64,000 bases of DNA from Chthoniobacter flavus. GTDB taxonomy: Bacteria; Verrucomicrobiota; Verrucomicrobiia; Chthoniobacterales; JACTMZ01. This document shows, piece by piece, positions 1 to 64,000 of the stretch; the first letter of the stretch is position 1; each line of letters begins with the position of its first letter. Below the pieces are notes generated by a model that saw only the letters and a list, made by a program, of their open reading frames with translations, was not told the origin of the DNA and searched no databases. The position numbers and the translations under genes are program-made. The stretch is from contig CAMDUL010000002.1 in assembly GCA_945878135.1 (NCBI GenBank), forward strand, positions 1 to 64,000, given 5' to 3'.

Positions 1-878
1 AAACCTAGCTGCCCGAGGAGACGCTGCAAGTCGTCGTTGCCGTAATACTCGATGAGAATACGGCCCTTCTCCTCGCCATGGTGGATTTCGACACGGGTGG
101 AAAGATGCTGCTGCAGGCGGTTCTCCAGATGCTGCACCGCCGCGGAGACCGTGCGTTTCTGGCGCGTGCGGCCTTTGCGCACCGTGCCGCCTTTGCTCAG
201 GTGCGCATTGACGAGATCCTCCGTGGCGCGGACGGACAAGCTTTTCTTCATGACCTGCGCGGCCACGTGACGCTGGTCGTCCGCGGCGCGCAGTCCGAGC
301 AGCGCCTTGGCATGGCCGACGGACAGGCGCCCCTGCACGAGATGGGTCTGCAATTCGCCGTCGAGTTCGAGAAGACGCATCGTGTTGGCCACGGCCGCGC
401 GGCTTTTGCCGACTTTGGCGGCGATTTCTTCCTGGCGCAGTTTGAACTCTTCGGCCAGGCGCTTGTAGGCCTGCGCTTCCTCGATGGGGTTGAGATCTTC
501 GCGCTGCAGATTCTCGACCAGCGCGAATTCGAGCACTTCGAGATCGGTCGCTTCGCGGACAATGACCGGAACCTCTTTCAGTCCGGCCTGGCCGGCGGCC
601 CGCCAGCGGCGTTCGCCGGCGATGAGTTCGAGCAAGCCGTTGACGCGGCGGACGATGAGCGGCTGGATGATGCCGTTCGCGCGGATGGACGCGACCAATT
701 CGGCGAGATGCTCGGCGGAGAACGTGGTGCGTGGTTGCAGCGGGCTCGGCACGACCTGCGTGAGTGCGACGGATTGCACGCGTTCGCCGGCTGCTTCCGC
801 CGCCGCCACGGCCTCGGCGGCGGTTTTTGCCGGGGCGATGAGCGCGCCGAGTCCGCGTCCGAGTGCTGGTTTGGCCAT
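1..878 (-). CDS. parB: ParB family chromosome-partitioning protein (3' end cut by window edge)
   Basis: ParB binds parS, loads and slides as a CTP-dependent clamp, and works with ParA in chromosome segregation. Reading the minus strand from the ATG at 878 gives 292 codons with no stop before the window edge. The protein opens with MAKPALGRGLGALI, the usual short N-terminal ParA-interaction peptide. The ParB/Srx nucleotide-binding domain follows at about residues 35-125 and contains GERRWRA. A helix-turn-helix segment (LRQEEIAAKVGKSRAAVANT) comes next, then the dimerisation region ending near ILIEYYGNDDLQRLL. ParB proteins of this type are usually about 280-300 residues, so only a few residues and the stop should be missing. 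parA would be expected beyond position 1 or elsewhere. No clear parS was found by eye nearby. Confidence 0.95.
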   Translation of the reverse strand, partial: MAKPALGRGLGALIAPAKTAAEAVAAAEAAGERVQSVALTQVVPSPLQPRTTFSAEHLAELVASIRANGIIQPLIVRRVNGLLELIAGERRWRAAGQAGLKEVPVIVREATDLEVLEFALVENLQREDLNPIEEAQAYKRLAEEFKLRQEEIAAKVGKSRAAVANTMRLLELDGELQTHLVQGRLSVGHAKALLGLRAADDQRHVAAQVMKKSLSVRATEDLVNAHLSKGGTVRKGRTRQKRTVSAAVQHLENRLQQHLSTRVEIHHGEEKGRILIEYYGNDDLQRLLGQLG

Positions 879-980
879 AGCCCCGCATGCTAACGAGGGC
901 CGAGCCCCGATGGGAAGCGCGAGCGTGGGCCCAATACCCTACTGGTCTCCGGAGCGGCGATGGCGCTATAAAAAAAGCCC

Positions 981-1646
981 ATGGCGCACGTGTTCGAACA
1001 GTTGTCTCTCTGGATCGACCCCGTGCCGCGCGACGGCCCGGCCCAGATGGCCTGCGACGAGGCGCTGCTGCAGAAGTCCGACGGGGTCGTGCTGCGGGTT
1101 TTCCGCTGGTCGGAACCGTGGGTCAGCATCGGGTATTTCACGCCATGGCAAGGAGCGTCCGAGGCCGGCCGGCCGGTGTGTCGTCGCTGGACCGGCGGCG
1201 GTGTTGTCGTGCACGAGGAAGATTTCACCTTCGCGCTGATCGCGCCGCGCTCCGAGGGCTGGGCGCGGCTGCGGCCGGAGGAAAGTTACCGTGTGGTCCA
1301 TGCGGCCCTCGCGGGGGCCCTGCGCGAGGCCGGACATGCGGCGACGTTGTTTGCAAACGCCGCCCGGGGCGGCGCGGCCTGCTTTGCCGGACCCGTTCGC
1401 CACGATGTGGTCGATGAACGGGGCAAGATAGCCGGTGGCGCGCAACGGCGGACCAAACGCGGGCTCCTCCATCAGGGGTCTGTGCAGGCCGGGGCGTTGG
1501 GTCCGGAATTCGCGCGGACTTTAGCCGGCGCATTGGCCGTGAAAAAAACCATGTGGACGCCACCGGAAGATTTCGAGGACGCGGTGTCCGCTCTGGCCCG
1601 CGGCAAGTATGCCCGGGAGGAATTTTTGCGAAGGGTGGACCCTTGA
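981..1646 (+). CDS. Lipoate-protein ligase A-fold (BPL/LplA/LipB) protein
   Basis: A 221-residue single-domain protein of the biotin/lipoate ligase superfamily, which attaches lipoate, octanoate or biotin to a lysine of carrier domains. The glycine-rich substrate-binding motif RRWTGGGVVVH lies at residues 68-78. The probable catalytic lysine is K149 in RGKIAGGAQRR, followed by the family-typical LLHQGSV. It lacks the C-terminal accessory domain of full-length LplA, so it resembles LipM/LipL-type octanoyltransferases or stand-alone LplA core proteins. Which acyl reaction it performs cannot be decided here. It is divergent from parB, with 102 bases between the start codons. Confidence 0.82.
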   Translation: MAHVFEQLSLWIDPVPRDGPAQMACDEALLQKSDGVVLRVFRWSEPWVSIGYFTPWQGASEAGRPVCRRWTGGGVVVHEEDFTFALIAPRSEGWARLRPEESYRVVHAALAGALREAGHAATLFANAARGGAACFAGPVRHDVVDERGKIAGGAQRRTKRGLLHQGSVQAGALGPEFARTLAGALAVKKTMWTPPEDFEDAVSALARGKYAREEFLRRVDP

Positions 1647-1719
1647 GCAAAGTTCTTTACAAGAAAGTCCTCGACCGAAATTCTGCCGCTCTTCGCCGCG
1701 CCCGAGTGATGCCATCGCC

Positions 1720-2979
1720 ATGAAGAAATCGAGCAAATCCGCCGCGAAAACCGCAAAACCGAAGAGCAAAGCGGCCAAGCGTCAAGCCCCGGCCAAACGT
1801 CGCCCCGGTGCGAAGACCAAGCCCAAAGCCCGCCGGCCGAAGGCGACCAAAAAAAGTGCCAAACCCGTCCGGCCGCCGGCCCGCCGGCGCGCCACCAGGA
1901 AATCCGCCGGTGCGGACATCGACCATCTCGGCGACCTGCCCCGCAGTTACGGCGACGGGGGTATTTTCGTCGTCGCGCAGGAACCGCACTGGCTCTTTTG
2001 TTACTGGGACTACACGCTGAGCGAAGGGATCGAGGGCGCGGTTTTTCTGCGCCACGGACGTCAAGGCGAGGAACGCCCCGAAGCTGAAGTGCCCGTGCCG
2101 GCGGATACCAACAGCTGGTATTTTCCGGTGCGCGATGCCGATGCGGATTATTACGTCGAACTCGGGCACTACCAGGGCGGGGATTGGAAAACGCTGACCC
2201 GTTCCGGCACCGTGCTCACCCCGCGGGACACGCTGGCCGGTTTCGGCGAAGCCGTCTTCGCCAACATGCCCTTCCTCGCCACCTTCCAGCAGCTGGTGGA
2301 GAAACTCCGCGGCGAAATGCGCGGGGGCGAAAGCCTCGCCGCGGCCCTCGCGCGTTTGCAGGGACGCGGCGACCTGCCCCTCGGACGCCTGACCCCGGCG
2401 CAACGCATCGCCCTCGACCGCCTGCTTGATACCGAACTCGGTTCGCTCACCTCCGGAGAGCTGTCCCGCTACCTCGGCTCGCCGGGCGCGAGCCCTTTCG
2501 CCGGCGGATTCGCCCCGTCCTCGTGGGCGCAGGCGCCGGGAGGATTTTCCAGCGCATTCCTTGCCGCGGCCGGTCCGGCCGGGGCCTCGTGGGGCGTTTC
2601 TTCGTTCGAGTCGGCCCTCGGCAGCTGGTCTTCGGCCGCCATGGCCGTTCGGCGAGGCGAGAGCAGCTGGATGTCGAGCTGGGGTCCGCGCGAGTTTTTC
2701 CTGCACCTCAATGCCGAGGTCATTTTCTGCGGTGGCACGCATCCGGAGGCCAAGGTCACGGTCGGCGGCCAAGAGATCATGATCCGACCCGACGGCACTT
2801 TCCGCTACCACTTCGTGCTGCCGGACGGCGAGTTCGAGATTCCCGTGGTGGCCGTTTCGCCCGACGGTTTGGAAACGCGGCGTGGTGTGTTGCGCTTCGA
2901 GCGCGAAACCACGCGCCAAGGCGGGGTCGGCGCCACCGCGCAACCGGACCTCGGGGAGCCGATGGGCCGCAAAGGTTGA
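1720..2979 (+). CDS. DUF4912 protein with a histone-like basic N-terminal tail
   Basis: A 419-residue protein. The first 60 or so residues are almost only Lys, Arg, Ala, Pro and Ser, like the lysine-rich tails of bacterial H1-like proteins. A DUF4912 module follows from about residue 66, recognisable by LPRSYGDGGIFVVAQEPHWL and FCYWDY. A Ser/Gly/Ala-rich spacer leads to a C-terminal beta-sandwich-like segment (FFLHLNAEVIFCGGTHPEAK). DUF4912 has no established biochemical role. The ATG at 1720 is preferred over in-frame ATG 1609 because it leaves the upstream ligase gene intact and begins directly at the basic tail. The tail suggests nucleic-acid or polyanion binding, which is inference. Confidence 0.75.
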   Translation: MKKSSKSAAKTAKPKSKAAKRQAPAKRRPGAKTKPKARRPKATKKSAKPVRPPARRRATRKSAGADIDHLGDLPRSYGDGGIFVVAQEPHWLFCYWDYTLSEGIEGAVFLRHGRQGEERPEAEVPVPADTNSWYFPVRDADADYYVELGHYQGGDWKTLTRSGTVLTPRDTLAGFGEAVFANMPFLATFQQLVEKLRGEMRGGESLAAALARLQGRGDLPLGRLTPAQRIALDRLLDTELGSLTSGELSRYLGSPGASPFAGGFAPSSWAQAPGGFSSAFLAAAGPAGASWGVSSFESALGSWSSAAMAVRRGESSWMSSWGPREFFLHLNAEVIFCGGTHPEAKVTVGGQEIMIRPDGTFRYHFVLPDGEFEIPVVAVSPDGLETRRGVLRFERETTRQGGVGATAQPDLGEPMGRKG

Positions 2980-3023
2980 GCGGGAGATTGTTTTCCGCCG
3001 GCGCACAGCCCTAACTTCGATCC

Positions 3024-3917
3024 GTGCCCGCCCCCGACGACCCGCTCGCGCCGGCCTACCTCGACCACCTGCGCGACGAACGCAACGCCTCGCCGCGCAC
3101 GGTCGACAATTACGATCGCGCGCTCCGCGCAGCCGCGGACTTCCTCGGTGCCAAGTCGTGGCGCGAGGCCTCGGCCGACGACTTCCGCGCCTACCTTTTC
3201 GCCCTGATGAAGCGCGAGCGTGCGCGGGCCAGCATCCGCCTCGACTTCGCCGCACTGCGCAGCTTCTACCGCTTCCTCTGCGAACGCAAAGGACTCGCCG
3301 CCAATCCGCTCATGGCCGTCTCGCTGCCCAAAGCGGACAAACGCCTGCCCGTCTTCCTCACCGCCACGCAAATCGAAGCGCTGCTGCACGCTCCTCACGC
3401 GGCGAAACCGGAGCAACAAGCGCCATCCTGGATGCCGTGGCGCGACGCCGCCATTCTCGAACTTTTTTATTCCAGCGGTCTTCGTCTGGGCGAACTCGCC
3501 GCACTCGATGTCCGCGACATCGATCCCCACAACGAAACCGTCCGCGTGCTCGGCAAAGGCTCGAAGGAACGCATTGTTCCCGTCGGTGAACCCGCCCTCG
3601 AAGCCATCCAGCAATACCGCCAGCGCGCCAAGGTGCCCTCCGGCCCGCTCTTCATCAGCAAACTGCGCAAGCGCCTCGGCGCCTCGGCGATCTGGTCGCT
3701 GGTCAAAAAATACCTCCGCCTCGCGCAGATTCCCGTCCCGGCCAGCCCGCACAAGTTGCGCCACAGCTTCGCCACGCATTTGCTCGACGCCGGCGCCGAC
3801 CTGCGCAGCGTGCAGAGCCTGCTCGGACATGCCAGCCTCTCGACCACGCAGATCTACACGCACGTCACCACCGAGCGCATCAAGAAGGCCTACGATCAGG
3901 CCCACCCGCGGGCGTAG
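3024..3917 (+). CDS. xerC: Xer-type tyrosine recombinase (XerC/XerD)
   Basis: A 297-residue site-specific recombinase of the size and domain order of XerC/XerD, which resolve chromosome dimers at dif. An N-terminal SAM-like core-binding domain (about 8-95) precedes the catalytic domain. All catalytic residues are visible: R154 (SGLRLGEL), the beta-hairpin lysine in GKGSKER (K181), H243 and R246 (PHKLRHSFATH), H269 (LLGHASL) and the nucleophile Y278 (TQIYTHVT). Start is GTG 3024; no better in-frame start precedes the domain. Nothing around it looks like an integrated element, so a housekeeping role is more likely than an integrase. XerC versus XerD cannot be separated here. Its 3' end overlaps the convergent membrane gene by 22 bases. 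Confidence 0.9.
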   Translation: MPAPDDPLAPAYLDHLRDERNASPRTVDNYDRALRAAADFLGAKSWREASADDFRAYLFALMKRERARASIRLDFAALRSFYRFLCERKGLAANPLMAVSLPKADKRLPVFLTATQIEALLHAPHAAKPEQQAPSWMPWRDAAILELFYSSGLRLGELAALDVRDIDPHNETVRVLGKGSKERIVPVGEPALEAIQQYRQRAKVPSGPLFISKLRKRLGASAIWSLVKKYLRLAQIPVPASPHKLRHSFATHLLDAGADLRSVQSLLGHASLSTTQIYTHVTTERIKKAYDQAHPRA

Positions 3918-4345
3918 AACCAGACCAAGCCGGCCGACCGCGCACTCCACAACACCGTGCGCAGCCAGTTGCCCCGGACCAGGGAACGGAGCAGATCCGG
4001 ACGCGGACCCTCGCGCGCCAAAAGTCCGTGCAGCGGTCCTTGCCACAAGGCCGTGGAAGCCCAGATGACGACGAGCAAGCCGAGCATGGCGCGCCAGAAC
4101 CAAGCAGGCTCGGCCACCGCCGCCAGCGCCAGCGCGGTGAGCAGTTCCACCACCATCAACGGTCCGACAACCATCCCGATCGAGCGGCAATGGTGCCGGT
4201 GAAACTCCGCGAAGTCCGCCGCCCCGGCATGCCGGAAGCCCGGATACTGCACGAGTTGCACCAGCCAGATAATGCCGGTCATGCCGAACGTGGCGGCCGC
4301 CTGGGCGATACCGGCCCACGCCATCAACTCCGGCGCAGCCGTCAT
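3896..4345 (-). CDS. Small multi-spanning membrane protein of unknown function
   Basis: A 149-residue protein starting at ATG 4345 (MTAAPELMAWAGIAQ). It shows about four hydrophobic segments, around residues 8-30, 52-72, 78-96 and 128-146. Two small motifs stand out: LVQYPGF after the first segment and FHRHHCRSIGM in the loop before the second. I do not recognise a named family with certainty. The open frame extends upstream to 4573, but that part is shadow sequence over the next gene. It is convergent with the xer gene and its stop lies inside that gene's last codons. Confidence 0.6.
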   Translation of the reverse strand: MTAAPELMAWAGIAQAAATFGMTGIIWLVQLVQYPGFRHAGAADFAEFHRHHCRSIGMVVGPLMVVELLTALALAAVAEPAWFWRAMLGLLVVIWASTALWQGPLHGLLAREGPRPDLLRSLVRGNWLRTVLWSARSAGLVWFYARGWA

Positions 4346-4358
4346 GGATGCGTCGGCG

Positions 4359-4967
4359 TCAGTTGACGACGCGCACCGGCGTGCCGTGGTCGGAGTTGGC
4401 GAAGAAAATCTGCGCCATCCGCTCGGGCATGCGCACGCACCCGTGCGAAGCGGGGAAGCCCGGCAGGAAGCCGGCATGCAACCCGTAGCCGCCGTGGAAG
4501 CGGAGGAAATAGGGCATTGGCGCGCCGCGGAACACCGCACCCGGAGGCTTGGGATCCCGGTTGACCCCGACATTGGCGACCATCACGGTGCCACCGCCGT
4601 CGACGTAATCGCCGTAGAGGTTGGACACATGGTCTTTGCTCTTTTGGATGACTTTGTACGTGCCCGGCGGTGTGGCGTAACCCTCGCGGCCGGAGGAAAT
4701 CATCGAGACCCCGACCAAGCGGTTGTCTTTGTAGAAGAAGGCTTTTTGCTCGCCGAGATCGATGGTGATCGATGGGCTGCCCGGCACGCCGTCGCCGTCC
4801 CAGTAGGACACATTGTCGACGATACCGCCGGTGGAGGCTCTTTCCACCACGCGCCCGCCCGAACTCAGATACTGGGTGGTCGAACTGGTCAGACGCGTGT
4901 CATGGGACGCGCAACCGGCCAGGCCGGCGAGGGCCAGGGCAAACATGAATCGCGGGAAGCTTCGCAT
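4359..4967 (-). CDS. Lipoprotein with L,D-transpeptidase (YkuD) domain
   Basis: A 202-residue predicted lipoprotein. The signal peptide ends in LAGCA, so C19 would be acylated. A YkuD domain follows at about residues 65-201. Family hallmarks are HGGYGLHAG (H164) and SHGCVRM, with catalytic C177 and R179. YkuD enzymes cross-link peptidoglycan (3-3 bonds) or attach proteins to it, using an active-site cysteine in the periplasm. The domain is followed only by the C-terminal residues, with no LysM or peptidoglycan-binding module. The start is ATG 4967; the longer open frame to 5231 lacks a signal peptide. It forms a minus-strand envelope cluster with the BsuPI-like lipoprotein just upstream. Confidence 0.88.
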   Translation of the reverse strand: MRSFPRFMFALALAGLAGCASHDTRLTSSTTQYLSSGGRVVERASTGGIVDNVSYWDGDGVPGSPSITIDLGEQKAFFYKDNRLVGVSMISSGREGYATPPGTYKVIQKSKDHVSNLYGDYVDGGGTVMVANVGVNRDPKPPGAVFRGAPMPYFLRFHGGYGLHAGFLPGFPASHGCVRMPERMAQIFFANSDHGTPVRVVN

Positions 4968-5047
4968 GGGAAAACTCTCAAATAAAAACCGCTCGTCGAC
5001 GGCCGTCAAATCGAAACAAACGCGGGGGAACCCCCTTCCGCGGCCGT

Positions 5048-5566
5048 TCACTGGGGCGTGATATTGAAAGAAGTGGCCACCTCCGGATAGCCGACCAAGC
5101 CGGTTTCGACGGAATAGGTCGATCCGGCTGTCATATCCCGCGTCGGGACCGTTGCCTCGTATTCGATGCGCTCCCGGGGATTGATCACCACCGTCCCGGG
5201 TTTCGGGTCGAAAAGGCGGTCCTCGGACCACAGAAAAATGCGCCTCCCGTCGGGCGCGATCATGGCGAGTTCGATGCGCTGCGCGGTCGGGAAATCAAGG
5301 CGTTGGCTGCGGGGGGAGGTGTTCTGCACGGTGAAGATGACGCGCACATCGCGGCGGTCGGCCAGCACGACTTCCGCGGGATCCAGCCGGACCGAGGCCA
5401 GCAGCGCCGGTTGCTTGGGGCCGAGCGTAACCGAATCGGGAACCAAAGGATCGAGAAATTCGCCGGCCCGGCGCGCCCAGGTGTCTTCCGTCCCGTCGCG
5501 CGGTGCGGCACAGGAGGCAAGGAAAACAGCCGGCAGCAGAACGATCCATCGGAACATGGGAGCCAT
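5048..5566 (-). CDS. BsuPI-like (intracellular proteinase inhibitor domain) lipoprotein
   Basis: A 172-residue predicted lipoprotein. The signal peptide MAPMFRWIVLLPAVFLASCA has a lipobox cysteine. The mature part matches the BsuPI fold by pattern: FTVQNTSPRSQRLDFPTAQR, then IFLWSEDRLF, then PRERIEYEATVP, i.e. an immunoglobulin-like beta sandwich. BsuPI was first described as a Bacillus proteinase inhibitor, but most exported homologues have no shown inhibitory activity, so only the fold should be transferred. ATG 5566 and ATG 5557 are both possible starts. It is 80 bases upstream of the YkuD gene on the same strand and divergent from the exported gene at 5631. Confidence 0.7.
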   Translation of the reverse strand: MAPMFRWIVLLPAVFLASCAAPRDGTEDTWARRAGEFLDPLVPDSVTLGPKQPALLASVRLDPAEVVLADRRDVRVIFTVQNTSPRSQRLDFPTAQRIELAMIAPDGRRIFLWSEDRLFDPKPGTVVINPRERIEYEATVPTRDMTAGSTYSVETGLVGYPEVATSFNITPQ

Positions 5567-5630
5567 GCGCGCATTAAAGCGGGTCTGCCCCACGGTTGCA
5601 ATTCCCCCGCACCACGGATTAGCTGTCCGC

Positions 5631-6110
5631 ATGTCATCCCTGCGCCTTGCCTTCGTTGCCCTCGCACTCCTTTGTCTCGGCGGCGCGAAAAAGCCGCCCA
5701 TGGTCGATATCCGCATCCATGCCCTCGGCACCGAGGCCGAGGCACCCACCTTCGCCATTCCCGCCACCCTGCTCAACGGCACGCCCGTTTTCCTGCAACG
5801 CATGCCTCTCCTCACCCAGCGGGAGGTCAGAGCCATTTACCCGTTCGTCGCGGCCGACGGGTCGCACGGCACCTACCTCCGGGTCGACAACCACGGGTCG
5901 CGCCTCCTCCAGCAGCACACCATGTCGCGGCGGGGGGAACTGCTCGTCGTGCTGGTCAACGGGCGCCAGGTCAGCAATCTCCTTGTCGACCGCCCGATCG
6001 ACGACGGCATCGTGAGCATTCCCCGGGGATTGAGCGCGGACGACATCGACCTGCTGACCTCCGTCTTCCCTGTCATCGGTCAGGAAGCCACCCCGAAGAA
6101 ACGCCGGTGA
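5631..6110 (+). CDS. Exported protein of unknown function, coupled to M23 peptidase
   Basis: A 159-residue protein with a cleavable signal peptide (MSSLRLAFVALALLCLGGA). The mature part is mixed alpha/beta, with VDIRIHALGTEAEAPTFAIP and a run of short strands ending in a basic PKKRR tail. No family is recognised. The stop codon TGA overlaps the GTG start of the M23 peptidase (GTGA at 6107-6110), so the two are translationally coupled and probably act together in the periplasm. The longer open frame reaching back to 5166 crosses the divergent lipoprotein gene and is a shadow. Confidence 0.65.
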   Translation: MSSLRLAFVALALLCLGGAKKPPMVDIRIHALGTEAEAPTFAIPATLLNGTPVFLQRMPLLTQREVRAIYPFVAADGSHGTYLRVDNHGSRLLQQHTMSRRGELLVVLVNGRQVSNLLVDRPIDDGIVSIPRGLSADDIDLLTSVFPVIGQEATPKKRR

Positions 6111-7192
6111 AAGACTGCGTCCTGCTCTTTTTCGCGGCCGCCGGGACGGCGCTGGCCTTCTCGCCCGTGCTGCCCACCGACAATGACGCGCTGTTCCGCG
6201 GAAAGCCGGAGCAGTTCTACATGTACACCGACCGGGACTTCGAAGGCGTGAAGAGCCGCCCGTGGCAGGGCGGCACCTACGGGTTCACCCGCAACCAGCA
6301 GCGCGTCGGCGGACGCATCATCATGACCAAATTCCACGAGGGCATCGACGTCAGCCCGGTCCGACGCGACGCCTCGGGCGAACCGCTCGACGAAATCCGC
6401 GCCATCGAATCCGGCCGGGTCGTCCACACCAGCAACGATGCCAAGGACTCGAACTACGGCAAGCTCGCCATCGTCGAGCACGAGGTCGAAGGCACGCCGG
6501 TCTACAGCATTTACGCGCACCTCGCCACGGTCGAGGTCCGCCCCGGACAAACCCTCGCCCGGGGCGACCGTATCGGACGCCTCGGTTACACCGGCGCGGG
6601 CCTCAACCAGCGGCGCGCCCACCTCCACCTTGAAATCGCGCTCCTCTGGCACGACCAATTCGAAAGCTGGCACCCGCTCAACTTTCCCACGGCCAACAAG
6701 CACGGACTCTACAACGGCATCAACCTCATGGGCCTCGATGTCGCCGGTTTCTATCTCCAGCAACGCAAGAACCCCTCGCTCACCCTCCCGCAATTCGTCC
6801 GGCAAAAAGAGCCCTTCTTCCGCGTGCGCATCCCCGATTCGCCGCACTTCCAACTCCCGCGCCGCTACCCGTGGCTGGTCCAAGGCGATCCCGCCGGAGC
6901 GCGCTCGTGGCTGGTTTCCTTCACCGCCCCCGGCTTCCCCGTCTCGATCGAACCTTCGTCCGAGCCCGCCGCGGCACCGCGCGTCGAATGGGTCGCGCCC
7001 GCCAAATTCCCCCTCGGCAAAATGACCCGCCGTCTGGTCGACGGCTCGCGCGGCAACCCGTCGCTCGGCGAGAGCGGCCGGAAACTTGTCGACCTGCTGG
7101 TCTGGAATCCCGCCTCCCGCCCCGCGGCTCCGCCGGAAGGCGGCTTGTCAGACGTCCCGGCCAACCTTAATCTCCGCGGTTCCGATGAGTGA
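6107..7192 (+). CDS. M23 family metallopeptidase (exported)
   Basis: A 361-residue exported protein with an LytM/lysostaphin-type zinc peptidase domain. Zinc ligands are visible as HEGID (H77, D81), the HxH motif in RRAHLHLEI (H172, H174), and the catalytic-site YAHL (H138). M23 enzymes cut peptide cross-bridges or stems of peptidoglycan. Here the domain occupies the middle and is followed by about 150 residues of unassigned sequence, which is longer than usual. The GTG start at 6107 overlaps the upstream stop codon. Its own stop overlaps the nuoB start by 8 bases (7185-7192), which links it to respiratory genes in the same transcript, probably by compaction rather than function. Confidence 0.88.
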
Positions 7193-7706
7193 CCGCAACC
7201 CCTACGCCTACGACTCGAAAATCGAAGGCAACATCATCTTCACCCAGCTCGACACCGCCATCAACTGGATGCGGAGCAACTCGCTCTGGCCGATGCCGAT
7301 GGGACTGGCCTGCTGCGCCATCGAACTCATGGCCGCCGGCGCCGCCCGCTTTGACATCGCCCGCTTCGGCGCCGAGGTCATGCGCTTCTCCCCGCGCCAG
7401 TCGGACGTCATGATCGTCGCCGGCACGGTCACCTACAAAATGGCACTCGCGGTCAAACGCATCTACGAACAAATGGCCGATCCGAAATGGGTCATCGCCA
7501 TGGGCGCCTGCGCCTCGTCCGGCGGCATGTATCGCAGCTACGCCGTGTTGCAGGGCATCGACCACCTCATCCCGGTCGACGTCTACGTCTCGGGTTGCCC
7601 GCCGCGTCCCGAGGCTCTCCTCGACGGCCTCATGCGCCTGCAGAAAAAAATCATGGGCGAGCACTCCTTCCTCGAGCAGAAGAAGGAACTCCTCGCCTCG
7701 CTTTAG
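7185..7706 (+). CDS. nuoB: NADH-quinone oxidoreductase subunit B
   Basis: A 173-residue NuoB/PSST subunit of respiratory complex I, carrying the terminal [4Fe-4S] cluster N2 that donates electrons to quinone. The four cluster cysteines are present: the adjacent pair C43-C44 (LACCAIEL), C109 (GACASSGG) and C138 (SGCPPRPE). Length is normal. The ATG at 7185 lies inside the last codons of the M23 gene. nuoC follows one base after the stop. No nuoA precedes it and no nuoD follows, so the usual nuoA-N operon is split in this genome, with the rest elsewhere. Confidence 0.97.
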
Positions 7707-7707
7707 C

Positions 7708-8316
7708 ATGAAACTCGCCGATGTCGCCGAAGCCATCACCTCGCGATTCGGCGGGGGCGTGACCGGACGCGCGGAATTCCGCGGCGAGTTGACCCTTTCG
7801 CTCCAACCCGAATCGCTGCACCAGGTTTGCGAATTCTGCCGCGATGAACTCGACTTCGATTTTCTCCTCGATATCTCGAGCATCGACCACTTCGAGCACG
7901 AACCGCGCTACGAAATCGTCTACGAACTTTACTCGCTCGAAAACGGACTTCACCTCCGCCTCAAGACCACCGCAACGGAAGATCATCCCGAAGTCCGAAC
8001 GGTCTGCGACCTCTGGCCGACTGCCAACTGGCACGAACGCGAAGCGTGGGACATGATGGGCCTCCGCTTTGCCGGCCACCCCGACCTGCGCCGTATCATC
8101 ATGTGGGAAGGCTACCCCTACCACCCCCTGCGCAAAGATTTCCCCCTCGAAGGCAAATTCAGCGACGTGCCCGACGTTGCCTTCACCGAGCCCGCCCCCC
8201 TTGCCGGCGGACCGTTTGTCACCGCCCCCGTCGACGGCACCACCGAAGTCCGCGAACCGCGCGCCCGCCGCGCCGGCGACCTCCCGCCCGCGCAGACCTT
8301 CATCGCGGAACCTTGA
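7708..8316 (+). CDS. nuoC: NADH-quinone oxidoreductase subunit C
   Basis: A 202-residue NuoC (30-kDa subunit) of complex I, which joins the peripheral arm near NuoD. The family signature is clear: WHEREAWDMMG followed by GHPDLRRIIM and the HPLRKDFPL ending of the conserved core. A proline/alanine-rich tail of about 50 residues follows the core. It is a separate gene and not a NuoCD fusion. The stop codon overlaps the TTG start of rnd (TTGA at 8313-8316). Confidence 0.96.
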   Translation: MKLADVAEAITSRFGGGVTGRAEFRGELTLSLQPESLHQVCEFCRDELDFDFLLDISSIDHFEHEPRYEIVYELYSLENGLHLRLKTTATEDHPEVRTVCDLWPTANWHEREAWDMMGLRFAGHPDLRRIIMWEGYPYHPLRKDFPLEGKFSDVPDVAFTEPAPLAGGPFVTAPVDGTTEVREPRARRAGDLPPAQTFIAEP

Positions 8317-9374
8317 TCTCCACGCCGGAACAACTGGCGGACTTCACCGACCGCCTCGACGCGCACAAGGTCATCGGACTCGATACCGAAGCGGACAGCC
8401 TGCATAGCTACCACGAAAAAATCTGCCTCGTGCAGGTCTGCTCGCCCGACGGCTTCTTTCTCGTCGACCCGCTGGCCGACGGTCTCGACCTCACGGAGTT
8501 CTACGCCTCCCTCGCCCCGCACACCATCGTCATCCACGGGGCGGATTACGATCTGCGCCTGCTCGGACGCCACCCCGCCTTCGGCGCGTCCGACATTTTC
8601 GACACATCCATCGCCGCGCGCTTTCTCGGACTCGAGCAAATCGGCTACGCCGCGCTCGTGCAGAAATTTTTCGGCGTCACGCTGTGCAAAGCCTCGCAGC
8701 GCGCCGACTGGGGACGACGCCCGCTTCCCCCGCGCATGGAGGAATACGCCCTCAATGATGTCCGCTACTTGCTTCCGCTCGCCGAAATCCTCGAAAACCA
8801 GCTCAAGGAACTCGGACGCTGGGAGTGGTATCGCCAATCGCGCGATGCCATGGTGCGCAGCGCGCGCGCGCCGCGCGAGCGCGATTTGGAGAACGCCTGG
8901 CGCATCACCGGCAGCAGCAAGCTCAACCCGCGCGAATCCGCCGTCCTCCGCGCCCTCTGGCATTGGCGCGAAGCCGAAGCCGGCGCGTGGGACCGCCCGA
9001 CCTTCCACGTCATTTCCAACGACCGCATGATCGATGCGGCGCGCGCTGCCGTGGCCGGACACAAAGTGGAAGTCCATCGCATGCCGCCCCCGCGCTTCCA
9101 GCGCATGAAAGAGGCCCTGCGCGCCGCGCTCGACCTCCCCGAGAACGAATGGCCCGTCTTCGAACGCGAACGCAAACCGCGTCCGAGCGGCGCCGCCTGC
9201 CGCCTCTTCGAGCAACTCCGCGAAAAACGCGACGCCGTGGCCAGAGATCTCGCCATCGATCCCTCCCTCATCGCCTCGCGCCTCACCCTCATGTCCGTCG
9301 CCTCGCAAGACGGCGCCCGCCTCCTCCCCTGGCAACGCGATCTGCTGCAAATCGACACACCCGTCCCCCGGTAG
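8313..9374 (+). CDS. rnd: Ribonuclease D (DEDDy 3'-5' exonuclease with HRDC-like region)
   Basis: A 353-residue exoribonuclease of the kind that trims tRNA 3' ends. DEDDy residues are visible: D24 and E26 in GLDTEAD, D78/D80 in HGADYD, and Y145 with D149 in YALNDVRYLL. A helical HRDC-like region follows (about residues 205-285: LNPRESAVLRALWHWREAEA). The start is TTG 8313, overlapping the nuoC stop; this gives the natural N-terminus ISTPEQLADF just before the exonuclease fold. The open frame going back to 8046 is nuoC shadow. It lies in the nuoBC transcript, which is an unusual neighbour. Confidence 0.9.
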   Translation: MISTPEQLADFTDRLDAHKVIGLDTEADSLHSYHEKICLVQVCSPDGFFLVDPLADGLDLTEFYASLAPHTIVIHGADYDLRLLGRHPAFGASDIFDTSIAARFLGLEQIGYAALVQKFFGVTLCKASQRADWGRRPLPPRMEEYALNDVRYLLPLAEILENQLKELGRWEWYRQSRDAMVRSARAPRERDLENAWRITGSSKLNPRESAVLRALWHWREAEAGAWDRPTFHVISNDRMIDAARAAVAGHKVEVHRMPPPRFQRMKEALRAALDLPENEWPVFERERKPRPSGAACRLFEQLREKRDAVARDLAIDPSLIASRLTLMSVASQDGARLLPWQRDLLQIDTPVPR

Positions 9375-9403
9375 GGACGCCTTGCCGAGGAGTCCGCACG
9401 CCG

Positions 9404-10243
9404 ATGACCCCTTCCGCCCGCGAAACCATCCGCCGCGCCCTCGCCGAAGACCTCGGCGACGGCGACATCACCTCGGAAGCCTTCGTCCCGGACGCCCACC
9501 GCGCGCACGCGCAAATCATCGCGAAGGAAAACCTCATTCTGGCCGGCACCGAGACCGCCGCGGAGGTGTTCCGCCTGGTCGATCCCGCCATCATCGTCGC
9601 CCTGCACAAATCCGACGGCGCAAGACTCGCACCGGGCGATGTCGTCCTCAGCGCAGGCGGCCCCACCCGCTCACTCCTCGCCGCCGAACGCACCGCGTTG
9701 AATTTCCTGCAACAACTCTCCGGCATCGCCACCCTGACCCGGGAATTTGTCGACGCGGTCGGCGGCACCAAGGCCGTCATCCTCGACACGCGCAAGACCA
9801 CCCCCGGGCTGCGCGAATTCGAACGCACTGCCGTCGTGGCCGGCGGCGGGGTCAACCACCGCTTCGGGCTCTTCGACCAGATCCTGGCCAAGGACAATCA
9901 CCTCGCCGTAACCGGCGACGCAGCGGGACTGCAGGCCGCGATCGACCGGGCCCGGGCGAAAAAGCCCGATGTCGCGGTCGAGATCGAGGCGGACACCCTC
10001 GATCAGGTGCGCATGCTCTGCAGCCTGCACGGCATCAATATCATTCTGCTCGACAACATGACGAACGACCAACTCCGCGAAGCCGTCGGTATCCGCGGCG
10101 CGAGGAAAATCCTCCTCGAAGCCAGCGGCGGCGTGAATTTGCAGACCGTCCGCGCCATCGCCGAAACCGGCGTCGACTGCATCTCCGTCGGCGCCCTCAC
10201 CCACTCCGCGAGAGCCGTCGATCTCTCCATGGAGATCAAATAG
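9404..10243 (+). CDS. nadC: Nicotinate-nucleotide pyrophosphorylase (quinolinate phosphoribosyltransferase)
   Basis: A 279-residue NadC, which makes nicotinate mononucleotide from quinolinate and PRPP in de novo NAD synthesis. Family blocks are present: LAEDLGDGDITSE at the N-terminus, DTRKTTPGLREFE, GGVNHRFGLFDQILAKDNH, VEIEADTLDQ and the C-terminal VDCISVGALTHS phosphate-binding loop. Length is normal. It starts at ATG 9404, 29 bases after rnd. nadA and nadB are not in the window. Confidence 0.97.
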   Translation: MTPSARETIRRALAEDLGDGDITSEAFVPDAHRAHAQIIAKENLILAGTETAAEVFRLVDPAIIVALHKSDGARLAPGDVVLSAGGPTRSLLAAERTALNFLQQLSGIATLTREFVDAVGGTKAVILDTRKTTPGLREFERTAVVAGGGVNHRFGLFDQILAKDNHLAVTGDAAGLQAAIDRARAKKPDVAVEIEADTLDQVRMLCSLHGINIILLDNMTNDQLREAVGIRGARKILLEASGGVNLQTVRAIAETGVDCISVGALTHSARAVDLSMEIK

Positions 10244-10257
10244 CCGCCCTGGGCGGC
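10243..10257. terminator. Short GC hairpin between convergent nadC and uvrC
   Basis: A 6-bp perfect stem (gccgcc/ggcggc) with a 3-base loop lies between the nadC stop and the uvrC stop, starting on the last base of the nadC stop codon. There is no T-tract on either strand, so this is at best a weak or Rho-assisted bidirectional terminator. Confidence 0.35.
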
Positions 10258-10266
10258 GTCCGCCGG

Positions 10267-11826
10267 CTACTTCCTCGCCAACGCCGCCGCAATCCCGCGA
10301 GCCACCCGCTCGCCCACCCCCGGCACCTCGGCAATCTCCTCCACGCCCGCCTTGCGCAGCCGCTCGACCGAGCCGAAGGTCCGCAGCAACGCCTGCTTCC
10401 GCGCCTTGTTCACACCCTCGATATCATCGAGCACGCTTTCGGAAATCCGCCGCTTCATCAGCAACTGATGATAGCCGTTGGCCACGCGGTGGGCCTCGTC
10501 GCGGATCCGCTGCAGCAATTGCAAGGCCCCGCTCTCGTGCGGCAAACGCAAGGGCTGCGGGTCGTTCGGGAAATAAATTTCCTCGCGCTCCTTGGCCAGT
10601 CCGATCACGGGCTGACCGCGCAAGCCGAGACGGCGCAATTCGCCGACCGCGCTCGAGAGCTGACCGCGACCGCCGTCGACAATGATCAAATCCGGAATCC
10701 GGTCCGCCGCCGGCATGGACAACCGCGCCACCGCCTCACCGGCCTCCTCCTGCGAGAATTCCGCCGCCTCCGGATGCGCCTCCCGCGCCGCCGCGAGCAG
10801 GCGCGCGTAACGACGACGCACCACCTCGGCCATGCTGGCGAAATCGTCCTGACCCTGCACCGACTTGATACGATAGCGGCGATAGCTGGACCGCGCCGGC
10901 ACGCCGTTTTCGAAGCGCACCATCGACGCCACGATGTGCGTGCTCGTGATGTTCGAGATGTCGAAACACTCCATCAGCGCCGGCGGACGGGGCAGACCGA
11001 GTTCTTCGCCCAAGGCGCGCAGATCGGCCCCGGGATCCTTGGCCCGCGGCAAAGCGTCTCCCCGCAAAAACCGCCGCGACCGTGCGGCCGTGCGGCGCAA
11101 AGCCGTGATCAAGTCGCGCAAAGCCGCCGCTTTTTCGAAGTCCTGCTTCGCCGCCGCGGCCTGCATCTCGTGCTCGAGCTCTTCCGGGATCTCCTTGCTC
11201 CGGCCCTCGAGGAAGGCGCACGCCTCGAGCACCCGCGCGCGGTAGTCCGATTCGCTGATCTTTCCGACGCACGGTGCCGAACAGTTCTTGATGATGTCGT
11301 CGTGGCAGTGGCGGTAATCTTTCTCCCCCGGCACGCGCGGACGGCACGAACGCAGCCCGTATTTGCGCTTGAGAATTTCCAAGGTCGCGCGCAGCGCCCC
11401 GGAATGGGCGTAGGGCCCGAAATAGCGGGCGCCGTCGTTCTTCTTCAGCCGCACCAGCGTGAACTTCGGGAACGGGTCGTCCAGATTGACCTTCAACTGC
11501 AGGAAATTTTTGTCGTCGCGGAACGAGATGTTGTATTTCGGACGGAACTCCTTGATCAACCGTCCCTCGAGCAGGACGGCCTCGGCGTCCGAACGGACCA
11601 CGTGCATGGTGAAGTCCCACACCGAATCGAGCAGCGCGCGCGTTTTCAAGTCGGCCAACCGCGACCGCGCCGGGGTGAAATACTGCGCCAGCCTTTTGCG
11701 CAGGTCGCGCGCTTTGCCCACGTAGATGACACGGTTCAGACGGTCCCGCATCAGGTAAACCCCGGGCTTGTGGGGCACCTCGTGGAGGCGCGCACGCAGG
11801 TCGGGACGCTCTTTGGCGGCTGGCAT
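10267..11826 (-). CDS. uvrC: Excinuclease ABC subunit C
   Basis: UvrC makes both incisions in nucleotide excision repair after UvrAB find the lesion. Domains in order: GIY-YIG nuclease (HKPGVYLMRDRLNRVIYVGK, near residues 18-37), a cysteine region (CRPR...CHDDIIKNCSAPCVGK), a UVR motif, the RNase-H-like 5' incision domain (LIIVDGGRGQL) and C-terminal helix-hairpin-helix repeats (DIEGVNKARKQALL, VPGVGERVARGI). With ATG 11826 it is 519 residues, shorter than the usual 580-620, but all domains are present. An alternative ATG at 11862 would add 12 unlikely residues. Confidence 0.95.
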   Translation of the reverse strand: MPAAKERPDLRARLHEVPHKPGVYLMRDRLNRVIYVGKARDLRKRLAQYFTPARSRLADLKTRALLDSVWDFTMHVVRSDAEAVLLEGRLIKEFRPKYNISFRDDKNFLQLKVNLDDPFPKFTLVRLKKNDGARYFGPYAHSGALRATLEILKRKYGLRSCRPRVPGEKDYRHCHDDIIKNCSAPCVGKISESDYRARVLEACAFLEGRSKEIPEELEHEMQAAAAKQDFEKAAALRDLITALRRTAARSRRFLRGDALPRAKDPGADLRALGEELGLPRPPALMECFDISNITSTHIVASMVRFENGVPARSSYRRYRIKSVQGQDDFASMAEVVRRRYARLLAAAREAHPEAAEFSQEEAGEAVARLSMPAADRIPDLIIVDGGRGQLSSAVGELRRLGLRGQPVIGLAKEREEIYFPNDPQPLRLPHESGALQLLQRIRDEAHRVANGYHQLLMKRRISESVLDDIEGVNKARKQALLRTFGSVERLRKAGVEEIAEVPGVGERVARGIAAALARK

Positions 11827-11898
11827 GATCGGCAATATAACGCCCCGGCCCGGCGCCGCCATCCTTGCATCAAGGTGACGGACGGCTAATCTGCCGGC

Positions 11899-12624
11899 GT
11901 GAAACGTGCCGCCGTCTTGAGTGCCCTGCTCGCCCCGGCCACCGCGGCCCGCGCCCAGGAAGCCGTTCCGCCGATCCGCCCCGAAGCCACGCTCTGGGAA
12001 GTCGTCCTTTCCGGCGGCCCGGTCATGATCCCCCTCGGGATCCTCTCAGTCATCGCGGTCATGCTGGTGCTCATCTATCTTTTCACCATGCGCCGCGGTG
12101 CGGTTGTGACCAAGCGCTACATGGCCACGGCCGACGCGCTCCTGCGCAAACGCGATTACCTCGGGCTCCTCGCCATCTCCAACCGCCACCGCGAAGCCGT
12201 GGCCCGCATCATGCAGCGCACGCTCGATTTCATCACCCAGCACCCCGAGGCCACCTTCGCCGAGGCGCGGGAAATTGCCGAAACCGAAGGCACCCGCCAA
12301 GCCGCCGCCCTCAACCAACGCATCGCCTACCTCGCCGACATCGGGACCATCGCGCCCATGCTCGGACTCTTCGGCACCGTGCTCGGCATGATCAAATCTT
12401 TCAGCGTGGTGGCCAGCGACATCGTCGCCTCCCGCCCGATCATGCTGGCCGAAGGGGTCAGCGAGGCCCTTGTCACCACCGCGGCCGGGCTGTGCATCGG
12501 CATCCCCGCCATGGCGGCCTATGCTTTTTTCCGCGGACGCGTCCAATCCCTCATCGCCGAACTCGAAGCCGCCTCGACCCAGCTGATCGCCCTTCTGGCG
12601 GTGGCCTTCACCAAAAAACACTGA
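11899..12624 (+). CDS. MotA/TolQ/ExbB family proton-channel protein with signal peptide
   Basis: A 241-residue protein of the ExbB/TolQ type, which forms proton-motive-force-driven channels in the inner membrane. An N-terminal signal-like segment (residues 1-20) is followed by a first membrane span (about 41-63), a cytoplasmic domain, and the conserved channel region DIGTIAPMLGLFGTVLGMI with the last two spans. The start is GTG 11899. Unlike the TolQ at 39086 it has no ExbD/TolR partner next to it, so its partner must be encoded elsewhere. The following gene is a small lipoprotein on the same strand. Confidence 0.85.
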   Translation: MKRAAVLSALLAPATAARAQEAVPPIRPEATLWEVVLSGGPVMIPLGILSVIAVMLVLIYLFTMRRGAVVTKRYMATADALLRKRDYLGLLAISNRHREAVARIMQRTLDFITQHPEATFAEAREIAETEGTRQAAALNQRIAYLADIGTIAPMLGLFGTVLGMIKSFSVVASDIVASRPIMLAEGVSEALVTTAAGLCIGIPAMAAYAFFRGRVQSLIAELEAASTQLIALLAVAFTKKH

Positions 12625-12670
12625 CAATTTCAGGCTGACCTTGGCCACCGGTCTGGGCTAATCTCCTCCC

Positions 12671-13036
12671 ATGCGCTCTCTCCCCCTCGTCTTCAGCCTG
12701 TGCCTCATGCTTGCGGCCTGCGCGACCCCGGAAAACCGTCGTGAACTGACCGGTCCCTACTACCCCTACAAACCCATTCCCTACGCGGCACCCGTCAAAG
12801 GCGAACCCGTGACTTCGCCGAAAGAAACCACCGTCTGGTATGGACCCGACACACTGAAGCGCATCACCGGGCGCTGGGGCATGGGCGGCCACCGGCCGGA
12901 CCTCAATTATCCCGACACGCCTCCCGGCACCGAGCAACGCATCATCAGCCGGATCAATCCCAAAGGACTGCGCGCGCAAGAGATCGCCGACCGCGACCTC
13001 GGGCAGACTTACGCGGTCGCCCCGCCGGTCAGATAA
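12671..13036 (+). CDS. Small lipoprotein of unknown function
   Basis: A 121-residue predicted lipoprotein: the signal peptide MRSLPLVFSLCLMLAACA has a lipobox with C17. The mature part is rich in Pro, Tyr and Gly (GPYYPYKPIPYAAPVKGEP) and does not match a family I know. It is 46 bases downstream of the ExbB-like gene and may be co-transcribed with it. Its last 28 bases overlap the 3' end of convergent rdgB. Confidence 0.6.
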   Translation: MRSLPLVFSLCLMLAACATPENRRELTGPYYPYKPIPYAAPVKGEPVTSPKETTVWYGPDTLKRITGRWGMGGHRPDLNYPDTPPGTEQRIISRINPKGLRAQEIADRDLGQTYAVAPPVR

Positions 13037-13620
13037 GCGCCCAGCGCGACGAGCGCCCGCCCACGGTGGCTCAAGGCGTGCTTCTGCTCGCCCGTCATTT
13101 CGGCAAACGTCCGGCACGCCCCCTCGGGCACGAACAATGCATCGTAACCGAACCCGCCCGAGCCGCGCTCGGACGGCGTGACCACGCCTTCGACCGTGCC
13201 GTGGAAAACGCGGACCACTTCACCGCCCTTGGCCAAAGCCAGCACGCAGCGGAATCGTCCGGCACGCTCCTTGCCGCGCACCTCGCGCAGCCTTTCGAGC
13301 AACAACGTCCGGTTCGCGGCCATATCGGCATCATCCCCGGCATAACGCGCCGAACGCACGCCGGGCGCCCCGCCGAGGGCGTCCACCTCGAGGCCGGAAT
13401 CATCGGCCAAGACCCAGCCATCGTAGTGCGCCGACCCGACCGCGGCCTTCAGCCGCGCATTATCCTCGAACGTCGCCCCCGTCTCTTCGACGTCCGGCAG
13501 ATCTGGCCGCGCCGTCAGGTCCTCGACCTCCCAATCGCCACCCAGAATTTCCCGAACCTCGCGCGTTTTGTGCGCATTGCGCGTGGCCAGGAGCAGGCGT
13601 TGCTTTGACACGTCCGTCAT
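13009..13620 (-). CDS. rdgB: Non-canonical purine NTP pyrophosphatase (RdgB/HAM1)
   Basis: A 203-residue house-cleaning enzyme that hydrolyses dITP, XTP and related nucleotides to monophosphates. Motifs: [10 protein letters not shown] at the N-terminus, [23 protein letters not shown] and [11 protein letters not shown]. The start is ATG 13620. The same frame stays open without interruption to 15807 opposite leuS, but nothing in that extension resembles protein sequence. It is divergent from leuS with only 30 bases between start codons, and its tail overlaps the convergent lipoprotein. Confidence 0.95.
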
Positions 13621-13650
13621 TCCCGGCAAAATGCGCGGTTCCGCAGCCTC

Positions 13651-16203
<2,553 letters not shown>

Positions 16204-16219
16204 GACCACCCGCCCAAAC

Positions 16220-16247
16220 TTGACAAAATAGCTAATTTAGCTATTTT
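16220..16247 (+). promoter_or_regulatory. Sigma-70-like promoter of the Phd-zeta operon
   Basis: A TTGACA -35 hexamer (16220-16225) and a TATTTT -10 hexamer (16242-16247) are separated by 16 bases in an otherwise GC-rich region. A transcript starting about 7 bases after the -10 would begin at or next to the ATG at 16254, so the antitoxin mRNA could be leaderless. No Shine-Dalgarno sequence lies in the gap. Confidence 0.6.
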
Positions 16248-16248
16248 G
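16224..16248. promoter_or_regulatory. Palindromic operator over the antitoxin promoter
   Basis: A perfect inverted repeat with 12-bp arms around one central base: CAAAATAGCTAA, T, TTAGCTATTTTG. It begins within the -35 and ends just after the -10. Phd/YefM antitoxins autoregulate by binding such palindromes, so this is the probable operator. Binding itself is inferred. Confidence 0.7.
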
Positions 16249-16253
16249 TCCCC

Positions 16254-16622
16254 ATGAGCACCGAATACACTTCCACGCACATCCCAACCCCCCGCGTCCA
16301 AGAACTCCCCACCATCACCGCCACCGAGCTCAAAAACGCCACCGCCGACGTCTTCGAGCAAGTTGCCGCCAAACAAGCCGTGGCCATCACCCGCCACGAA
16401 AAACCCCGCGCCGTTCTGCTCTCCGTCGAGCAATACGAAGCGCTCACCGGCCAACGCCCGGACTGGCTCGAACAACTCCACGAAGAATACCGCGGCATGC
16501 TCGACCGCATGCAGGGTCCGGAACAGCGGGCGATCGCCGACAAACTCTTCCAAGCCACGCCGCAGGAACTCGGCGAGGCTGCTTTGCGGGCTGCACAGCA
16601 TGAGGCTAAAGGCAAATGCTGA
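16254..16622 (+). CDS. Type II antitoxin, Phd/YefM family
   Basis: A 122-residue protein. Residues about 18-66 carry the Phd/YefM DNA-binding fold: ITATELKNATADVFEQVAAK, then AITRHEKPRAVLLSVEQYEAL. Residues 67-122 form a charged helical extension that would be the toxin-neutralising part. In this family the N-terminal domain dimerises on the operator and the C-terminal tail binds the toxin. The gene starts directly after the palindrome and its stop overlaps the toxin start by 7 bases (16616-16622), a normal antitoxin-first arrangement. The partner is a zeta-type kinase, unlike the Doc or RelE/YoeB toxins usual for this family. Confidence 0.85.
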   Translation: MSTEYTSTHIPTPRVQELPTITATELKNATADVFEQVAAKQAVAITRHEKPRAVLLSVEQYEALTGQRPDWLEQLHEEYRGMLDRMQGPEQRAIADKLFQATPQELGEAALRAAQHEAKGKC

Positions 16623-17272
16623 AACAACCGCCTACCATCTCCGTCCTCGCTGGCGTGAACGGCGCCGGCAAGAGCAGCATCGCGGGCAAATTCCTGCAAA
16701 AGGCAGGCGATGCGTTTTTCAACCCCGACACCGTCGCGCAACAGATCCGAACCCTCCACCCGAGCATCTCCCTCACCCTCGCCATTGCCCACGCTTGGCA
16801 GATCGGCAAATCCCTGCTCGAGCAGGCCATCGCCGGCGGACACGACTACCGCTTCGAAACCACGCTGGGCGGCCGTACCATCGCGCAACTGCTCGAAAAA
16901 GCCGCCCGCTCCGGCCACCGTCTTCGCATCTGGTTCTGCGGGTTGGCCAGCCCCGAACTCCATCTCCGCCGCGTGCAAAGCCGCGTGGCGCTCGGCGGAC
17001 ACGATATCCCGGAGGACAAGATCCGCGAACGCTGGAACCGCAGCCGCGAAAACCTCGTCCGCCTCCTCCCCCTCATCGACCACCTCCGCGTTTATGACAA
17101 TTCCGCGGATGCCGACCCCGCGGAAGGATTGAAACCCCAACCCGTCCTCCTGCTCGAAATGAAACGCGGCACAATCACCGCCCCCGCCGACCTCTCCGGC
17201 GCGCCCGATTGGGCCAAGCCCGTCATCGCCGCGGCCATCCATCTGCACACCGCCGGACGTTCAACGGCCTGA
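16616..17272 (+). CDS. Zeta-toxin family P-loop kinase
   Basis: A 218-residue P-loop protein of the zeta toxin/UDP-N-acetylglucosamine kinase group. Walker A is GVNGAGKSS (residues 13-21). Family features follow: FFNPDTVAQ near residue 34, FETTLGG near residue 80, and the RV-x2-R-GGHDIPE-x2-I-x2-R block at about 119-140. Zeta toxins phosphorylate UDP-GlcNAc and so stop peptidoglycan synthesis; chromosomal relatives may have other substrates. Translation is coupled to the antitoxin through the ATGCTGA overlap. The final 40 residues look unstructured. Activity is inferred from family. Confidence 0.85.
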   Translation: MLKQPPTISVLAGVNGAGKSSIAGKFLQKAGDAFFNPDTVAQQIRTLHPSISLTLAIAHAWQIGKSLLEQAIAGGHDYRFETTLGGRTIAQLLEKAARSGHRLRIWFCGLASPELHLRRVQSRVALGGHDIPEDKIRERWNRSRENLVRLLPLIDHLRVYDNSADADPAEGLKPQPVLLLEMKRGTITAPADLSGAPDWAKPVIAAAIHLHTAGRSTA

Positions 17273-17288
17273 CGGCCGCCAAGGCACC

Positions 17289-18557
17289 TCAAGGGAACAA
17301 ACCGCGGTCCCGCTTGGCTTCGAGCACGCGCTCCACGCCGATGGCCATGGCTGCCGTGCGGTTGGCCACGTTGCGTTCCTTGGCCCGCTTGATCACCGCG
17401 CTGAATGCGGTGTCGAGAATGCGGTAAAGCCGGTCGGTCATTTCGATGTCGGTCCAGAACAGGCTCTGCATGTCCTGCACCCATTCGAAATACGAGGTGA
17501 TGACGCCTCCGGCATTGCAGAGCACATCCGGGATGACGAAAATTTCGTCCCGCCGCTTGTCGAGGATATCGTCGGCCTCGGGCGTGGTCGGGCCGTTGGC
17601 CGCCTCGGCCAGCACGCGACAGCGCAAGAGTGCCGCATTGCTCGCGTGGATGACGCGCTCGACCGCCGCCGGCACGAGCACATCGCACGGCAGCGTGAGG
17701 AAATCCTCCGGCTTGATCCGCTCGCCTTGCGGAAAGTCTTTCAACGTCTTGTGCTCTTGGACGTGCTTGTCGGCCGCGCTGACATCGAGTCCGTTCGGAT
17801 CGTAAAGACAGACCGTGTGGTCGCTCAAACCGGTCACCTTCATGCCCGATTTGTAGGCCAGGCCGCAAGCCGTGACCGACCCGACGTTGCCGAAACCCTG
17901 CACGATGGCCGTGCACTTGGCCGGCTCGATTTTGAGATGATCCAAAGCGCGCTCGACGAGGAAGACCACACCGCGGCCGGTCGATTCGCGGCGACCCGCC
18001 ACGCCGCCGATGGCCACCGGTTTGCCCGTGACAATCTCCGGCACGGCATGGCCCGCGTGCATCGAGTAGGTGTCCATGAACCAGGCCATGACCTGCGCGT
18101 TGGTCCCCATGTCGGGGCCCATGATGTCGGTGCGCGGACCGACAAACGGGATCATTTCCTGCATGTAGCGGCGGGAAAGTTTTTCCATCTCGGGGCGGGA
18201 AAGTTTGTTCGGATCGACCGCCACCCCGCCTTTGGCACCGCCGTAGGGGAGCCCGACCAGCGCGCATTTCCAGCTCATCCAGACGGACAACGCGGCCGAC
18301 TCGCCGAGGGTCAGAGCCGGCGAAAACCGCGTGCCGCCTTTGGTCGGGCCGATGCTCAGGTGATGCTGGACGCGATACCCGTGGTAAACCTCGACGCGGC
18401 CGTCATCGAGTTCGATGGGCAGCGACACGGTGACCGAGCGCTTGGGCTGGATGATGCGCTGACGGTATTGCTGCGGGATTTCGAGGTGGTCGGCCAAGAC
18501 CTCGAATTGCTTCACGGCCATGCGGAAGACCGGGTCGGAGGAGTAGAAACTTTCCAT
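17289..18557 (-). CDS. gdhA: Glutamate dehydrogenase (Glu/Leu/Phe/Val dehydrogenase family)
   Basis: A 422-residue dehydrogenase that interconverts glutamate with 2-oxoglutarate and ammonia. The substrate-binding lysines are in GPTKGGTRF (K73) and LPYGGAKGGV (catalytic K109). The Rossmann motif is VQGFGNVGS, and GVITSYFEWVQ near the C-terminus is typical of hexameric NAD(P)-type GDH of the RocG/GudB length class. Cofactor preference is not evident by eye. The start is ATG 18557; the open frame further upstream to 19016 is a shadow. It follows the secreted nuclease-fold gene by 10 bases. Confidence 0.95.
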   Translation of the reverse strand: MESFYSSDPVFRMAVKQFEVLADHLEIPQQYRQRIIQPKRSVTVSLPIELDDGRVEVYHGYRVQHHLSIGPTKGGTRFSPALTLGESAALSVWMSWKCALVGLPYGGAKGGVAVDPNKLSRPEMEKLSRRYMQEMIPFVGPRTDIMGPDMGTNAQVMAWFMDTYSMHAGHAVPEIVTGKPVAIGGVAGRRESTGRGVVFLVERALDHLKIEPAKCTAIVQGFGNVGSVTACGLAYKSGMKVTGLSDHTVCLYDPNGLDVSAADKHVQEHKTLKDFPQGERIKPEDFLTLPCDVLVPAAVERVIHASNAALLRCRVLAEAANGPTTPEADDILDKRRDEIFVIPDVLCNAGGVITSYFEWVQDMQSLFWTDIEMTDRLYRILDTAFSAVIKRAKERNVANRTAAMAIGVERVLEAKRDRGLFP

Positions 18558-18567
18558 AAAGAGCCGC

Positions 18568-19407
18568 CTAAGGCGCAATCTGCAGGGAGTCTTCGATGCG
18601 GGCGAAAACTTTTTCACCGACCCCGGGCACGCGCCGCAGCTCCTCGACGGATTTGTAGGGACGGCCTTCGACGATGCGCTCGGCCAGCACTTCACCCACC
18701 CCGGGAAGCAGCATGATTTCGTCGACGGTCGCCGTGTTCGGATCGATCGGTTCCCCCGACCTCGTGCCGAACGCTTCCTGCAACTCGCGTTCCTCCGCAC
18801 GGCGGTCGCCGCGCAAAGCGACCAAACGTTGCGGATCGGTCCGGGCCCAGATGCCGCGGCGCGCGATGGCGGCGCCGAGTTCGAGATCATCCATTTTCGC
18901 CTGCGCCGCCTCGGTCCCGAGCCCGTCCGGCGTGCTGCGCCGCACGCCGTAACTACGGGCCAGCCCTTCGCCGACCAAGACCTCGCCGAGATCGCGTCCG
19001 TCGGACAGCATGACAAACCCGTAAGTCCGCGGCTTGGCCGAGCGCCCGGGCGCGGAGGCGAAGGCGGTGTGCACGGTGAACGGCTTCGCGAGCAATTTCT
19101 TCACTTCTCCCGCGGCCTGCCGGCCGGATTCCAAAGTTACCTGGTGATCATCGACCCCGAAATACGACGACTGGTCGCGGACGCGGCGCTGGTCGGTCTC
19201 GGTCGCCGCCGTTGTCTCGTTGCAATCGACATAATAAAGCCGCAGGACGATTTCTTTTCCGTCGGGCAGTTTGACTGGAAAGCTGTCGCCATCGGACCAG
19301 CCGGCCCCGACGAGGCAGCAGCCCTCGAAGCTTTGCATTTCCTGGGCGGAGGCCGCTGCGGTCACAGCCAAAAACAGGATAGCGGCCTGCAGCCTTGTCA
19401 TTGACAT
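18568..19407 (-). CDS. Secreted nuclease-like (SNase/TNase fold) protein with C-terminal HhH (ComEA-type) domain
   Basis: A 279-residue protein with a Sec signal peptide (MSMTRLQAAILFLAVTAAASAQ). Residues about 35-195 resemble the thermonuclease fold: WSDGDSFPVKLPDGKEIVLR, LYYVDCNE, then PRTYGFVMLSDGRDLGEVLV and EGLARSYG. The C-terminal 60 residues form a double helix-hairpin-helix of the ComEA type (IDPNTATVDEIMLLPGVGEV, then RRVPGVGEKVFARI), which binds double-stranded DNA non-specifically. By my alignment the position of the SNase general-base glutamate is not clearly conserved, so activity is uncertain. A periplasmic DNA-binding or DNA-processing role is inferred. gdhA follows at 10 bases. 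Confidence 0.72.
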   Translation of the reverse strand: MSMTRLQAAILFLAVTAAASAQEMQSFEGCCLVGAGWSDGDSFPVKLPDGKEIVLRLYYVDCNETTAATETDQRRVRDQSSYFGVDDHQVTLESGRQAAGEVKKLLAKPFTVHTAFASAPGRSAKPRTYGFVMLSDGRDLGEVLVGEGLARSYGVRRSTPDGLGTEAAQAKMDDLELGAAIARRGIWARTDPQRLVALRGDRRAEERELQEAFGTRSGEPIDPNTATVDEIMLLPGVGEVLAERIVEGRPYKSVEELRRVPGVGEKVFARIEDSLQIAP

Positions 19408-19485
19408 TTACATAGCACACCGGCCGTCCGGGTGCACGCGGCTTCCACTTGGCATCCCTCGGCCCCGGGCCTAGCATTATGCTTC

Positions 19486-19872
19486 ATGAACATGCCGCGC
19501 ATTATCTTCACCTTCGCTGTCATCTTCGTCCTGCTGGGGATCGGAGCCTACCTGATCACCGGGGCGCAATCCTGGACCGCGCTCATTCCGTCCATCTTCG
19601 GTCTGCTTCTGGCCATCGCGGGGGGAGTTTCACTCAAAAGCCTGAAACACGGCGGACACATCGCCGCGCTGGTCGGACTCCTCGGATTTCTCGGCACGGC
19701 CAAAAGCCTCGGCAAACTTCCGGCCCTGCTTACCGGCGAGCCTGTGGAGCGCGCGGCCGCCGTCGGGGTCCAGGCCTCGTTTGCCATCCTCAGCCTCGTT
19801 TTCGTCGCCCTCTGCGTGAAGTCGTTCATCGACGCGCGCCGCGCCCGGACTTCCAACCCTTCCCGAGCATGA
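19486..19872 (+). CDS. Small four-helix membrane protein, first gene of SPFH-alr operon
   Basis: A 128-residue hydrophobic protein with about four membrane spans (residues 5-25, 27-48, 56-75, 97-120). No family is recognised. ATG 19486 is chosen because it precedes the first span directly; the open frame reaches back to 19432 without gain. The stop overlaps the next start as ATGA (19869-19872), so it is coupled to the SPFH gene and may be a membrane partner of it. Confidence 0.65.
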   Translation: MNMPRIIFTFAVIFVLLGIGAYLITGAQSWTALIPSIFGLLLAIAGGVSLKSLKHGGHIAALVGLLGFLGTAKSLGKLPALLTGEPVERAAAVGVQASFAILSLVFVALCVKSFIDARRARTSNPSRA

Positions 19873-20792
19873 AACCTTCCGTCTCCGGTTCCGCCGACCC
19901 GGCCCAGCTGGCCGGCAAATTCGCGCCGCTGCTCATCATTGTCATTCTCCTCATGGTCGCCGCCGCGGGCGTGATGGTGACCGTCGACGCCGGCAATGTC
20001 GGCGTGGTCAAACGCTTCGGCGCGGTGCGCGACATCGCCCTGCCCGAAGGCCTCCATTTCAAGCTGCCGTTCGCCGAGGAGGTGGTGCCCATGACCACCC
20101 GCCTGACCGCCAGCGAGGCCAAAGCCACGGCCGCCTCGCGAGATCTGCAGATTGTCACGACCGATGTGACCACGACCTACGCGCTGGACGGCGCGCTGGC
20201 TCCCCTCACCTTCCAACGCATCGGCACGCCGGAAAAAGTGGCCTCCAATATCGTCAATCCCGCCATCCAGGAATCGGTCAAAGCCGTCACGGCCAAATTC
20301 ACCGCCGAACAGCTTGTCACCCAGCGCGAGGTGGTCAAACAACAGATTCAACAGGCGATCGCCACCTTCATCGACACCACGCTGAACGAGAAAGACATCC
20401 GCGGTGCGATTACCATCGCCAACGTGGCCATCACGGATTTCAAATTTTCCGACGAGTTCAACAAAGCCATCGAGGCCAAAGTCCAGGCCGAGCAGGACGC
20501 CCTCAAAGCGAAGAACGAAAAACTCACCCGCGTCACGCAAGCCGAAGCCGCCGCCGAGGAAATGAAACTCGCCGCCGCGGCCAAAGCTTTCAGCATCGAG
20601 GCCGAATCCGAGGCACGCGCCGACGCCATCACCCGCGAGGCCGAGGCCCTGACCGGACGCCCGGAGGTCCTGCGCCTGCGCAGCATCGAACGTTGGGACG
20701 GCGTCCTGCCCCGCATCACCAGCAGCGAAGGCATGCTGCAGATGTTGCCGCTCGATCCCGGCATGCTCGAGGGATCGTCGAAAAAACCGTGA
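19869..20792 (+). CDS. SPFH/Band 7 (prohibitin-like) membrane protein
   Basis: A 307-residue protein with one N-terminal membrane anchor (about residues 20-41) and a prohibitin-type Band 7 domain: VDAGNVGVVKRFGAV, then LPEGLHFKLPF. A long Ala/Glu/Lys-rich coiled coil follows (about 190-265: AEQDALKAKNEKLTRVTQAE). Such proteins form large membrane-associated rings or microdomain scaffolds and often regulate proteases such as FtsH. It is coupled at both ends, with ATGA before it and GTGA to alr after it. Confidence 0.88.
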   Translation: MKPSVSGSADPAQLAGKFAPLLIIVILLMVAAAGVMVTVDAGNVGVVKRFGAVRDIALPEGLHFKLPFAEEVVPMTTRLTASEAKATAASRDLQIVTTDVTTTYALDGALAPLTFQRIGTPEKVASNIVNPAIQESVKAVTAKFTAEQLVTQREVVKQQIQQAIATFIDTTLNEKDIRGAITIANVAITDFKFSDEFNKAIEAKVQAEQDALKAKNEKLTRVTQAEAAAEEMKLAAAAKAFSIEAESEARADAITREAEALTGRPEVLRLRSIERWDGVLPRITSSEGMLQMLPLDPGMLEGSSKKP

Positions 20793-21910
20793 ACTCCGCC
20801 GGCGCGGCCTGGCGCATCCGCGCCGAGATCGACCACGACGCACTGCGTCACAACGCGGCGGTGGTCCGCGCGGCGATCGGCGACCAACCCGGCATCATCG
20901 CGGTGGTCAAAGCCGGCGGCTACGGCCATGGCGGACCCGAAGTGGCCAAGACCCTGGCCCGGTATGCCGCGCAATTCGGCGTGGCCACGCTGGACGAAGC
21001 GCGTGCGGTGCGCGCGGCGGTGCCCCAGAAGGACATTCTGCTTTTGAGTCCGTGCCTGCCGGGCGAACGCGAGGCGGCGGTTGAGGAGGGATTTATTCCC
21101 GTCGTCTCGGGCACGGCCGAAGCCAGGGCTTACGCGCGTCTGGCGCAGGACGAACCGGTTCGCATCCATTTGTGCATCGACACCGGCATGGGACGCCTCG
21201 GCGTCTGGCAGGAAGAAGCGATCAAGACCGCTCAGGAGATCGCGGCAATCGACGGCATCGAGGTCGAAAGCGTTTCCACCCATTTGCCCGTGGCCGACAG
21301 CGACCCGGACTTCACCGCGCAGGAACTGGCCGCATGGGACCAGCTTGCCGCGCAATTGCGCCCGATTTTGCCCGGTGCGAAATTCCACGCTTTGAACAGC
21401 GCGGCCTCCTTGGAACGTCCGCAGCACGCTGCCGACCGCGTGCGCCCGGGACTGGCGCTCTACGGCATCTCCCCCCTCCCCGCGTTTCAAAAGCTGCTGC
21501 AACCCGTGATGACATTGAAAACACGCATCTCGCTCGTGCGTGATGTCGGCGCCGGTCGCGGGATCAGTTACGGTCGTGATTTCATCACGCGGAAAGCGAT
21601 GCGCATCGCCACCTTGGCCATGGGTTATGCAGACGGCTACCCGCGCCAGACTTCGAACCAAGGCGCGCACGTGCTCATCCGCGGAAAGAGATGTCCGATT
21701 CTCGGCCGCATCACCATGGACCAGTTCATGGTCGACGTGAGCGACCTGCCGCGCGATGTCGCCCCCGGCGAGGAAGTCGTGCTTTTCGGGAAGCAAGGAG
21801 ACGAAGAGATTACGGTCGGTGAAGTCGCCTCATGGGCGGGAACGATCACGTGGGATATTTTGACACGCTTGGGCAAGCGGGTTGTTACCGAGCATTTGAA
21901 CAGAAGGTAA
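20789..21910 (+). CDS. alr: Alanine racemase
   Basis: A 373-residue PLP enzyme making D-alanine for peptidoglycan. The PLP lysine is K41 in IAVVKAGGYGHG, where the usual NAYGHG reads GGYGHG. The second catalytic residue is Y261 in GRGISYGRDF. RPGLALYGISP and the C-terminal TMDQFMVDVSDLP are typical. The start is GTG 20789, overlapping the SPFH stop. The last three codons (Asn-Arg-Arg) and the TAA stop lie inside the left inverted repeat of the adjacent cassette, so the C-terminus was probably altered by that insertion. Confidence 0.95.
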   Translation: MNSAGAAWRIRAEIDHDALRHNAAVVRAAIGDQPGIIAVVKAGGYGHGGPEVAKTLARYAAQFGVATLDEARAVRAAVPQKDILLLSPCLPGEREAAVEEGFIPVVSGTAEARAYARLAQDEPVRIHLCIDTGMGRLGVWQEEAIKTAQEIAAIDGIEVESVSTHLPVADSDPDFTAQELAAWDQLAAQLRPILPGAKFHALNSAASLERPQHAADRVRPGLALYGISPLPAFQKLLQPVMTLKTRISLVRDVGAGRGISYGRDFITRKAMRIATLAMGYADGYPRQTSNQGAHVLIRGKRCPILGRITMDQFMVDVSDLPRDVAPGEEVVLFGKQGDEEITVGEVASWAGTITWDILTRLGKRVVTEHLNRR

Positions 21911-21926
21911 CGAAGGAAACGAAGGG
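21899..21926 (+). repeat. Left 28-bp inverted repeat of the GxxExxY cassette
   Basis: Identical to the reverse complement of 22345-22372. It contains two and a half copies of a 9-bp unit. It covers the last three sense codons and the TAA of alr and ends next to the stop codon of the GxxExxY gene. Confidence 0.9.
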
Positions 21927-21927
21927 T

Positions 21928-22335
21928 TCAGACAGCCTGGTTGGAACCCGGAAGGCAGAGGCGGTGGATACCTTGCTTGAGCAAGGCTTCGTGGAAATTG
22001 ATCAGCAGGCCGATCGGAACATCAAGTAGTCTCATATAGCTCAGGAGTTGGGCCTTGCTCACGGGGTGCAAAGTCTCGACGGCTTTGAGTTCGACGAGCA
22101 GGCATTCCTCAACCAGCAAGTCGCAACGCAGGTTGTCATCGAAGACGAGTCCTTTGTATTCCACCCTGACCGCCATTTGTTTGGCCGATTTGATCCCGCG
22201 CAGTTCCAATTCGCGTTGCAGACACTTTTCGTACACCGACTCCATCAGCCCCGGACCCAAAACCCTATGCACCTCGATCGCCGCGCCAATCACCTCTTTG
22301 CTCAAAGCGTCAGCTTTGGCAAAGAGCGAGTGCAT
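21928..22335 (-). CDS. GxxExxY family protein (PD-(D/E)xK nuclease-like fold)
   Basis: A 135-residue protein with the naming motif G29-L-M-E32-S-V-Y35 in VLGPGLMESVYEKC. It also has a nuclease-like core: D72 in LRCDLLVEE and E82-L-K in LLVELKAV. GxxExxY proteins are widespread, often sit in odd places between housekeeping genes, and have no proven function. The start is ATG 22335; the purine-rich end of the right repeat (gaaggggg) lies 8-12 bases upstream and would serve as the ribosome-binding site. The gene fills the whole interval between the two repeats. Confidence 0.85.
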   Translation of the reverse strand: MHSLFAKADALSKEVIGAAIEVHRVLGPGLMESVYEKCLQRELELRGIKSAKQMAVRVEYKGLVFDDNLRCDLLVEECLLVELKAVETLHPVSKAQLLSYMRLLDVPIGLLINFHEALLKQGIHRLCLPGSNQAV

Positions 22336-22344
22336 TCCGTAACC

Positions 22345-22372
22345 CCCTTCGTTTCCTTCGTTACCTTCTGTT
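22345..22372 (-). repeat. Right 28-bp inverted repeat of the GxxExxY cassette
   Basis: Reverse complement of the left repeat without mismatch over 28 bp. It ends 9 bases from the secA stop codon. Read on the minus strand it is in frame with the GxxExxY gene and would encode a Thr-Glu-Gly-Asn-Glu-Gly-Asn-Glu-Gly stretch, but no start codon precedes it. Confidence 0.9.
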
Positions 22373-22381
22373 AAAAAAATC

Positions 22382-25345
<2,964 letters not shown>

Positions 25346-25466
25346 GCCTGCAAAAGACCCCAGTCCGGGAAAACCTTCAGAATATCCGCCCGGGCACCGC
25401 CCGCAAAGGAAATCGGACACTGTTGGGACTTGCCGCGGAGGGAAGCCTGCCTACCTTGGACGCCGC

Positions 25467-26105
25467 ATGAAAAATCCGTCCGCTTTCCTGCTTCTTCTGG
25501 CCAGCCTGACCGCGCCCCTCGGGGCCCAGAATCCTCCTCCTCTCGTGCCCGCCGAGGCCAAGGACGCCATGGCCGCCTTCTCCAAGATGCTGCAGTCGTT
25601 CACCGACGACACCAACAACCCGCTGGCCGCCCTCGGCGCACAGAAGCCGGTCGGGGCCGGCGAACTCAAGGCCATGCTGCCGGCCGAGACGGACGGCTTG
25701 CGCCGGACGAACGCCCGCGGCGAAAAAACCGGAGCCTTCGGCGCGAATGTCGTCACCGCGACCGGCGAATACGGCGACGGCGAAGGACCGCGGGTGCAAA
25801 TCAAGATCACCGACCTCGCCGCGATGGGGCCGTTCGGTGCGCTGGCCGGATTCGGGTGGATGCAGAGCGAAGTGGAGAGCGAGGGCGACCACGGATACGA
25901 GCGCACCAGCACGCAAGGCGGCTTCAAAACGCTCGAGAAATACACCAACGCCACCCGCTCGGGGACCATCACCGTGGTCATCGGCAACCGCTTCATCGTG
26001 GAAGTCGAAGGCCGTGACATCGACCCGACCCGCCTGCAAGCCTGCGCCCGCGCCTTCGATTTTGCCGCGCTCGACACCTTGGCCAAAAAGCCGGCCGGCG
26101 AATAA
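25467..26105 (+). CDS. Exported protein of unknown function
   Basis: A 212-residue protein with a Sec signal peptide (MKNPSAFLLLLASLTAPLGAQ). The mature part is Ala/Gly-rich with a mixed alpha/beta pattern (ARGEKTGAFGANVVTATGEY, VQIKITDLAAMGPFGALAGF). It ends with a basic Lys-Pro tail. No family is recognised. It is divergent from secA, with 121 bases between, and ends 25 bases before the 3' end of the convergent tRNA. Confidence 0.65.
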   Translation: MKNPSAFLLLLASLTAPLGAQNPPPLVPAEAKDAMAAFSKMLQSFTDDTNNPLAALGAQKPVGAGELKAMLPAETDGLRRTNARGEKTGAFGANVVTATGEYGDGEGPRVQIKITDLAAMGPFGALAGFGWMQSEVESEGDHGYERTSTQGGFKTLEKYTNATRSGTITVVIGNRFIVEVEGRDIDPTRLQACARAFDFAALDTLAKKPAGE

Positions 26106-26130
26106 AAGTCCCCCATGTACGAAAGGGAAA

Positions 26131-26203
26131 TGGAGCCATGGGGATTCGAACCCCAGACCTCCTCAATGCCATTGAGGCGCTCTACCAACTGAGCTATGAC
26201 CCC
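26131..26203 (-). tRNA. tRNA-Ala (anticodon GGC)
   Basis: A 73-base tRNA on the minus strand. The acceptor stem GGGGTCA pairs with TGGCTCC and contains the G3-U70 wobble pair that marks alanine tRNAs. The D arm has AGCTCAGTTGGTAGAGC. The anticodon stem is CCTCA/TGAGG with loop ATGGCAT, giving anticodon GGC at 26168-26170. The T arm is CTGGGGTTCGAATCCCCAT. The discriminator is A; CCA is not encoded. Confidence 0.96.
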
Positions 26204-26281
26204 TTGTGAGAAACGAGAGGAAAGGAAAGCACAGCCGAATCGGTTTGGCAAGACCGCGGATCGGCGGTAAACGGGCGAGGC

Positions 26282-26629
26282 ATGGCTTACTATCTGGTCA
26301 AACTTCTCGTCAGCGCCGGCCTCATCGTGGCCATCAGCGAAATTTCCAAACGCACCGGTTACCTCGGCGGATTGGTCGCCTCCTTGCCGCTGGTCTCCCT
26401 GCTGGCCATCGGCTGGATTTGGTTCGAGACGCACGATGCGGTGAAAATCGCGGACTTCTCCCGCAGCGTCTTCTGGTTCGTCCTGCCCAGCCTGCTCTTT
26501 TTTGTCCTCCTGCCGTGGCTCCTCCCGAAGATCGGATTTTATGCCGCGCTGACCGCGGCGTGCCTCGCCACCGCGGCGGGTTATGCGGTCATGGCCGCCG
26601 CCCTGGCCCGCGCGGGCATAAGTTTGTAG
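26282..26629 (+). CDS. DUF3147-like membrane protein
   Basis: A 115-residue, four-span membrane protein. The pattern matches DUF3147: an N-terminal helix ending in SEISKRTGYLGGLVASLPLV, then IWFETHD, then FWFVLPSLLFFVLLPWLL and a last span. No function is known for the family. It starts at ATG 26282 and is 31 bases before the DUF1460 gene on the same strand. Confidence 0.75.
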   Translation: MAYYLVKLLVSAGLIVAISEISKRTGYLGGLVASLPLVSLLAIGWIWFETHDAVKIADFSRSVFWFVLPSLLFFVLLPWLLPKIGFYAALTAACLATAAGYAVMAAALARAGISL

Positions 26630-26660
26630 AGCGACGTCGCACAAGTGCTATAGTCCCACG

Positions 26661-27566
26661 ATGCCGCGCCTTTACGTTTTCCTCGCTCTCCTTGTCCTCA
26701 TCCCGGCCGCCGCGCCGGCGGCCGGATTGCCCCTGGGCGAAACATTCATCGGGCAGGAAAAATTCCAGCAACTGATGAACCGCGGCTACCGCGCGGGCTG
26801 GGCCAAGCTTCCCCTCGGGGAACGGGTCAACAAATTCGCCCTCGCCCTGCGCGGCACGCCCTACGTGAACTACACGCTCGAACTGCACGACACCATCGAG
26901 GCGCCGTCGGTCAACATGGCCGGGATGGATTGCTGGACGCTTTTCGAAATCGCCCTCTGCATGGGTCGCCTCGTCGCCCTGCATCCCCCTCCCTACGCGC
27001 CGCAGGAAATGTTGCGGCTCATCGAGATGGACCGCTACCGCCACGGACGCTGCAACGGACGCTTCGACTCGCGCCTGCACCACCTCGAGGATTGGATCCA
27101 GGACAACGCAAGACGCGGGCTGGTCAAGGACATCACCCCGTCGCTCGGCGGAAAGAAACTTCACCGCCGCATGGCCTACATGGGGAAAAAGCCCCACCTC
27201 TACCGCCAATTGCGCGCCGACCCGTCGCTCGTTCCCGCCTTCATCCGGATCGAAAACGAACTCTCCCGCCGCGGCATCACCTACGTCCCGCGTTCGCAGG
27301 TTCCGCGCATCGAATCGAAGCTCCGCAACGGCGACATCATCTGCATCGTGACCAATTGGCACGAGACCTACACCTCGCATGTCGGCCTCGCTTCCCGCGA
27401 CAGCAACGGCGTCCTGCGCTTCCTCCACGCCTCGAAGAATCACCGCGAAGTCGTCCTCGACGACCGGTTGAGCGATTACCTCAAGAAATTCAGCACGCAC
27501 GCGGGTATCTATGTGGCGCGTCCTCTCGATTTGCCCAACGCACCGCGCACCGCATCGGCGGATTGA
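26661..27566 (+). CDS. DUF1460 family exported protein (NlpC/P60-like, amidase-like)
   Basis: A 301-residue exported protein with a signal peptide (MPRLYVFLALLVLIPAAAPA). It resembles DUF1460, a papain-fold family near NlpC/P60 that includes cell-wall-active amidases. The likely nucleophile cysteine is in NMAGMDCWTLFEIAL (about residue 90) and a histidine is in YTSHVGLAS (about 238). Family members cut or process peptidoglycan peptides in the envelope. The residue assignment is by pattern only. A large inverted repeat follows its stop. Confidence 0.78.
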   Translation: MPRLYVFLALLVLIPAAAPAAGLPLGETFIGQEKFQQLMNRGYRAGWAKLPLGERVNKFALALRGTPYVNYTLELHDTIEAPSVNMAGMDCWTLFEIALCMGRLVALHPPPYAPQEMLRLIEMDRYRHGRCNGRFDSRLHHLEDWIQDNARRGLVKDITPSLGGKKLHRRMAYMGKKPHLYRQLRADPSLVPAFIRIENELSRRGITYVPRSQVPRIESKLRNGDIICIVTNWHETYTSHVGLASRDSNGVLRFLHASKNHREVVLDDRLSDYLKKFSTHAGIYVARPLDLPNAPRTASAD

Positions 27567-27569
27567 AAA

Positions 27570-27643
27570 CTTGTAGCGGCGCTCTGTGAGCGTCGCTGCA
27601 TTTGCTGAATTATGGTCCGGCTCTCACAGAGCGCCGCTACAAG
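27570..27643. repeat. Long hairpin: 21-bp perfect inverted repeat
   Basis: Arms at 27570-27590 and 27623-27643 (cttgtagcggcgctctgtga plus g, and its exact reverse complement) with a 32-base spacer. It lies between the convergent DUF1460 and lysA genes. It could terminate transcription in both directions, or be a copy of a dispersed palindromic element of the REP/REPIN kind. No run of T follows either arm. Confidence 0.75.
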
Positions 27644-27681
27644 AGCGGAAACGGTCGTCGCCGGGGGCTGGCGACGCTGCA

Positions 27682-28983
27682 TCAAACCGCAACTTTCTCG
27701 CCCGCGATCAAATCATCCCAAGACTGACGCGCCCGCGCGACCCCCCACTTGTCGCCATCGACGAGGATCTCCGCCGGCAAACGCCGCGAATTGTAGTTCG
27801 AGGCCATGACAAAGCCGTAAGCCCCGGCACTGAGCAGGGCGAGGCGGTCACCGGCGGCCACCTCGGGCAGCTCGCGGTCCTGCGCGAAAAAGTCGCCGCT
27901 CTCGCAGACCGGACCGACCACATCAACCGGACCGCGGGGCACGCCGGCGGACGGTTCTTTCAGCGGCACGATTTCGTGGTGTCCCTCGTAGAGGGCCGGG
28001 CGGATGAGATCGTTCATGCCGGCGTCGGTGATGACAAAAGTTTTGGCCGGCGTGCGCTTCACATACTGCACGGTGGCGAGCAAAACACCCGCGTTGCCGA
28101 CGAGGCTGCGTCCGGGCTCGAGCAGAATTTTCAAACCAAGCGGTTTGAGCAACGGCACCACCGCTTGGGCGTAGTCGTCGAATCCGATGCGTTTGCCGCC
28201 GTCTTCGTCCGCCCGCTCCCACCAATCGGGCGCACCACTTTCCAAAGTGCCGCGGTAGATGATACCAACCCCGCCGCCGATGCTGAAAAACTCGATGCCG
28301 TAGAGCGACTGCAACTCCTGCACGATCGGCACGAGTTTGGCCAGGGCTTCGACGAAGGGTTTGGTTTCGAGGATCTGCGAGCCGATGTGCGTCTGGATCC
28401 CGCGGATCTGCAAATGCGGCAACTTGGCCGCCTCCGCGTAGACCCCGAGGATGCGGTCGATGCCGATGCCGAACTTGTTGTGGCTCTTGCCCGTCGAAAT
28501 GTATTTGTGGGTTTGCGCATCGACATCCGGATTGACGCGCAGAGCCACCGGGGCCTTTTTGCCCGCCGCGCCGGCCACCTCGTTGATGAATTCCAGCTCC
28601 GGCTCGGACTCGACGTTGAAAGAATAAACACCTTGCTCGAGAGCGTATTCGATTTCCTCCCGCGTCTTGCCCACCCCGGCGAAGGTGCAATCATGGGCGC
28701 GTCCGCCCGCCTTGAGCACGCGGAACAACTCGCCGCCCGACACAATGTCGAAGCCCGCCCCCTCGCGGGCCAGCAGGTCGAGCACGGCGAGGTTCGAGTT
28801 TGCCTTCATGGCGAAGCACACGCGGTGATCCAAACCGGCAAGCGCTTTATCCAGACGACGATAATGCTCGCGGATCGTCCTTGCGCTGTAGACGTAGAGT
28901 GGAGTGCCCTGCTCGGACGCCAAGCGGGCGAGCGACACGCCCTCGCAATACAGTTCGCCGTCGCAGTAGGAAAACTCGTGCAT
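27682..28983 (-). CDS. lysA: Diaminopimelate decarboxylase
   Basis: A 433-residue PLP enzyme performing the last step of lysine synthesis, decarboxylating meso-diaminopimelate. PLP lysine K60 is in VCFAMKANSN. Also visible are the HIGSQI block, GGGVGI, LEPGRSLVGNAG, the CESGDFFAQDR loop that supplies the active-site cysteine from the partner subunit, and GAYGFVMASNYN. Length is normal. A perfect hairpin lies 12 bases upstream of its ATG. Confidence 0.97.
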   Translation of the reverse strand: MHEFSYCDGELYCEGVSLARLASEQGTPLYVYSARTIREHYRRLDKALAGLDHRVCFAMKANSNLAVLDLLAREGAGFDIVSGGELFRVLKAGGRAHDCTFAGVGKTREEIEYALEQGVYSFNVESEPELEFINEVAGAAGKKAPVALRVNPDVDAQTHKYISTGKSHNKFGIGIDRILGVYAEAAKLPHLQIRGIQTHIGSQILETKPFVEALAKLVPIVQELQSLYGIEFFSIGGGVGIIYRGTLESGAPDWWERADEDGGKRIGFDDYAQAVVPLLKPLGLKILLEPGRSLVGNAGVLLATVQYVKRTPAKTFVITDAGMNDLIRPALYEGHHEIVPLKEPSAGVPRGPVDVVGPVCESGDFFAQDRELPEVAAGDRLALLSAGAYGFVMASNYNSRRLPAEILVDGDKWGVARARQSWDDLIAGEKVAV

Positions 28984-28994
28984 AAGCCCGGTGG

Positions 28995-29015
28995 GGCCGG
29001 CTGACTCAGCCGGCC
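28995..29015 (-). terminator. Perfect hairpin between doxX-like gene and lysA
   Basis: A 10-bp perfect palindromic arm pair (ggccggctga/tcagccggcc) around one base, after the DoxX gene and just ahead of the lysA ribosome-binding region on the same strand. No T-tract follows, so it may be a Rho-assisted terminator, a processing barrier or an attenuator for lysA. Confidence 0.45.
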
Positions 29016-29022
29016 GCTAGGA

Positions 29023-29469
29023 TCAGTTGTTCCCGCGGAGAGCCTTCAGGATGTAGTGATCAAGGGAATAGCGCCCGGGACCCGCGATGAGCAGGGCGAC
29101 AAATCCCGCGAGGTAGATGAAAGCCATCTCGCCATTGCCGTCACCGACCAGACGTCCGCCGTGAATGACAAAGAACGCCACGGCCATGGTCACGACGAGG
29201 GGAATAAGGGCGAAGCGGGCGGCCAACCCGGCCACGAGCAGGACGGCGCAGAGGACCTCGGCAAAAACCACGAGATTCAGGCTCATGGCCGAACCAACCC
29301 CGAGAGGATCCGGGAAGGAACCCGCTTTGTCGGCCATGCCTTGCACTTTGCCCCAGCCGTGGAGGAGAAGCATGGAGAGCCCCAACCATACCCGGAGAAC
29401 GAGCAGGCCGGCATCCTTGAGCCATTCCCCGGCGGGACCGGTCATCCATTGGGCGTAAGATTTAAACAT
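29023..29469 (-). CDS. DoxX family membrane protein
   Basis: A 148-residue membrane protein with four spans. DoxX features are LRVWLGLSMLLLHGWGKVQG in the first half, then FAEVLCAVLLVAGLAARF and the PGRYSLD ending. The family was named after a thiosulfate:quinone oxidoreductase subunit, but most members, as here, have no assigned reaction. It is divergent from prmA. Confidence 0.88.
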   Translation of the reverse strand: MFKSYAQWMTGPAGEWLKDAGLLVLRVWLGLSMLLLHGWGKVQGMADKAGSFPDPLGVGSAMSLNLVVFAEVLCAVLLVAGLAARFALIPLVVTMAVAFFVIHGGRLVGDGNGEMAFIYLAGFVALLIAGPGRYSLDHYILKALRGNN

Positions 29470-29528
29470 GCGCGGATTCTATCCGCCCCGTGCTTGAGCA
29501 GCGAAGAAAATAAATCCAGTTTGAGGTC

Positions 29529-30386
29529 ATGGCTGCAAAACCCGACCCGCGCCATATCCAGCGATGGGTGCGCCACGCCTCGGCCGCCCAGGAGGACGCA
29601 TGGCGCGAACGTCTCGCCTTTCTCGGCACCGGCCTGGTGATACACCTCCGCCCGGGAACCAAACTCCTGCGCCTCGAGGGCTATGCCTCCGGGAGCGTGC
29701 TGCGCCGGCTGCGCAAGGAGTTCGGCGGAAAACTGGAGCGCATCGACACGGTCGAAATCGCCACCCGGGCCAACGCACCGCGCCGTCCCCTGCGCATCGC
29801 GCGCGACCTGGCCATCATCGACGCCCACGGATCCTGGCCCCCGGCCAAGCCGAAGCCCCGCCTTCTGCTCCGCATCGCCGGAGCCATGGCTTTCGGCACG
29901 GGAGAGCACGCGACGACCGCGTCGTGCCTGCGTTTTCTCCGCGAAGAACCCGGGCGGATGGATGCAGACTGGACCGTGCTCGATATCGGCACGGGGTCCG
30001 GTATCCTCGCCATCGCGGCCGAAAAACTCGGCGCCAAGCGGGTCGAGGCTTTCGACTATGACGAACGTGCGATCAAAGCCGCGCAAGCCAATCTCCGCCG
30101 CAATCGTTGCCGGCGGATCAAGCTGGCCCGGAAGAATCTCCTCCGCTGGAAACCGCGGCAACGCCATCCGCTCGTCCTGGCCAATGTTTTCAGCGAAATC
30201 CTGCGCCTCGCCGCCCCGCAAATCACCGCAGCCGTCCGGCCCGGCGGCTGCCTCATACTTTCCGGCATCCTGCGGACCCAGGAAGAGGAAATCCTCGCCA
30301 CTTTTCTCGCCCGTCGTCTCGTCCTCGAAAAAACGGCCCGCCGCGGCAAGTGGGTCACCTTGAAACTCCGGGCCCGCGAGCGCTGA
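29529..30386 (+). CDS. prmA: Ribosomal protein L11 methyltransferase
   Basis: A 285-residue SAM methyltransferase of the PrmA type, which trimethylates ribosomal protein L11. The characteristic substrate-pocket motif AMAFGTGEHATT is present, then motif I VLDIGTGSGILAIAA, the acidic motif VEAFDYDERAI and the motif IV region LANVFSEILRL. The N-terminal substrate-recognition domain (about residues 1-115) is more divergent and basic than usual. It is convergent with the TPR gene. Confidence 0.88.
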   Translation: MAAKPDPRHIQRWVRHASAAQEDAWRERLAFLGTGLVIHLRPGTKLLRLEGYASGSVLRRLRKEFGGKLERIDTVEIATRANAPRRPLRIARDLAIIDAHGSWPPAKPKPRLLLRIAGAMAFGTGEHATTASCLRFLREEPGRMDADWTVLDIGTGSGILAIAAEKLGAKRVEAFDYDERAIKAAQANLRRNRCRRIKLARKNLLRWKPRQRHPLVLANVFSEILRLAAPQITAAVRPGGCLILSGILRTQEEEILATFLARRLVLEKTARRGKWVTLKLRARER

Positions 30387-30417
30387 GGATGCCGCACGGC
30401 AACCGCGGGCGGAGCGG

Positions 30418-31122
30418 TTACAAGCCCGCGAGATTGTCGCGCAGGATGGAACGTTCCGCCACGTGCAGTTGCGGAAACTCGTCCAGGATGGCGAGGGCGG
30501 ACGTGTAGAAACTTCGCGCGCGGTCCGTGGCCCCGCGCATTTGGTGGATCACGCCGAGATGTCCGAGGCTGAGGCCCACTTCCGGATGGGCGGGCCCGAA
30601 GAGTTGTTCGCGGATACCGAGGGCCTGCATATGGCTCTGTTCCGCGCCCAAATAGTCGCCGGCTTCGCAGAGCACGGCACCGAGGTTCGTGGCAATCAGG
30701 GCGGTCTCTCCGTGCACCGACCCGTGGCAACGCGAGGCCTCTTCGAGGGCACGGGCGAGCAGGGCCGCGGCTTCCTCCGGTTGCCCGCCGAGCTTCCGCA
30801 GCATGGCAAGATTGTTGAGGCACATGGGCACGTGGTGAAGATCGCCGGCGGCTTTGTAGAGATCGGCGGCCTGCGCGTAATGACCGCAGGCCGCTTCCGC
30901 TTCGCCGAGGTGTTCCTCGGAGACAGCCATCTTGGATGCCACCCGCGCGGCCTCGACCGGGCGCGGCAGGGAGGTCAGGGCGGAGAGCGCCTCAGACCAG
31001 CAGGACAACGCCTCGAGGTCGTCGCCGCGCGCGGCGGCGGCATCGCCCGCCACTTCCAAAGACAAAGCCTCCGCATCAGGCTCGCGCCACCCGGGAGCCG
31101 GCGGGGAAAGCGTGGAAGCCAT
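30418..31122 (-). CDS. Tetratricopeptide repeat protein
   Basis: A 234-residue soluble protein made of about four to five TPR units of the Kinesin-light-chain-like type: ALSCWSEALSAL, AADLYKAAGDLHHVPMCLNN, AALLARALEEASRCHG, then GAEQSHMQALGIREQLFG and ARSFYTSALAIL. It probably mediates protein binding. It is the last gene of the minus-strand chain from the HD-domain gene and follows recO by 50 bases. Confidence 0.75.
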   Translation of the reverse strand: MASTLSPPAPGWREPDAEALSLEVAGDAAAARGDDLEALSCWSEALSALTSLPRPVEAARVASKMAVSEEHLGEAEAACGHYAQAADLYKAAGDLHHVPMCLNNLAMLRKLGGQPEEAAALLARALEEASRCHGSVHGETALIATNLGAVLCEAGDYLGAEQSHMQALGIREQLFGPAHPEVGLSLGHLGVIHQMRGATDRARSFYTSALAILDEFPQLHVAERSILRDNLAGL

Positions 31123-31172
31123 GCTTCAAGCATACCGTCAGCCCGCTCCCGCGGCAACCGTCGCGGAGCGCG

Positions 31173-31709
31173 TCAACCGACCATCCCCGCCAACCGCCGC
31201 CGGTTGGCCGGGATGCGGCCGGCGTGCGCCTCGATCGCCCCGAGGGCATTGCCGGCATGACCGAAACCCATGACCCGGCAGGTTTCCCTCTCGAAAAATT
31301 CCACCGAGCGGCGCGAGGGGTCGTTCTCGCACAGGTGCCCGAGAGCGCGGCGCAGCAGGTCGAACAACTCCGGCGCGGCGTGGCCGGGCTCGGAGAGCAA
31401 GTCGCACAGCTCGGCGAAATAGGAGGCGGCGAGGAGCCGCGCGTAGTTGCCGCGCAGACCCTCCCAGGTCCCGAGCAGTTTCAATTCGCGCAAAGCGTGC
31501 AGGTCGGTCTGGCGGCCGGCGGCAAACTGGATCTCCGCATGGTAGAACAAATCAAGTTGCCCGCGCAGTTTGCTGTCGCGCCGCGCCGTGCCGCGCGCCG
31601 TCGTGCGGATTTTCCCGCGGACCGGGGAAAGCCAGACCAGCACGTAGCTCGATTCGCCGAAACGCGCCCGCCGCAGCAGGATGGCCTCGCTGGTTTCGGC
31701 CGCGGCCAT
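31173..31709 (-). CDS. recO: DNA repair protein RecO (short form)
   Basis: A 178-residue RecO, which helps load RecA in the RecFOR pathway. The N-terminal OB fold is evident: EAILLRRARFGESSYVLVWL, GKIRTTARGTARRDSKLRGQ, LDLFYHAEIQFA. The helical part retains LGTWEGLRGNYARLLAASYF. It is shorter than the usual 230-260 residues and lacks a clear zinc-finger cysteine set, so the C-terminal region is reduced. ATG 31709 gives the normal N-terminus; the longer frame upstream is shadow. It is 5 bases after the DUF2017-like gene. Confidence 0.82.
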   Translation of the reverse strand: MAAAETSEAILLRRARFGESSYVLVWLSPVRGKIRTTARGTARRDSKLRGQLDLFYHAEIQFAAGRQTDLHALRELKLLGTWEGLRGNYARLLAASYFAELCDLLSEPGHAAPELFDLLRRALGHLCENDPSRRSVEFFERETCRVMGFGHAGNALGAIEAHAGRIPANRRRLAGMVG

Positions 31710-31714
31710 GACGG

Positions 31715-32194
31715 TCAGCCCGCCGCCTCGACGAGCAATTCCTGCAAGTGCGCGTAAAAATGCACCTTGAGCAGGGCCAGCCCGCGGCGCGTGGCCAGAT
31801 CCGGCTGCTCGCGATGATCGAGGTCGGACTCGGTGAAGCCGTTTTCCTCGACGATGATCAAGCGGGCCTGGCTGAGCGCATTGAGCCAGGCGTCGAGGTG
31901 GGCAGCCGGAATGACGAGGGATGCTCCCGGACTGTTCGGAACCAGCGTGGAAAGATCGCGCGCCACGGTTTCGCGGCTGGAAGAGAAAAGACGCTCGAGT
32001 CCCGGGCGGACGTGTTCTTTCCAATCGTTCCGCAACTGCGCCTCTCCCTCGCCTCCCGTCGGGTCGGGGTAAAGGCGCGCCTGCGCTTTGCGGTGCCGCG
32101 ACGCCACCTTGGGCAGCTCCGCGAGCAGCGAGGCGAAGAGCGGATGGAGACCGCGGAGTTCCCACGAACCGGAGGCAGCGCGATGGAAACGCAT
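31715..32194 (-). CDS. DUF2017-like protein next to clpS
   Basis: A 159-residue soluble protein. The LYPDPTGGEGEAQLRNDWKE block and the helical C-terminus (LDAWLNALSQARLIIVEENG) resemble DUF2017, a family best known in Actinobacteria, where it also follows clpS. That neighbourhood is the strongest support. No function is known; a role in the N-degron/ClpAP branch is inference from position. It is 7 bases after clpS. The start is ATG 32194. Confidence 0.5.
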   Translation of the reverse strand: MRFHRAASGSWELRGLHPLFASLLAELPKVASRHRKAQARLYPDPTGGEGEAQLRNDWKEHVRPGLERLFSSSRETVARDLSTLVPNSPGASLVIPAAHLDAWLNALSQARLIIVEENGFTESDLDHREQPDLATRRGLALLKVHFYAHLQELLVEAAG

Positions 32195-32201
32195 GAAAGG
32201 G

Positions 32202-32492
32202 TCAGTATTCCGCCTGCTCGATGGTGGCCAGCAGAAGGTAGCCGTGGAGTTGCTCGACCACGGCCTCGGCCCGCTCGCGTTCCCCCGACCAGACGAGCGA
32301 GCGCCCCTTGTGATGCACTTCAAGCATGTGCCTGGTCGCGCGGTCGCGCGGAAAACCGAGGACGCGCTGGAAGACCATGGTGACATAAGACATCAGGTTC
32401 ACCGGATCGTTGTGCACCACGACATTCCAAGGCGTGGAGAGCGCGTCTTCGCCGCGCGTTTCGATTCCGGTGATGACGCCGGCCCCGCTCAT
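32202..32492 (-). CDS. clpS: ATP-dependent Clp protease adaptor ClpS
   Basis: A 96-residue adaptor that delivers N-degron substrates to ClpAP/ClpCP. The core motif WNVVVHNDPVNLMSYVTMVF has the Asn-Asp-Pro loop that binds N-terminal amino acids. The rest of the fold follows (LEVHHKGRSLVWSGERERAE). Start ATG 32492 overlaps the stop of the preceding gene by 4 bases. The leucyl/phenylalanyl transferase that creates ClpS substrates is also in the window (aat, 54957). Confidence 0.94.
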   Translation of the reverse strand: MSGAGVITGIETRGEDALSTPWNVVVHNDPVNLMSYVTMVFQRVLGFPRDRATRHMLEVHHKGRSLVWSGERERAEAVVEQLHGYLLLATIEQAEY

Positions 32493-33088
32493 ACCGCCAG
32501 CAACTGCGCGGCCGGCAGGGCCGCCATGCGGTCGAGGGCGCTCTGCAGCAGACCGGCCGTGCGCGGTGCGGGCAAAGTCACACCCGCCGCGTCCGCCCCG
32601 AGAACGCATTCGGCCAGGAGCAAGGCTCCGGCCACCTGGAGGAAGGGCAGGTGGAACGTCCTGCCCCGCACCGCGAACACCGTTGCGGCATGGCCGACCT
32701 GATTGTCCGTGGCGGCCGCCTCGCGCAGGCGTTCGAGAAGCTTGGCCGCTTGGGGCGGCTGGAAAGAAAGCAGCAGATGGCGCCCGGCGGCGAGACTGCC
32801 GCGGGCGGCGGCGGACGAGAGCGAACGACCCAGCGCCGCGTCGCCGGACAAGACACGCGCCACGTCCTGCGTCGCGGCGGCCGATTGCAAGGCAGCCAGC
32901 GAGGGATGCACCGCGGGGAGGAAAGTGTCGGTCAGCCACTGCTCCCAGTCCGCTTCGAGCGTCTCCGCGCCCGCCGGCGTGAAAGTCAGCGCCCCGCATT
33001 CCTCGTGCGAGGGCAGACAAAGCTCCACGAGGCGCCACCACGCGGCGATTTCCGCGGCGGGCGTGGCGATGGGAACGGGCTGCAACAT
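32489..33088 (-). CDS. Alpha-helical protein of unknown function between ybeY and clpS
   Basis: A 199-residue soluble protein, mostly helical and alanine/leucine-rich (QPPQAAKLLERLREAAATDN, LLLAECVLGADAAG). No signal peptide, no cysteine motif and no family recognised. Its position 9 bases after ybeY and overlapping clpS by 4 bases (ATGA) puts it firmly in this RNA/protein quality-control operon. It could contribute to N-degron turnover or ribosome maintenance; that is only inference. Confidence 0.65.
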   Translation of the reverse strand: MLQPVPIATPAAEIAAWWRLVELCLPSHEECGALTFTPAGAETLEADWEQWLTDTFLPAVHPSLAALQSAAATQDVARVLSGDAALGRSLSSAAARGSLAAGRHLLLSFQPPQAAKLLERLREAAATDNQVGHAATVFAVRGRTFHLPFLQVAGALLLAECVLGADAAGVTLPAPRTAGLLQSALDRMAALPAAQLLAV

Positions 33089-33097
33089 GGGCGTAAA

Positions 33098-33550
33098 CTA
33101 GCACAACCCGCGCAGGGCGCGGCGCAAAATTTTTTCCTGCACGGCACGCATCTCCGAGGCCGCACCGGGAGCGGCGTCCGACCAGCCCGCGAGGTGGAGC
33201 AACCCGTGCACGGCATAGCGGGCGAGTTCCTCGGGCAGCGGCAACCCGTGCTTGCGCGCCTCACGGCGGGCCGTCTCGGCGCTGAGCACGATTTCACCGT
33301 GGTGGAAAGTGATGACATCGGTCGGATTCGGATCGCGCATGAATTCATCGTGCAATGCGGCGATGCGGGCATCGGAAACGAGCACGAAAGAAATCTCGGG
33401 CAGGCAACCGAGGACCGACCCGCGGCACTCGGCCTTGACCACCTCCGGCCAGGCCCGCTCGATCGCGGTCCGGGCATCCTCGAGGCGCAACTGCCGGGGA
33501 CGCACCGCGCGCTGGCGGTTGATCCAGATGAAAGCGGGCCCCGGGCTCAT
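33098..33550 (-). CDS. ybeY: Endoribonuclease YbeY
   Basis: A 150-residue YbeY, a single-strand endoribonuclease of 16S rRNA maturation and ribosome quality control. The metal-binding signature reads H115-G-L-L-H119-L-A-G-W-S-D125, so the third ligand is Asp where many YbeY proteins have His (HxxxHxxGYDH). PNPTDVITF precedes it as usual. The neighbouring HD-domain gene is a common partner of ybeY in many bacteria. The start is ATG 33550. Confidence 0.9.
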   Translation of the reverse strand: MSPGPAFIWINRQRAVRPRQLRLEDARTAIERAWPEVVKAECRGSVLGCLPEISFVLVSDARIAALHDEFMRDPNPTDVITFHHGEIVLSAETARREARKHGLPLPEELARYAVHGLLHLAGWSDAAPGAASEMRAVQEKILRRALRGLC

Positions 33551-33667
33551 GGTGACTGCTTAAGCCCGCGCCCTGCGCATGCCAAGGCTGGAGGAAATTT
33601 GGCAAGTGCTCTGTGGTTCAGTTCCCGGTGAACCCGTCAGACTGGACAAAAACCGCAAACCGGACAC

Positions 33668-35248
33668 TCAAGCCGTGGCCGCGGCGTTCGTCCGCGCGGG
33701 CGAACTTTCTTCCTCCTGCGTGTAGGCGATACGGCTGTGCATCATATTGAGGAGGGTGAAGCGGAAGCTGGCGGACAGCTTTTTGATGTCGGCCAGGGTC
33801 AGCGGACATTCGTCGAGCAGGCCTTCATCCATCTTGCGTTCGATCACCTCGTCGACCAGATCCTCGACGCGTTGCGGGGTCGGTCGCTTCAGGCTGCGCG
33901 AGGCACTTTCCACGGCATCGGCCAGGCACACGATGCCGCTTTCCTTGCTCTGCGGATTCGGTCCGGGATAACGGAAATTTTCCTCCTGCACAGCGGGCAC
34001 GTCTTCGGCGCGCAGGTTCATGATCTTGCCGCCGAGGCGCGCATCCTCGGCCTGACGCTGGGCGCGGTCGTAAAAGAAGCGCACCGTCGAATTGCCGTGA
34101 TGCTCGCGGATGACATCGATGACCAGGTCGTTGAGTTTGTTTTTCAGTCCGAGATCAACGCCTTCCTTGACGTGCGAAATGATGATGAGAGAACTCATGG
34201 ACGGCGCGAGGTCGTCATGCGGATTGACCCCGCCGGCCATGTTCTCGGTGAAATATTCCGGCTTCACCATTTTGCCGATGTCGTGGAAGTAGGCGCAGAC
34301 GCGGCAAATGGTCGGATTGGCCCCGATCGATTCGGCGCCGGCTTCGGCCAGGTTGGCCACGGCGAGGCTGTGATGGTAGGTGCCGGGCGCTTCGAGGGTC
34401 ATGCGCTTGAGCAGCGGGTGATTGAGGTCGGCGGACTCGAGCCACGAGATGTCCGTGGTGATACCGAAGATGTGCTCGAGCACGGGCAGGATGCCGCTGA
34501 CCAGAATGGCGGTGCCCACCCCGACCCCGAAGGCGGCGAGGGTTTGCCATCCGACCATGCCCCAATCGGTCAACTGCGGCTCGGTGATGAGACGCGGCCC
34601 GATCTGGCCGAAGATGGCGGCGAGCAGCCAGACGGCCACGCCGACGTAAAGACCGGCGCGGATGAGTTGGCTGCGGCGGCGGACTTGCAAAGTGAAGAGC
34701 ACGGCGACCACGCCGGAGATGAGCGAGATGACGAGAAAGACGGTGTCGATGACCGGCATCAAGAACGCGCCCCACAAACTCGCCACCACCGCACCGAAGA
34801 GTCCGAGGTGGCGTCCGAGCAACACGGAAAACACCAACGGTGCGAAGGCATACGGAATGAGCAAGGGCAGAACTTGCAGATCGATGCGGCCGGTGTCGGC
34901 CAGCACGAGCAGGCCTTTGATCGTGGCGAGTTGGGTGAGAAGGATGCCGTAAATCAGCGCGAGGCTCGAATTGCGGTAAAAGGCCTGCGGGTGATTGACC
35001 CAGAGCTGGGCGATCGAGATGCCGAAGACGAGCAGGCAGATGAGGTATTTCTTGAGCGGCTCTTCCTGGGGTCCGCCGGTGAAAATGAGGAAGCCGAGAC
35101 CGATGGCGAAGAGCGCGAAAACAATGACGCGCGGCAACCAGCCGCAGGCCAGGGCTTCACGCCACGGACTGTCCTCGACCGTGCGGCGGGACTTGCCGCA
35201 GGCCAGGCCTTTTTTCACCAACTGCTGCCGATGAAGGAATTTGCGCAT
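33668..35248 (-). CDS. Seven-span HD-domain protein (PgpH/YqfF-type c-di-AMP phosphodiesterase family)
   Basis: A 526-residue membrane protein with seven spans (about residues 40-260) followed by a cytoplasmic HD phosphohydrolase domain. Metal ligands are visible in [32 protein letters not shown] and [15 protein letters not shown]. This is the 7TM-HD architecture of PgpH, which degrades c-di-AMP. The N-terminal extracellular 7TM-HDED domain of PgpH is missing, so a ligand-sensing part is absent. It starts the minus-strand chain leading to ybeY, 117 bases upstream. Confidence 0.85.
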
Positions 35249-35329
35249 CTCGTGGGCGACCTCTCAGGCAGGCCGGCGGTCTGGTCGTTCAAGCGTAGGT
35301 TCGTATGGCAAGGACGGCAAGGATGCCGG

Positions 35330-36574
35330 TCAGACGGCCAAGGCTGCCACTCCCGGAAGCACCTTGCCCTCAAGGAATTCCAAACTGGCCCCGCCACCTG
35401 TCGAGCAATGGCTGACTTTGTCCGCCACCCCGAATTTCTTGGCCGCCGTGGCGGTGTCCCCGCCCCCGACCACCGTGGTCGCACCTTTGGCTGTGGCCTC
35501 GGCCACCGCTTCAGCCATGGCTTTGGTCGCACCGCAAAATTTTTCGAATTCGAACACCCCGGGAGGGCCGTTCCAAATGATCGTCTTGGCGCGGAGGATG
35601 GCCTCGCGGTAGAGCGCGATGGATTTCGGGCCCGCATCGAGACCTTCCCATCCGGCCGGAATGCCGGAGGCCTCGTCGGCCGGTTGCGTGTTGGCCTCCG
35701 GCGAAAAGGCGTCGCCGCAAACGAAGTCGACCGGAAAAATGAGGTTCACCTTGCGCTCTTTGGCCTTGGCCGCGAGGTCGGCCACGATCTTGGCGCCCTC
35801 CGGATCGAAAAGGCTGCCGCCGATTTCCATGCCGTCGAGGACCTTCTTGAAGGTGTAGGCCATGCCGCCGCCGATAATGATTTCATCCGCCTTCTCGATC
35901 AGGTTGGTGATGAGCGGGATTTTGTCCGCGATTTTCGCACCGCCGAGAATGGCGAGGAGCGGACGCTGCGGATGCTCGAGCACCGCGGCGAACGCATTGA
36001 GTTCCTTCTCCATGAGAAAGCCGGCGGCTTTCCGCGGAAGATCGACCCCGACCATCGACGAATGCGCGCGGTGCGCCGTGCCGAAGGCGTCATTGACATA
36101 AACATCCCCGAGCTTGCTCAGGCTGGCGCGGAAAGCGGCCACTTTGGCCGGGTCGGCTTTGACCGAAGATCCGTCTTCTTTCTTCGCCTTGCCCTCTTCC
36201 TCGATGTGGAAGCGGAGATTCTCGAGCAGGACGACATCGCCGGGTTTGAGGTTCGCGCAGGCTTCTTCCGCCACCGGACCGGAGCATTCGGGGACGAATT
36301 TGACCGGCTGGCCGAGGAGTTTTTCCAATTCCGCGGCGACGGGCTTGAGCGTGTATTTCTCCACCTTCCCGCCGTTGGGGCGCCCGAGATGGCTCATCAG
36401 CACAACGGATCCACCGTGGTCGAGGACGTGCTTGATGCTGGGAAGCGCGGCGACGATGCGCTGGTTGTTGGTGATCGCGCCGGTGGCTTTGTCCTGCGGG
36501 ACATTGAAGTCCACGCGGATGAGCGCGCGCTGGCCGGCGAAATCGAGATCGCGGAGAGAGGAGAATTTGCCCAT
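35330..36574 (-). CDS. pgk: Phosphoglycerate kinase
   Basis: A 414-residue glycolytic kinase interconverting 1,3-bisphosphoglycerate and 3-phosphoglycerate with ADP/ATP. Signatures: [13 protein letters not shown] at the start, [35 protein letters not shown] and the ATP-site [13 protein letters not shown] with [13 protein letters not shown]. Length is normal. It follows gap by 60 bases, with a strong hairpin between them. Confidence 0.98.
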
Positions 36575-36593
36575 GGCGGTGCGGGAGATGGAA

Positions 36594-36621
36594 ACGGCGC
36601 CCGGGTTACCCCGGGCGCCGT
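36594..36621 (-). terminator. Strong intercistronic hairpin between gap and pgk
   Basis: A perfect 12-bp GC stem (acggcgcccggg/cccgggcgccgt) with a 4-base loop, followed on the minus strand by TTTCC. It sits 13 bases after the gap stop and about 20 bases before the pgk start. It may partly terminate transcription or protect the gap mRNA 3' end, setting different gap and pgk levels. Confidence 0.65.
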
Positions 36622-36634
36622 CGCAGATTCGCTT

Positions 36635-37756
<1,122 letters not shown>

Positions 37757-37792
37757 TCCTTTGGGATCTCTCGGGCCGCGGCGAAAGAAGGC

Positions 37793-38659
37793 TCAATCCA
37801 ACTCGAAGTTGATGTTAACAGTGTAGGATCCGCCCTTGAGCAGGTCTTTCGGCGGGGCATCGATCCGTCCGACCCGGCGGGCTGCAGCCATGACACTTTC
37901 GTCCATGACCACATTGCCGGACGACCGGAGGACCGAAAAATTGCTGATCCGGCCATCGGCGGCGATGGTGATTTTCAGGGTCGTGGTGAACTTGGCCTTG
38001 CCGACCATGCTCGTCGGCTGATCCCAGAGCCCGAAGAAGCGGTCGTGGATCATTTCGTGATACCAACCGAAATTCGACGTGCCGGATGCGCCGGCTTTGC
38101 TCCCGACGGCCTCGGCTTTGGGCGCCGTGGATTCGCCGGTCTTCTCGGCCTGCACAGCCTTGGGCGTCGACTTCGGGGTGGCTTTCGGCGTCGCTTTGGG
38201 CGAGGCCTTCGGGCTCGGCTTGGGACTGGCTTTGGGTGAGGGCTTGGGCGTGGGCTTCGGGCTCTTTTTCGGCGAAGGCTTGGGTGTGGGTTTCGGCGTG
38301 ACCTTGGGTGAAGGCTTGGGCGTGGGTGTCGGGGTGGGAGTAGGCGTCGGGGTCGGTGTGGGGGTCGGCGTCGGCTCGGGAGTGGGCGTCGGCGTGGGGG
38401 TGGGCAGCGGGATCTCGCTCTTGGCCGTCAGCGGGGTTTCTGCCGGTTCGGGTTCATCGCGCGGCTTGGCCGGATCGGGCGTCGGCGTGGGCTGCGGATC
38501 GTCTTCTTCCTCCTCCGGCGGCAGAAAATCGGCCGGGCTCATCCACGTGACCTGCGGATTTCGGATCTCGCGCAGGCTCCACCAGACGAGCAGACCGATG
38601 AGCGCAGCGTGAAGCAGCGCCACGCCGGCCATGGTCCACCGGAAGCGGGGTTCCCCCAT
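37793..38659 (-). CDS. TonB/TolA-type energy transducer with long Pro-rich repeat linker
   Basis: A 288-residue protein with one N-terminal membrane span (about residues 9-29) and an acidic patch ([10 protein letters not shown]). Residues about 84-168 are a low-complexity periplasmic linker of Pro-Thr repeats followed by Lys-Pro-Ser/Thr repeats. The C-terminal domain (about 195-288) fits TonB/Tol[21 protein letters not shown], then [13 protein letters not shown]. It is the third gene after tolQ-like and tolR-like genes, so it would pass proton-motive energy to the outer membrane. Whether it is functionally TonB or TolA cannot be told; no TolB or Pal gene follows. Confidence 0.82.
38156..38410 (-). 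repeat. Simple-repeat region coding the Pro-rich linker
   Basis: About 255 bases of degenerate tandem codons within the TonB-like gene, coding (Pro-Thr)n and then (Lys-Pro-Ser/Thr)n. It could vary in length by slippage in units of 6 or 9-12 bases without changing frame. Confidence 0.7.
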
Positions 38660-38665
38660 GACGCG

Positions 38666-39082
38666 TCAGGTCCCTTCGGGACGTGTCATCACACCGACCT
38701 TGGTGATACCCGCGCGGGCGATCACGTCCATGACCGAAATAAACCGCTGCACCGGGAGGTCGCGGTGCGGACGGACCACCACGGCGGTCTGCGCATCCGC
38801 CGCGCGCAGGGCGGCGAGCTTGTCCTCGAGTTGCGCGAAGGTGATCTCTTCTTTGTCGAGCTTGATCACGTCGTTTTTGTCGATCGAAACGGTCAGCACT
38901 TTCGACGGATCGACCGCACCCTCGGCCGCTTCGCTGGTCGGCACGATGAGGTCCATGCTGTTCTCCAAAAGCGGCGTGGTGATCATGAAAATGATGAGCA
39001 ACACGAAGGCCAGATCGAGCAGCGGCGTGACGTTGATCTCCGAGAGCGTGGTCAGGGCCTGTTTGTCCGAATAGCGGCGCAT
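38666..39082 (-). CDS. ExbD/TolR family protein
   Basis: A 138-residue protein with one membrane span after a short N-terminus: LSEINVTPLLDLAFVLLIIF, whose Asp in LLDLAFV is the proton-carrying residue of ExbD/TolR. A periplasmic domain follows (VSIDKNDVIKLDKEEITFAQ). It forms the proton channel with the TolQ/ExbB-like protein encoded 3 bases upstream and powers the TonB-like protein 6 bases downstream. Confidence 0.93.
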   Translation of the reverse strand: MRRYSDKQALTTLSEINVTPLLDLAFVLLIIFMITTPLLENSMDLIVPTSEAAEGAVDPSKVLTVSIDKNDVIKLDKEEITFAQLEDKLAALRAADAQTAVVVRPHRDLPVQRFISVMDVIARAGITKVGVMTRPEGT

Positions 39083-39085
39083 GGT

Positions 39086-39826
39086 TCAGGTTTGCCGCTC
39101 GTAGTTCACGAAGCGGTGCTCGAAATCCGAAGCCAGCTCCGCGGCAAAATTGTCCGTCTGCACAATCAGCGAACGCAGGCTGGTGACGAGAAAGTTGTAG
39201 CCGAACATGGCGGGGATGGCGACGAGCAGGCCGATCACCGTGGTGAGCAAGGCGGCCGAAACGCCCGGCGCCATGGCCGCGAGATTGGGCGTGCCGGCCA
39301 TGGCCACGCCGCTGAAGGTGTCCATCACCCCCCAGACCGTGCCGAGCAATCCGAGAAAGGGTGAACCGCTCACCGCGGTGGCAAGGATGATCATCTGCGA
39401 CTCCATGCGCAGACCCGATTCACCGACCGCGCGCTCCATGGCCACGGAAACGGCGCGCATTTGCGCCGGGCTGATCCGGTCGGCCACTTCCACCCGCGCG
39501 CCGAAGGTGTCGTCCACTTCGGTCGAACCGAGCATTTGGAAAGTCAATTCCTCGCATCCCGCGCGGTAAACCGCGTAGGCCGGCGAACCCTCGAAGCTCA
39601 GTCCCGTCTCGTAAATGTGCAGCGGTTGCCGGTTCTTGCGGAAAATGGCGAAAAAGCGCTCGGTTTGCTTGCGGGCAAAGCGGATCATGCGGAACTTCGT
39701 GATCATGACCGACCAGCTGAAAATCGACGCGATGAACAAGGCAGCGATGATGGCCAGCCCGGAGAAACTCGTTTCCTGGAAGGCGAAGATCAGTCCGCCG
39801 GAGGCGAGAAAACCGGGCAAAGGCAT
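39086..39826 (-). CDS. MotA/TolQ/ExbB family proton-channel protein
   Basis: A 246-residue, three-span protein of the TolQ/ExbB family. The conserved channel region is GSPFLGLLGTVWGVMDTFSG, then PGVSAALLTTVIGLLVAIPA. First gene of a compact tolQ-tolR-tonB-like operon on the minus strand. Its ATG (39824-39826) overlaps the ATG of the divergent exported protein (CATG at 39824-39827), so neither gene has an untranslated leader between them. Confidence 0.93.
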   Translation of the reverse strand: MPLPGFLASGGLIFAFQETSFSGLAIIAALFIASIFSWSVMITKFRMIRFARKQTERFFAIFRKNRQPLHIYETGLSFEGSPAYAVYRAGCEELTFQMLGSTEVDDTFGARVEVADRISPAQMRAVSVAMERAVGESGLRMESQMIILATAVSGSPFLGLLGTVWGVMDTFSGVAMAGTPNLAAMAPGVSAALLTTVIGLLVAIPAMFGYNFLVTSLRSLIVQTDNFAAELASDFEHRFVNYERQT

Positions 39827-40658
39827 GACGCAGCATATTAGAAGCCGCCGTCAGGCAGGCAAGATCGCGGGATGCCTCGCCGCGTTCTTTCTCGCGGCGC
39901 CCGCGGGCCGGGGTGCCGAGGGGGAAATCTACGATGTCTTTGCCAAAGCGCTGGCCCCGATCGCCTCGTCCGTCTTCGGCGGTGCGGCCGGACAGCCGGG
40001 CGCGATGGTCGCCGAGTGTTCCGTCGGGGAGGCCACCGGTCGATTGGCCGCCGCGCGCGGGATGAAACTGCGGCTGGCGGTCCAGGCACCGGATCACCTG
40101 CGCGTCGATCTGGCCTACAACGGCATGGTCCTCACGGCCTGCCGCGCCGGCAAAGAACTCTGGGCCGCCCCGGTCGAAACGATGCGCACGTTGGCCCGCG
40201 GGGCCGGCATCGATGTGGACAAAACCTCGCCCGATGCGGATTCTCCCCCGCTCATCCCGTTGGCCCTTGATCCGCAGATGCTCGTCTTTTTGCCGGTGGT
40301 CTTCGACGTGCAGGACTTGGGCACGGAAGAAATGGCGGGTGCACCGCACCGCGGCATGAAGTTCGCCCTGATGCCCGAGTTGAAGAAATCGATCAAAGCG
40401 GAGGACTTCGACGCCCGCGCGTGGATCAACAGCGAATACCAGCCGCGGCGGGTGACGGTGCAAGGCGCCGACTACTCGCTGGAGGTCGAGGTGGAAAAAA
40501 TGAACTTCGCCGCCAAGCTGCCGCCCACCGCTTGGGAACCGGCCGAAAACCAGGAGACCCTCCGCCTCCCGGCCAGCGCGCTCAACGAACTGTTCGAGAA
40601 AATGCTGGCCGAAAAGCTCCCCGCCGGCTTCCCCGGCCAAGGCTTGGACGGCAACTGA
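39825..40658 (+). CDS. Exported protein, LolA-like beta fold suspected
   Basis: A 277-residue protein with a signal peptide (RSRRQAGKIAGCLAAFFLAA). The mature part has strands resembling LolA/DUF2092-type lipid-binding proteins: LRLAVQAPDHLRVDLAYNGM, VLTACRAGKELWAAPVETMR, then YQPRRVTVQGADYSLEVEVE. LolA-fold proteins carry lipoproteins or lipids across the periplasm. The match is by pattern only. ATG 39825 is the only in-frame start that leaves a complete signal peptide, although it overlaps the divergent tolQ-like start. Confidence 0.55.
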   Translation: MTQHIRSRRQAGKIAGCLAAFFLAAPAGRGAEGEIYDVFAKALAPIASSVFGGAAGQPGAMVAECSVGEATGRLAAARGMKLRLAVQAPDHLRVDLAYNGMVLTACRAGKELWAAPVETMRTLARGAGIDVDKTSPDADSPPLIPLALDPQMLVFLPVVFDVQDLGTEEMAGAPHRGMKFALMPELKKSIKAEDFDARAWINSEYQPRRVTVQGADYSLEVEVEKMNFAAKLPPTAWEPAENQETLRLPASALNELFEKMLAEKLPAGFPGQGLDGN

Positions 40659-40883
40659 CCCCGCCGCAGCACCAGCCGGCTGCGTGTCCCCGGTGCCCCC
40701 GCTGTTCAGAGTCAGGCGGGGCCCGCAAATCCGTTACATGGGCTTTCTGCAGAAAGCCCATGCTTTGTCCTTGCTCGGTCAAAGCTTGCCTTGGACAGAC
40801 CCAGCTCCGGACGCGACGCCAACTGAAGCGATCGTCGCTCACAGGCAGGCGGGAAGCTGCTGCGCCGCGGTGTCGCGCTACGC
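40659..40883. other. Non-coding spacer between convergent exported gene and sufD
   Basis: A 225-base spacer, the longest gene-free stretch here. It contains a 26-bp perfect palindrome (40737-40762). Short open frames exist on both strands but lack coding character. No tRNA or recognised RNA was found. Confidence 0.6.
40737..40762. repeat. 26-bp perfect palindrome
   Basis: catgggctttctg followed by its exact reverse complement, with no spacer. As RNA it would form an 11-bp stem with a 4-base TGCA loop. It sits about midway between two convergent genes and may be a bidirectional terminator, a cruciform site or a protein-binding site. Confidence 0.8.
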
Positions 40884-42200
40884 CTAGCCGCGCAGGGCTG
40901 CGCTCAGTCGGGCTTCGACCAAGCTTTCGATGTGGCCGCGGAGTCGGGTTTCGGGCAGGCGGTCGAGAACCGTGTTGAAGAAGCCCATGACGAGCAATTG
41001 TTGCGCGGCTTCGGGGCGGATTCCGCGGGCCAGCAGATAGAACAGCTCGCGATCGTCCACTTGTGCGGTGGTTGCGCCGTGGGTGCAACGGACGTCATCG
41101 GCTTCGATCTCCAGACCGGGCATGCTGTTGGCTTCGGCCTCGTCGCTCAGGACGATGTTGCGGACTTTCTGATAGGCGTCGGTCTTGTGCGCGCCGGGTT
41201 CGACGCGGATGACGCCGGAGAAAACGGTGCGGCCTTTGCCGGTCAGGGCGTTTTGGTAGAGCAGGTCGCTCGTCGCGTTCGGTTTGGCGTGATCCTGGAA
41301 GGTGCGCTGGTCGATCATCTGGTCGCCGGCGGCGATATTGACCGAGAGCATGTCGCTGCGCGCGCCCTCGGCCACCATGCGACTGTAGTTCTCGTTGCGG
41401 ACGAATTTGCCGCCGAGGTTGACCTGCATGCCGAGGCAAGCGGCGTCGCGTCCGACCGTGGTGGAATTGAGATGGAACGCGGTGGTGGCCGGACCCCATT
41501 GCTGCACGGCGACATAGTTCAGTTTCGCGCCCTCCTCCACGACGAGATCGTTGACTCCGCAGGCGAAGGCCGGGGCGTCATCCGCACTGCGGAAGCAATC
41601 GACGACCGTGGCTTTGCTGTGGCGCTCGCAGATGACCAGCGTGTGCGGGAAGACGGCGGCACCAGCGCCTTCGACCCAGTGGAAGATTTCGATCGGGTGC
41701 GGCACTTCGAGGTCTTTGGGCACGCGGATGAAGACGCCGTTGACCGGACCGGAGCGGTGCAGAGCGGCGTATTTGGCCGAGCCGAGCTTGGCGTCCTGCG
41801 CCATGAAATGTTTCTGCACGAGGTCGGCATGCTTGGTCGCGGCCTCTTCGATGGTCATGACGACCAGACCCGCTTTGACCAGATCCACGGCGGGCGCGGT
41901 GGCGGAAAGCAGACGATTGTTGCCGAAGACGAAACGGGCGGCGGATTCACCGAGTCCGGTGGAACGTTCGACCAGCGCGGCGGCCTTGCCCACCGCGCCG
42001 GGGTAGCGGAAGCCGTCCAGCGCGAGGGCTTTGACGTTGGAGAAACGCCATTTTTCGTCCTTCGCGGCGGGTGCCGGGAGTTTCTGGAAATCGTCCCAAC
42101 CGCGCTGGCGCGAGGCGGCGAACCATGCGGGCCATTGGCCCTCGACCAGGGCGCCTTCCATCAAGGGGACGCCGGAAACGGGTGATGCTGACATAATCAT
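40884..42200 (-). CDS. sufD: Fe-S cluster assembly protein SufD
   Basis: A 438-residue SufD, which with SufB and SufC forms the SufBC2D scaffold complex. The beta-helix core is clear: GVFIRVPKDLEVPHPIEIFH, TTVGRDAACLGMQVNLGGKF, and the C-terminal LEIEADDVRCTHGATTAQVD and FYLLARGIRPEAAQQLLVMG. Start ATG 42200 has AGG 7 bases upstream; ATG 42194 is an alternative. It is the last gene of the fur-sufC-sufB-sufD operon, 19 bases after sufB. Confidence 0.96.
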   Translation of the reverse strand: MIMSASPVSGVPLMEGALVEGQWPAWFAASRQRGWDDFQKLPAPAAKDEKWRFSNVKALALDGFRYPGAVGKAAALVERSTGLGESAARFVFGNNRLLSATAPAVDLVKAGLVVMTIEEAATKHADLVQKHFMAQDAKLGSAKYAALHRSGPVNGVFIRVPKDLEVPHPIEIFHWVEGAGAAVFPHTLVICERHSKATVVDCFRSADDAPAFACGVNDLVVEEGAKLNYVAVQQWGPATTAFHLNSTTVGRDAACLGMQVNLGGKFVRNENYSRMVAEGARSDMLSVNIAAGDQMIDQRTFQDHAKPNATSDLLYQNALTGKGRTVFSGVIRVEPGAHKTDAYQKVRNIVLSDEAEANSMPGLEIEADDVRCTHGATTAQVDDRELFYLLARGIRPEAAQQLLVMGFFNTVLDRLPETRLRGHIESLVEARLSAALRG

Positions 42201-42219
42201 GTTCGGACCTCCCGTCCGC

Positions 42220-43632
42220 TCAGCCGACCGAGCCTTCCATCTCGAGATCGATGAGGCGTTTCAGCTCGACGCTGTATTCCATGGGGAATTGGCGGACGAG
42301 GTCGTTGACGAACCCGTTGACGCTCAGGCTCATGGCCTGCGCTTCGGTCAGGCCGCGCTGCTGCATGTAGAAAATCTGCTCTTCGCTCACCTGGCTGACG
42401 CTGGCCTCGTGCTGGCAGGCATTGCCCGTGCCGCGCACCGTGATGGCCGGATAAGTGTCGGTGCGGCTGTTCGTGTTGATGAGCAGGGCGTCGCACTCGG
42501 TGTTGTTTTTGCAGCCTTTGAGGTGGCGGGGGACATTGACCAATCCGCGGTAGGTGGCGCGGCCCGTGCCCACGCTGATCGACTTCGAAACGATGTTGCT
42601 CGTCGTGTCGTCGGCCGCGTGGATCATCTTCGCCCCGGTGTCCTGGTGCTGGCCGTCGCCGGCCAGGGCGATGGAAATCACTTCACCGCGGGCCCCGCGG
42701 CCTTTCATGACCACACCGGGGTATTTCATGGTCAGGCGCGACCCGATGTTGCAGTCGATCCATTTGACCTCGGCGTCCTCCATGGCCAGACCGCGCTTGG
42801 TCACCAGGTTGAACACGTTGTTCGACCAGTTCTGCACCGTGATGTATTGGATCTTGGCGCCCTTGAGGGCGACCAGTTCGACCACCGCGCTGTGCAGCGT
42901 GGCGGTGTCGAATTTCGGCGCGGTGCAGCCTTCCATGTAGGTCACCTCGGCGCCTTCGTCCGCGATGATGAGGGTGCGCTCGAACTGCCCGAAATTTTCC
43001 GCGTTGATGCGGAAGTAGGCCTGCAACGGGTGCGAGACCTTGACCCCGGGCGGGACGTAGATGAACGAGCCGCCGCTGAAGGTCGCGCTGTTCAGCGCGC
43101 TGAATTTGTTGTCCCCGGTCGGGATCACTTTGCCGAACCACTTGCGGAAAATTTCCGGGTGCTCTTTGAGGCCGTCCGTGCTGCCCATGAAAATGACGCC
43201 CTGCTTGCCGACGGCTTCCTTGATGTTGGAGTAGGCCGCCTCGCTGTCGAACTGCGCTTCCACGCCGGCGAGGAATTTGCGCTCCTGCTCGGGAATGCCG
43301 AGCCGCTCGAAGGTGCGCTTCACGTCCTCCGGCACTTCGTCCCACGTCTTCTTCGGCTTTTGCCCGCCCTGCGAGAGGTAGTAGCGGATATTGTCGAAAA
43401 TGATGTTCTCCAGATCCTTCGACGCCCAATGCGTCGGCATGGGTTTCTCGAGGAATTTTTTCAGCGCGTCCTTGCGGAATTGGCGGATCCAATCCGGCTC
43501 GTCTTTGACGTCGCAGATGTAGTCGATGGTCTTTTCGGTCAGTCCGGTGCCGGCGTCGAATTCGTAGTCGACGTCATAACGGAAGTTCCCCTTCTCGCGG
43601 TCGATGTCCAATTGGGTTTGTGCGTCACTCAT
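42220..43632 (-). CDS. sufB: Fe-S cluster assembly protein SufB
   Basis: A 470-residue SufB, the main scaffold subunit on which Suf clusters are built. Blocks: [40 protein letters not shown], and the C-terminal [20 protein letters not shown] and [20 protein letters not shown]. Length is normal. sufC lies 14 bases upstream and sufD 19 bases downstream on the same strand. The desulfurase SufS and the sulfur carrier SufE/SufU are not in this cluster. Confidence 0.98.
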
Positions 43633-43646
43633 GGTGTTTTCCTCCT

Positions 43647-44411
43647 TCAGGCGCCGACAGCTTCGGATTCCGGTTCATTGGCCCAATCGTAGCCTTCGGC
43701 TTCGAGTTTGAGGGCAAGCTCCTTGGTGCCGCTCTCCACGATGCGGCCGTTGACCATGACGTGGACCACGTCCGGCACGATGTAATTGAGCAGGCGCTGG
43801 TAGTGGGTGATGACCAGCATGCCGGTGGCGGGTCCGCGCAGGGAGTTGACCCCGTGGGAGACAATCTTCAGCGCGTCGATATCGAGACCGGAGTCGGTTT
43901 CGTCGAGCAGGGCGAAGGTCGGCTGGAGCATGGCCATCTGGAGGATCTCGCAGCGCTTTTTCTCGCCGCCGGAGAATCCCTCGTTGACCGCGCGGGAGGT
44001 GAAGGTGCGGGGCATTTCGAGAAGGTCCATTTTCTCGTAGAGCTTGGCGTAATACTCGGTCGCCTCGAGTTCCTCGCCCTCGGGCAGGCGGGCCTGCAAG
44101 GCGGCGCGGAGGAAATTGGCGATGGTCACGCCGGGGATTTCACTCGGGTATTGGAAAGCGAGGAAGATGCCCTTGCGCGCGCGCACGTCGGGTTCCATTT
44201 CGAGAATGCTCTCGCCGTCGAAAAGGACATCGCCGGAGGTGACGGTGTAGTCGGGATGGCCGGCGATGACTTTGGCCAGCGTGCTTTTGCCCGAGCCGTT
44301 CGGACCCATGATGGCGTGCACTTGACCGGTCGGGAGGTCGAGGTTGAGTCCGCGGAGGATTTCGCGGTCACCGATGCTGACGTGAAGGTTGTCGATTTTG
44401 AGGTGTTGCAT
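43647..44411 (-). CDS. sufC: Fe-S cluster assembly ATPase SufC
   Basis: A 254-residue soluble ABC ATPase that drives the SufBCD complex. Walker [10 protein letters not shown] is at residues 36-44, the signature motif is [10 protein letters not shown] and Walker B is [12 protein letters not shown], all typical of SufC. It starts 3 bases after the Fur-family regulator stop, so the two are probably translated together. Confidence 0.98.
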
Positions 44412-44414
44412 AAG

Positions 44415-44867
44415 TCAGGATTGGTTCTTCCGGCAGGTCGCGCAGAGGCCGTGGAGCGAAACTTCCTGCTGCGTCACGGTGTAGCCGCGGGGCAGCTGGT
44501 GGAGTTTCTCCAACTCCGCGCCGGGGAGCAGCGGAACATCGAGCACCGCGCCGCAGCCGGAGCAGGTGAAATGGCCGTGCTTCGAATTGTTCGCGCAATA
44601 ACGCGTGGAGCCGCTGTCCAGATGCACTTTGCGGACGAGGCCGCGCTCGGCCAGCGTTTCAAGGACATTGTAAACGGTGGCCAGGGAGAGCGATTCCATT
44701 TCCGGCTTGGCCCGGAGGAAGACTTCCATGGCGGTCGGATGGTCCTGGCGGCCGAGCAGCACCCCGTAAACATGCTTGCGCTGGCGGGTCAGGCGCAACC
44801 CGTCCTGCGCGATCGATTCCTCGTAGCGCTTGAGCTGGGTCTGAGAACTGGCAGTCTTGGCGGCCAT
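44415..44867 (-). CDS. Fur-family regulator (PerR-like) heading the suf operon
   Basis: A 150-residue (from ATG 44867) metalloregulator. The winged helix is at about residues 20-75 (LRLTRQRKHVYGVLLG, LATVYNVLETLAERGLVRKV). Two CxxC pairs form the structural zinc site: CSGC and CATC. The regulatory site keeps the His of DHPTA and the KHGHF histidines, but the residue equivalent to PerR Asp85 is Cys (STRYCANN). PerR/Fur proteins repress with bound Fe or Mn and are released by peroxide or iron loss. ATG 44867 is preferred over ATG 44906, which would lie inside the predicted operator. The operon order regulator-sufC-sufB-sufD suggests control of Fe-S assembly. Confidence 0.88.
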   Translation of the reverse strand: MAAKTASSQTQLKRYEESIAQDGLRLTRQRKHVYGVLLGRQDHPTAMEVFLRAKPEMESLSLATVYNVLETLAERGLVRKVHLDSGSTRYCANNSKHGHFTCSGCGAVLDVPLLPGAELEKLHQLPRGYTVTQQEVSLHGLCATCRKNQS

Positions 44868-44903
44868 CAATCCGCGGAATATCGCGCCAAAGGCAAATTG
44901 TTT

Positions 44904-44918
44904 CAAGAATAATTCTTA
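44904..44918. promoter_or_regulatory. PerR/Fur-type box between the regulator and the ABC importer
   Basis: CAAGAAT-A-ATTCTTA, a palindrome with perfect 6-bp inner arms (AAGAAT/ATTCTT) around one base. It closely resembles PerR boxes of the 7-1-7 type. It lies in the AT-rich gap between the divergent regulator and substrate-binding protein genes and could control both. Binding is inferred. Confidence 0.6.
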
Positions 44919-44934
44919 ATAAGGACTTCACCTC

Positions 44935-45714
44935 ATGCTCCGTTCCGGCCTGTTTCTTGCCTTCTGCGCCTTGCCGTGCGGCGGTGCCGCGGCCCCGCCG
45001 GAACGGATTGTCAGCCTGGCTCCGAACCTGACCCAAATGGTCGTGGCGCTCGGAGGCGGAGGGTCGCTGGCGGCGGTCACGCCGTTTTGCCAGGCGCCCG
45101 CGGATGTCGCGCGCCTGCCCGGCGGGATCCAACCGGAGGCGGAGACGGTGCTGGGGCTCGGGCCGGACTTGGTGTTGGCGACTTCCATGACGCCAGCCAC
45201 GACCCGCGAGCAATTGGCGAGGCTCGGGGTGCGCGTCGAGGTGCTCGATGCGGATTCTTTGGATGGCATCAGGGGAACGCAACAAAAGTTGGCGGGGCTG
45301 CTGGGGGTGGCCGCGCCGGTTTTGCCGGTGACGGCCAAGCCCGTGACGGGAAAATCCGTGGCGCTCCTCTTTGGCGCCGACACCGGATACAGCGCGGGGT
45401 GCGGCACGCATGCGCATGAAATCCTCGAGGCTGCGGGACTGCGCAACATTGCCGCGGACGCCGGCGGACCGTGGCCGCAACTCGGCGAGGAATTTCTGCT
45501 CGCGGCCGATCCGGATGTGATTGTCATCGCGGATTACGGCGGCGCCAACCGGAAGGAGGTGCTGGAGATTTTGCAACGGCACCCGGTGCGGCGCCATCTG
45601 GCCGCGGTGCGGTCCGGGCGGATCGTGGTCTTTCCCGCGCCGGCGTTCAGCGTGCCGGGACCGGCGGCGTTGGAAGCGGGGGAAAAGTTGCGCGCGGAGG
45701 TGAAAAAATTTTGA
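44935..45714 (+). CDS. Periplasmic substrate-binding protein (BtuF/FepB/HemT class) of ABC importer
   Basis: A 259-residue exported class III binding protein with a signal peptide (MLRSGLFLAFCALPCGGAAA). Family pattern: PERIVSLAPNLTQMVVALGG, then LGLGPDLVLATSMTPATTRE and ADPDVIVIADYGG. Such proteins bind cobalamin, haem or ferric siderophores. The substrate is not clear, but the adjacent PerR/Fur-type box argues for an iron compound. The start ATG 44935 is 16 bases after the box. The ATPase gene follows after 8 bases. Confidence 0.85.
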   Translation: MLRSGLFLAFCALPCGGAAAPPERIVSLAPNLTQMVVALGGGGSLAAVTPFCQAPADVARLPGGIQPEAETVLGLGPDLVLATSMTPATTREQLARLGVRVEVLDADSLDGIRGTQQKLAGLLGVAAPVLPVTAKPVTGKSVALLFGADTGYSAGCGTHAHEILEAAGLRNIAADAGGPWPQLGEEFLLAADPDVIVIADYGGANRKEVLEILQRHPVRRHLAAVRSGRIVVFPAPAFSVPGPAALEAGEKLRAEVKKF

Positions 45715-45722
45715 GGACGGCG

Positions 45723-46496
45723 ATGCTGCAAGGACGTGGTGTCCGGGCCGGATATGAGGCAACGGACGTTTTGCACGGCATCGACTTTGCACTGCACGCG
45801 GGCGAAGTGCTCGGCGTGGTCGGTCCGAACGGTTGCGGCAAAAGCACGCTGCTGCGGGCGGTCACCGGATTGCTTCCGCTGCGCGGTGGCGAAGTCATCC
45901 TCGGCGAGGAACGGTTGGAAAATCTCCCGGCCATGGAGCGCGCGCGGCGTTGCGCGGTGCAGCCGCAGGTCGAAGCACCACTTTTCGATTATACCGTCGG
46001 ACAGTTCGTGCTGCTCGGACGCCATCCGCACCGCGCTCCCCTCGCCTTGGCCACGGGGGAAGACCGCGCCGCGGTGTCCCGGGCGCTGTCCGAAACCGGT
46101 ATGAACGGGCTCCGCGAGCGCAGCATCCGCGCCTTGAGCACCGGCGAGTGGCAGCGCGCCCTCATGGCCCGCGCTTTGGCCCAGGAGACGCCCGTCCTGC
46201 TGCTCGACGAACCCGCGGCACATCTGGATCCCGGACACCGTTTCGCGGTGCATGTTCTGCTGCGGCGCCTGGCGCGCGAGCAGCAACGTGCCGTCCTTTG
46301 CGTCTCGCACGATCTGAACCTTGCGGCCGAGTTTTGCGACCGGCTGATGATATTGGCCAGCGGACGTGTCCGCGCGCTCGGCAGACCGGAGGAAGTGCTG
46401 ACAGCGGAAAATTTACAGGCCGTCTTCCAATGCGACGCGCTGCGCGTGGCCCCCAACCCTTTCACCGGGCGACCGGGAACGGTTTTTGTCCCATGA
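45723..46496 (+). CDS. ABC transporter ATPase (FecE/BtuD class)
   Basis: A 257-residue ATPase of the iron-chelate/B12 importer class. Walker A is GPNGCGKST (about 34-42), the signature is the variant LSTGEWQRA, and Walker B is VLLLDEPAAHLD with switch histidine SHDLNL. The start is ATG 45723; the frame reaching back to 45471 is shadow of the binding-protein gene. The stop overlaps the permease start (ATGA at 46493-46496). Confidence 0.93.
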   Translation: MLQGRGVRAGYEATDVLHGIDFALHAGEVLGVVGPNGCGKSTLLRAVTGLLPLRGGEVILGEERLENLPAMERARRCAVQPQVEAPLFDYTVGQFVLLGRHPHRAPLALATGEDRAAVSRALSETGMNGLRERSIRALSTGEWQRALMARALAQETPVLLLDEPAAHLDPGHRFAVHVLLRRLAREQQRAVLCVSHDLNLAAEFCDRLMILASGRVRALGRPEEVLTAENLQAVFQCDALRVAPNPFTGRPGTVFVP

Positions 46497-47473
46497 ACAC
46501 GGCGCTTAGACTCGGAATTCTCGGAGGAGCGGCGCTGACCCTTCTGGTCGGCGCGGTTTGCATCGGTCCGACGCAACTGCTCGACGTGCCGCGTTTGGTC
46601 GACTTGCTCCGGTCCGGTCCGGTCACACCCGAATTGCAACGGGCCCAGCTTGTCCTCTGGGAACTGCGCCTGCCGCGCGTGCTGCTGGCCGCCGCGGCCG
46701 GAGTCAATCTGGCGCTGGGCGGACTCCTCCTGCAGGCCATTTTCCGCAATCCGCTGGCGGAACCTTACCTTCTCGGACTTTCCTCCGGCGGGGCGCTGGG
46801 CGCGGTGCTGGCCTTGGCCGCCGGCGCCACCGCGGTCACTTGGCCCGCTTTGACCGGAGGTTTGCTCATCGCGGGCATCGTGCTCCTTCTCTGCCGCCGA
46901 CGGATCGCGGCCGATCTGCCGTCGCTCCTGCTGGTCGGCGTGGCTCTCGGCGCCTTGGCGCAGGCGTTCACCACAGTAATCATCCTGCGCTTCGATCCCG
47001 GGGCCCTGCGCAGCATTCTGTTCTGGCTGATGGGAAGCTTCGCCGGTCGCGGATGGAGCGAGGTCTGGTTGCTGGTGCCCGCCGCCCTGCTCGGGATTGT
47101 CATAGTCTGCGTTCTCCACCGTCCGCTCGACCTCGTCGCTTTGGGCGGCGAAAGCGCGCATCACCTCGGCGTGAGGGTCGGCTTGCTGCAAACCGGCGGC
47201 ATCGCACTGGCGGCCGTCTTGGCCGCCCTGACGGTGGCGGCCTGCGGAACCATCGGGTTTGTCGGACTGATGGCACCGCATCTGGCGCGGCGTTTGACGG
47301 GGGCGCCGCACGGGATGTCGATCCCGGCCACGGCGCTGGTCGGAGCCATGTTGACCGTCGGGGCCGATCTCGCCGCGCGCACCGTGCTGGCGGGAACGGA
47401 GTTGCCCGTCGGCGCGGTCACCGGGGTGTTCGGATGTTTGTTTTTCCTCGCACTGCTGGCCAAGCGGCCTTAA
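46493..47473 (+). CDS. FecCD/BtuC-type ABC transporter permease
   Basis: A 326-residue inner-membrane permease with about ten spans. FecCD signatures: LRLPRVLLAAAAGVNLALGG, LQAIFRNPLAEPYLLGLSSG, GTIGFVGLMAPHLARRLTGA near the C-terminus. It completes a three-gene importer with the binding protein and ATPase. No outer-membrane receptor gene is adjacent; the TonB-like operon at 37.8-39.8 kb could supply energy to one encoded elsewhere. Its stop overlaps the convergent PEP-CTERM protease gene by 4 bases. Confidence 0.95.
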   Translation: MNTALRLGILGGAALTLLVGAVCIGPTQLLDVPRLVDLLRSGPVTPELQRAQLVLWELRLPRVLLAAAAGVNLALGGLLLQAIFRNPLAEPYLLGLSSGGALGAVLALAAGATAVTWPALTGGLLIAGIVLLLCRRRIAADLPSLLLVGVALGALAQAFTTVIILRFDPGALRSILFWLMGSFAGRGWSEVWLLVPAALLGIVIVCVLHRPLDLVALGGESAHHLGVRVGLLQTGGIALAAVLAALTVAACGTIGFVGLMAPHLARRLTGAPHGMSIPATALVGAMLTVGADLAARTVLAGTELPVGAVTGVFGCLFFLALLAKRP

Positions 47474-48423
47474 GCGCGGCGACGGAGCGCGAAAAACACC
47501 GCTGTTCCGGCGCCCAAGACGAGCAGTGCGGTGGTCGAGGGTTCGGGAACGAGCGTGTAGCCGATCGCGGTGTCGATGGCTGTCTTGTAAGTCGCGACGT
47601 CGGCAAAATAGGTTTTCTCGCCGAAGGCGGCATCCGTCACGTCAGCACCCGAGACGGCCACGATGATGCCGTGCAGCACGCCATCGAAACCGAAGACACC
47701 TCCGCCGGAATCGCCGAGAACCGCTTGCGCCTCGCTGCTGGTCAGCCATGCGCCGGAGGCGGGCTGGTCGAAGTCGGTGACGAAGACGGTGGTGGGAAGC
47801 CCGCCGATGCTCAGGCTCCCGGCGGGAGCCGGCGGCCCGGAGTTGTTGAATCTGACCGTGTCGTTCGTGCCCCAGCGCAGGATGTGCGGCGTCGTGGTGG
47901 TGTAGCCCGTCCCGTCCGGCACAACCACCGCGTCGGAAATGTTGGCGCCGGTGGTGGCAGGTTGCACGCGATTGCGGCCGAAACCCGCCATGATGACATC
48001 CGTGCCGATCGATGGTGTCGTGGTCGCCAGACTGACCACCGGCAGCGGAGGCATGATTCCATTGGCGTTGCTCAAAGTGAGGAGCGCCAGATCCGAACCG
48101 GCGATGGACTGGCGGGTCACGCTGTAGGACACCGCATTGATGAGCATGGTGTTGCTCAAATTGATATGCATGGCGGAAAGCAGGTAGGCCCGCGGGCCGG
48201 CGACGGTGTTCGCCCACCCGAGGTAGACGGAACCGGCATCGCTGTAGGGCAAAATATTGTCATAAAACGACGTGTTGCCCAATCCCAGCTGCGCCGCCAT
48301 CTGCGCGGCGGTGGTGTTGTTCGACGTGTTGCCGCCGCCATTGGCTCCGGCCACCACCACGGCGCGTGCATCGGTCACTGCCGGCAAAAGCAGAACCAAC
48401 AAAAGCCAGCGTGCCCGCTTCAT
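47470..48423 (-). CDS. Secreted trypsin-like serine protease with PEP-CTERM anchor
   Basis: A 317-residue protein with a signal peptide (MKRARWLLLVLLLPAVTDAR). The trypsin-like triad is readable: H86 in LLSAMHINLS, D111 in AGSDLALLTL and S239 in VLGDSGGGVFG. The His motif is SAMH in place of the usual TAAHC. Residues 292-317 form a PEP-CTERM sorting tail (VPEPSTTALLVLGAG, then a span and FALRRRA), which exosortase systems cut to release or anchor proteins in exopolysaccharide-producing bacteria. No exosortase gene is in the window. ATG 48441 is an alternative start. Confidence 0.85.
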   Translation of the reverse strand: MKRARWLLLVLLLPAVTDARAVVVAGANGGGNTSNNTTAAQMAAQLGLGNTSFYDNILPYSDAGSVYLGWANTVAGPRAYLLSAMHINLSNTMLINAVSYSVTRQSIAGSDLALLTLSNANGIMPPLPVVSLATTTPSIGTDVIMAGFGRNRVQPATTGANISDAVVVPDGTGYTTTTPHILRWGTNDTVRFNNSGPPAPAGSLSIGGLPTTVFVTDFDQPASGAWLTSSEAQAVLGDSGGGVFGFDGVLHGIIVAVSGADVTDAAFGEKTYFADVATYKTAIDTAIGYTLVPEPSTTALLVLGAGTAVFFALRRRA

Positions 48424-48505
48424 CCCCCAACCATCCCTCATCCCGCCCAGCTTTCAAGCGCAATGAGCTTGCCTGCAGGGGCGCGCCTCCTGATTCTCCG
48501 TCATT

Positions 48506-48916
48506 ATGGTCAAAATAGAGATCCGCTACCAAGGCGACTTGCGCTCCACCGCATCCCACGGGCCGTCCGGCCAGAACCTCATCACCGATGCGCCGCTGGA
48601 CAACCACGGCAAGGGCGAGTCTTTTTCGCCCACGGATCTGGTCGCCACGGCGCTCGGGAGTTGCATGGCGACCATCATGGGGATCGCGGCCGAGCGGCAT
48701 CAGTTGGATCTGCGCGGCATGGAGATCGAAGTGACCAAAGTCATGGCGTCCGACACGCCGCGGCGGATCGCCAAGCTGGAGACCACGATCAAGGTTCCCC
48801 TGCCCCCCGACCATCCGCAGCGTGTCCTTTTGGAAAATGCCGCGCTCACCTGCCCGGTGCACAAGAGCCTGCATCCGGAGATGGAAAAGCCGGTGGATTT
48901 CCAATGGGTGGGATGA
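48506..48916 (+). CDS. OsmC/Ohr family protein
   Basis: A 136-residue protein of the OsmC superfamily, thiol peroxidases acting on organic hydroperoxides. Family pattern: GESFSPTDLVATALGSCMAT with the first reactive cysteine (C54), and ALTCPVHKSLHPE with the second (C116). This general OsmC-like (YhfA-type) form is not clearly Ohr. It is divergent from the PEP-CTERM protease gene. Confidence 0.92.
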   Translation: MVKIEIRYQGDLRSTASHGPSGQNLITDAPLDNHGKGESFSPTDLVATALGSCMATIMGIAAERHQLDLRGMEIEVTKVMASDTPRRIAKLETTIKVPLPPDHPQRVLLENAALTCPVHKSLHPEMEKPVDFQWVG

Positions 48917-48918
48917 GG

Positions 48919-48934
48919 CGCCGCTTCTACTTTT
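48919..48934. repeat. Half-copy of a dispersed A/T-tailed hairpin
   Basis: cgccgcttctactttt just after the OsmC stop is identical to the right half of the hairpin at 57488-57524. It suggests a dispersed element family in this genome. Here the other arm is absent. Confidence 0.5.
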
Positions 48935-48971
48935 GTTGAGCTTGCGCGGCGGCTCATGCATGTTTGGAGTC

Positions 48972-50255
48972 ATGCGCATCGTCCGTCCGCGTGACAAAAA
49001 CTACGCCCGCTTCCTGAAATCGCTCGACCGGCGCGCCGGAGCAACGCCGGAAACGGAGAAGACGGTGCGGGGCATCATCGCAGCCATCGAGAAAGACGGC
49101 GATGCGGCGCTGGTCCGCTACACGAGGAAATTCGGCGGCCCGGCATTGACCCCGGCACAACTGCGGGTGCCGTCGCGCGAATTGCCTGCCGCATGGAAGT
49201 CTCTCGACGCCCCGACACGCCGCGCGCTGCAAGCGGCGCACCGCAACATCGCGGCGTTCGCGCGGAAGAGCCTGCGGAAAAACTGGTCGGCCCGCAACGC
49301 GCAGGGCGCGAAGGTCGGCGAGAGGTTCGATCCTTTCCATCGGGTCGGCATCTACGTGCCGGGCGGCACGGCGCCGTTGGTTTCCACCGCGCTGATGACC
49401 TGCACGTTCGCCGCGGCGGCGGGCGTGCCGGAAATCGTCGCGGTCACTCCGGCCGGCAGAGACGGCAGGATCAGCAGGGAACTGCTCGCCGCACTGCACC
49501 TGGCCGGCGCGACGGAAGTTTACCGCGTGGGCGGAGCGCAGGCCGTGGCGGCGCTGGCCTGCGGAACCAAGAGCATCCTTCCGGTGTCCAAGGTCTTCGG
49601 TCCGGGCAACAGCTACGTGGTCGAGGCCAAACGCCAACTTTTCGGACGCGTGGCAGTGGATCTCCTGCCGGGCCCGAGCGAAATTCTCGTCATTGCCGAC
49701 CGCACGGCGGATCCGGCATGGGTCGCGGCCGACTTGCTGGCCCAGGCTGAACACGGGAGTGACAGCGTGGCGCTGTTGCTGACCGATGCGCAGACCGTGC
49801 TCGGGGCCGTGGCGCGCGAGATCGCAAAGCAGGCAGCCACCTTGCCTCGCGGGGAGATCCTGAAAAATTCGCTGCGCGGATCCTCGCTTGTCTTGGTGCG
49901 CGGCATGGACGAAGCCGTGCGCCTGGCCAATGCGTTCGCGTCGGAGCATGTGTCTTTGCAGGTCAAAAATCCGCGTGCACTAGCGCCGCAGTTGCTGACC
50001 TCGGGCGCGATTTTCCTCGGCGGATGGTCGCCGGTGGCCGTCGGGGATTTTCTGGCCGGCCCGAGCCACGAGTTGCCGACCGGCGGCGCGGGCAAGTCGT
50101 TCGCCGGCCTGACCGCCGACCAGTTCCAGCGGCGCACGAGCGTGGTCGAGTTCGACCAGCGTTCGCTGGCCAGATCTGTCAAAACGGTCGACGCCTTCGC
50201 CCGCGTCGAGGGACTCGACGCGCACGGCCGCTCGGCCCGCATCCGGCTGGCATGA
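48972..50255 (+). CDS. hisD: Histidinol dehydrogenase
   Basis: A 427-residue zinc enzyme oxidising L-histidinol to histidine in two NAD steps. Blocks: RVGIYVPGGTAPLVSTALMT, RVGGAQAVAALACGTKSILP, VFGPGNSYV, LLPGPSEILVIAD, LAQAEHGSDS and the metal/substrate site GPSHELPTGG. ATG 48972 follows GGAG by 3 bases; ATG 48960 is an alternative. No other his gene is present. Its stop overlaps folP (ATGA at 50252-50255). Confidence 0.96.
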   Translation: MRIVRPRDKNYARFLKSLDRRAGATPETEKTVRGIIAAIEKDGDAALVRYTRKFGGPALTPAQLRVPSRELPAAWKSLDAPTRRALQAAHRNIAAFARKSLRKNWSARNAQGAKVGERFDPFHRVGIYVPGGTAPLVSTALMTCTFAAAAGVPEIVAVTPAGRDGRISRELLAALHLAGATEVYRVGGAQAVAALACGTKSILPVSKVFGPGNSYVVEAKRQLFGRVAVDLLPGPSEILVIADRTADPAWVAADLLAQAEHGSDSVALLLTDAQTVLGAVAREIAKQAATLPRGEILKNSLRGSSLVLVRGMDEAVRLANAFASEHVSLQVKNPRALAPQLLTSGAIFLGGWSPVAVGDFLAGPSHELPTGGAGKSFAGLTADQFQRRTSVVEFDQRSLARSVKTVDAFARVEGLDAHGRSARIRLA

Positions 50256-51091
50256 TCTGGCGCACGAGCCGGCGGGCGTTCGACCTCACGCACCGCGGCG
50301 TGATCATGGGCGTGATCAATGTCACGCCGGATTCGTTTTCGGACGGCGGCGTGTTCAACGATGCCGCGACCGCCATCGCGCACGGTCTGCGTTTGGCCGA
50401 GGAAGGTGCGGAAATCCTCGATATCGGCGGGGAGTCGACAAGGCCGGGGTCGGGCGCCGTCCCGCGCGACGAGGAGTTGCGGCGGGTACTTCCGGTCATC
50501 GAGGGTCTGGCCGGACGGACCCCGGCCGCGCTGAGCATCGATACTTCGAAGGCGGACGTCGCCCGCGCCGCGCTGGAGGCGGGTGCGGAAATCATCAACG
50601 ACGTGACCGCGTTGCGCGGCGACGGGGAAATGGCGCGGGTCGGCGCGGAAAGCGGGGCCGGCGTGGTGCTCATGCACATGCGCGGCACCCCGCGCACCAT
50701 GCAGAAGGATCCGCACTATGACGCGGTGGCGCGGGACGTGGCGGGCTTTCTCCGCGAGAGACTCGAGGCGGCCGGAGCGGCCGGTATCGCGCGCGACCGG
50801 TTGGCCGTCGATCCCGGCATCGGTTTCGGGAAAACCGCGGAGCACAATCTGGAACTCATCGCTTCGCTCGGAACTTTCGCCGGGCTCGGTTGCCCCGTGG
50901 TGCTGGGCGTGTCACGCAAGTCCTTCCTCGCGGCGGCAGCGGGTTGCCCGGATATCGCCGACCGCGACGCGCCGACGGTGGCGCTGACGAGTCTCGGCCG
51001 GGAACTCGGCGCGCGCATCTTCCGAGTCCACGCCGTGCGCGCGAATGTCGAAGCGCTGCGGATGACCGAGGCGATCCTGGGCGCGGGCTGA
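50252..51091 (+). CDS. folP: Dihydropteroate synthase
   Basis: A 279-residue TIM-barrel enzyme joining p-aminobenzoate to the pterin diphosphate in folate synthesis. Signatures: MGVINVTPDSFSDGG, EILDIGGESTRPGS, SIDTSKADVA, INDVTALRGD, LMHMRGTPRTM, DPGIGFGKTAEHN and GVSRKSFL near the end. Length is normal. It is translationally coupled to hisD, an association without pathway logic. Confidence 0.97.
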   Translation: MIWRTSRRAFDLTHRGVIMGVINVTPDSFSDGGVFNDAATAIAHGLRLAEEGAEILDIGGESTRPGSGAVPRDEELRRVLPVIEGLAGRTPAALSIDTSKADVARAALEAGAEIINDVTALRGDGEMARVGAESGAGVVLMHMRGTPRTMQKDPHYDAVARDVAGFLRERLEAAGAAGIARDRLAVDPGIGFGKTAEHNLELIASLGTFAGLGCPVVLGVSRKSFLAAAAGCPDIADRDAPTVALTSLGRELGARIFRVHAVRANVEALRMTEAILGAG

Positions 51092-51096
51092 GCGCG

Positions 51097-51582
51097 CTAC
51101 TCGCTCTTGCGGTTGTCGCGCTGGACCACAAACGAGTTGTTCATCACATCGAGGATGCGCTGGCCGGACATGACCCGGTCGGAAAGCGCGTCGATATTGC
51201 CGTCTTTCCCGATGATGAAAATGGCGAACGGTCCGTTCACCCCGTAGGCCCCGGCCACGGCGGGGGGATTGGCCGCGAGGACGAAAGGGATGTTCGATTT
51301 GATCAGGCCGGGTTGCTGCGTGAAGGCGGCAACGGCCAAGGCCTTCTCGTTGCCGAGGAGTTGGTAAACCTTCTGCAACTGGCCGACCTGCGCGCGGAAG
51401 ATCCGCTGGGCGGGCGATTGCGCGACGATGAGCACGACGGGTTGGCCGCGCACGGATTTGAGGGTCTGCCCGCGCGCGCCGGAAGAGAGCCAGGTGAATT
51501 CGGGGGCGCCCCGCACCACGTTGGCCAGACCCGCCGACGAGAAGAGAACGAAGAGAAGGATGGAGGCGGTGAGGCGGCGCAT
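51097..51582 (-). CDS. Exported thioredoxin-fold-like protein without CxxC
   Basis: A 161-residue protein with a signal peptide (MRRLTASILLFVLFSSAGLA). The mature part looks like a thioredoxin/AhpC-type fold: LKSVRGQPVVLIVAQSPAQR, then QLQKVYQLLG and GPFAIFIIGKDGNIDAL. The CxxC position reads SPAQ, so redox activity is unlikely. No family is assigned. It follows frr by 8 bases on the same strand. Confidence 0.6.
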   Translation of the reverse strand: MRRLTASILLFVLFSSAGLANVVRGAPEFTWLSSGARGQTLKSVRGQPVVLIVAQSPAQRIFRAQVGQLQKVYQLLGNEKALAVAAFTQQPGLIKSNIPFVLAANPPAVAGAYGVNGPFAIFIIGKDGNIDALSDRVMSGQRILDVMNNSFVVQRDNRKSE

Positions 51583-51590
51583 GACCGGGA

Positions 51591-52145
51591 TCAAATTTTC
51601 ATGATGTCGGCCTCTTTGGAAGCCACCTGGCTGTCCACATCGGCGACAAATTTGTCGGTGAGCTTCTGGATCTGCGTCTCTCCGCTCTTGAGGTCGTCTT
51701 CGGTGAGGGTGCCGTCTTTCTGCATTTTTTTGGCCGCATCCATGGCGTGGCGGCGGGCGGCGCGGATACGGACCCGGGTTTCCTCGGCCATCGTTTTGAT
51801 CGTCTTGACCAGATCCTTGCGCCTTTCCTCGCTGAGTTCGGGAATGGGGAGGCGGATGATTTTGCCGTCGACCACCGGGCTGATCCCGATCTTCGACTCG
51901 TTGATCGCTTTTTCGATCGGCTTGATGTTGGCCGCGTCGAAAGGCTGGATGACGATGAGACGCGGCTCGGGGGTGCTGATCAGCGCGACTTGCTTGAGCT
52001 TCATGACCGACCCGTAGGCATCGACGTCGATACCGTCGACCAAAGCGGGCGATGCCTTGCCGGTGCGCACGCTGGAAAATTCGTGCCTCATGAAGTCGAG
52101 GGCTTTCTCCATGCCTTCTTCCGCGGTGAAAAGTAGTTCGTCCAT
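51591..52145 (-). CDS. frr: Ribosome recycling factor
   Basis: A 184-residue RRF, which splits post-termination ribosomes with EF-G. Patterns: SSVRTGKASPALVDGIDVDA, then QPFDAANIKPIEKAI, then IRLPIPELSEERRKDLVKTI. Length matches. It is 6 bases after pyrH, a very common bacterial pair. Confidence 0.98.
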   Translation of the reverse strand: MDELLFTAEEGMEKALDFMRHEFSSVRTGKASPALVDGIDVDAYGSVMKLKQVALISTPEPRLIVIQPFDAANIKPIEKAINESKIGISPVVDGKIIRLPIPELSEERRKDLVKTIKTMAEETRVRIRAARRHAMDAAKKMQKDGTLTEDDLKSGETQIQKLTDKFVADVDSQVASKEADIMKI

Positions 52146-52151
52146 AATTGC

Positions 52152-52877
52152 TCAGCCCTCGGTCACAAGCGTCCCGACCGGTTCGCCCATGACAGCACGC
52201 TTGATGTTGCCCGAATCCGCCATGTTGAAAACCACAATCGGCATTTTGTTGTCCATGCAGAGGCTGAAGGCCGTCGAGTCCATGACTTGCAGGCGCCGCT
52301 GCAGGGCCTCGGTGTAGGTGATGTGGTCGTATTTTTTCGCGCCGGGATTCGTTTTCGGGTCGGCATCGTAAATGCCGTCGACTTTGGTCGCCTTGAGGAT
52401 GGCATCCGCCCCGATCTCGTTGGCCCGCAGCGCGGCGGTCGTGTCGGTGGAAAAGAACGGGTTCCCCGTGCCGGCGACGAAGATGACGACATGGCTTTTC
52501 TCGAGGTGATGAAGCGCGCGGCGCAGGATGAAGGGTTCGGCCACGTTGTTCATCTCGATGGCGGTCTGAACGCGCGTGGTCAGGCCGATGTCCTCGAGTC
52601 CGCTCATCAAGGCCATGCCGTTGATCACGGTGGCCAGCATGCCCATGTAATCGGCGGTGGTGCGGTTCATGCCGCGGTGCGAGGCGGCCAGTCCGCGCCA
52701 GATGTTGCCCCCGCCGATGACCACGGCCACCTGCACCCCGAGGCTCTGGACCTCTTTGATCTCGAGCGCCATCTGGTTGACGATCTGGGGCGAGATGTTG
52801 TCCTTGCTCCCCGGTTCGCGCAAAGCCTCGCCGCTGAGTTTGAGGACGATACGGCGGTATTTCGGCTCGGACGGCAT
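52152..52877 (-). CDS. pyrH: UMP kinase
   Basis: A 241-residue amino-acid-kinase-fold enzyme making UDP from UMP. Signatures: [59 protein letters not shown] and [14 protein letters not shown]. The start is ATG 52877. The frame continues upstream antisense to the next gene without protein-like sequence. It precedes frr; tsf and rpsB are not adjacent. Confidence 0.98.
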
Positions 52878-52970
52878 GGCGTGAACGTAGCCAAGGCCCC
52901 CGCACCTCTTGAAGCGAAAAAGCCGCGAAAAAAGATCCCGACCGGCCGAATCTGACGTAAATTGGACTAG

Positions 52971-53591
52971 GTGAAGACGGAACCCATCCAGCTCCCCGCA
53001 TCGCTGCCGGTCATGGCACTCTCCGGAGTGACTTTGTTCCCCAACGCCCTTCTCCCGCTTTTCATTTTCGAGCCGCGCTACCGCGAGATGCTGGCCACGG
53101 TGCTGGCCGGCGACCGCATTTTCGCGGTCGGCATGGTGCGGCCCGACACCGGGGAGGAATCCATTTTTCCCGTGGCCGGGGCGGGTCTGGTCCGCGCGTG
53201 CGTGGGGCAGCCCGATGGCACCAGCCAGCTCATCCTGCAGGGTTTGGGCCGCATCGAATTCACCAGCTTCGACCAAAAGGAGCCATACCTCGTCGGCCGC
53301 GCCCGGCCGTTGCCGACCATTATCGACCGGGAGGACGACTGCCATGCCCGCCGGCGCGAATTGCAGGAAATCTGCACCGGTCTCGTCTCGCGCGGCATCG
53401 AACTGCCCGACACTTTTGTCAAGGCCGCCGGCGAAATGCACGACCCCGCCATGCTCGGCGATCTTTTCGCGCAGCATCTGGTCCGCGATCCCCTGGCCGC
53501 GCAGCAGATCCTGTCCGAGCCCAACCTCTCGCTGCGTCTCGGAAAATTGGTCGACATCCTCCGCCGCGAGTGGCAGCAATTCCCTTCCTGA
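52971..53591 (+). CDS. Stand-alone Lon N-terminal (LON substrate-binding) domain protein
   Basis: A 206-residue protein made only of the LON/PUA-like substrate-binding domain: [30 protein letters not shown] and [20 protein letters not shown]. There is no AAA or protease part. Such stand-alone proteins are widespread; function is unknown, with substrate delivery or peptide binding proposed. The start is GTG 52971. Its stop overlaps the xseA start by one base (TGATG at 53589-53593). Confidence 0.9.
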
Positions 53592-54976
53592 TGCCGCGCA
53601 GCAACCAAGGCATTCTGGCCTTTCCCGAGGACGACAAGGACGCGCCGCACGAAGCACCGTGGACGGTCGCTCAGCTCAACCGCGAGGTCCGGGCATGCCT
53701 CGAAGGACGGCTCGGAAAGGTATGGGTGCAGGGCGAAATTTCCAACCTGCGGCGCCAGCCGTCCGGTCACCAGTATTTCAGCCTCAAGGACGAAGCCGCG
53801 CAGGTCTCCTGCGTCCTCTTCCGCAGCGCCGGCGCCGGAGCTCCCGCCCTGCGCGACGGACTCAAAGTGGAAATTTCCGGCGAAATTTCCGTCTACGAAC
53901 CGCGCGGGCAATACCAGATCATCGTCCGCCGCGTGCAGCCGCGCGGGGCGGGTGAACTCGAAGCCAGGCTGCGCGCCTTGCAGGAAAAACTCCGCGCCGA
54001 AGGACTCTTCGAGCAGGCCCGCAAGAAACCGTTGCCTCCGCACCCGGTGCGTGTCGGCGTGGTCACCTCCCCGGCCGGCGCGGCCATCCGTGATTTTCTC
54101 CATGTCCTGCGACGACGTGCGCCGCACATCGCCGTCGTGATCGCACCCGTCCGAGTGCAGGGACGCGGCGCGGCGGCGGAAATCGCCCGGGCCGTCTCGC
54201 AATTCGCCGAGCCGGCACGCAGCGGATTCCCCGCGGTCGATGTCATCGTCGTGACCCGCGGCGGCGGCAGCCTCGAGGATTTGTGGGAGTTCAACGAAGA
54301 GACCGTTGCCCGCGCCATCGCCGCCAGCGCGGTGCCGGTCATTTCCGCCGTCGGGCACGAAATCGACTTCACCACGTCCGACCTCGCCGCCGACGTGCGC
54401 GCCGCCACGCCGAGCGCCGCGGCCGAAATCCTGAGCAGCGACCGCGCCGAGACGCTGGACCGTTTGCGGTCGTTTCTGCGCCGTCTCCACCGCGATGCCG
54501 GGGTGCATCTCGCGGGCCACACCGCACGGCTCGAGCTGCGCACCGCCTCCGGAGTCTTCCGCGCCCCCTTGCGGCGGATCGGGGACCTGCGTCAGGAAAC
54601 CGACGATCTGCGTGGACGCGCCAAGGCGTCCGCGTCATCGGCGCTGGGGGTGTTGCAGCAGCGTGCGGACAAAGCGCGCGCCATTCTCGCCGCACGCTCC
54701 CCCGCGACGCGACTGGCCTCGTGGTCGGAACGCCTCACCGCCCTGCGTCACCGCCGAGAGCAAGCCGCGTCGGCCATCCTCCGTCAGAGCCGCCAACGCC
54801 ATGCCCGCCATGCGCATGCCCTGGAATTGCTCGGACCGCGCCAAACGCTGGCCCGCGGATTCACCATCACGATGGACGCGCAACGCCGTCCGCTCACCTC
54901 GGCGGAGCAAGCCGCGAGGGAAAAGGAAATCGTCACTCTTTTCGCCGACGGCGAAATCAAGTCGGAACCTGTGTAG
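53591..54976 (+). CDS. xseA: Exodeoxyribonuclease VII large subunit
   Basis: A 461-residue ExoVII large subunit, which degrades single-stranded DNA to oligonucleotides. The N-terminal OB fold is at about residues 22-120 ([20 protein letters not shown]). The catalytic domain has [40 protein letters not shown] and [20 protein letters not shown]. Long coiled-coil helices and the C-terminal LARGFTIT follow. xseB, the small subunit, is not adjacent. Its tail overlaps convergent aat by 20 bases. Confidence 0.96.
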
Positions 54977-55670
54977 TGCCGCCGTCCCCGGGGAGGGCTG
55001 TTGCCGGAATCAACCGGCGACGGGGACGCTGGCGCGGCATTTCCGCGACGCGCACCTCGCCGGCTGCTGGGAAAAAGCACGAGCGCATCATGGCCTCGCG
55101 CAGGTAGTTCAGATAGACCGGCCGCCGGATTTCCACCGCGCCGAAATTTTCCAAATGGTCTGTCACCCATTGGATGTCGAGAAGACCGAAGCCCTGCATG
55201 CGCAGGATGCCGGAGAGGGCGAGAAGCGCGACTTTGGACGCCTCGCTGGCACGCGAAAACATCGACTCCCCGAAAAAAACCCCGCCCAACTGCACACCGT
55301 AGAGCCCGCCGGCGAGACTGCCCCCGGCCCACACCTCCACACTGTGCGCCGCTCCCTGCGCATGCAGATCGGCATAGACCCGTGCGATGGCCGGATCGAT
55401 CCAAGTCTCCGCGCGGTCTGCGCAACCGGCGACAACCTCGTCGAACGCCGTGTTGACCGTCACCGCGAATTCCAGTCTGGGCAAAACCCGCCGGAATCCG
55501 CGCGGGAGATGCAAGCCGTCCAGCGGCAGGACCCCGCGGGGGTCGGGAGAAAACCAACGCAACCGTCCGTCCCCGCAGGCCATGGGAAAAAATCCATCGC
55601 GGTAGGCCCGCAGCACCGAGACCGCGGTCAGCCGCTCGGGCGGGAAGGACTGCGAAACCAGATCCGACAT
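54957..55670 (-). CDS. aat: Leucyl/phenylalanyl-tRNA-protein transferase
   Basis: A 237-residue (from ATG 55670) enzyme that adds Leu or Phe to N-terminal Arg/Lys, making N-degrons recognised by ClpS. Family blocks: LRAYRDGFFP, RWFSPDPRGVLPLDGLHLPR, then HSVEVWAGGSLAGGLYGVQL, GGVFFGESMFSRASEASKVA, and DIQWVTDHLENFGAVEI. ATG 55670 has AAAGG about 10 bases upstream; an open frame continues to a GTG at 55748. The clpS gene at 32.2 kb would act downstream. Confidence 0.93.
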   Translation of the reverse strand: MSDLVSQSFPPERLTAVSVLRAYRDGFFPMACGDGRLRWFSPDPRGVLPLDGLHLPRGFRRVLPRLEFAVTVNTAFDEVVAGCADRAETWIDPAIARVYADLHAQGAAHSVEVWAGGSLAGGLYGVQLGGVFFGESMFSRASEASKVALLALSGILRMQGFGLLDIQWVTDHLENFGAVEIRRPVYLNYLREAMMRSCFFPAAGEVRVAEMPRQRPRRRLIPATALPGDGGTTQVPT

Positions 55671-55772
55671 GGCAGCGTAACCTTTGCCGTAAACCGTGCC
55701 CTCGTGCAACCCGCGCATTACGCGGTTGCCCGACGCCGGGCGGACCACTAATTTCCACCCACTGCCGAAACC

Positions 55773-57488
55773 ATGATTTCAGACACCGCCGACCCCAAAC
55801 CGCCCTCCAAAGTCGAGGGCCTCAAAGAAGCCAGCAATTACCTCCGGGGCACCTTGGCCGCCAGCCTTGAAGACCGCTCGACCGGCGCCATCTCGGACGA
55901 CGACACAACCGTGTCGAAGTTCCACGGCATCTACCAGCAGGACCATCGCGACCAGCGCATCGAAAGAAAAAAGGCCGGACTGGAAAAAGCCTTCATCTTC
56001 ATGATCCGCGTCCGCGTCCCCGGAGGCGTCTGTACGCCGGAACAGTGGCTCAAGATCGACGCGCTGGCCGACCGCTACGGCAGCCACACGCTCAAACTGA
56101 CCACCCGTCAGGCCTTCCAGCTGCACTTCATCACCAAGGATGTCCTCAAGACAACCATGCAGGGCATCGACGCCGCTGTCCTCGACTGCATCGCGGCCTG
56201 CGGCGACGTGAACCGCAACGTCATGGCCAACCCGAATCCGTGGCAATCCGCCCTGCACGGCCCCGTGCTCGACGACGCCCGCGCGGTCAGCACGCACCTC
56301 ACCCCGCAGACCCGCGCCTACCACGAAATCTGGCTCGACGGCGAAAAAGTCACGCCCGACGACGAGGAAGAGCCGATCTACGGCAAGACATACCTCCCGC
56401 GCAAATTCAAAACCGGCTTCGCCATCCCGCCGAGCAATGACATCGATGTCTACACGCAGGACCTCGGCTTCATCGCCATCGGGGAAAACGGGAAACTCCT
56501 CGGCTACAACCTCTCGGTCGGAGGCGGCCTAGGCATGTCGCACGGCGACACGAAGACCTATCCGCGTCTGGCCAATGTCATAGGCTACCTCCCGCGCGGG
56601 AAAGTGGTCGAAGTCGCGGAAAAAGTCCTCACCGTTCAGCGCGATTTCGGCGACCGCACCAACCGCAAGCACGCGCGCCTCAAATACACCATCGAGGACC
56701 GGGGGGTCGATTGGTTCAAAAACGAACTCGAGTCCCGCCTCGGCTGGAAACTGGGCGAGACCCGTCCTTTCGAATTCACCAGTTCCGGCGACCGCTACGG
56801 GTGGAGCGAAGGCACCGACGGCAATTGGCACTACGGACTCTTCATCCAGAACGGCCGCCTGCGCGACACCGAGGAATTTCCGGCCAAGACCGGACTGCGC
56901 GAAATCGCCAAAATCCACACCGGCGATTTCCGCCTCACGGCGAACCAGAACCTGGTCATCGGCGGCGTGACCGCCGCGCAAAAGCCCCGCATCGAGGCGC
57001 TGCTCAAAGAATACAAACTCGACATCCCGGAACGCATCACCGGCTTGCGCCTGAATTCCATGGCCTGCGTCGCGCTGCCCACCTGCGGCTTGGCTCTGGC
57101 CGAGAGCGAACGCTACCTGCCGCAATTGATCAGCGAGCTCGACCAGGTCATCGAGGAATGCGGGCTGCGCGAAAGCGAGATCGTCATCCGCATGACCGGT
57201 TGCCCGAACGGGTGCGCGAGGCCGTACCTCGGCGAGATCGGTTTCGTCGGCCGCGCGCCTGGGAAATACAACATCTACCTCGGCGCCGCTTTCGACGGTT
57301 CGCGTCTGAACAAACTCTACAAGCCGTCGGTCAAGTCGGAGGAGATCGTCAACGAACTCGCCCCCATCATCCGCCGCTACGCCACCGAGCGTCAGGAGGG
57401 TGAACACTTCGGTGATTTCACCATCCGCGCCGGTTACGTCAAAGCCACGACCGAAGGCCGACTTTTCCACGAGGAGATCATGGCCTGA
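55773..57488 (+). CDS. cysI: Sulfite reductase hemoprotein (CysI-type)
   Basis: A 571-residue siroheme/[4Fe-4S] reductase that makes sulfide from sulfite. The cluster/siroheme cysteines are C432 and C438 ([10 protein letters not shown]) and C477 and C481 ([10 protein letters not shown]). The [20 protein letters not shown] block supports the NADPH-sulfite reductase beta-subunit type over nitrite reductase. No flavoprotein subunit (CysJ) or other sulfate-assimilation gene is adjacent, so the electron donor is unknown. It is divergent from aat; a hairpin follows its stop. Confidence 0.92.
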
Positions 57489-57524
57489 AAAATAAAAGCG
57501 GCGGGGACGCCGCTTCTACTTTTC
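57488..57524. terminator. Bidirectional A/T-tailed hairpin between cysI and the transglutaminase operon
   Basis: A stem of gcggcg/cgccgc with a 5-base loop (ggga) is flanked by an A-rich left tail and a T-rich right tail, so it reads as an intrinsic terminator on both strands. Its outer parts (aaaataaaag / cttctactttt) pair imperfectly. The right half recurs at 48919-48934. Confidence 0.6.
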
Positions 57525-58361
57525 CCGCTTAATCGTCAGCTTCGTCTCCAGTTCGTGCGGCACGGGGCGTTCGCCGAAATAAAGCCCGCTGACCGGCGCG
57601 ATAGCGGACGCCGAAACGCCCACCGCGGTGGCAAGGTAATGGTGATCGACGAAAACGCCGTTCGACGGATCCATCCCGACCCATCCGGCGCCCGGCAGGA
57701 ACACTTCGGTCCACGCATGCAACGCGCCATCGGCCTTGCGCTCGGCCGGATCGGTCGCGCTTTCCCACAGGAATCCGCTGACCAGACGCGCGGCGAACCC
57801 TTGGGCGCGCAAGGCGGCGGCGAGCAGCGCGGCGGTATCACGGCACGCGCCGCGCCGGAGACGCAGGGTTTCTTCCGGGGCATGCGGCTCGCCTTCCTCC
57901 CGCCGTTCGTAGTCGATGTGGGCGTGTATCCATTGGTTCATGGTCACCAGCGCGTTGACCGTTTCGCTGCCGGACATGGGGCGCAAGGCGGGGGGAAAAT
58001 CGGTTTTTCCCGCCACCATGAAGGCCGCGAGCACTTCACGCTCGCGCGGCGTGTATCCGGCCGGCCATTGCAAGGCGCGGCTGTCGAGGAGGAAGCCGAA
58101 CGGATTGCGCTCCTCGACCGCGATCACCGCGCGCAGGGTGTAGACCAGCCGGTCGTCCTCGCGCGGGTAGAAACACTGAGCGACGACATTGTCGAACAGG
58201 TCGTGCCGCCAATGCACGGAACCGTTCGCGTTTGTCGCGAAGTCCAGCGAGACCACGCGCGCCTGCAGGGCATCGCGCGGGAACAAGCGCACGACATGCG
58301 GGGACAAGCTGACCTTGCCCTCGTAGCGGTAGGTGGCGGAGTAATCGACGGTGAGTTTCAT
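57516..58361 (-). CDS. Transglutaminase-like protein 2 of the ATP-grasp/alpha-E operon
   Basis: A 281-residue cytoplasmic protein: an N-terminal bacterial-transglutaminase beta domain (about 1-105, YSATYRYEGKVSLSPHVVRL), then a papain-like core with triad C173 (RRGACRDTAALL), H215 (ALHAWTEVFLP) and D231 (GMDPSNG). Bacterial members of this group are thought to be peptidases or amide-forming enzymes on peptides; none in this context has an established substrate. It starts inside the previous gene (4-base ATGA overlap) and is last in the operon. Confidence 0.9.
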   Translation of the reverse strand: MKLTVDYSATYRYEGKVSLSPHVVRLFPRDALQARVVSLDFATNANGSVHWRHDLFDNVVAQCFYPREDDRLVYTLRAVIAVEERNPFGFLLDSRALQWPAGYTPREREVLAAFMVAGKTDFPPALRPMSGSETVNALVTMNQWIHAHIDYERREEGEPHAPEETLRLRRGACRDTAALLAAALRAQGFAARLVSGFLWESATDPAERKADGALHAWTEVFLPGAGWVGMDPSNGVFVDHHYLATAVGVSASAIAPVSGLYFGERPVPHELETKLTIKREK

Positions 58362-59218
58362 GGGGTGCGTTTCATCACGACTTTGACCGTCATTTGTTGT
58401 CCGCCGCTGCCCTTGAACGTCCCGCGCAGCGGCGTGGCGTCGGCGAAATCACGCCCGAACGATACCGCGACATGACGCTCGCCGCACCATTGATCATTGG
58501 TCGGATCGAGCGCGACCCATTCCATGCCGGGCACCAGCACCTCGACCCACGCATGGGTGGCGACCGAACCGACGAGGCGGCGTCCGCCTTTGGGCGGATC
58601 CGTCTCGATGTAACCGCAGACATAACGCGCCGGCAGCCCCGAGGTCCGCAACACGCTGATCATGAGATGCGCGAAATCCTGGCAAACCCCGGACCGCGCT
58701 TTCCAGATCCGGGTCAGCGGCGTCCAGTTCTCCGTGGATCCGGACACATAACGGAAGCCGCGATGGATGGCTTCGTTGAGCGCGCCGAGGGCATCGCGCA
58801 TCGTCGCCTCGGGCCGCAACCAGCGACGTCCCCAATCGGCCGCTTCACCCCCCGTGGGCACGGCCGGCGAGGCGCGGAGGTAATCGAAAACATCGGTTGT
58901 GACCGATGAAAAAATCTGCCGCGCCTCCCCCACGCTCAGGTCAAGGGCTTCGGCCGGCAACACAGGCGGAGAGGTTTCGGTCAGGATCCTGCTGGCCACG
59001 GTGAGATGTTCGTGCCGTTTGACCATGGAATAGAAAGTCGTCGGGTTGCCGTAGTAATCCGTGTAGGACGACGAGGGCGCGGACGGATCAAAGAGCAAGT
59101 CGTGGGCCAAAATTTGCTGGGTCGGGCGCGCAGGCGGCGTCAAACGAGCCTCGATGTAGGCCTCGCTGGCCGGTTCCTCGTAGCGGTATCCGGTCGTATG
59201 CAGGATCTCGAAGCGCAT
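58358..59218 (-). CDS. Transglutaminase-like protein 1 of the ATP-grasp/alpha-E operon
   Basis: A 286-residue protein with the same two-part architecture as the next gene: an N-terminal beta domain (FEILHTTGYRYEEPASEAYI) and a transglutaminase-like core. The triad is C179 (ARSGVCQDFAHL), H222 (VATHAWVEVLVP) and D238 (ALDPTND). It is the more canonical of the two (VCQDFAH is the family norm). The start codon overlaps the stop of the ATP-grasp/alpha-E gene by one base (TGATG), giving strong coupling. Confidence 0.92.
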   Translation of the reverse strand: MRFEILHTTGYRYEEPASEAYIEARLTPPARPTQQILAHDLLFDPSAPSSSYTDYYGNPTTFYSMVKRHEHLTVASRILTETSPPVLPAEALDLSVGEARQIFSSVTTDVFDYLRASPAVPTGGEAADWGRRWLRPEATMRDALGALNEAIHRGFRYVSGSTENWTPLTRIWKARSGVCQDFAHLMISVLRTSGLPARYVCGYIETDPPKGGRRLVGSVATHAWVEVLVPGMEWVALDPTNDQWCGERHVAVSFGRDFADATPLRGTFKGSGGQQMTVKVVMKRTP

Positions 59219-61794
59219 CAGTCGAGAAGGATCTGATGGTTGATGAAGCCGTCGGCAACCACTTCGTGGATGGCGTAAGTTTGCTCGGTGATGCTGGTGA
59301 GCACCGCGACCAGATCACCGATGCGCGCCGGATCGAGTTGCACCCCGCCACCCGCTTCGCCTGAGGCTGCCGTGGCCGGCAGGAGATAAGCCGGCCAACC
59401 GGCTGCGGCGACCCGTTGCCTGACGCTTTCGAGCGCCTCGTGCGTGCGGAGCAAGCCCGGCGAGCCCCTGTCCGCGTCCCCGAGCAGCTGCGCGCAGCGC
59501 CCGAGACAACGGCGCACCGAGCGCGGCATCTCGGGATGATCGTAGAGCAACTCGAGGAGCGGCACCGGTTCGGCCCGCATCTGGTAGACACGGCGGTAGG
59601 CATCGCGCGAACCGAGGAGGCGGAGGAAGGCGGAGAGTTCGATTTCCACCGCATGCTCGGGCCACTCCGGCTGCGTCTCCATGCGGCGGGCGAGAGATTT
59701 GAAGATGGTCAGGCCCGCATTGGCCGTGATGGCCGCCCGCTCGAGTTGCTGGCCGAGAAGGCAAAAATTCCACCCGCGATCGGCCAGCATCGTCGCTTCG
59801 GCCATGCCGAAAAACTCCGCGATACCCGAAGTCGCCTCGGCGCTGAAACGCTGCGTGGCCAAAGCCAACCCGGCCTTGTCCATGTCGGACCGGAATCGAG
59901 CGCGGGAGAAACGTCCCTCGAGATGACTCAGCACCCCGTAAGCCTCGACGCTCAGGCATTCCATGATCTGGCCCGCATTCCACGCGGCGCGCCGCAAGGT
60001 GCTGGAGACCGAGCCTTCTTCGCGTCCGTCGAGCACCAGATGATAGCGCTCGAGTGCGCTGGAGATGCCGCGCTTGCGTCCGCTCTCGCGGTTTTCCAGC
60101 GGGGGCAGGACGCGGTTCCAGACCGGACGGTAGAGCTGCTGCTCGGCGCGGTTCAGTTCCTCGGTTTCGAGGCTTTCGATCACGCCGACCATGTAGGCGA
60201 GACTCTGCGCGCGCTCGAGGTAACGTCCCAGCCAGTAGAAAGAATCGGCCACGCGGCTGGTGACATAAGCCTGCGGGGCATAGGCCTCCGCGGGCCGGTT
60301 GACCGCCAAGGCACGCGGTCCGACTTCTTCCTCGCCCGCCAACACCCAGGTATCCTTGCTGCCGCCGCCCAGTTCGGACGCCGTGAAAGCGCTGTCCTCG
60401 GGCGAGACGCGGGTCAACGCACCGGGAAAAACCTCGTAGTCGCCGCCCGGGCAACGCAGGGCGAACACGATGTGGTCCTGCCGGCGGTCGTCGAGCGCGC
60501 CCTTGCGGTCGAGACAGACCGTGACCGCCCCCGCGTCGCGCGGTTGGGCCACGAAATTCTGCGGCTCGTCGTTCAACAGCTTGCGCAGTTTCCCCAGGTC
60601 GTCCTGCCGGCTCGCCGCATGGTGGAAGAAGGGTTCGCCATAGAGCGGACGGATGTCGAACTCGTCGAGGCGGTCGAGCACATGGTCGCGCTGGTCGAGA
60701 TCACCCAGCCACCAGGTGCGCAGGGTGGGAAGGACGGGCTCTTCGCCGAGATAAAAACGGATGATGCGTCCGGAAAACTGCAAGAGCGCCCGGTCGTCGG
60801 CCAACTGGCTGCCGATGGCATTGGCCACCGCGACATGACCCCGCCGTACGCATTGGGCCAGGCCGGGCACGCCGAGCAGCGAGTCGCGGCGGAAAACCAT
60901 CGAATCAAGCCACGCGTCGGCCACGCGGGTGTAGAGGACGTCGATGCGCTCGAGACCGGACACGCTTTTCAAATAAAGCCGGTCGTCGAGCACGAGGAGA
61001 TCGCCTCCTTGCACGAGTGGAATCCCCATGCGCCGGGCGAGGAAGCTGTGCTCGGAATACGCACGGCTCCCCGGCCCCGGCGTGAGCAGGGCGACCACCG
61101 GTTCGCCGGTCGGTTGCGGGGCGAGAGCGCGCAAAGTCTCGAGGATGGAGACCGGAACATCGGCGATACTCTGCGGATTGCGGTCCTGGAAAGCCCCGGC
61201 AAAGACGCGCGAGAGCGCGCGCCGGTTTTGCATCATGTAGGAAATGCCCGAGGCATTGCTGAAATAGTGGTGCGCCACGGCCATGCGTCCGTCCGGCAAG
61301 CGGGACAAGGCCAGACCCGACAAATGGAGGAACGCGCCGCCCGGACGCGGCAGGCCGACCGCGGGACGTTGGAAATAAGGGCTGCCCAGGACCGGACGGG
61401 AAGGGATGACCTGCGCGCGGAGGATTTCTTTTTTCCCGTGGATATCCCCCAGGAACATTTCGAACGCGCGCAACCTCTGCCGCACGCCCGCCGCGAGGTG
61501 TTCCCACTCGCGGCCGCCGAACAATTGGGGCAGGACGTCGCAGAACCACGGACGCTTCCCCCACGGACGGTCGCGGGCCATGTCGAAGGTCACTCCCATC
61601 TCGCGCATCGTCGCCTCGAGACGCTCGATGATCAGCTTGGTCTCCCCGCGCGGCAGAGCGAGCACGAGGTCGAGCAACGGACGGTAAACGTCCCGCGGTC
61701 CGCCGTCCGGCGCAAAGACCTCGTCCCAAAGCGGACTTTTGCGCGCTTTCGCTTTCACCTCCCAGACGGTTTCCGCCGGGCCCGGCAGGGTCAA
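59218..61794 (-). CDS. Circularly permuted ATP-grasp type 2 + alpha-E domain fusion protein
   Basis: About 858 residues. Residues about 10-500 are a circularly permuted type 2 ATP-grasp domain (DUF404/DUF407; COG2308 type): YRPLLDLVLALPRGE, FDMARDRPWGKRPWFCDVLP, ALLTPGPGSRAYSEHSFLAR. Residues about 513-858 are an alpha-E domain (DUF403; COG2307 type) with SRVADSFYWLGRYLERA and a second NFCLLGQQLERA. ATP-grasp enzymes form C-N or C-O bonds through acyl phosphates, so a peptide or amide ligase is predicted. No ATG fits the N-terminus; TTG 61794 is chosen, GTG 61758 is an alternative. The upstream PHP gene ends 10 bases before this start. Confidence 0.88.
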   Translation of the reverse strand: MTLPGPAETVWEVKAKARKSPLWDEVFAPDGGPRDVYRPLLDLVLALPRGETKLIIERLEATMREMGVTFDMARDRPWGKRPWFCDVLPQLFGGREWEHLAAGVRQRLRAFEMFLGDIHGKKEILRAQVIPSRPVLGSPYFQRPAVGLPRPGGAFLHLSGLALSRLPDGRMAVAHHYFSNASGISYMMQNRRALSRVFAGAFQDRNPQSIADVPVSILETLRALAPQPTGEPVVALLTPGPGSRAYSEHSFLARRMGIPLVQGGDLLVLDDRLYLKSVSGLERIDVLYTRVADAWLDSMVFRRDSLLGVPGLAQCVRRGHVAVANAIGSQLADDRALLQFSGRIIRFYLGEEPVLPTLRTWWLGDLDQRDHVLDRLDEFDIRPLYGEPFFHHAASRQDDLGKLRKLLNDEPQNFVAQPRDAGAVTVCLDRKGALDDRRQDHIVFALRCPGGDYEVFPGALTRVSPEDSAFTASELGGGSKDTWVLAGEEEVGPRALAVNRPAEAYAPQAYVTSRVADSFYWLGRYLERAQSLAYMVGVIESLETEELNRAEQQLYRPVWNRVLPPLENRESGRKRGISSALERYHLVLDGREEGSVSSTLRRAAWNAGQIMECLSVEAYGVLSHLEGRFSRARFRSDMDKAGLALATQRFSAEATSGIAEFFGMAEATMLADRGWNFCLLGQQLERAAITANAGLTIFKSLARRMETQPEWPEHAVEIELSAFLRLLGSRDAYRRVYQMRAEPVPLLELLYDHPEMPRSVRRCLGRCAQLLGDADRGSPGLLRTHEALESVRQRVAAAGWPAYLLPATAASGEAGGGVQLDPARIGDLVAVLTSITEQTYAIHEVVADGFINHQILLD

Positions 61795-61804
61795 GGAGAT
61801 ACGG

Positions 61805-62518
61805 TCAACTCTCCCGCGCGAGCCGTGCGCCGCGCGGCTTGCTGCGCAGGCGGAACCAGTTGTTCCACGTCTTGCGGATGGTCTGGCGCGTGCTGAGGTA
61901 GCGCTGCTCGAGTTCGGTCCCCTCCCGCATTGCGGCCAGCACGCCGGGCAAGGAAAAGTCCTCCGTCTCGAGAATGGTGCAGGCCACGCCGACCGCCCCG
62001 GCATGGTGCGCATCGCTGCCCGCCGTCATGGGCAGGCCACGCCGCATCGCGTAGTCGTAGGCCCTGCGATTGTGGCGCTTGAGGGTCGTCGCCGCATTGA
62101 AAACCTCCAACCCGTCGAGCGGCAGCTGGTCGAGCACGCTTTCGCGGATGCCCGCGCGGAACAAATCGTACGGATGCGGGGCCACGCAGAGGCAGCCCGC
62201 TTCGTGTGCGGCGGCGCAGACCTCGGCCGCCGGACGCCCGCGCAGGTTCGAGGGAAGGCGGCAGCCCAAGCAGAGCAGGTGCCCGTCGGACGTGGTCACT
62301 TCCACGCCGGGAATGACGAGAAACCCGTCGACCGGCTTCCCGTCTGCCCGCATGAATCCTTTCTCCAGCATGTAGTCCACCGCCTCGCAAGTGTTGTGGT
62401 CGGTCACGGCGAACCCGTTCAGCCCCGCCGCCCGCGCCGCGGCGATGAGGTCCTCGGGGCTGCTGATCCCGTCCATCGAAAAAAACGAGTGGACATGGAA
62501 ATCGATCCGGAGGGGCAT
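61805..62518 (-). CDS. PHP domain metal-dependent phosphoesterase
   Basis: A 237-residue PHP-family hydrolase. Metal ligands: H8 and H10 (FHVHS), D40-H41 (VTDHNT), a Glu in GVEVTT (E73), H115 (APHPYD) and D169-H171 (GSDAHH). It resembles stand-alone PHP phosphatases acting on nucleotides or small phosphoesters. It is the first gene of the ATP-grasp/transglutaminase operon, which is not the usual gene set for that system, so it may remove a phosphorylated product or cofactor. The start is ATG 62518. Confidence 0.88.
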   Translation of the reverse strand: MPLRIDFHVHSFFSMDGISSPEDLIAAARAAGLNGFAVTDHNTCEAVDYMLEKGFMRADGKPVDGFLVIPGVEVTTSDGHLLCLGCRLPSNLRGRPAAEVCAAAHEAGCLCVAPHPYDLFRAGIRESVLDQLPLDGLEVFNAATTLKRHNRRAYDYAMRRGLPMTAGSDAHHAGAVGVACTILETEDFSLPGVLAAMREGTELEQRYLSTRQTIRKTWNNWFRLRSKPRGARLARES

Positions 62519-62614
62519 GCCGGAAATTGTCCCCCACCGCGGCCCGTTGCCAAGAGCAAACACCGGCGACTTCCCCCTTGCGGCGCGGGTGCCGCTGTTG
62601 TGCAATCGGCGCCG

Positions 62615-63370
62615 GTGAACATCATCGGCATCGACATCGGCGGTTCGGGCATCAAGGGCGCGCCCGTCGACACGGGCGCGGGCACGCTGTTCGCCGAGCG
62701 CCTGCGCCTCCCGACCCCGGCACCCTCGACGCCCGACGCGGTGGCGGGGGCCATCCGGCAGATCCTCGAAAATTTTCCCGCCACGCCGGGCCCCGTCGGC
62801 ATCACCTTCCCGGGCGTGGTGAAAAGCGGCCGCGTTCTCACCGCGGCCAACATCGATCCGGTCTGGGCCGGCTTCGAAGCCGCCACATTTTTCTCGGCCA
62901 AACTCGGCCGGGTTTGCACCGTGCTGAACGATGCCGACGCAGCCGGCATGGCCGAAATGCGCTTCGGCGCGGGCCGCGGGATCAAAGGCGTGGTCATCCT
63001 CATCACTCTCGGCACCGGCATCGGCAGCGCCGTGTTCCTCGACGGCAAGTTGCTGCCCAACACCGAGCTCGGGCACATGGAAATCCGCGGGAAGGACGCC
63101 GAAGCGCGTGCCTCCGAGCGCGTGCGCGAGGAAAAAGACCTCGGCTGGCCCGAGTGGGCCGAGCGCGTCGGCGAGGTCCTTGCCCGCTACGCGTTCCTGT
63201 TCAACCCCGACCTCTTCATCATCGGTGGCGGGGTCAGCCGCAAGGCGGACAAATTCCTGCCCGTTGTCCAGGGCATGGTCAAGGTCCCCGTGGTCCCGGC
63301 CCAGCTGCAAAACCAGGCGGGACTGGTCGGCGCGGCGCTTGTCGCGGCCGGAGGTCCGCCCGCCGCATGA
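62615..63370 (+). CDS. ppgK: ROK-family kinase of the polyphosphate glucokinase type
   Basis: A 251-residue sugar kinase. The start GIDIGGSGIKGAPVDTGAG, the LLPNTELGHMEIRGKDAEAR block and FNPDLFIIGGGVSRKADKFL match polyphosphate-dependent glucokinases, which phosphorylate glucose with polyphosphate and/or ATP. The glucose-binding region (NDADAAGMAEMRFGAG) and phosphate loops (GTGIGSAVF) are intact. The start is GTG 62615. Its stop overlaps aroB (ATGA at 63367-63370). Phosphoryl donor preference is inferred from resemblance. Confidence 0.88.
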   Translation: MNIIGIDIGGSGIKGAPVDTGAGTLFAERLRLPTPAPSTPDAVAGAIRQILENFPATPGPVGITFPGVVKSGRVLTAANIDPVWAGFEAATFFSAKLGRVCTVLNDADAAGMAEMRFGAGRGIKGVVILITLGTGIGSAVFLDGKLLPNTELGHMEIRGKDAEARASERVREEKDLGWPEWAERVGEVLARYAFLFNPDLFIIGGGVSRKADKFLPVVQGMVKVPVVPAQLQNQAGLVGAALVAAGGPPAA

Positions 63371-64000
63371 TCGAGATTCCCGTCGCCCTTCCCGGACGCA
63401 CCTGCCGCGTGCTGGCCGGACCAGGTCTTCTCGCGCAGACCGGAGCCCTTTGCGCCGCCGCCGGACTGCGCGGGGGATGCGCGGTCATCACCGACGAAAA
63501 TGTCGGACCCCTCCACGGCGCCGCCGTGATCGAAGCGCTCACATCCGCGGGATTCTCCCCGCAACTGCTCGCCGTCCCCGCGGGGGAAAATTCCAAATCC
63601 ATGGCCGCCGCGGAAGACCTCGTCGACCGGTTGCTCGCCGCCGGCCTCGACCGCGGTTCTTTTGTCGTCGCCCTCGGCGGCGGGGTGGTTGGCGACCTCG
63701 CCGGATTCGTCGCCGCCATCTACCTCCGCGGTATCCCCTGCGTGCAGATTCCCACCACCATCGTCGCGCAGGTCGACAGCTCCGTCGGCGGCAAGACCGG
63801 CGTCAACGCCCGTGCCGGCAAGAACCTCATCGGCGCCTTCCACCAACCACGGTTGGTGCTCGCCGACACCCTCACGCTCGAAACCCTGCCCGACCGCGAA
63901 TACCGCGAAGGTTTCGCCGAAGTCATCAAACACGCCATCATCCGCGACGCCGCCATGCTCGACGACCTCGATCCCGCCGCCCCGCGCGCCTCCCTCGCGC
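63367..64000 (+). CDS. aroB: 3-dehydroquinate synthase (3' end cut by window edge)
   Basis: The first 211 codons of AroB, which turns DAHP into 3-dehydroquinate in the shikimate pathway using NAD and zinc. The NAD/substrate motifs are GGGVVGDLAGFVAAIYLRG, PTTIVAQVDSSVGGKTGVN, KNLIGAFHQP and the metal-site start REGFAEVIKH. About 140 residues are missing at the right edge. It starts inside the ppgK stop. Confidence 0.96.
   Translation, partial: MIEIPVALPGRTCRVLAGPGLLAQTGALCAAAGLRGGCAVITDENVGPLHGAAVIEALTSAGFSPQLLAVPAGENSKSMAAAEDLVDRLLAAGLDRGSFVVALGGGVVGDLAGFVAAIYLRGIPCVQIPTTIVAQVDSSVGGKTGVNARAGKNLIGAFHQPRLVLADTLTLETLPDREYREGFAEVIKHAIIRDAAMLDDLDPAAPRASLA

Follow-up and report, generated by a model that had tools for sequence, protein, structure and literature searches.

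The present work concerns a stretch of 64,000 nucleotides from Chthoniobacter flavus (contig CAMDUL010000002.1 of assembly GCA_945878135.1, a draft of 56 contigs), referred to below as the window. Between the alanine racemase gene alr (20693-21910, plus strand; the start given here is the earliest possible, and the true one is probably later) and the convergent secA (22382-25420, minus strand), the window contains a 482-bp unit (21895-22376) that consists of an arm, a gene of the GxxExxY family and a second arm. The left arm (21895-21926) is built from the units AACAGAAGG (21899-21907), TAACGAAGG (21908-21916) and AAACGAAGG (21917-21925), and the right arm (22345-22376) is its reverse complement, followed by a T-run to 22379. 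The two arms are 97% complementary over 32 nt, with a perfect core of 28 nt, AACAGAAGGTAACGAAGGAAACGAAGGG. The gene (21928-22335, minus strand) encodes a protein of 135 residues; between its stop codon and the left arm there is 1 base, and 9 bases separate its ATG from the right arm. The TAA stop of alr (21908-21910) lies inside the left arm, which also supplies the last codons of that gene, and the stop of secA is found 5 bases past the right arm. The cassette fills the whole gap between the two genes, with almost no other sequence. The initial annotation had described a GxxExxY gene packaged flush between perfect 28-bp inverted repeats of a 9-bp unit, at a site between two convergent housekeeping genes, and this description is confirmed, each arm being composed of three 9-bp units with a conserved heptad and a variable dinucleotide.

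Since the units are 9 bp long, reading frames stay open through the arms, which may cause wrong start calls for GxxExxY genes. Some arms read as ...TEGNEGNEG... at protein ends, as at L017 (G000:C4:50192) and in an extended N-terminal reading of the window gene. Elsewhere in the window (16254-17272) there is a gene pair that by eye resembles an antitoxin of the Phd/YefM type with a zeta-toxin-like ATPase after it.

The window protein matches both TIGR04256 (GxxExxY; E=2.4e-41, 140.7 bits against a cut-off of 35) and PF13366 (PDDEXK_3; E=5.6e-40, 136.8 bits against a cut-off of 22). The statement in the initial annotation that GxxExxY proteins have no known function needs to be corrected in part, because Pfam places the family in the PD-(D/E)XK nuclease superfamily and a functional lead does exist. 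The corresponding residues in the window protein are GxxE (E32), D72, E82-x-K84 and Q96xxxY100. Among 123 proteins, E32 and D72 are invariant, E82, K84 and Q96 are each present in at least 120, and the Q96-xxx-Y100 pair is invariant or nearly so; the layout of E, D, E-x-K and QxxxY is that of the RecB/Cas4/lambda-exonuclease-type nucleases. For an AlphaFold2 model of the protein (pLDDT 92), the closest folds are lambda exonuclease and the archaeal Cas4 protein SSO0001 (E ~0.01, probability 0.97-1.00), and a weak match to the Cas4 profile is also obtained (E=0.006). No solved structure was found among the relatives by sequence search, no invariant cysteine for a Cas4 Fe-S cluster is present in an alignment (A1), and no cas genes are located beside the loci examined. 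Judged from its residues and its modelled fold, GxxExxY is a PD-(D/E)XK nuclease of the Cas4/lambda-exonuclease kind with an intact active site, the cutting itself being inferred. There is no biochemical evidence, and it is the conservation of all catalytic residues that argues for DNA cutting as the selected property. A phage-borne element is not supported, as only one confirmed relative was found in 2.9 million viral contigs. The family occurs in 8 plasmid records, the neighbourhood being looked at in one of them.

The arms are dispersed well beyond the cassette. The arm pattern has 21 matches in the source genome, against 0 for the reversed pattern, which corresponds to about 20 further copies, and genus-wide the AACGAAGG repeats are found in 7 of the 11 congeneric genomes. 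Over the 20 distinct arm sequences of the source genome, the heptad AACGAAG is conserved to 0.88-1.00 per position, and the following two positions to 0.72 and 0.55. The copies without a gene are either single arms (e.g. TTGAACAGAAGGTAACGAAGGAAACGAAGGG) or inverted doublets whose loops measure roughly 20-40 nt. They are mostly intergenic, as seen for 15 of the 18 examined in the source genome and for 15 of 18 in the complete chromosome G132 (see below), and often lie near a stop codon. Calculated as DNA, three of these bare hairpins fold with z=-6 to -7, that is, 6-7 standard deviations better than their shuffles. In one of them, from the CACTAAT family of G132, the heptads are paired and the dinucleotides unpaired, while in the two others most of the arm is paired.

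At the locus itself, alr was found in 10 congeners, and in only 3 of these is the cassette present at its 3' end. In G007 and G009 the alr locus has a 48-nt collapsed hairpin, and in G008 a solo arm of a different family, while the alr–secA gap of G003 (L108) is occupied by another dispersed inverted repeat, of the TGTAGCGGCGGTC...GACCGCCGCTACA type, which also occurs at L223. This means that the outcome named as a refutation in the initial annotation, with all relatives having the same repeats and gene here and no copies elsewhere, is not what is observed. In the comparison of the junction that it proposed, the presence of the cassette varies; no clean empty site was found among the congeners examined. 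At one other gene junction (locus A), six congeners have a doublet, present as such or decayed, and G002 has none, although sequence divergence there hides the exact boundaries. Four congeners (G003, G007, G008 and G009) have AACGAAGG repeats without an intact cognate gene, and either these MAGs are incomplete or the gene has been lost and the orphan repeats persist.

Within the genus, the arm word is different for every GxxExxY subfamily (CACGGAG, ACAGGAT, CGCGGAG and CACGGAT among others), and the same anatomy is found far outside the genus. The loci sampled were 30 from 30 Verrucomicrobiota genomes and 80 from other organisms, including Bacteroidota, Pseudomonadota, Planctomycetota, Chloroflexota, Cyanobacteria, Omnitrophota and Methanosarcinales. 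The gene usually lies between inverted arms, which commonly begin with TTAACCAC or TTCACCRC. At 91 of the 120 loci with enough flank, the framing exceeds the 99th percentile of shuffles, and cognate upstream and downstream flanks score above mismatched ones with p=3e-45. Neighbouring ORFs, used as a control, are framed in only 2 of 26 cases (p=8e-11). The other 29 loci have no clear arms by score, some of them with visible but weaker arms. It is important to point out that the sample consists of those loci that matched the family or the alignment best, and the framed fraction may therefore differ for divergent members.

The complete chromosome G132 has 11 GxxExxY genes, paralogues that are 24-70% identical. 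Ten of them are framed, by ten different arm families. Searching with the ten arms, together with the same letters reversed, gives 61 matches, 0 of them in the reversed half and 46 dispersed away from the GxxExxY genes. Neighbours of the same family are always arranged as L-arm followed by R-arm, either abutting or 18-72 nt apart, and at L296 a hairpin of one family is nested within the loop of another. At L323 (~1390-1590; G132:C1:3045567-3045754) two hairpin families are interleaved in the order A-left, B-left, A-right, B-right, an arrangement for which simple hairpin insertion is no explanation.

The arms are also cognate to the proteins. Protein identity and arm similarity are correlated with a Spearman coefficient of 0.47, the highest value in 1000 permutations being 0.22, and the coefficient stays at 0.47 when pairs that share a neighbouring gene are left out. 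Of 62 pairs of proteins that are at least 60% identical and have matching arms, 54 share no neighbouring gene, including cross-phylum and archaeal-bacterial pairs. The covariation, together with the matching arms in unrelated neighbourhoods, indicates therefore that gene and arms travel as a unit. The initial annotation had suggested minimal cassettes as the form in which GxxExxY genes move, perhaps with mobilisation in trans, and this is supported by the recurrence of the anatomy across phyla and next to unrelated genes. It did not include the cognate relation of arms and protein, the fact that the element mostly occurs as a bare hairpin, or the intact catalytic residues of the nuclease. Gene and repeats co-occur as well. 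In 194 Verrucomicrobiota genomes of at least 90% completeness, GxxExxY is present in 109 and absent from 85, and the commonest arm motif, CACRGAGNNCACRGAG, has 1166 copies in the former and 13 in the latter (reversed controls 14 and 7). Fisher's test of the co-occurrence gives p=6e-16 when kinship among the genomes is ignored; because the genomes are related, this value overstates their independence, and the copy ratio is the more robust statement.

The explanation that we consider most probable, with moderate confidence in it as a whole, is that the unit at 21895-22376 represents a dispersed hairpin element in its gene-bearing form, with the gene in place of the loop, and that it belongs to a nuclease-associated system similar to REPIN-RAYT. 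The nuclease would recognise the arms cognate to it and help them to spread, and gene and arms would also move together between lineages. The basic element would be a pair of inverted arms around a short loop, with three 9-bp units per arm (conserved 7-mer plus variable dinucleotide). Each GxxExxY nuclease would recognise the heptads of its own arms, probably in a hairpin or cruciform with paired heptads and bulged dinucleotides. Nicking or processing of the arms would then lead to short gene-less hairpins being copied to new sites in trans, possibly by repair synthesis at cut hairpins or by template use at a replication fork. The gene cassette may travel as a hairpin of the same type, now and then within a genome and more frequently from one lineage to another, along with its arms. 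The recognition of the arms by the protein, the cleavage, the copying and any benefit to the host are all inferred. The most plausible mobilising enzyme is the GxxExxY protein itself, since its nuclease residues are intact.

A point that counts against this explanation is that we know of no way in which a PD-(D/E)XK enzyme alone could join DNA ends. No target-site duplication is evident, the outer flanks scoring barely above the mismatched control (p=0.04, borderline), and neither a clean recent insertion nor a pair of near-identical recent cassette copies at different sites in one genome was found. The four congeners with repeats but no intact cognate gene and the 29 loci without clear arms also weigh against it. 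Two near-identical cassettes in G004 (C12 and C14) were considered as a recent duplication and rejected; their flanks are identical, and they are therefore probably an assembly duplicate.

Another option is that the hairpins are spread by something else and that GxxExxY is a homing endonuclease gene, which cuts the gene-less hairpins and is copied into their loops by repair. PD-(D/E)XK homing nucleases are known, e.g. I-SspI, the gene is located exactly at the loop position of the bare hairpin, and bare hairpins are more numerous than gene-bearing ones. The bare hairpins could in this case be the empty sites of the homing gene, again with the cleavage inferred. Hairpins that are independent of the nuclease should, however, be common also in genomes without GxxExxY, where they are nearly absent. 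The tracking of protein sequence by arm sequence is a further argument against homing, and so is the fact that each arm family in G132 has a single gene-bearing copy in spite of the many loops on offer. We regard homing as unlikely, but still as a possibility to be taken seriously.

A functional, non-mobile role of the repeats, as bidirectional terminators or chromosome-structure sites that the nuclease services (e.g. by trimming cruciforms) and that are copied by ordinary recombination or gene conversion, appears to us quite improbable. It would agree with the stable folding of the hairpins, with their intergenic positions, often directly after a stop codon, and with their persistence at orthologous sites in six congeners. 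For a fixed regulatory site, on the other hand, neither ten unrelated arm families in one chromosome nor hairpin families nested in each other would be expected, and the same gene-plus-arms unit would not be expected in unrelated neighbourhoods of different phyla.

The bare elements resemble REPINs, i.e. inverted doublets with a short variable loop (PMC8049555), and weak Y1_Tnp matches exist in G000, which raises the question of whether the elements are REP-like, with a Y1/HUH (RAYT) transposase that spreads them in trans and GxxExxY as a passenger. A Y1_Tnp match is however found in none of G003, G007, G008 and G009, four congeners that all have AACGAAGG repeats, and a RAYT was on this ground rejected as the mobiliser of this family. 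The covariation of the arms with GxxExxY is also difficult to reconcile with a passenger, and by inspection the arms do not have the GTAG/CGTC tags known for the REP superfamilies (PMC3733652). We consider this scenario very doubtful. Chance or an assembly artefact can practically be disregarded, because, in spite of the 56-contig draft and the apparent duplicate in G004, the same anatomy is found in the complete single-contig chromosomes G132 and G091 and the reversed-sequence controls are near zero.

Returning to the proposed nuclease-driven hairpin system, it is instructive to compare it with systems that are already described. In the REPIN-RAYT pattern, an enzyme gene is framed by its own repeat and accompanied by many gene-less doublets and by singlet remnants, with more copies where the gene is present, and RAYTs are described as vertically inherited (PMC8049555). 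The GxxExxY system is similar in that a small enzyme gene lies between inverted copies of a short repeat, that there are many gene-less doublets with short variable loops, mostly intergenic, along with singlet remnants, that the gene-holding genomes have more copies, and that several families can coexist, each with its own enzyme. It differs in that the enzyme is of the PD-(D/E)XK type (PDDEXK_3; Cas4/lambda-exonuclease-like) and not HUH/Y1, in that the arms consist of three 9-bp units with a conserved heptad and without REP tags, and in that gene and arms cross phyla and the divide between bacteria and archaea.

With insertion sequences and their MITEs, the cassette shares the single gene between terminal inverted repeats and the short non-autonomous derivatives with the same ends, but its only gene is PDDEXK_3, without a recombinase domain of the DDE, HUH, serine or tyrosine type, and neither a target-site duplication beyond the borderline signal nor near-identical multicopy gene-bearing elements were found. 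As in the PD-(D/E)XK homing endonucleases, a small nuclease is encoded in the middle of its putative recognition sequence, but it does not lie in an intron, an intein or a conserved gene, and its cognate arms are dispersed without it. The fold and the GxxE, D, ExK, QxxxY layout are those of Cas4, lambda exonuclease and RecB nucleases, while GxxExxY is only ~130 residues long, has no conserved Fe-S cysteines and is found outside CRISPR and phage recombination operons. The Rpn recombination-promoting nucleases are also small PD-(D/E)XK proteins linked to recombination, formerly annotated as transposases. They belong to a different Pfam family, and to our knowledge they have no cognate dispersed arms.

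We found no description of this gene–repeat system in the open-access literature searched; one in a subscription journal or a preprint may have escaped us, and this absence does not prove novelty. The GxxExxY papers there (PMC8934634 and PMC12085832) are not about repeats, PF13366/TIGR04256 is mentioned only incidentally, the arm sequences lead only to unrelated vertebrate papers, and nothing combines REPIN with PDDEXK. The arrangement, with different repeat words for different nucleases across bacteria and archaea, points to an undescribed kind of repeat-spreading system. In its broadest form, the claim would be that GxxExxY nucleases are the founding enzymes of an undescribed, domain-crossing class of dispersed repeats, with many subfamilies, private 'heptad x 3' addresses and hairpins multiplied in trans by a PD-(D/E)XK mechanism. 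The REPIN-RAYT lifestyle would then have been invented a second time, independently, and a large part of the short repeats with a 9-bp period in Verrucomicrobiota, Planctomycetota, Bacteroidota and others would come from this source. We are evenly divided on whether this broad form is correct.

A widespread family of unknown role gains in this way a testable one, and a large class of unexplained short repeats gains an owner. If the nuclease does spread the hairpins, repeats would be mobilised here with none of the HUH, DDE or recombinase chemistries. The heptad addresses, which are modular (one for each subfamily and several in a genome), would then represent a natural panel of sequence-specific small nucleases, and the system would offer a second model for why bacteria tolerate replicating hairpin populations.

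Some further observations concern the repeats. In the genus, AACGAAGG arms or doublets are in several places split by similar GC-rich inserts of ~85 nt (AGCACCGGAGC...GAGCGGGAGCGA...GAGTCAA), namely in the upstream arm of L056, in L207 (885-1040), in L217 and in L222, and at L078 a tail similar to this insert precedes an arm; the insert may be a second element that targets AACGAAGG arms. In L088, L090, L094, L098 and L099, the first unit of many arms is split by a CCCGCTTCGCTGG-like insert (AACCAC-CCGCTTCGCTG-GAGG...), at an identical position across species. G007 and G008 share, with identical flanks, what appears to be a frameshifted GxxExxY relic with an arm-like GCGAACGCGGCGAAC repeat after it, and a shorter piece of the relic is found in G005 (L062 and L071, also L068).
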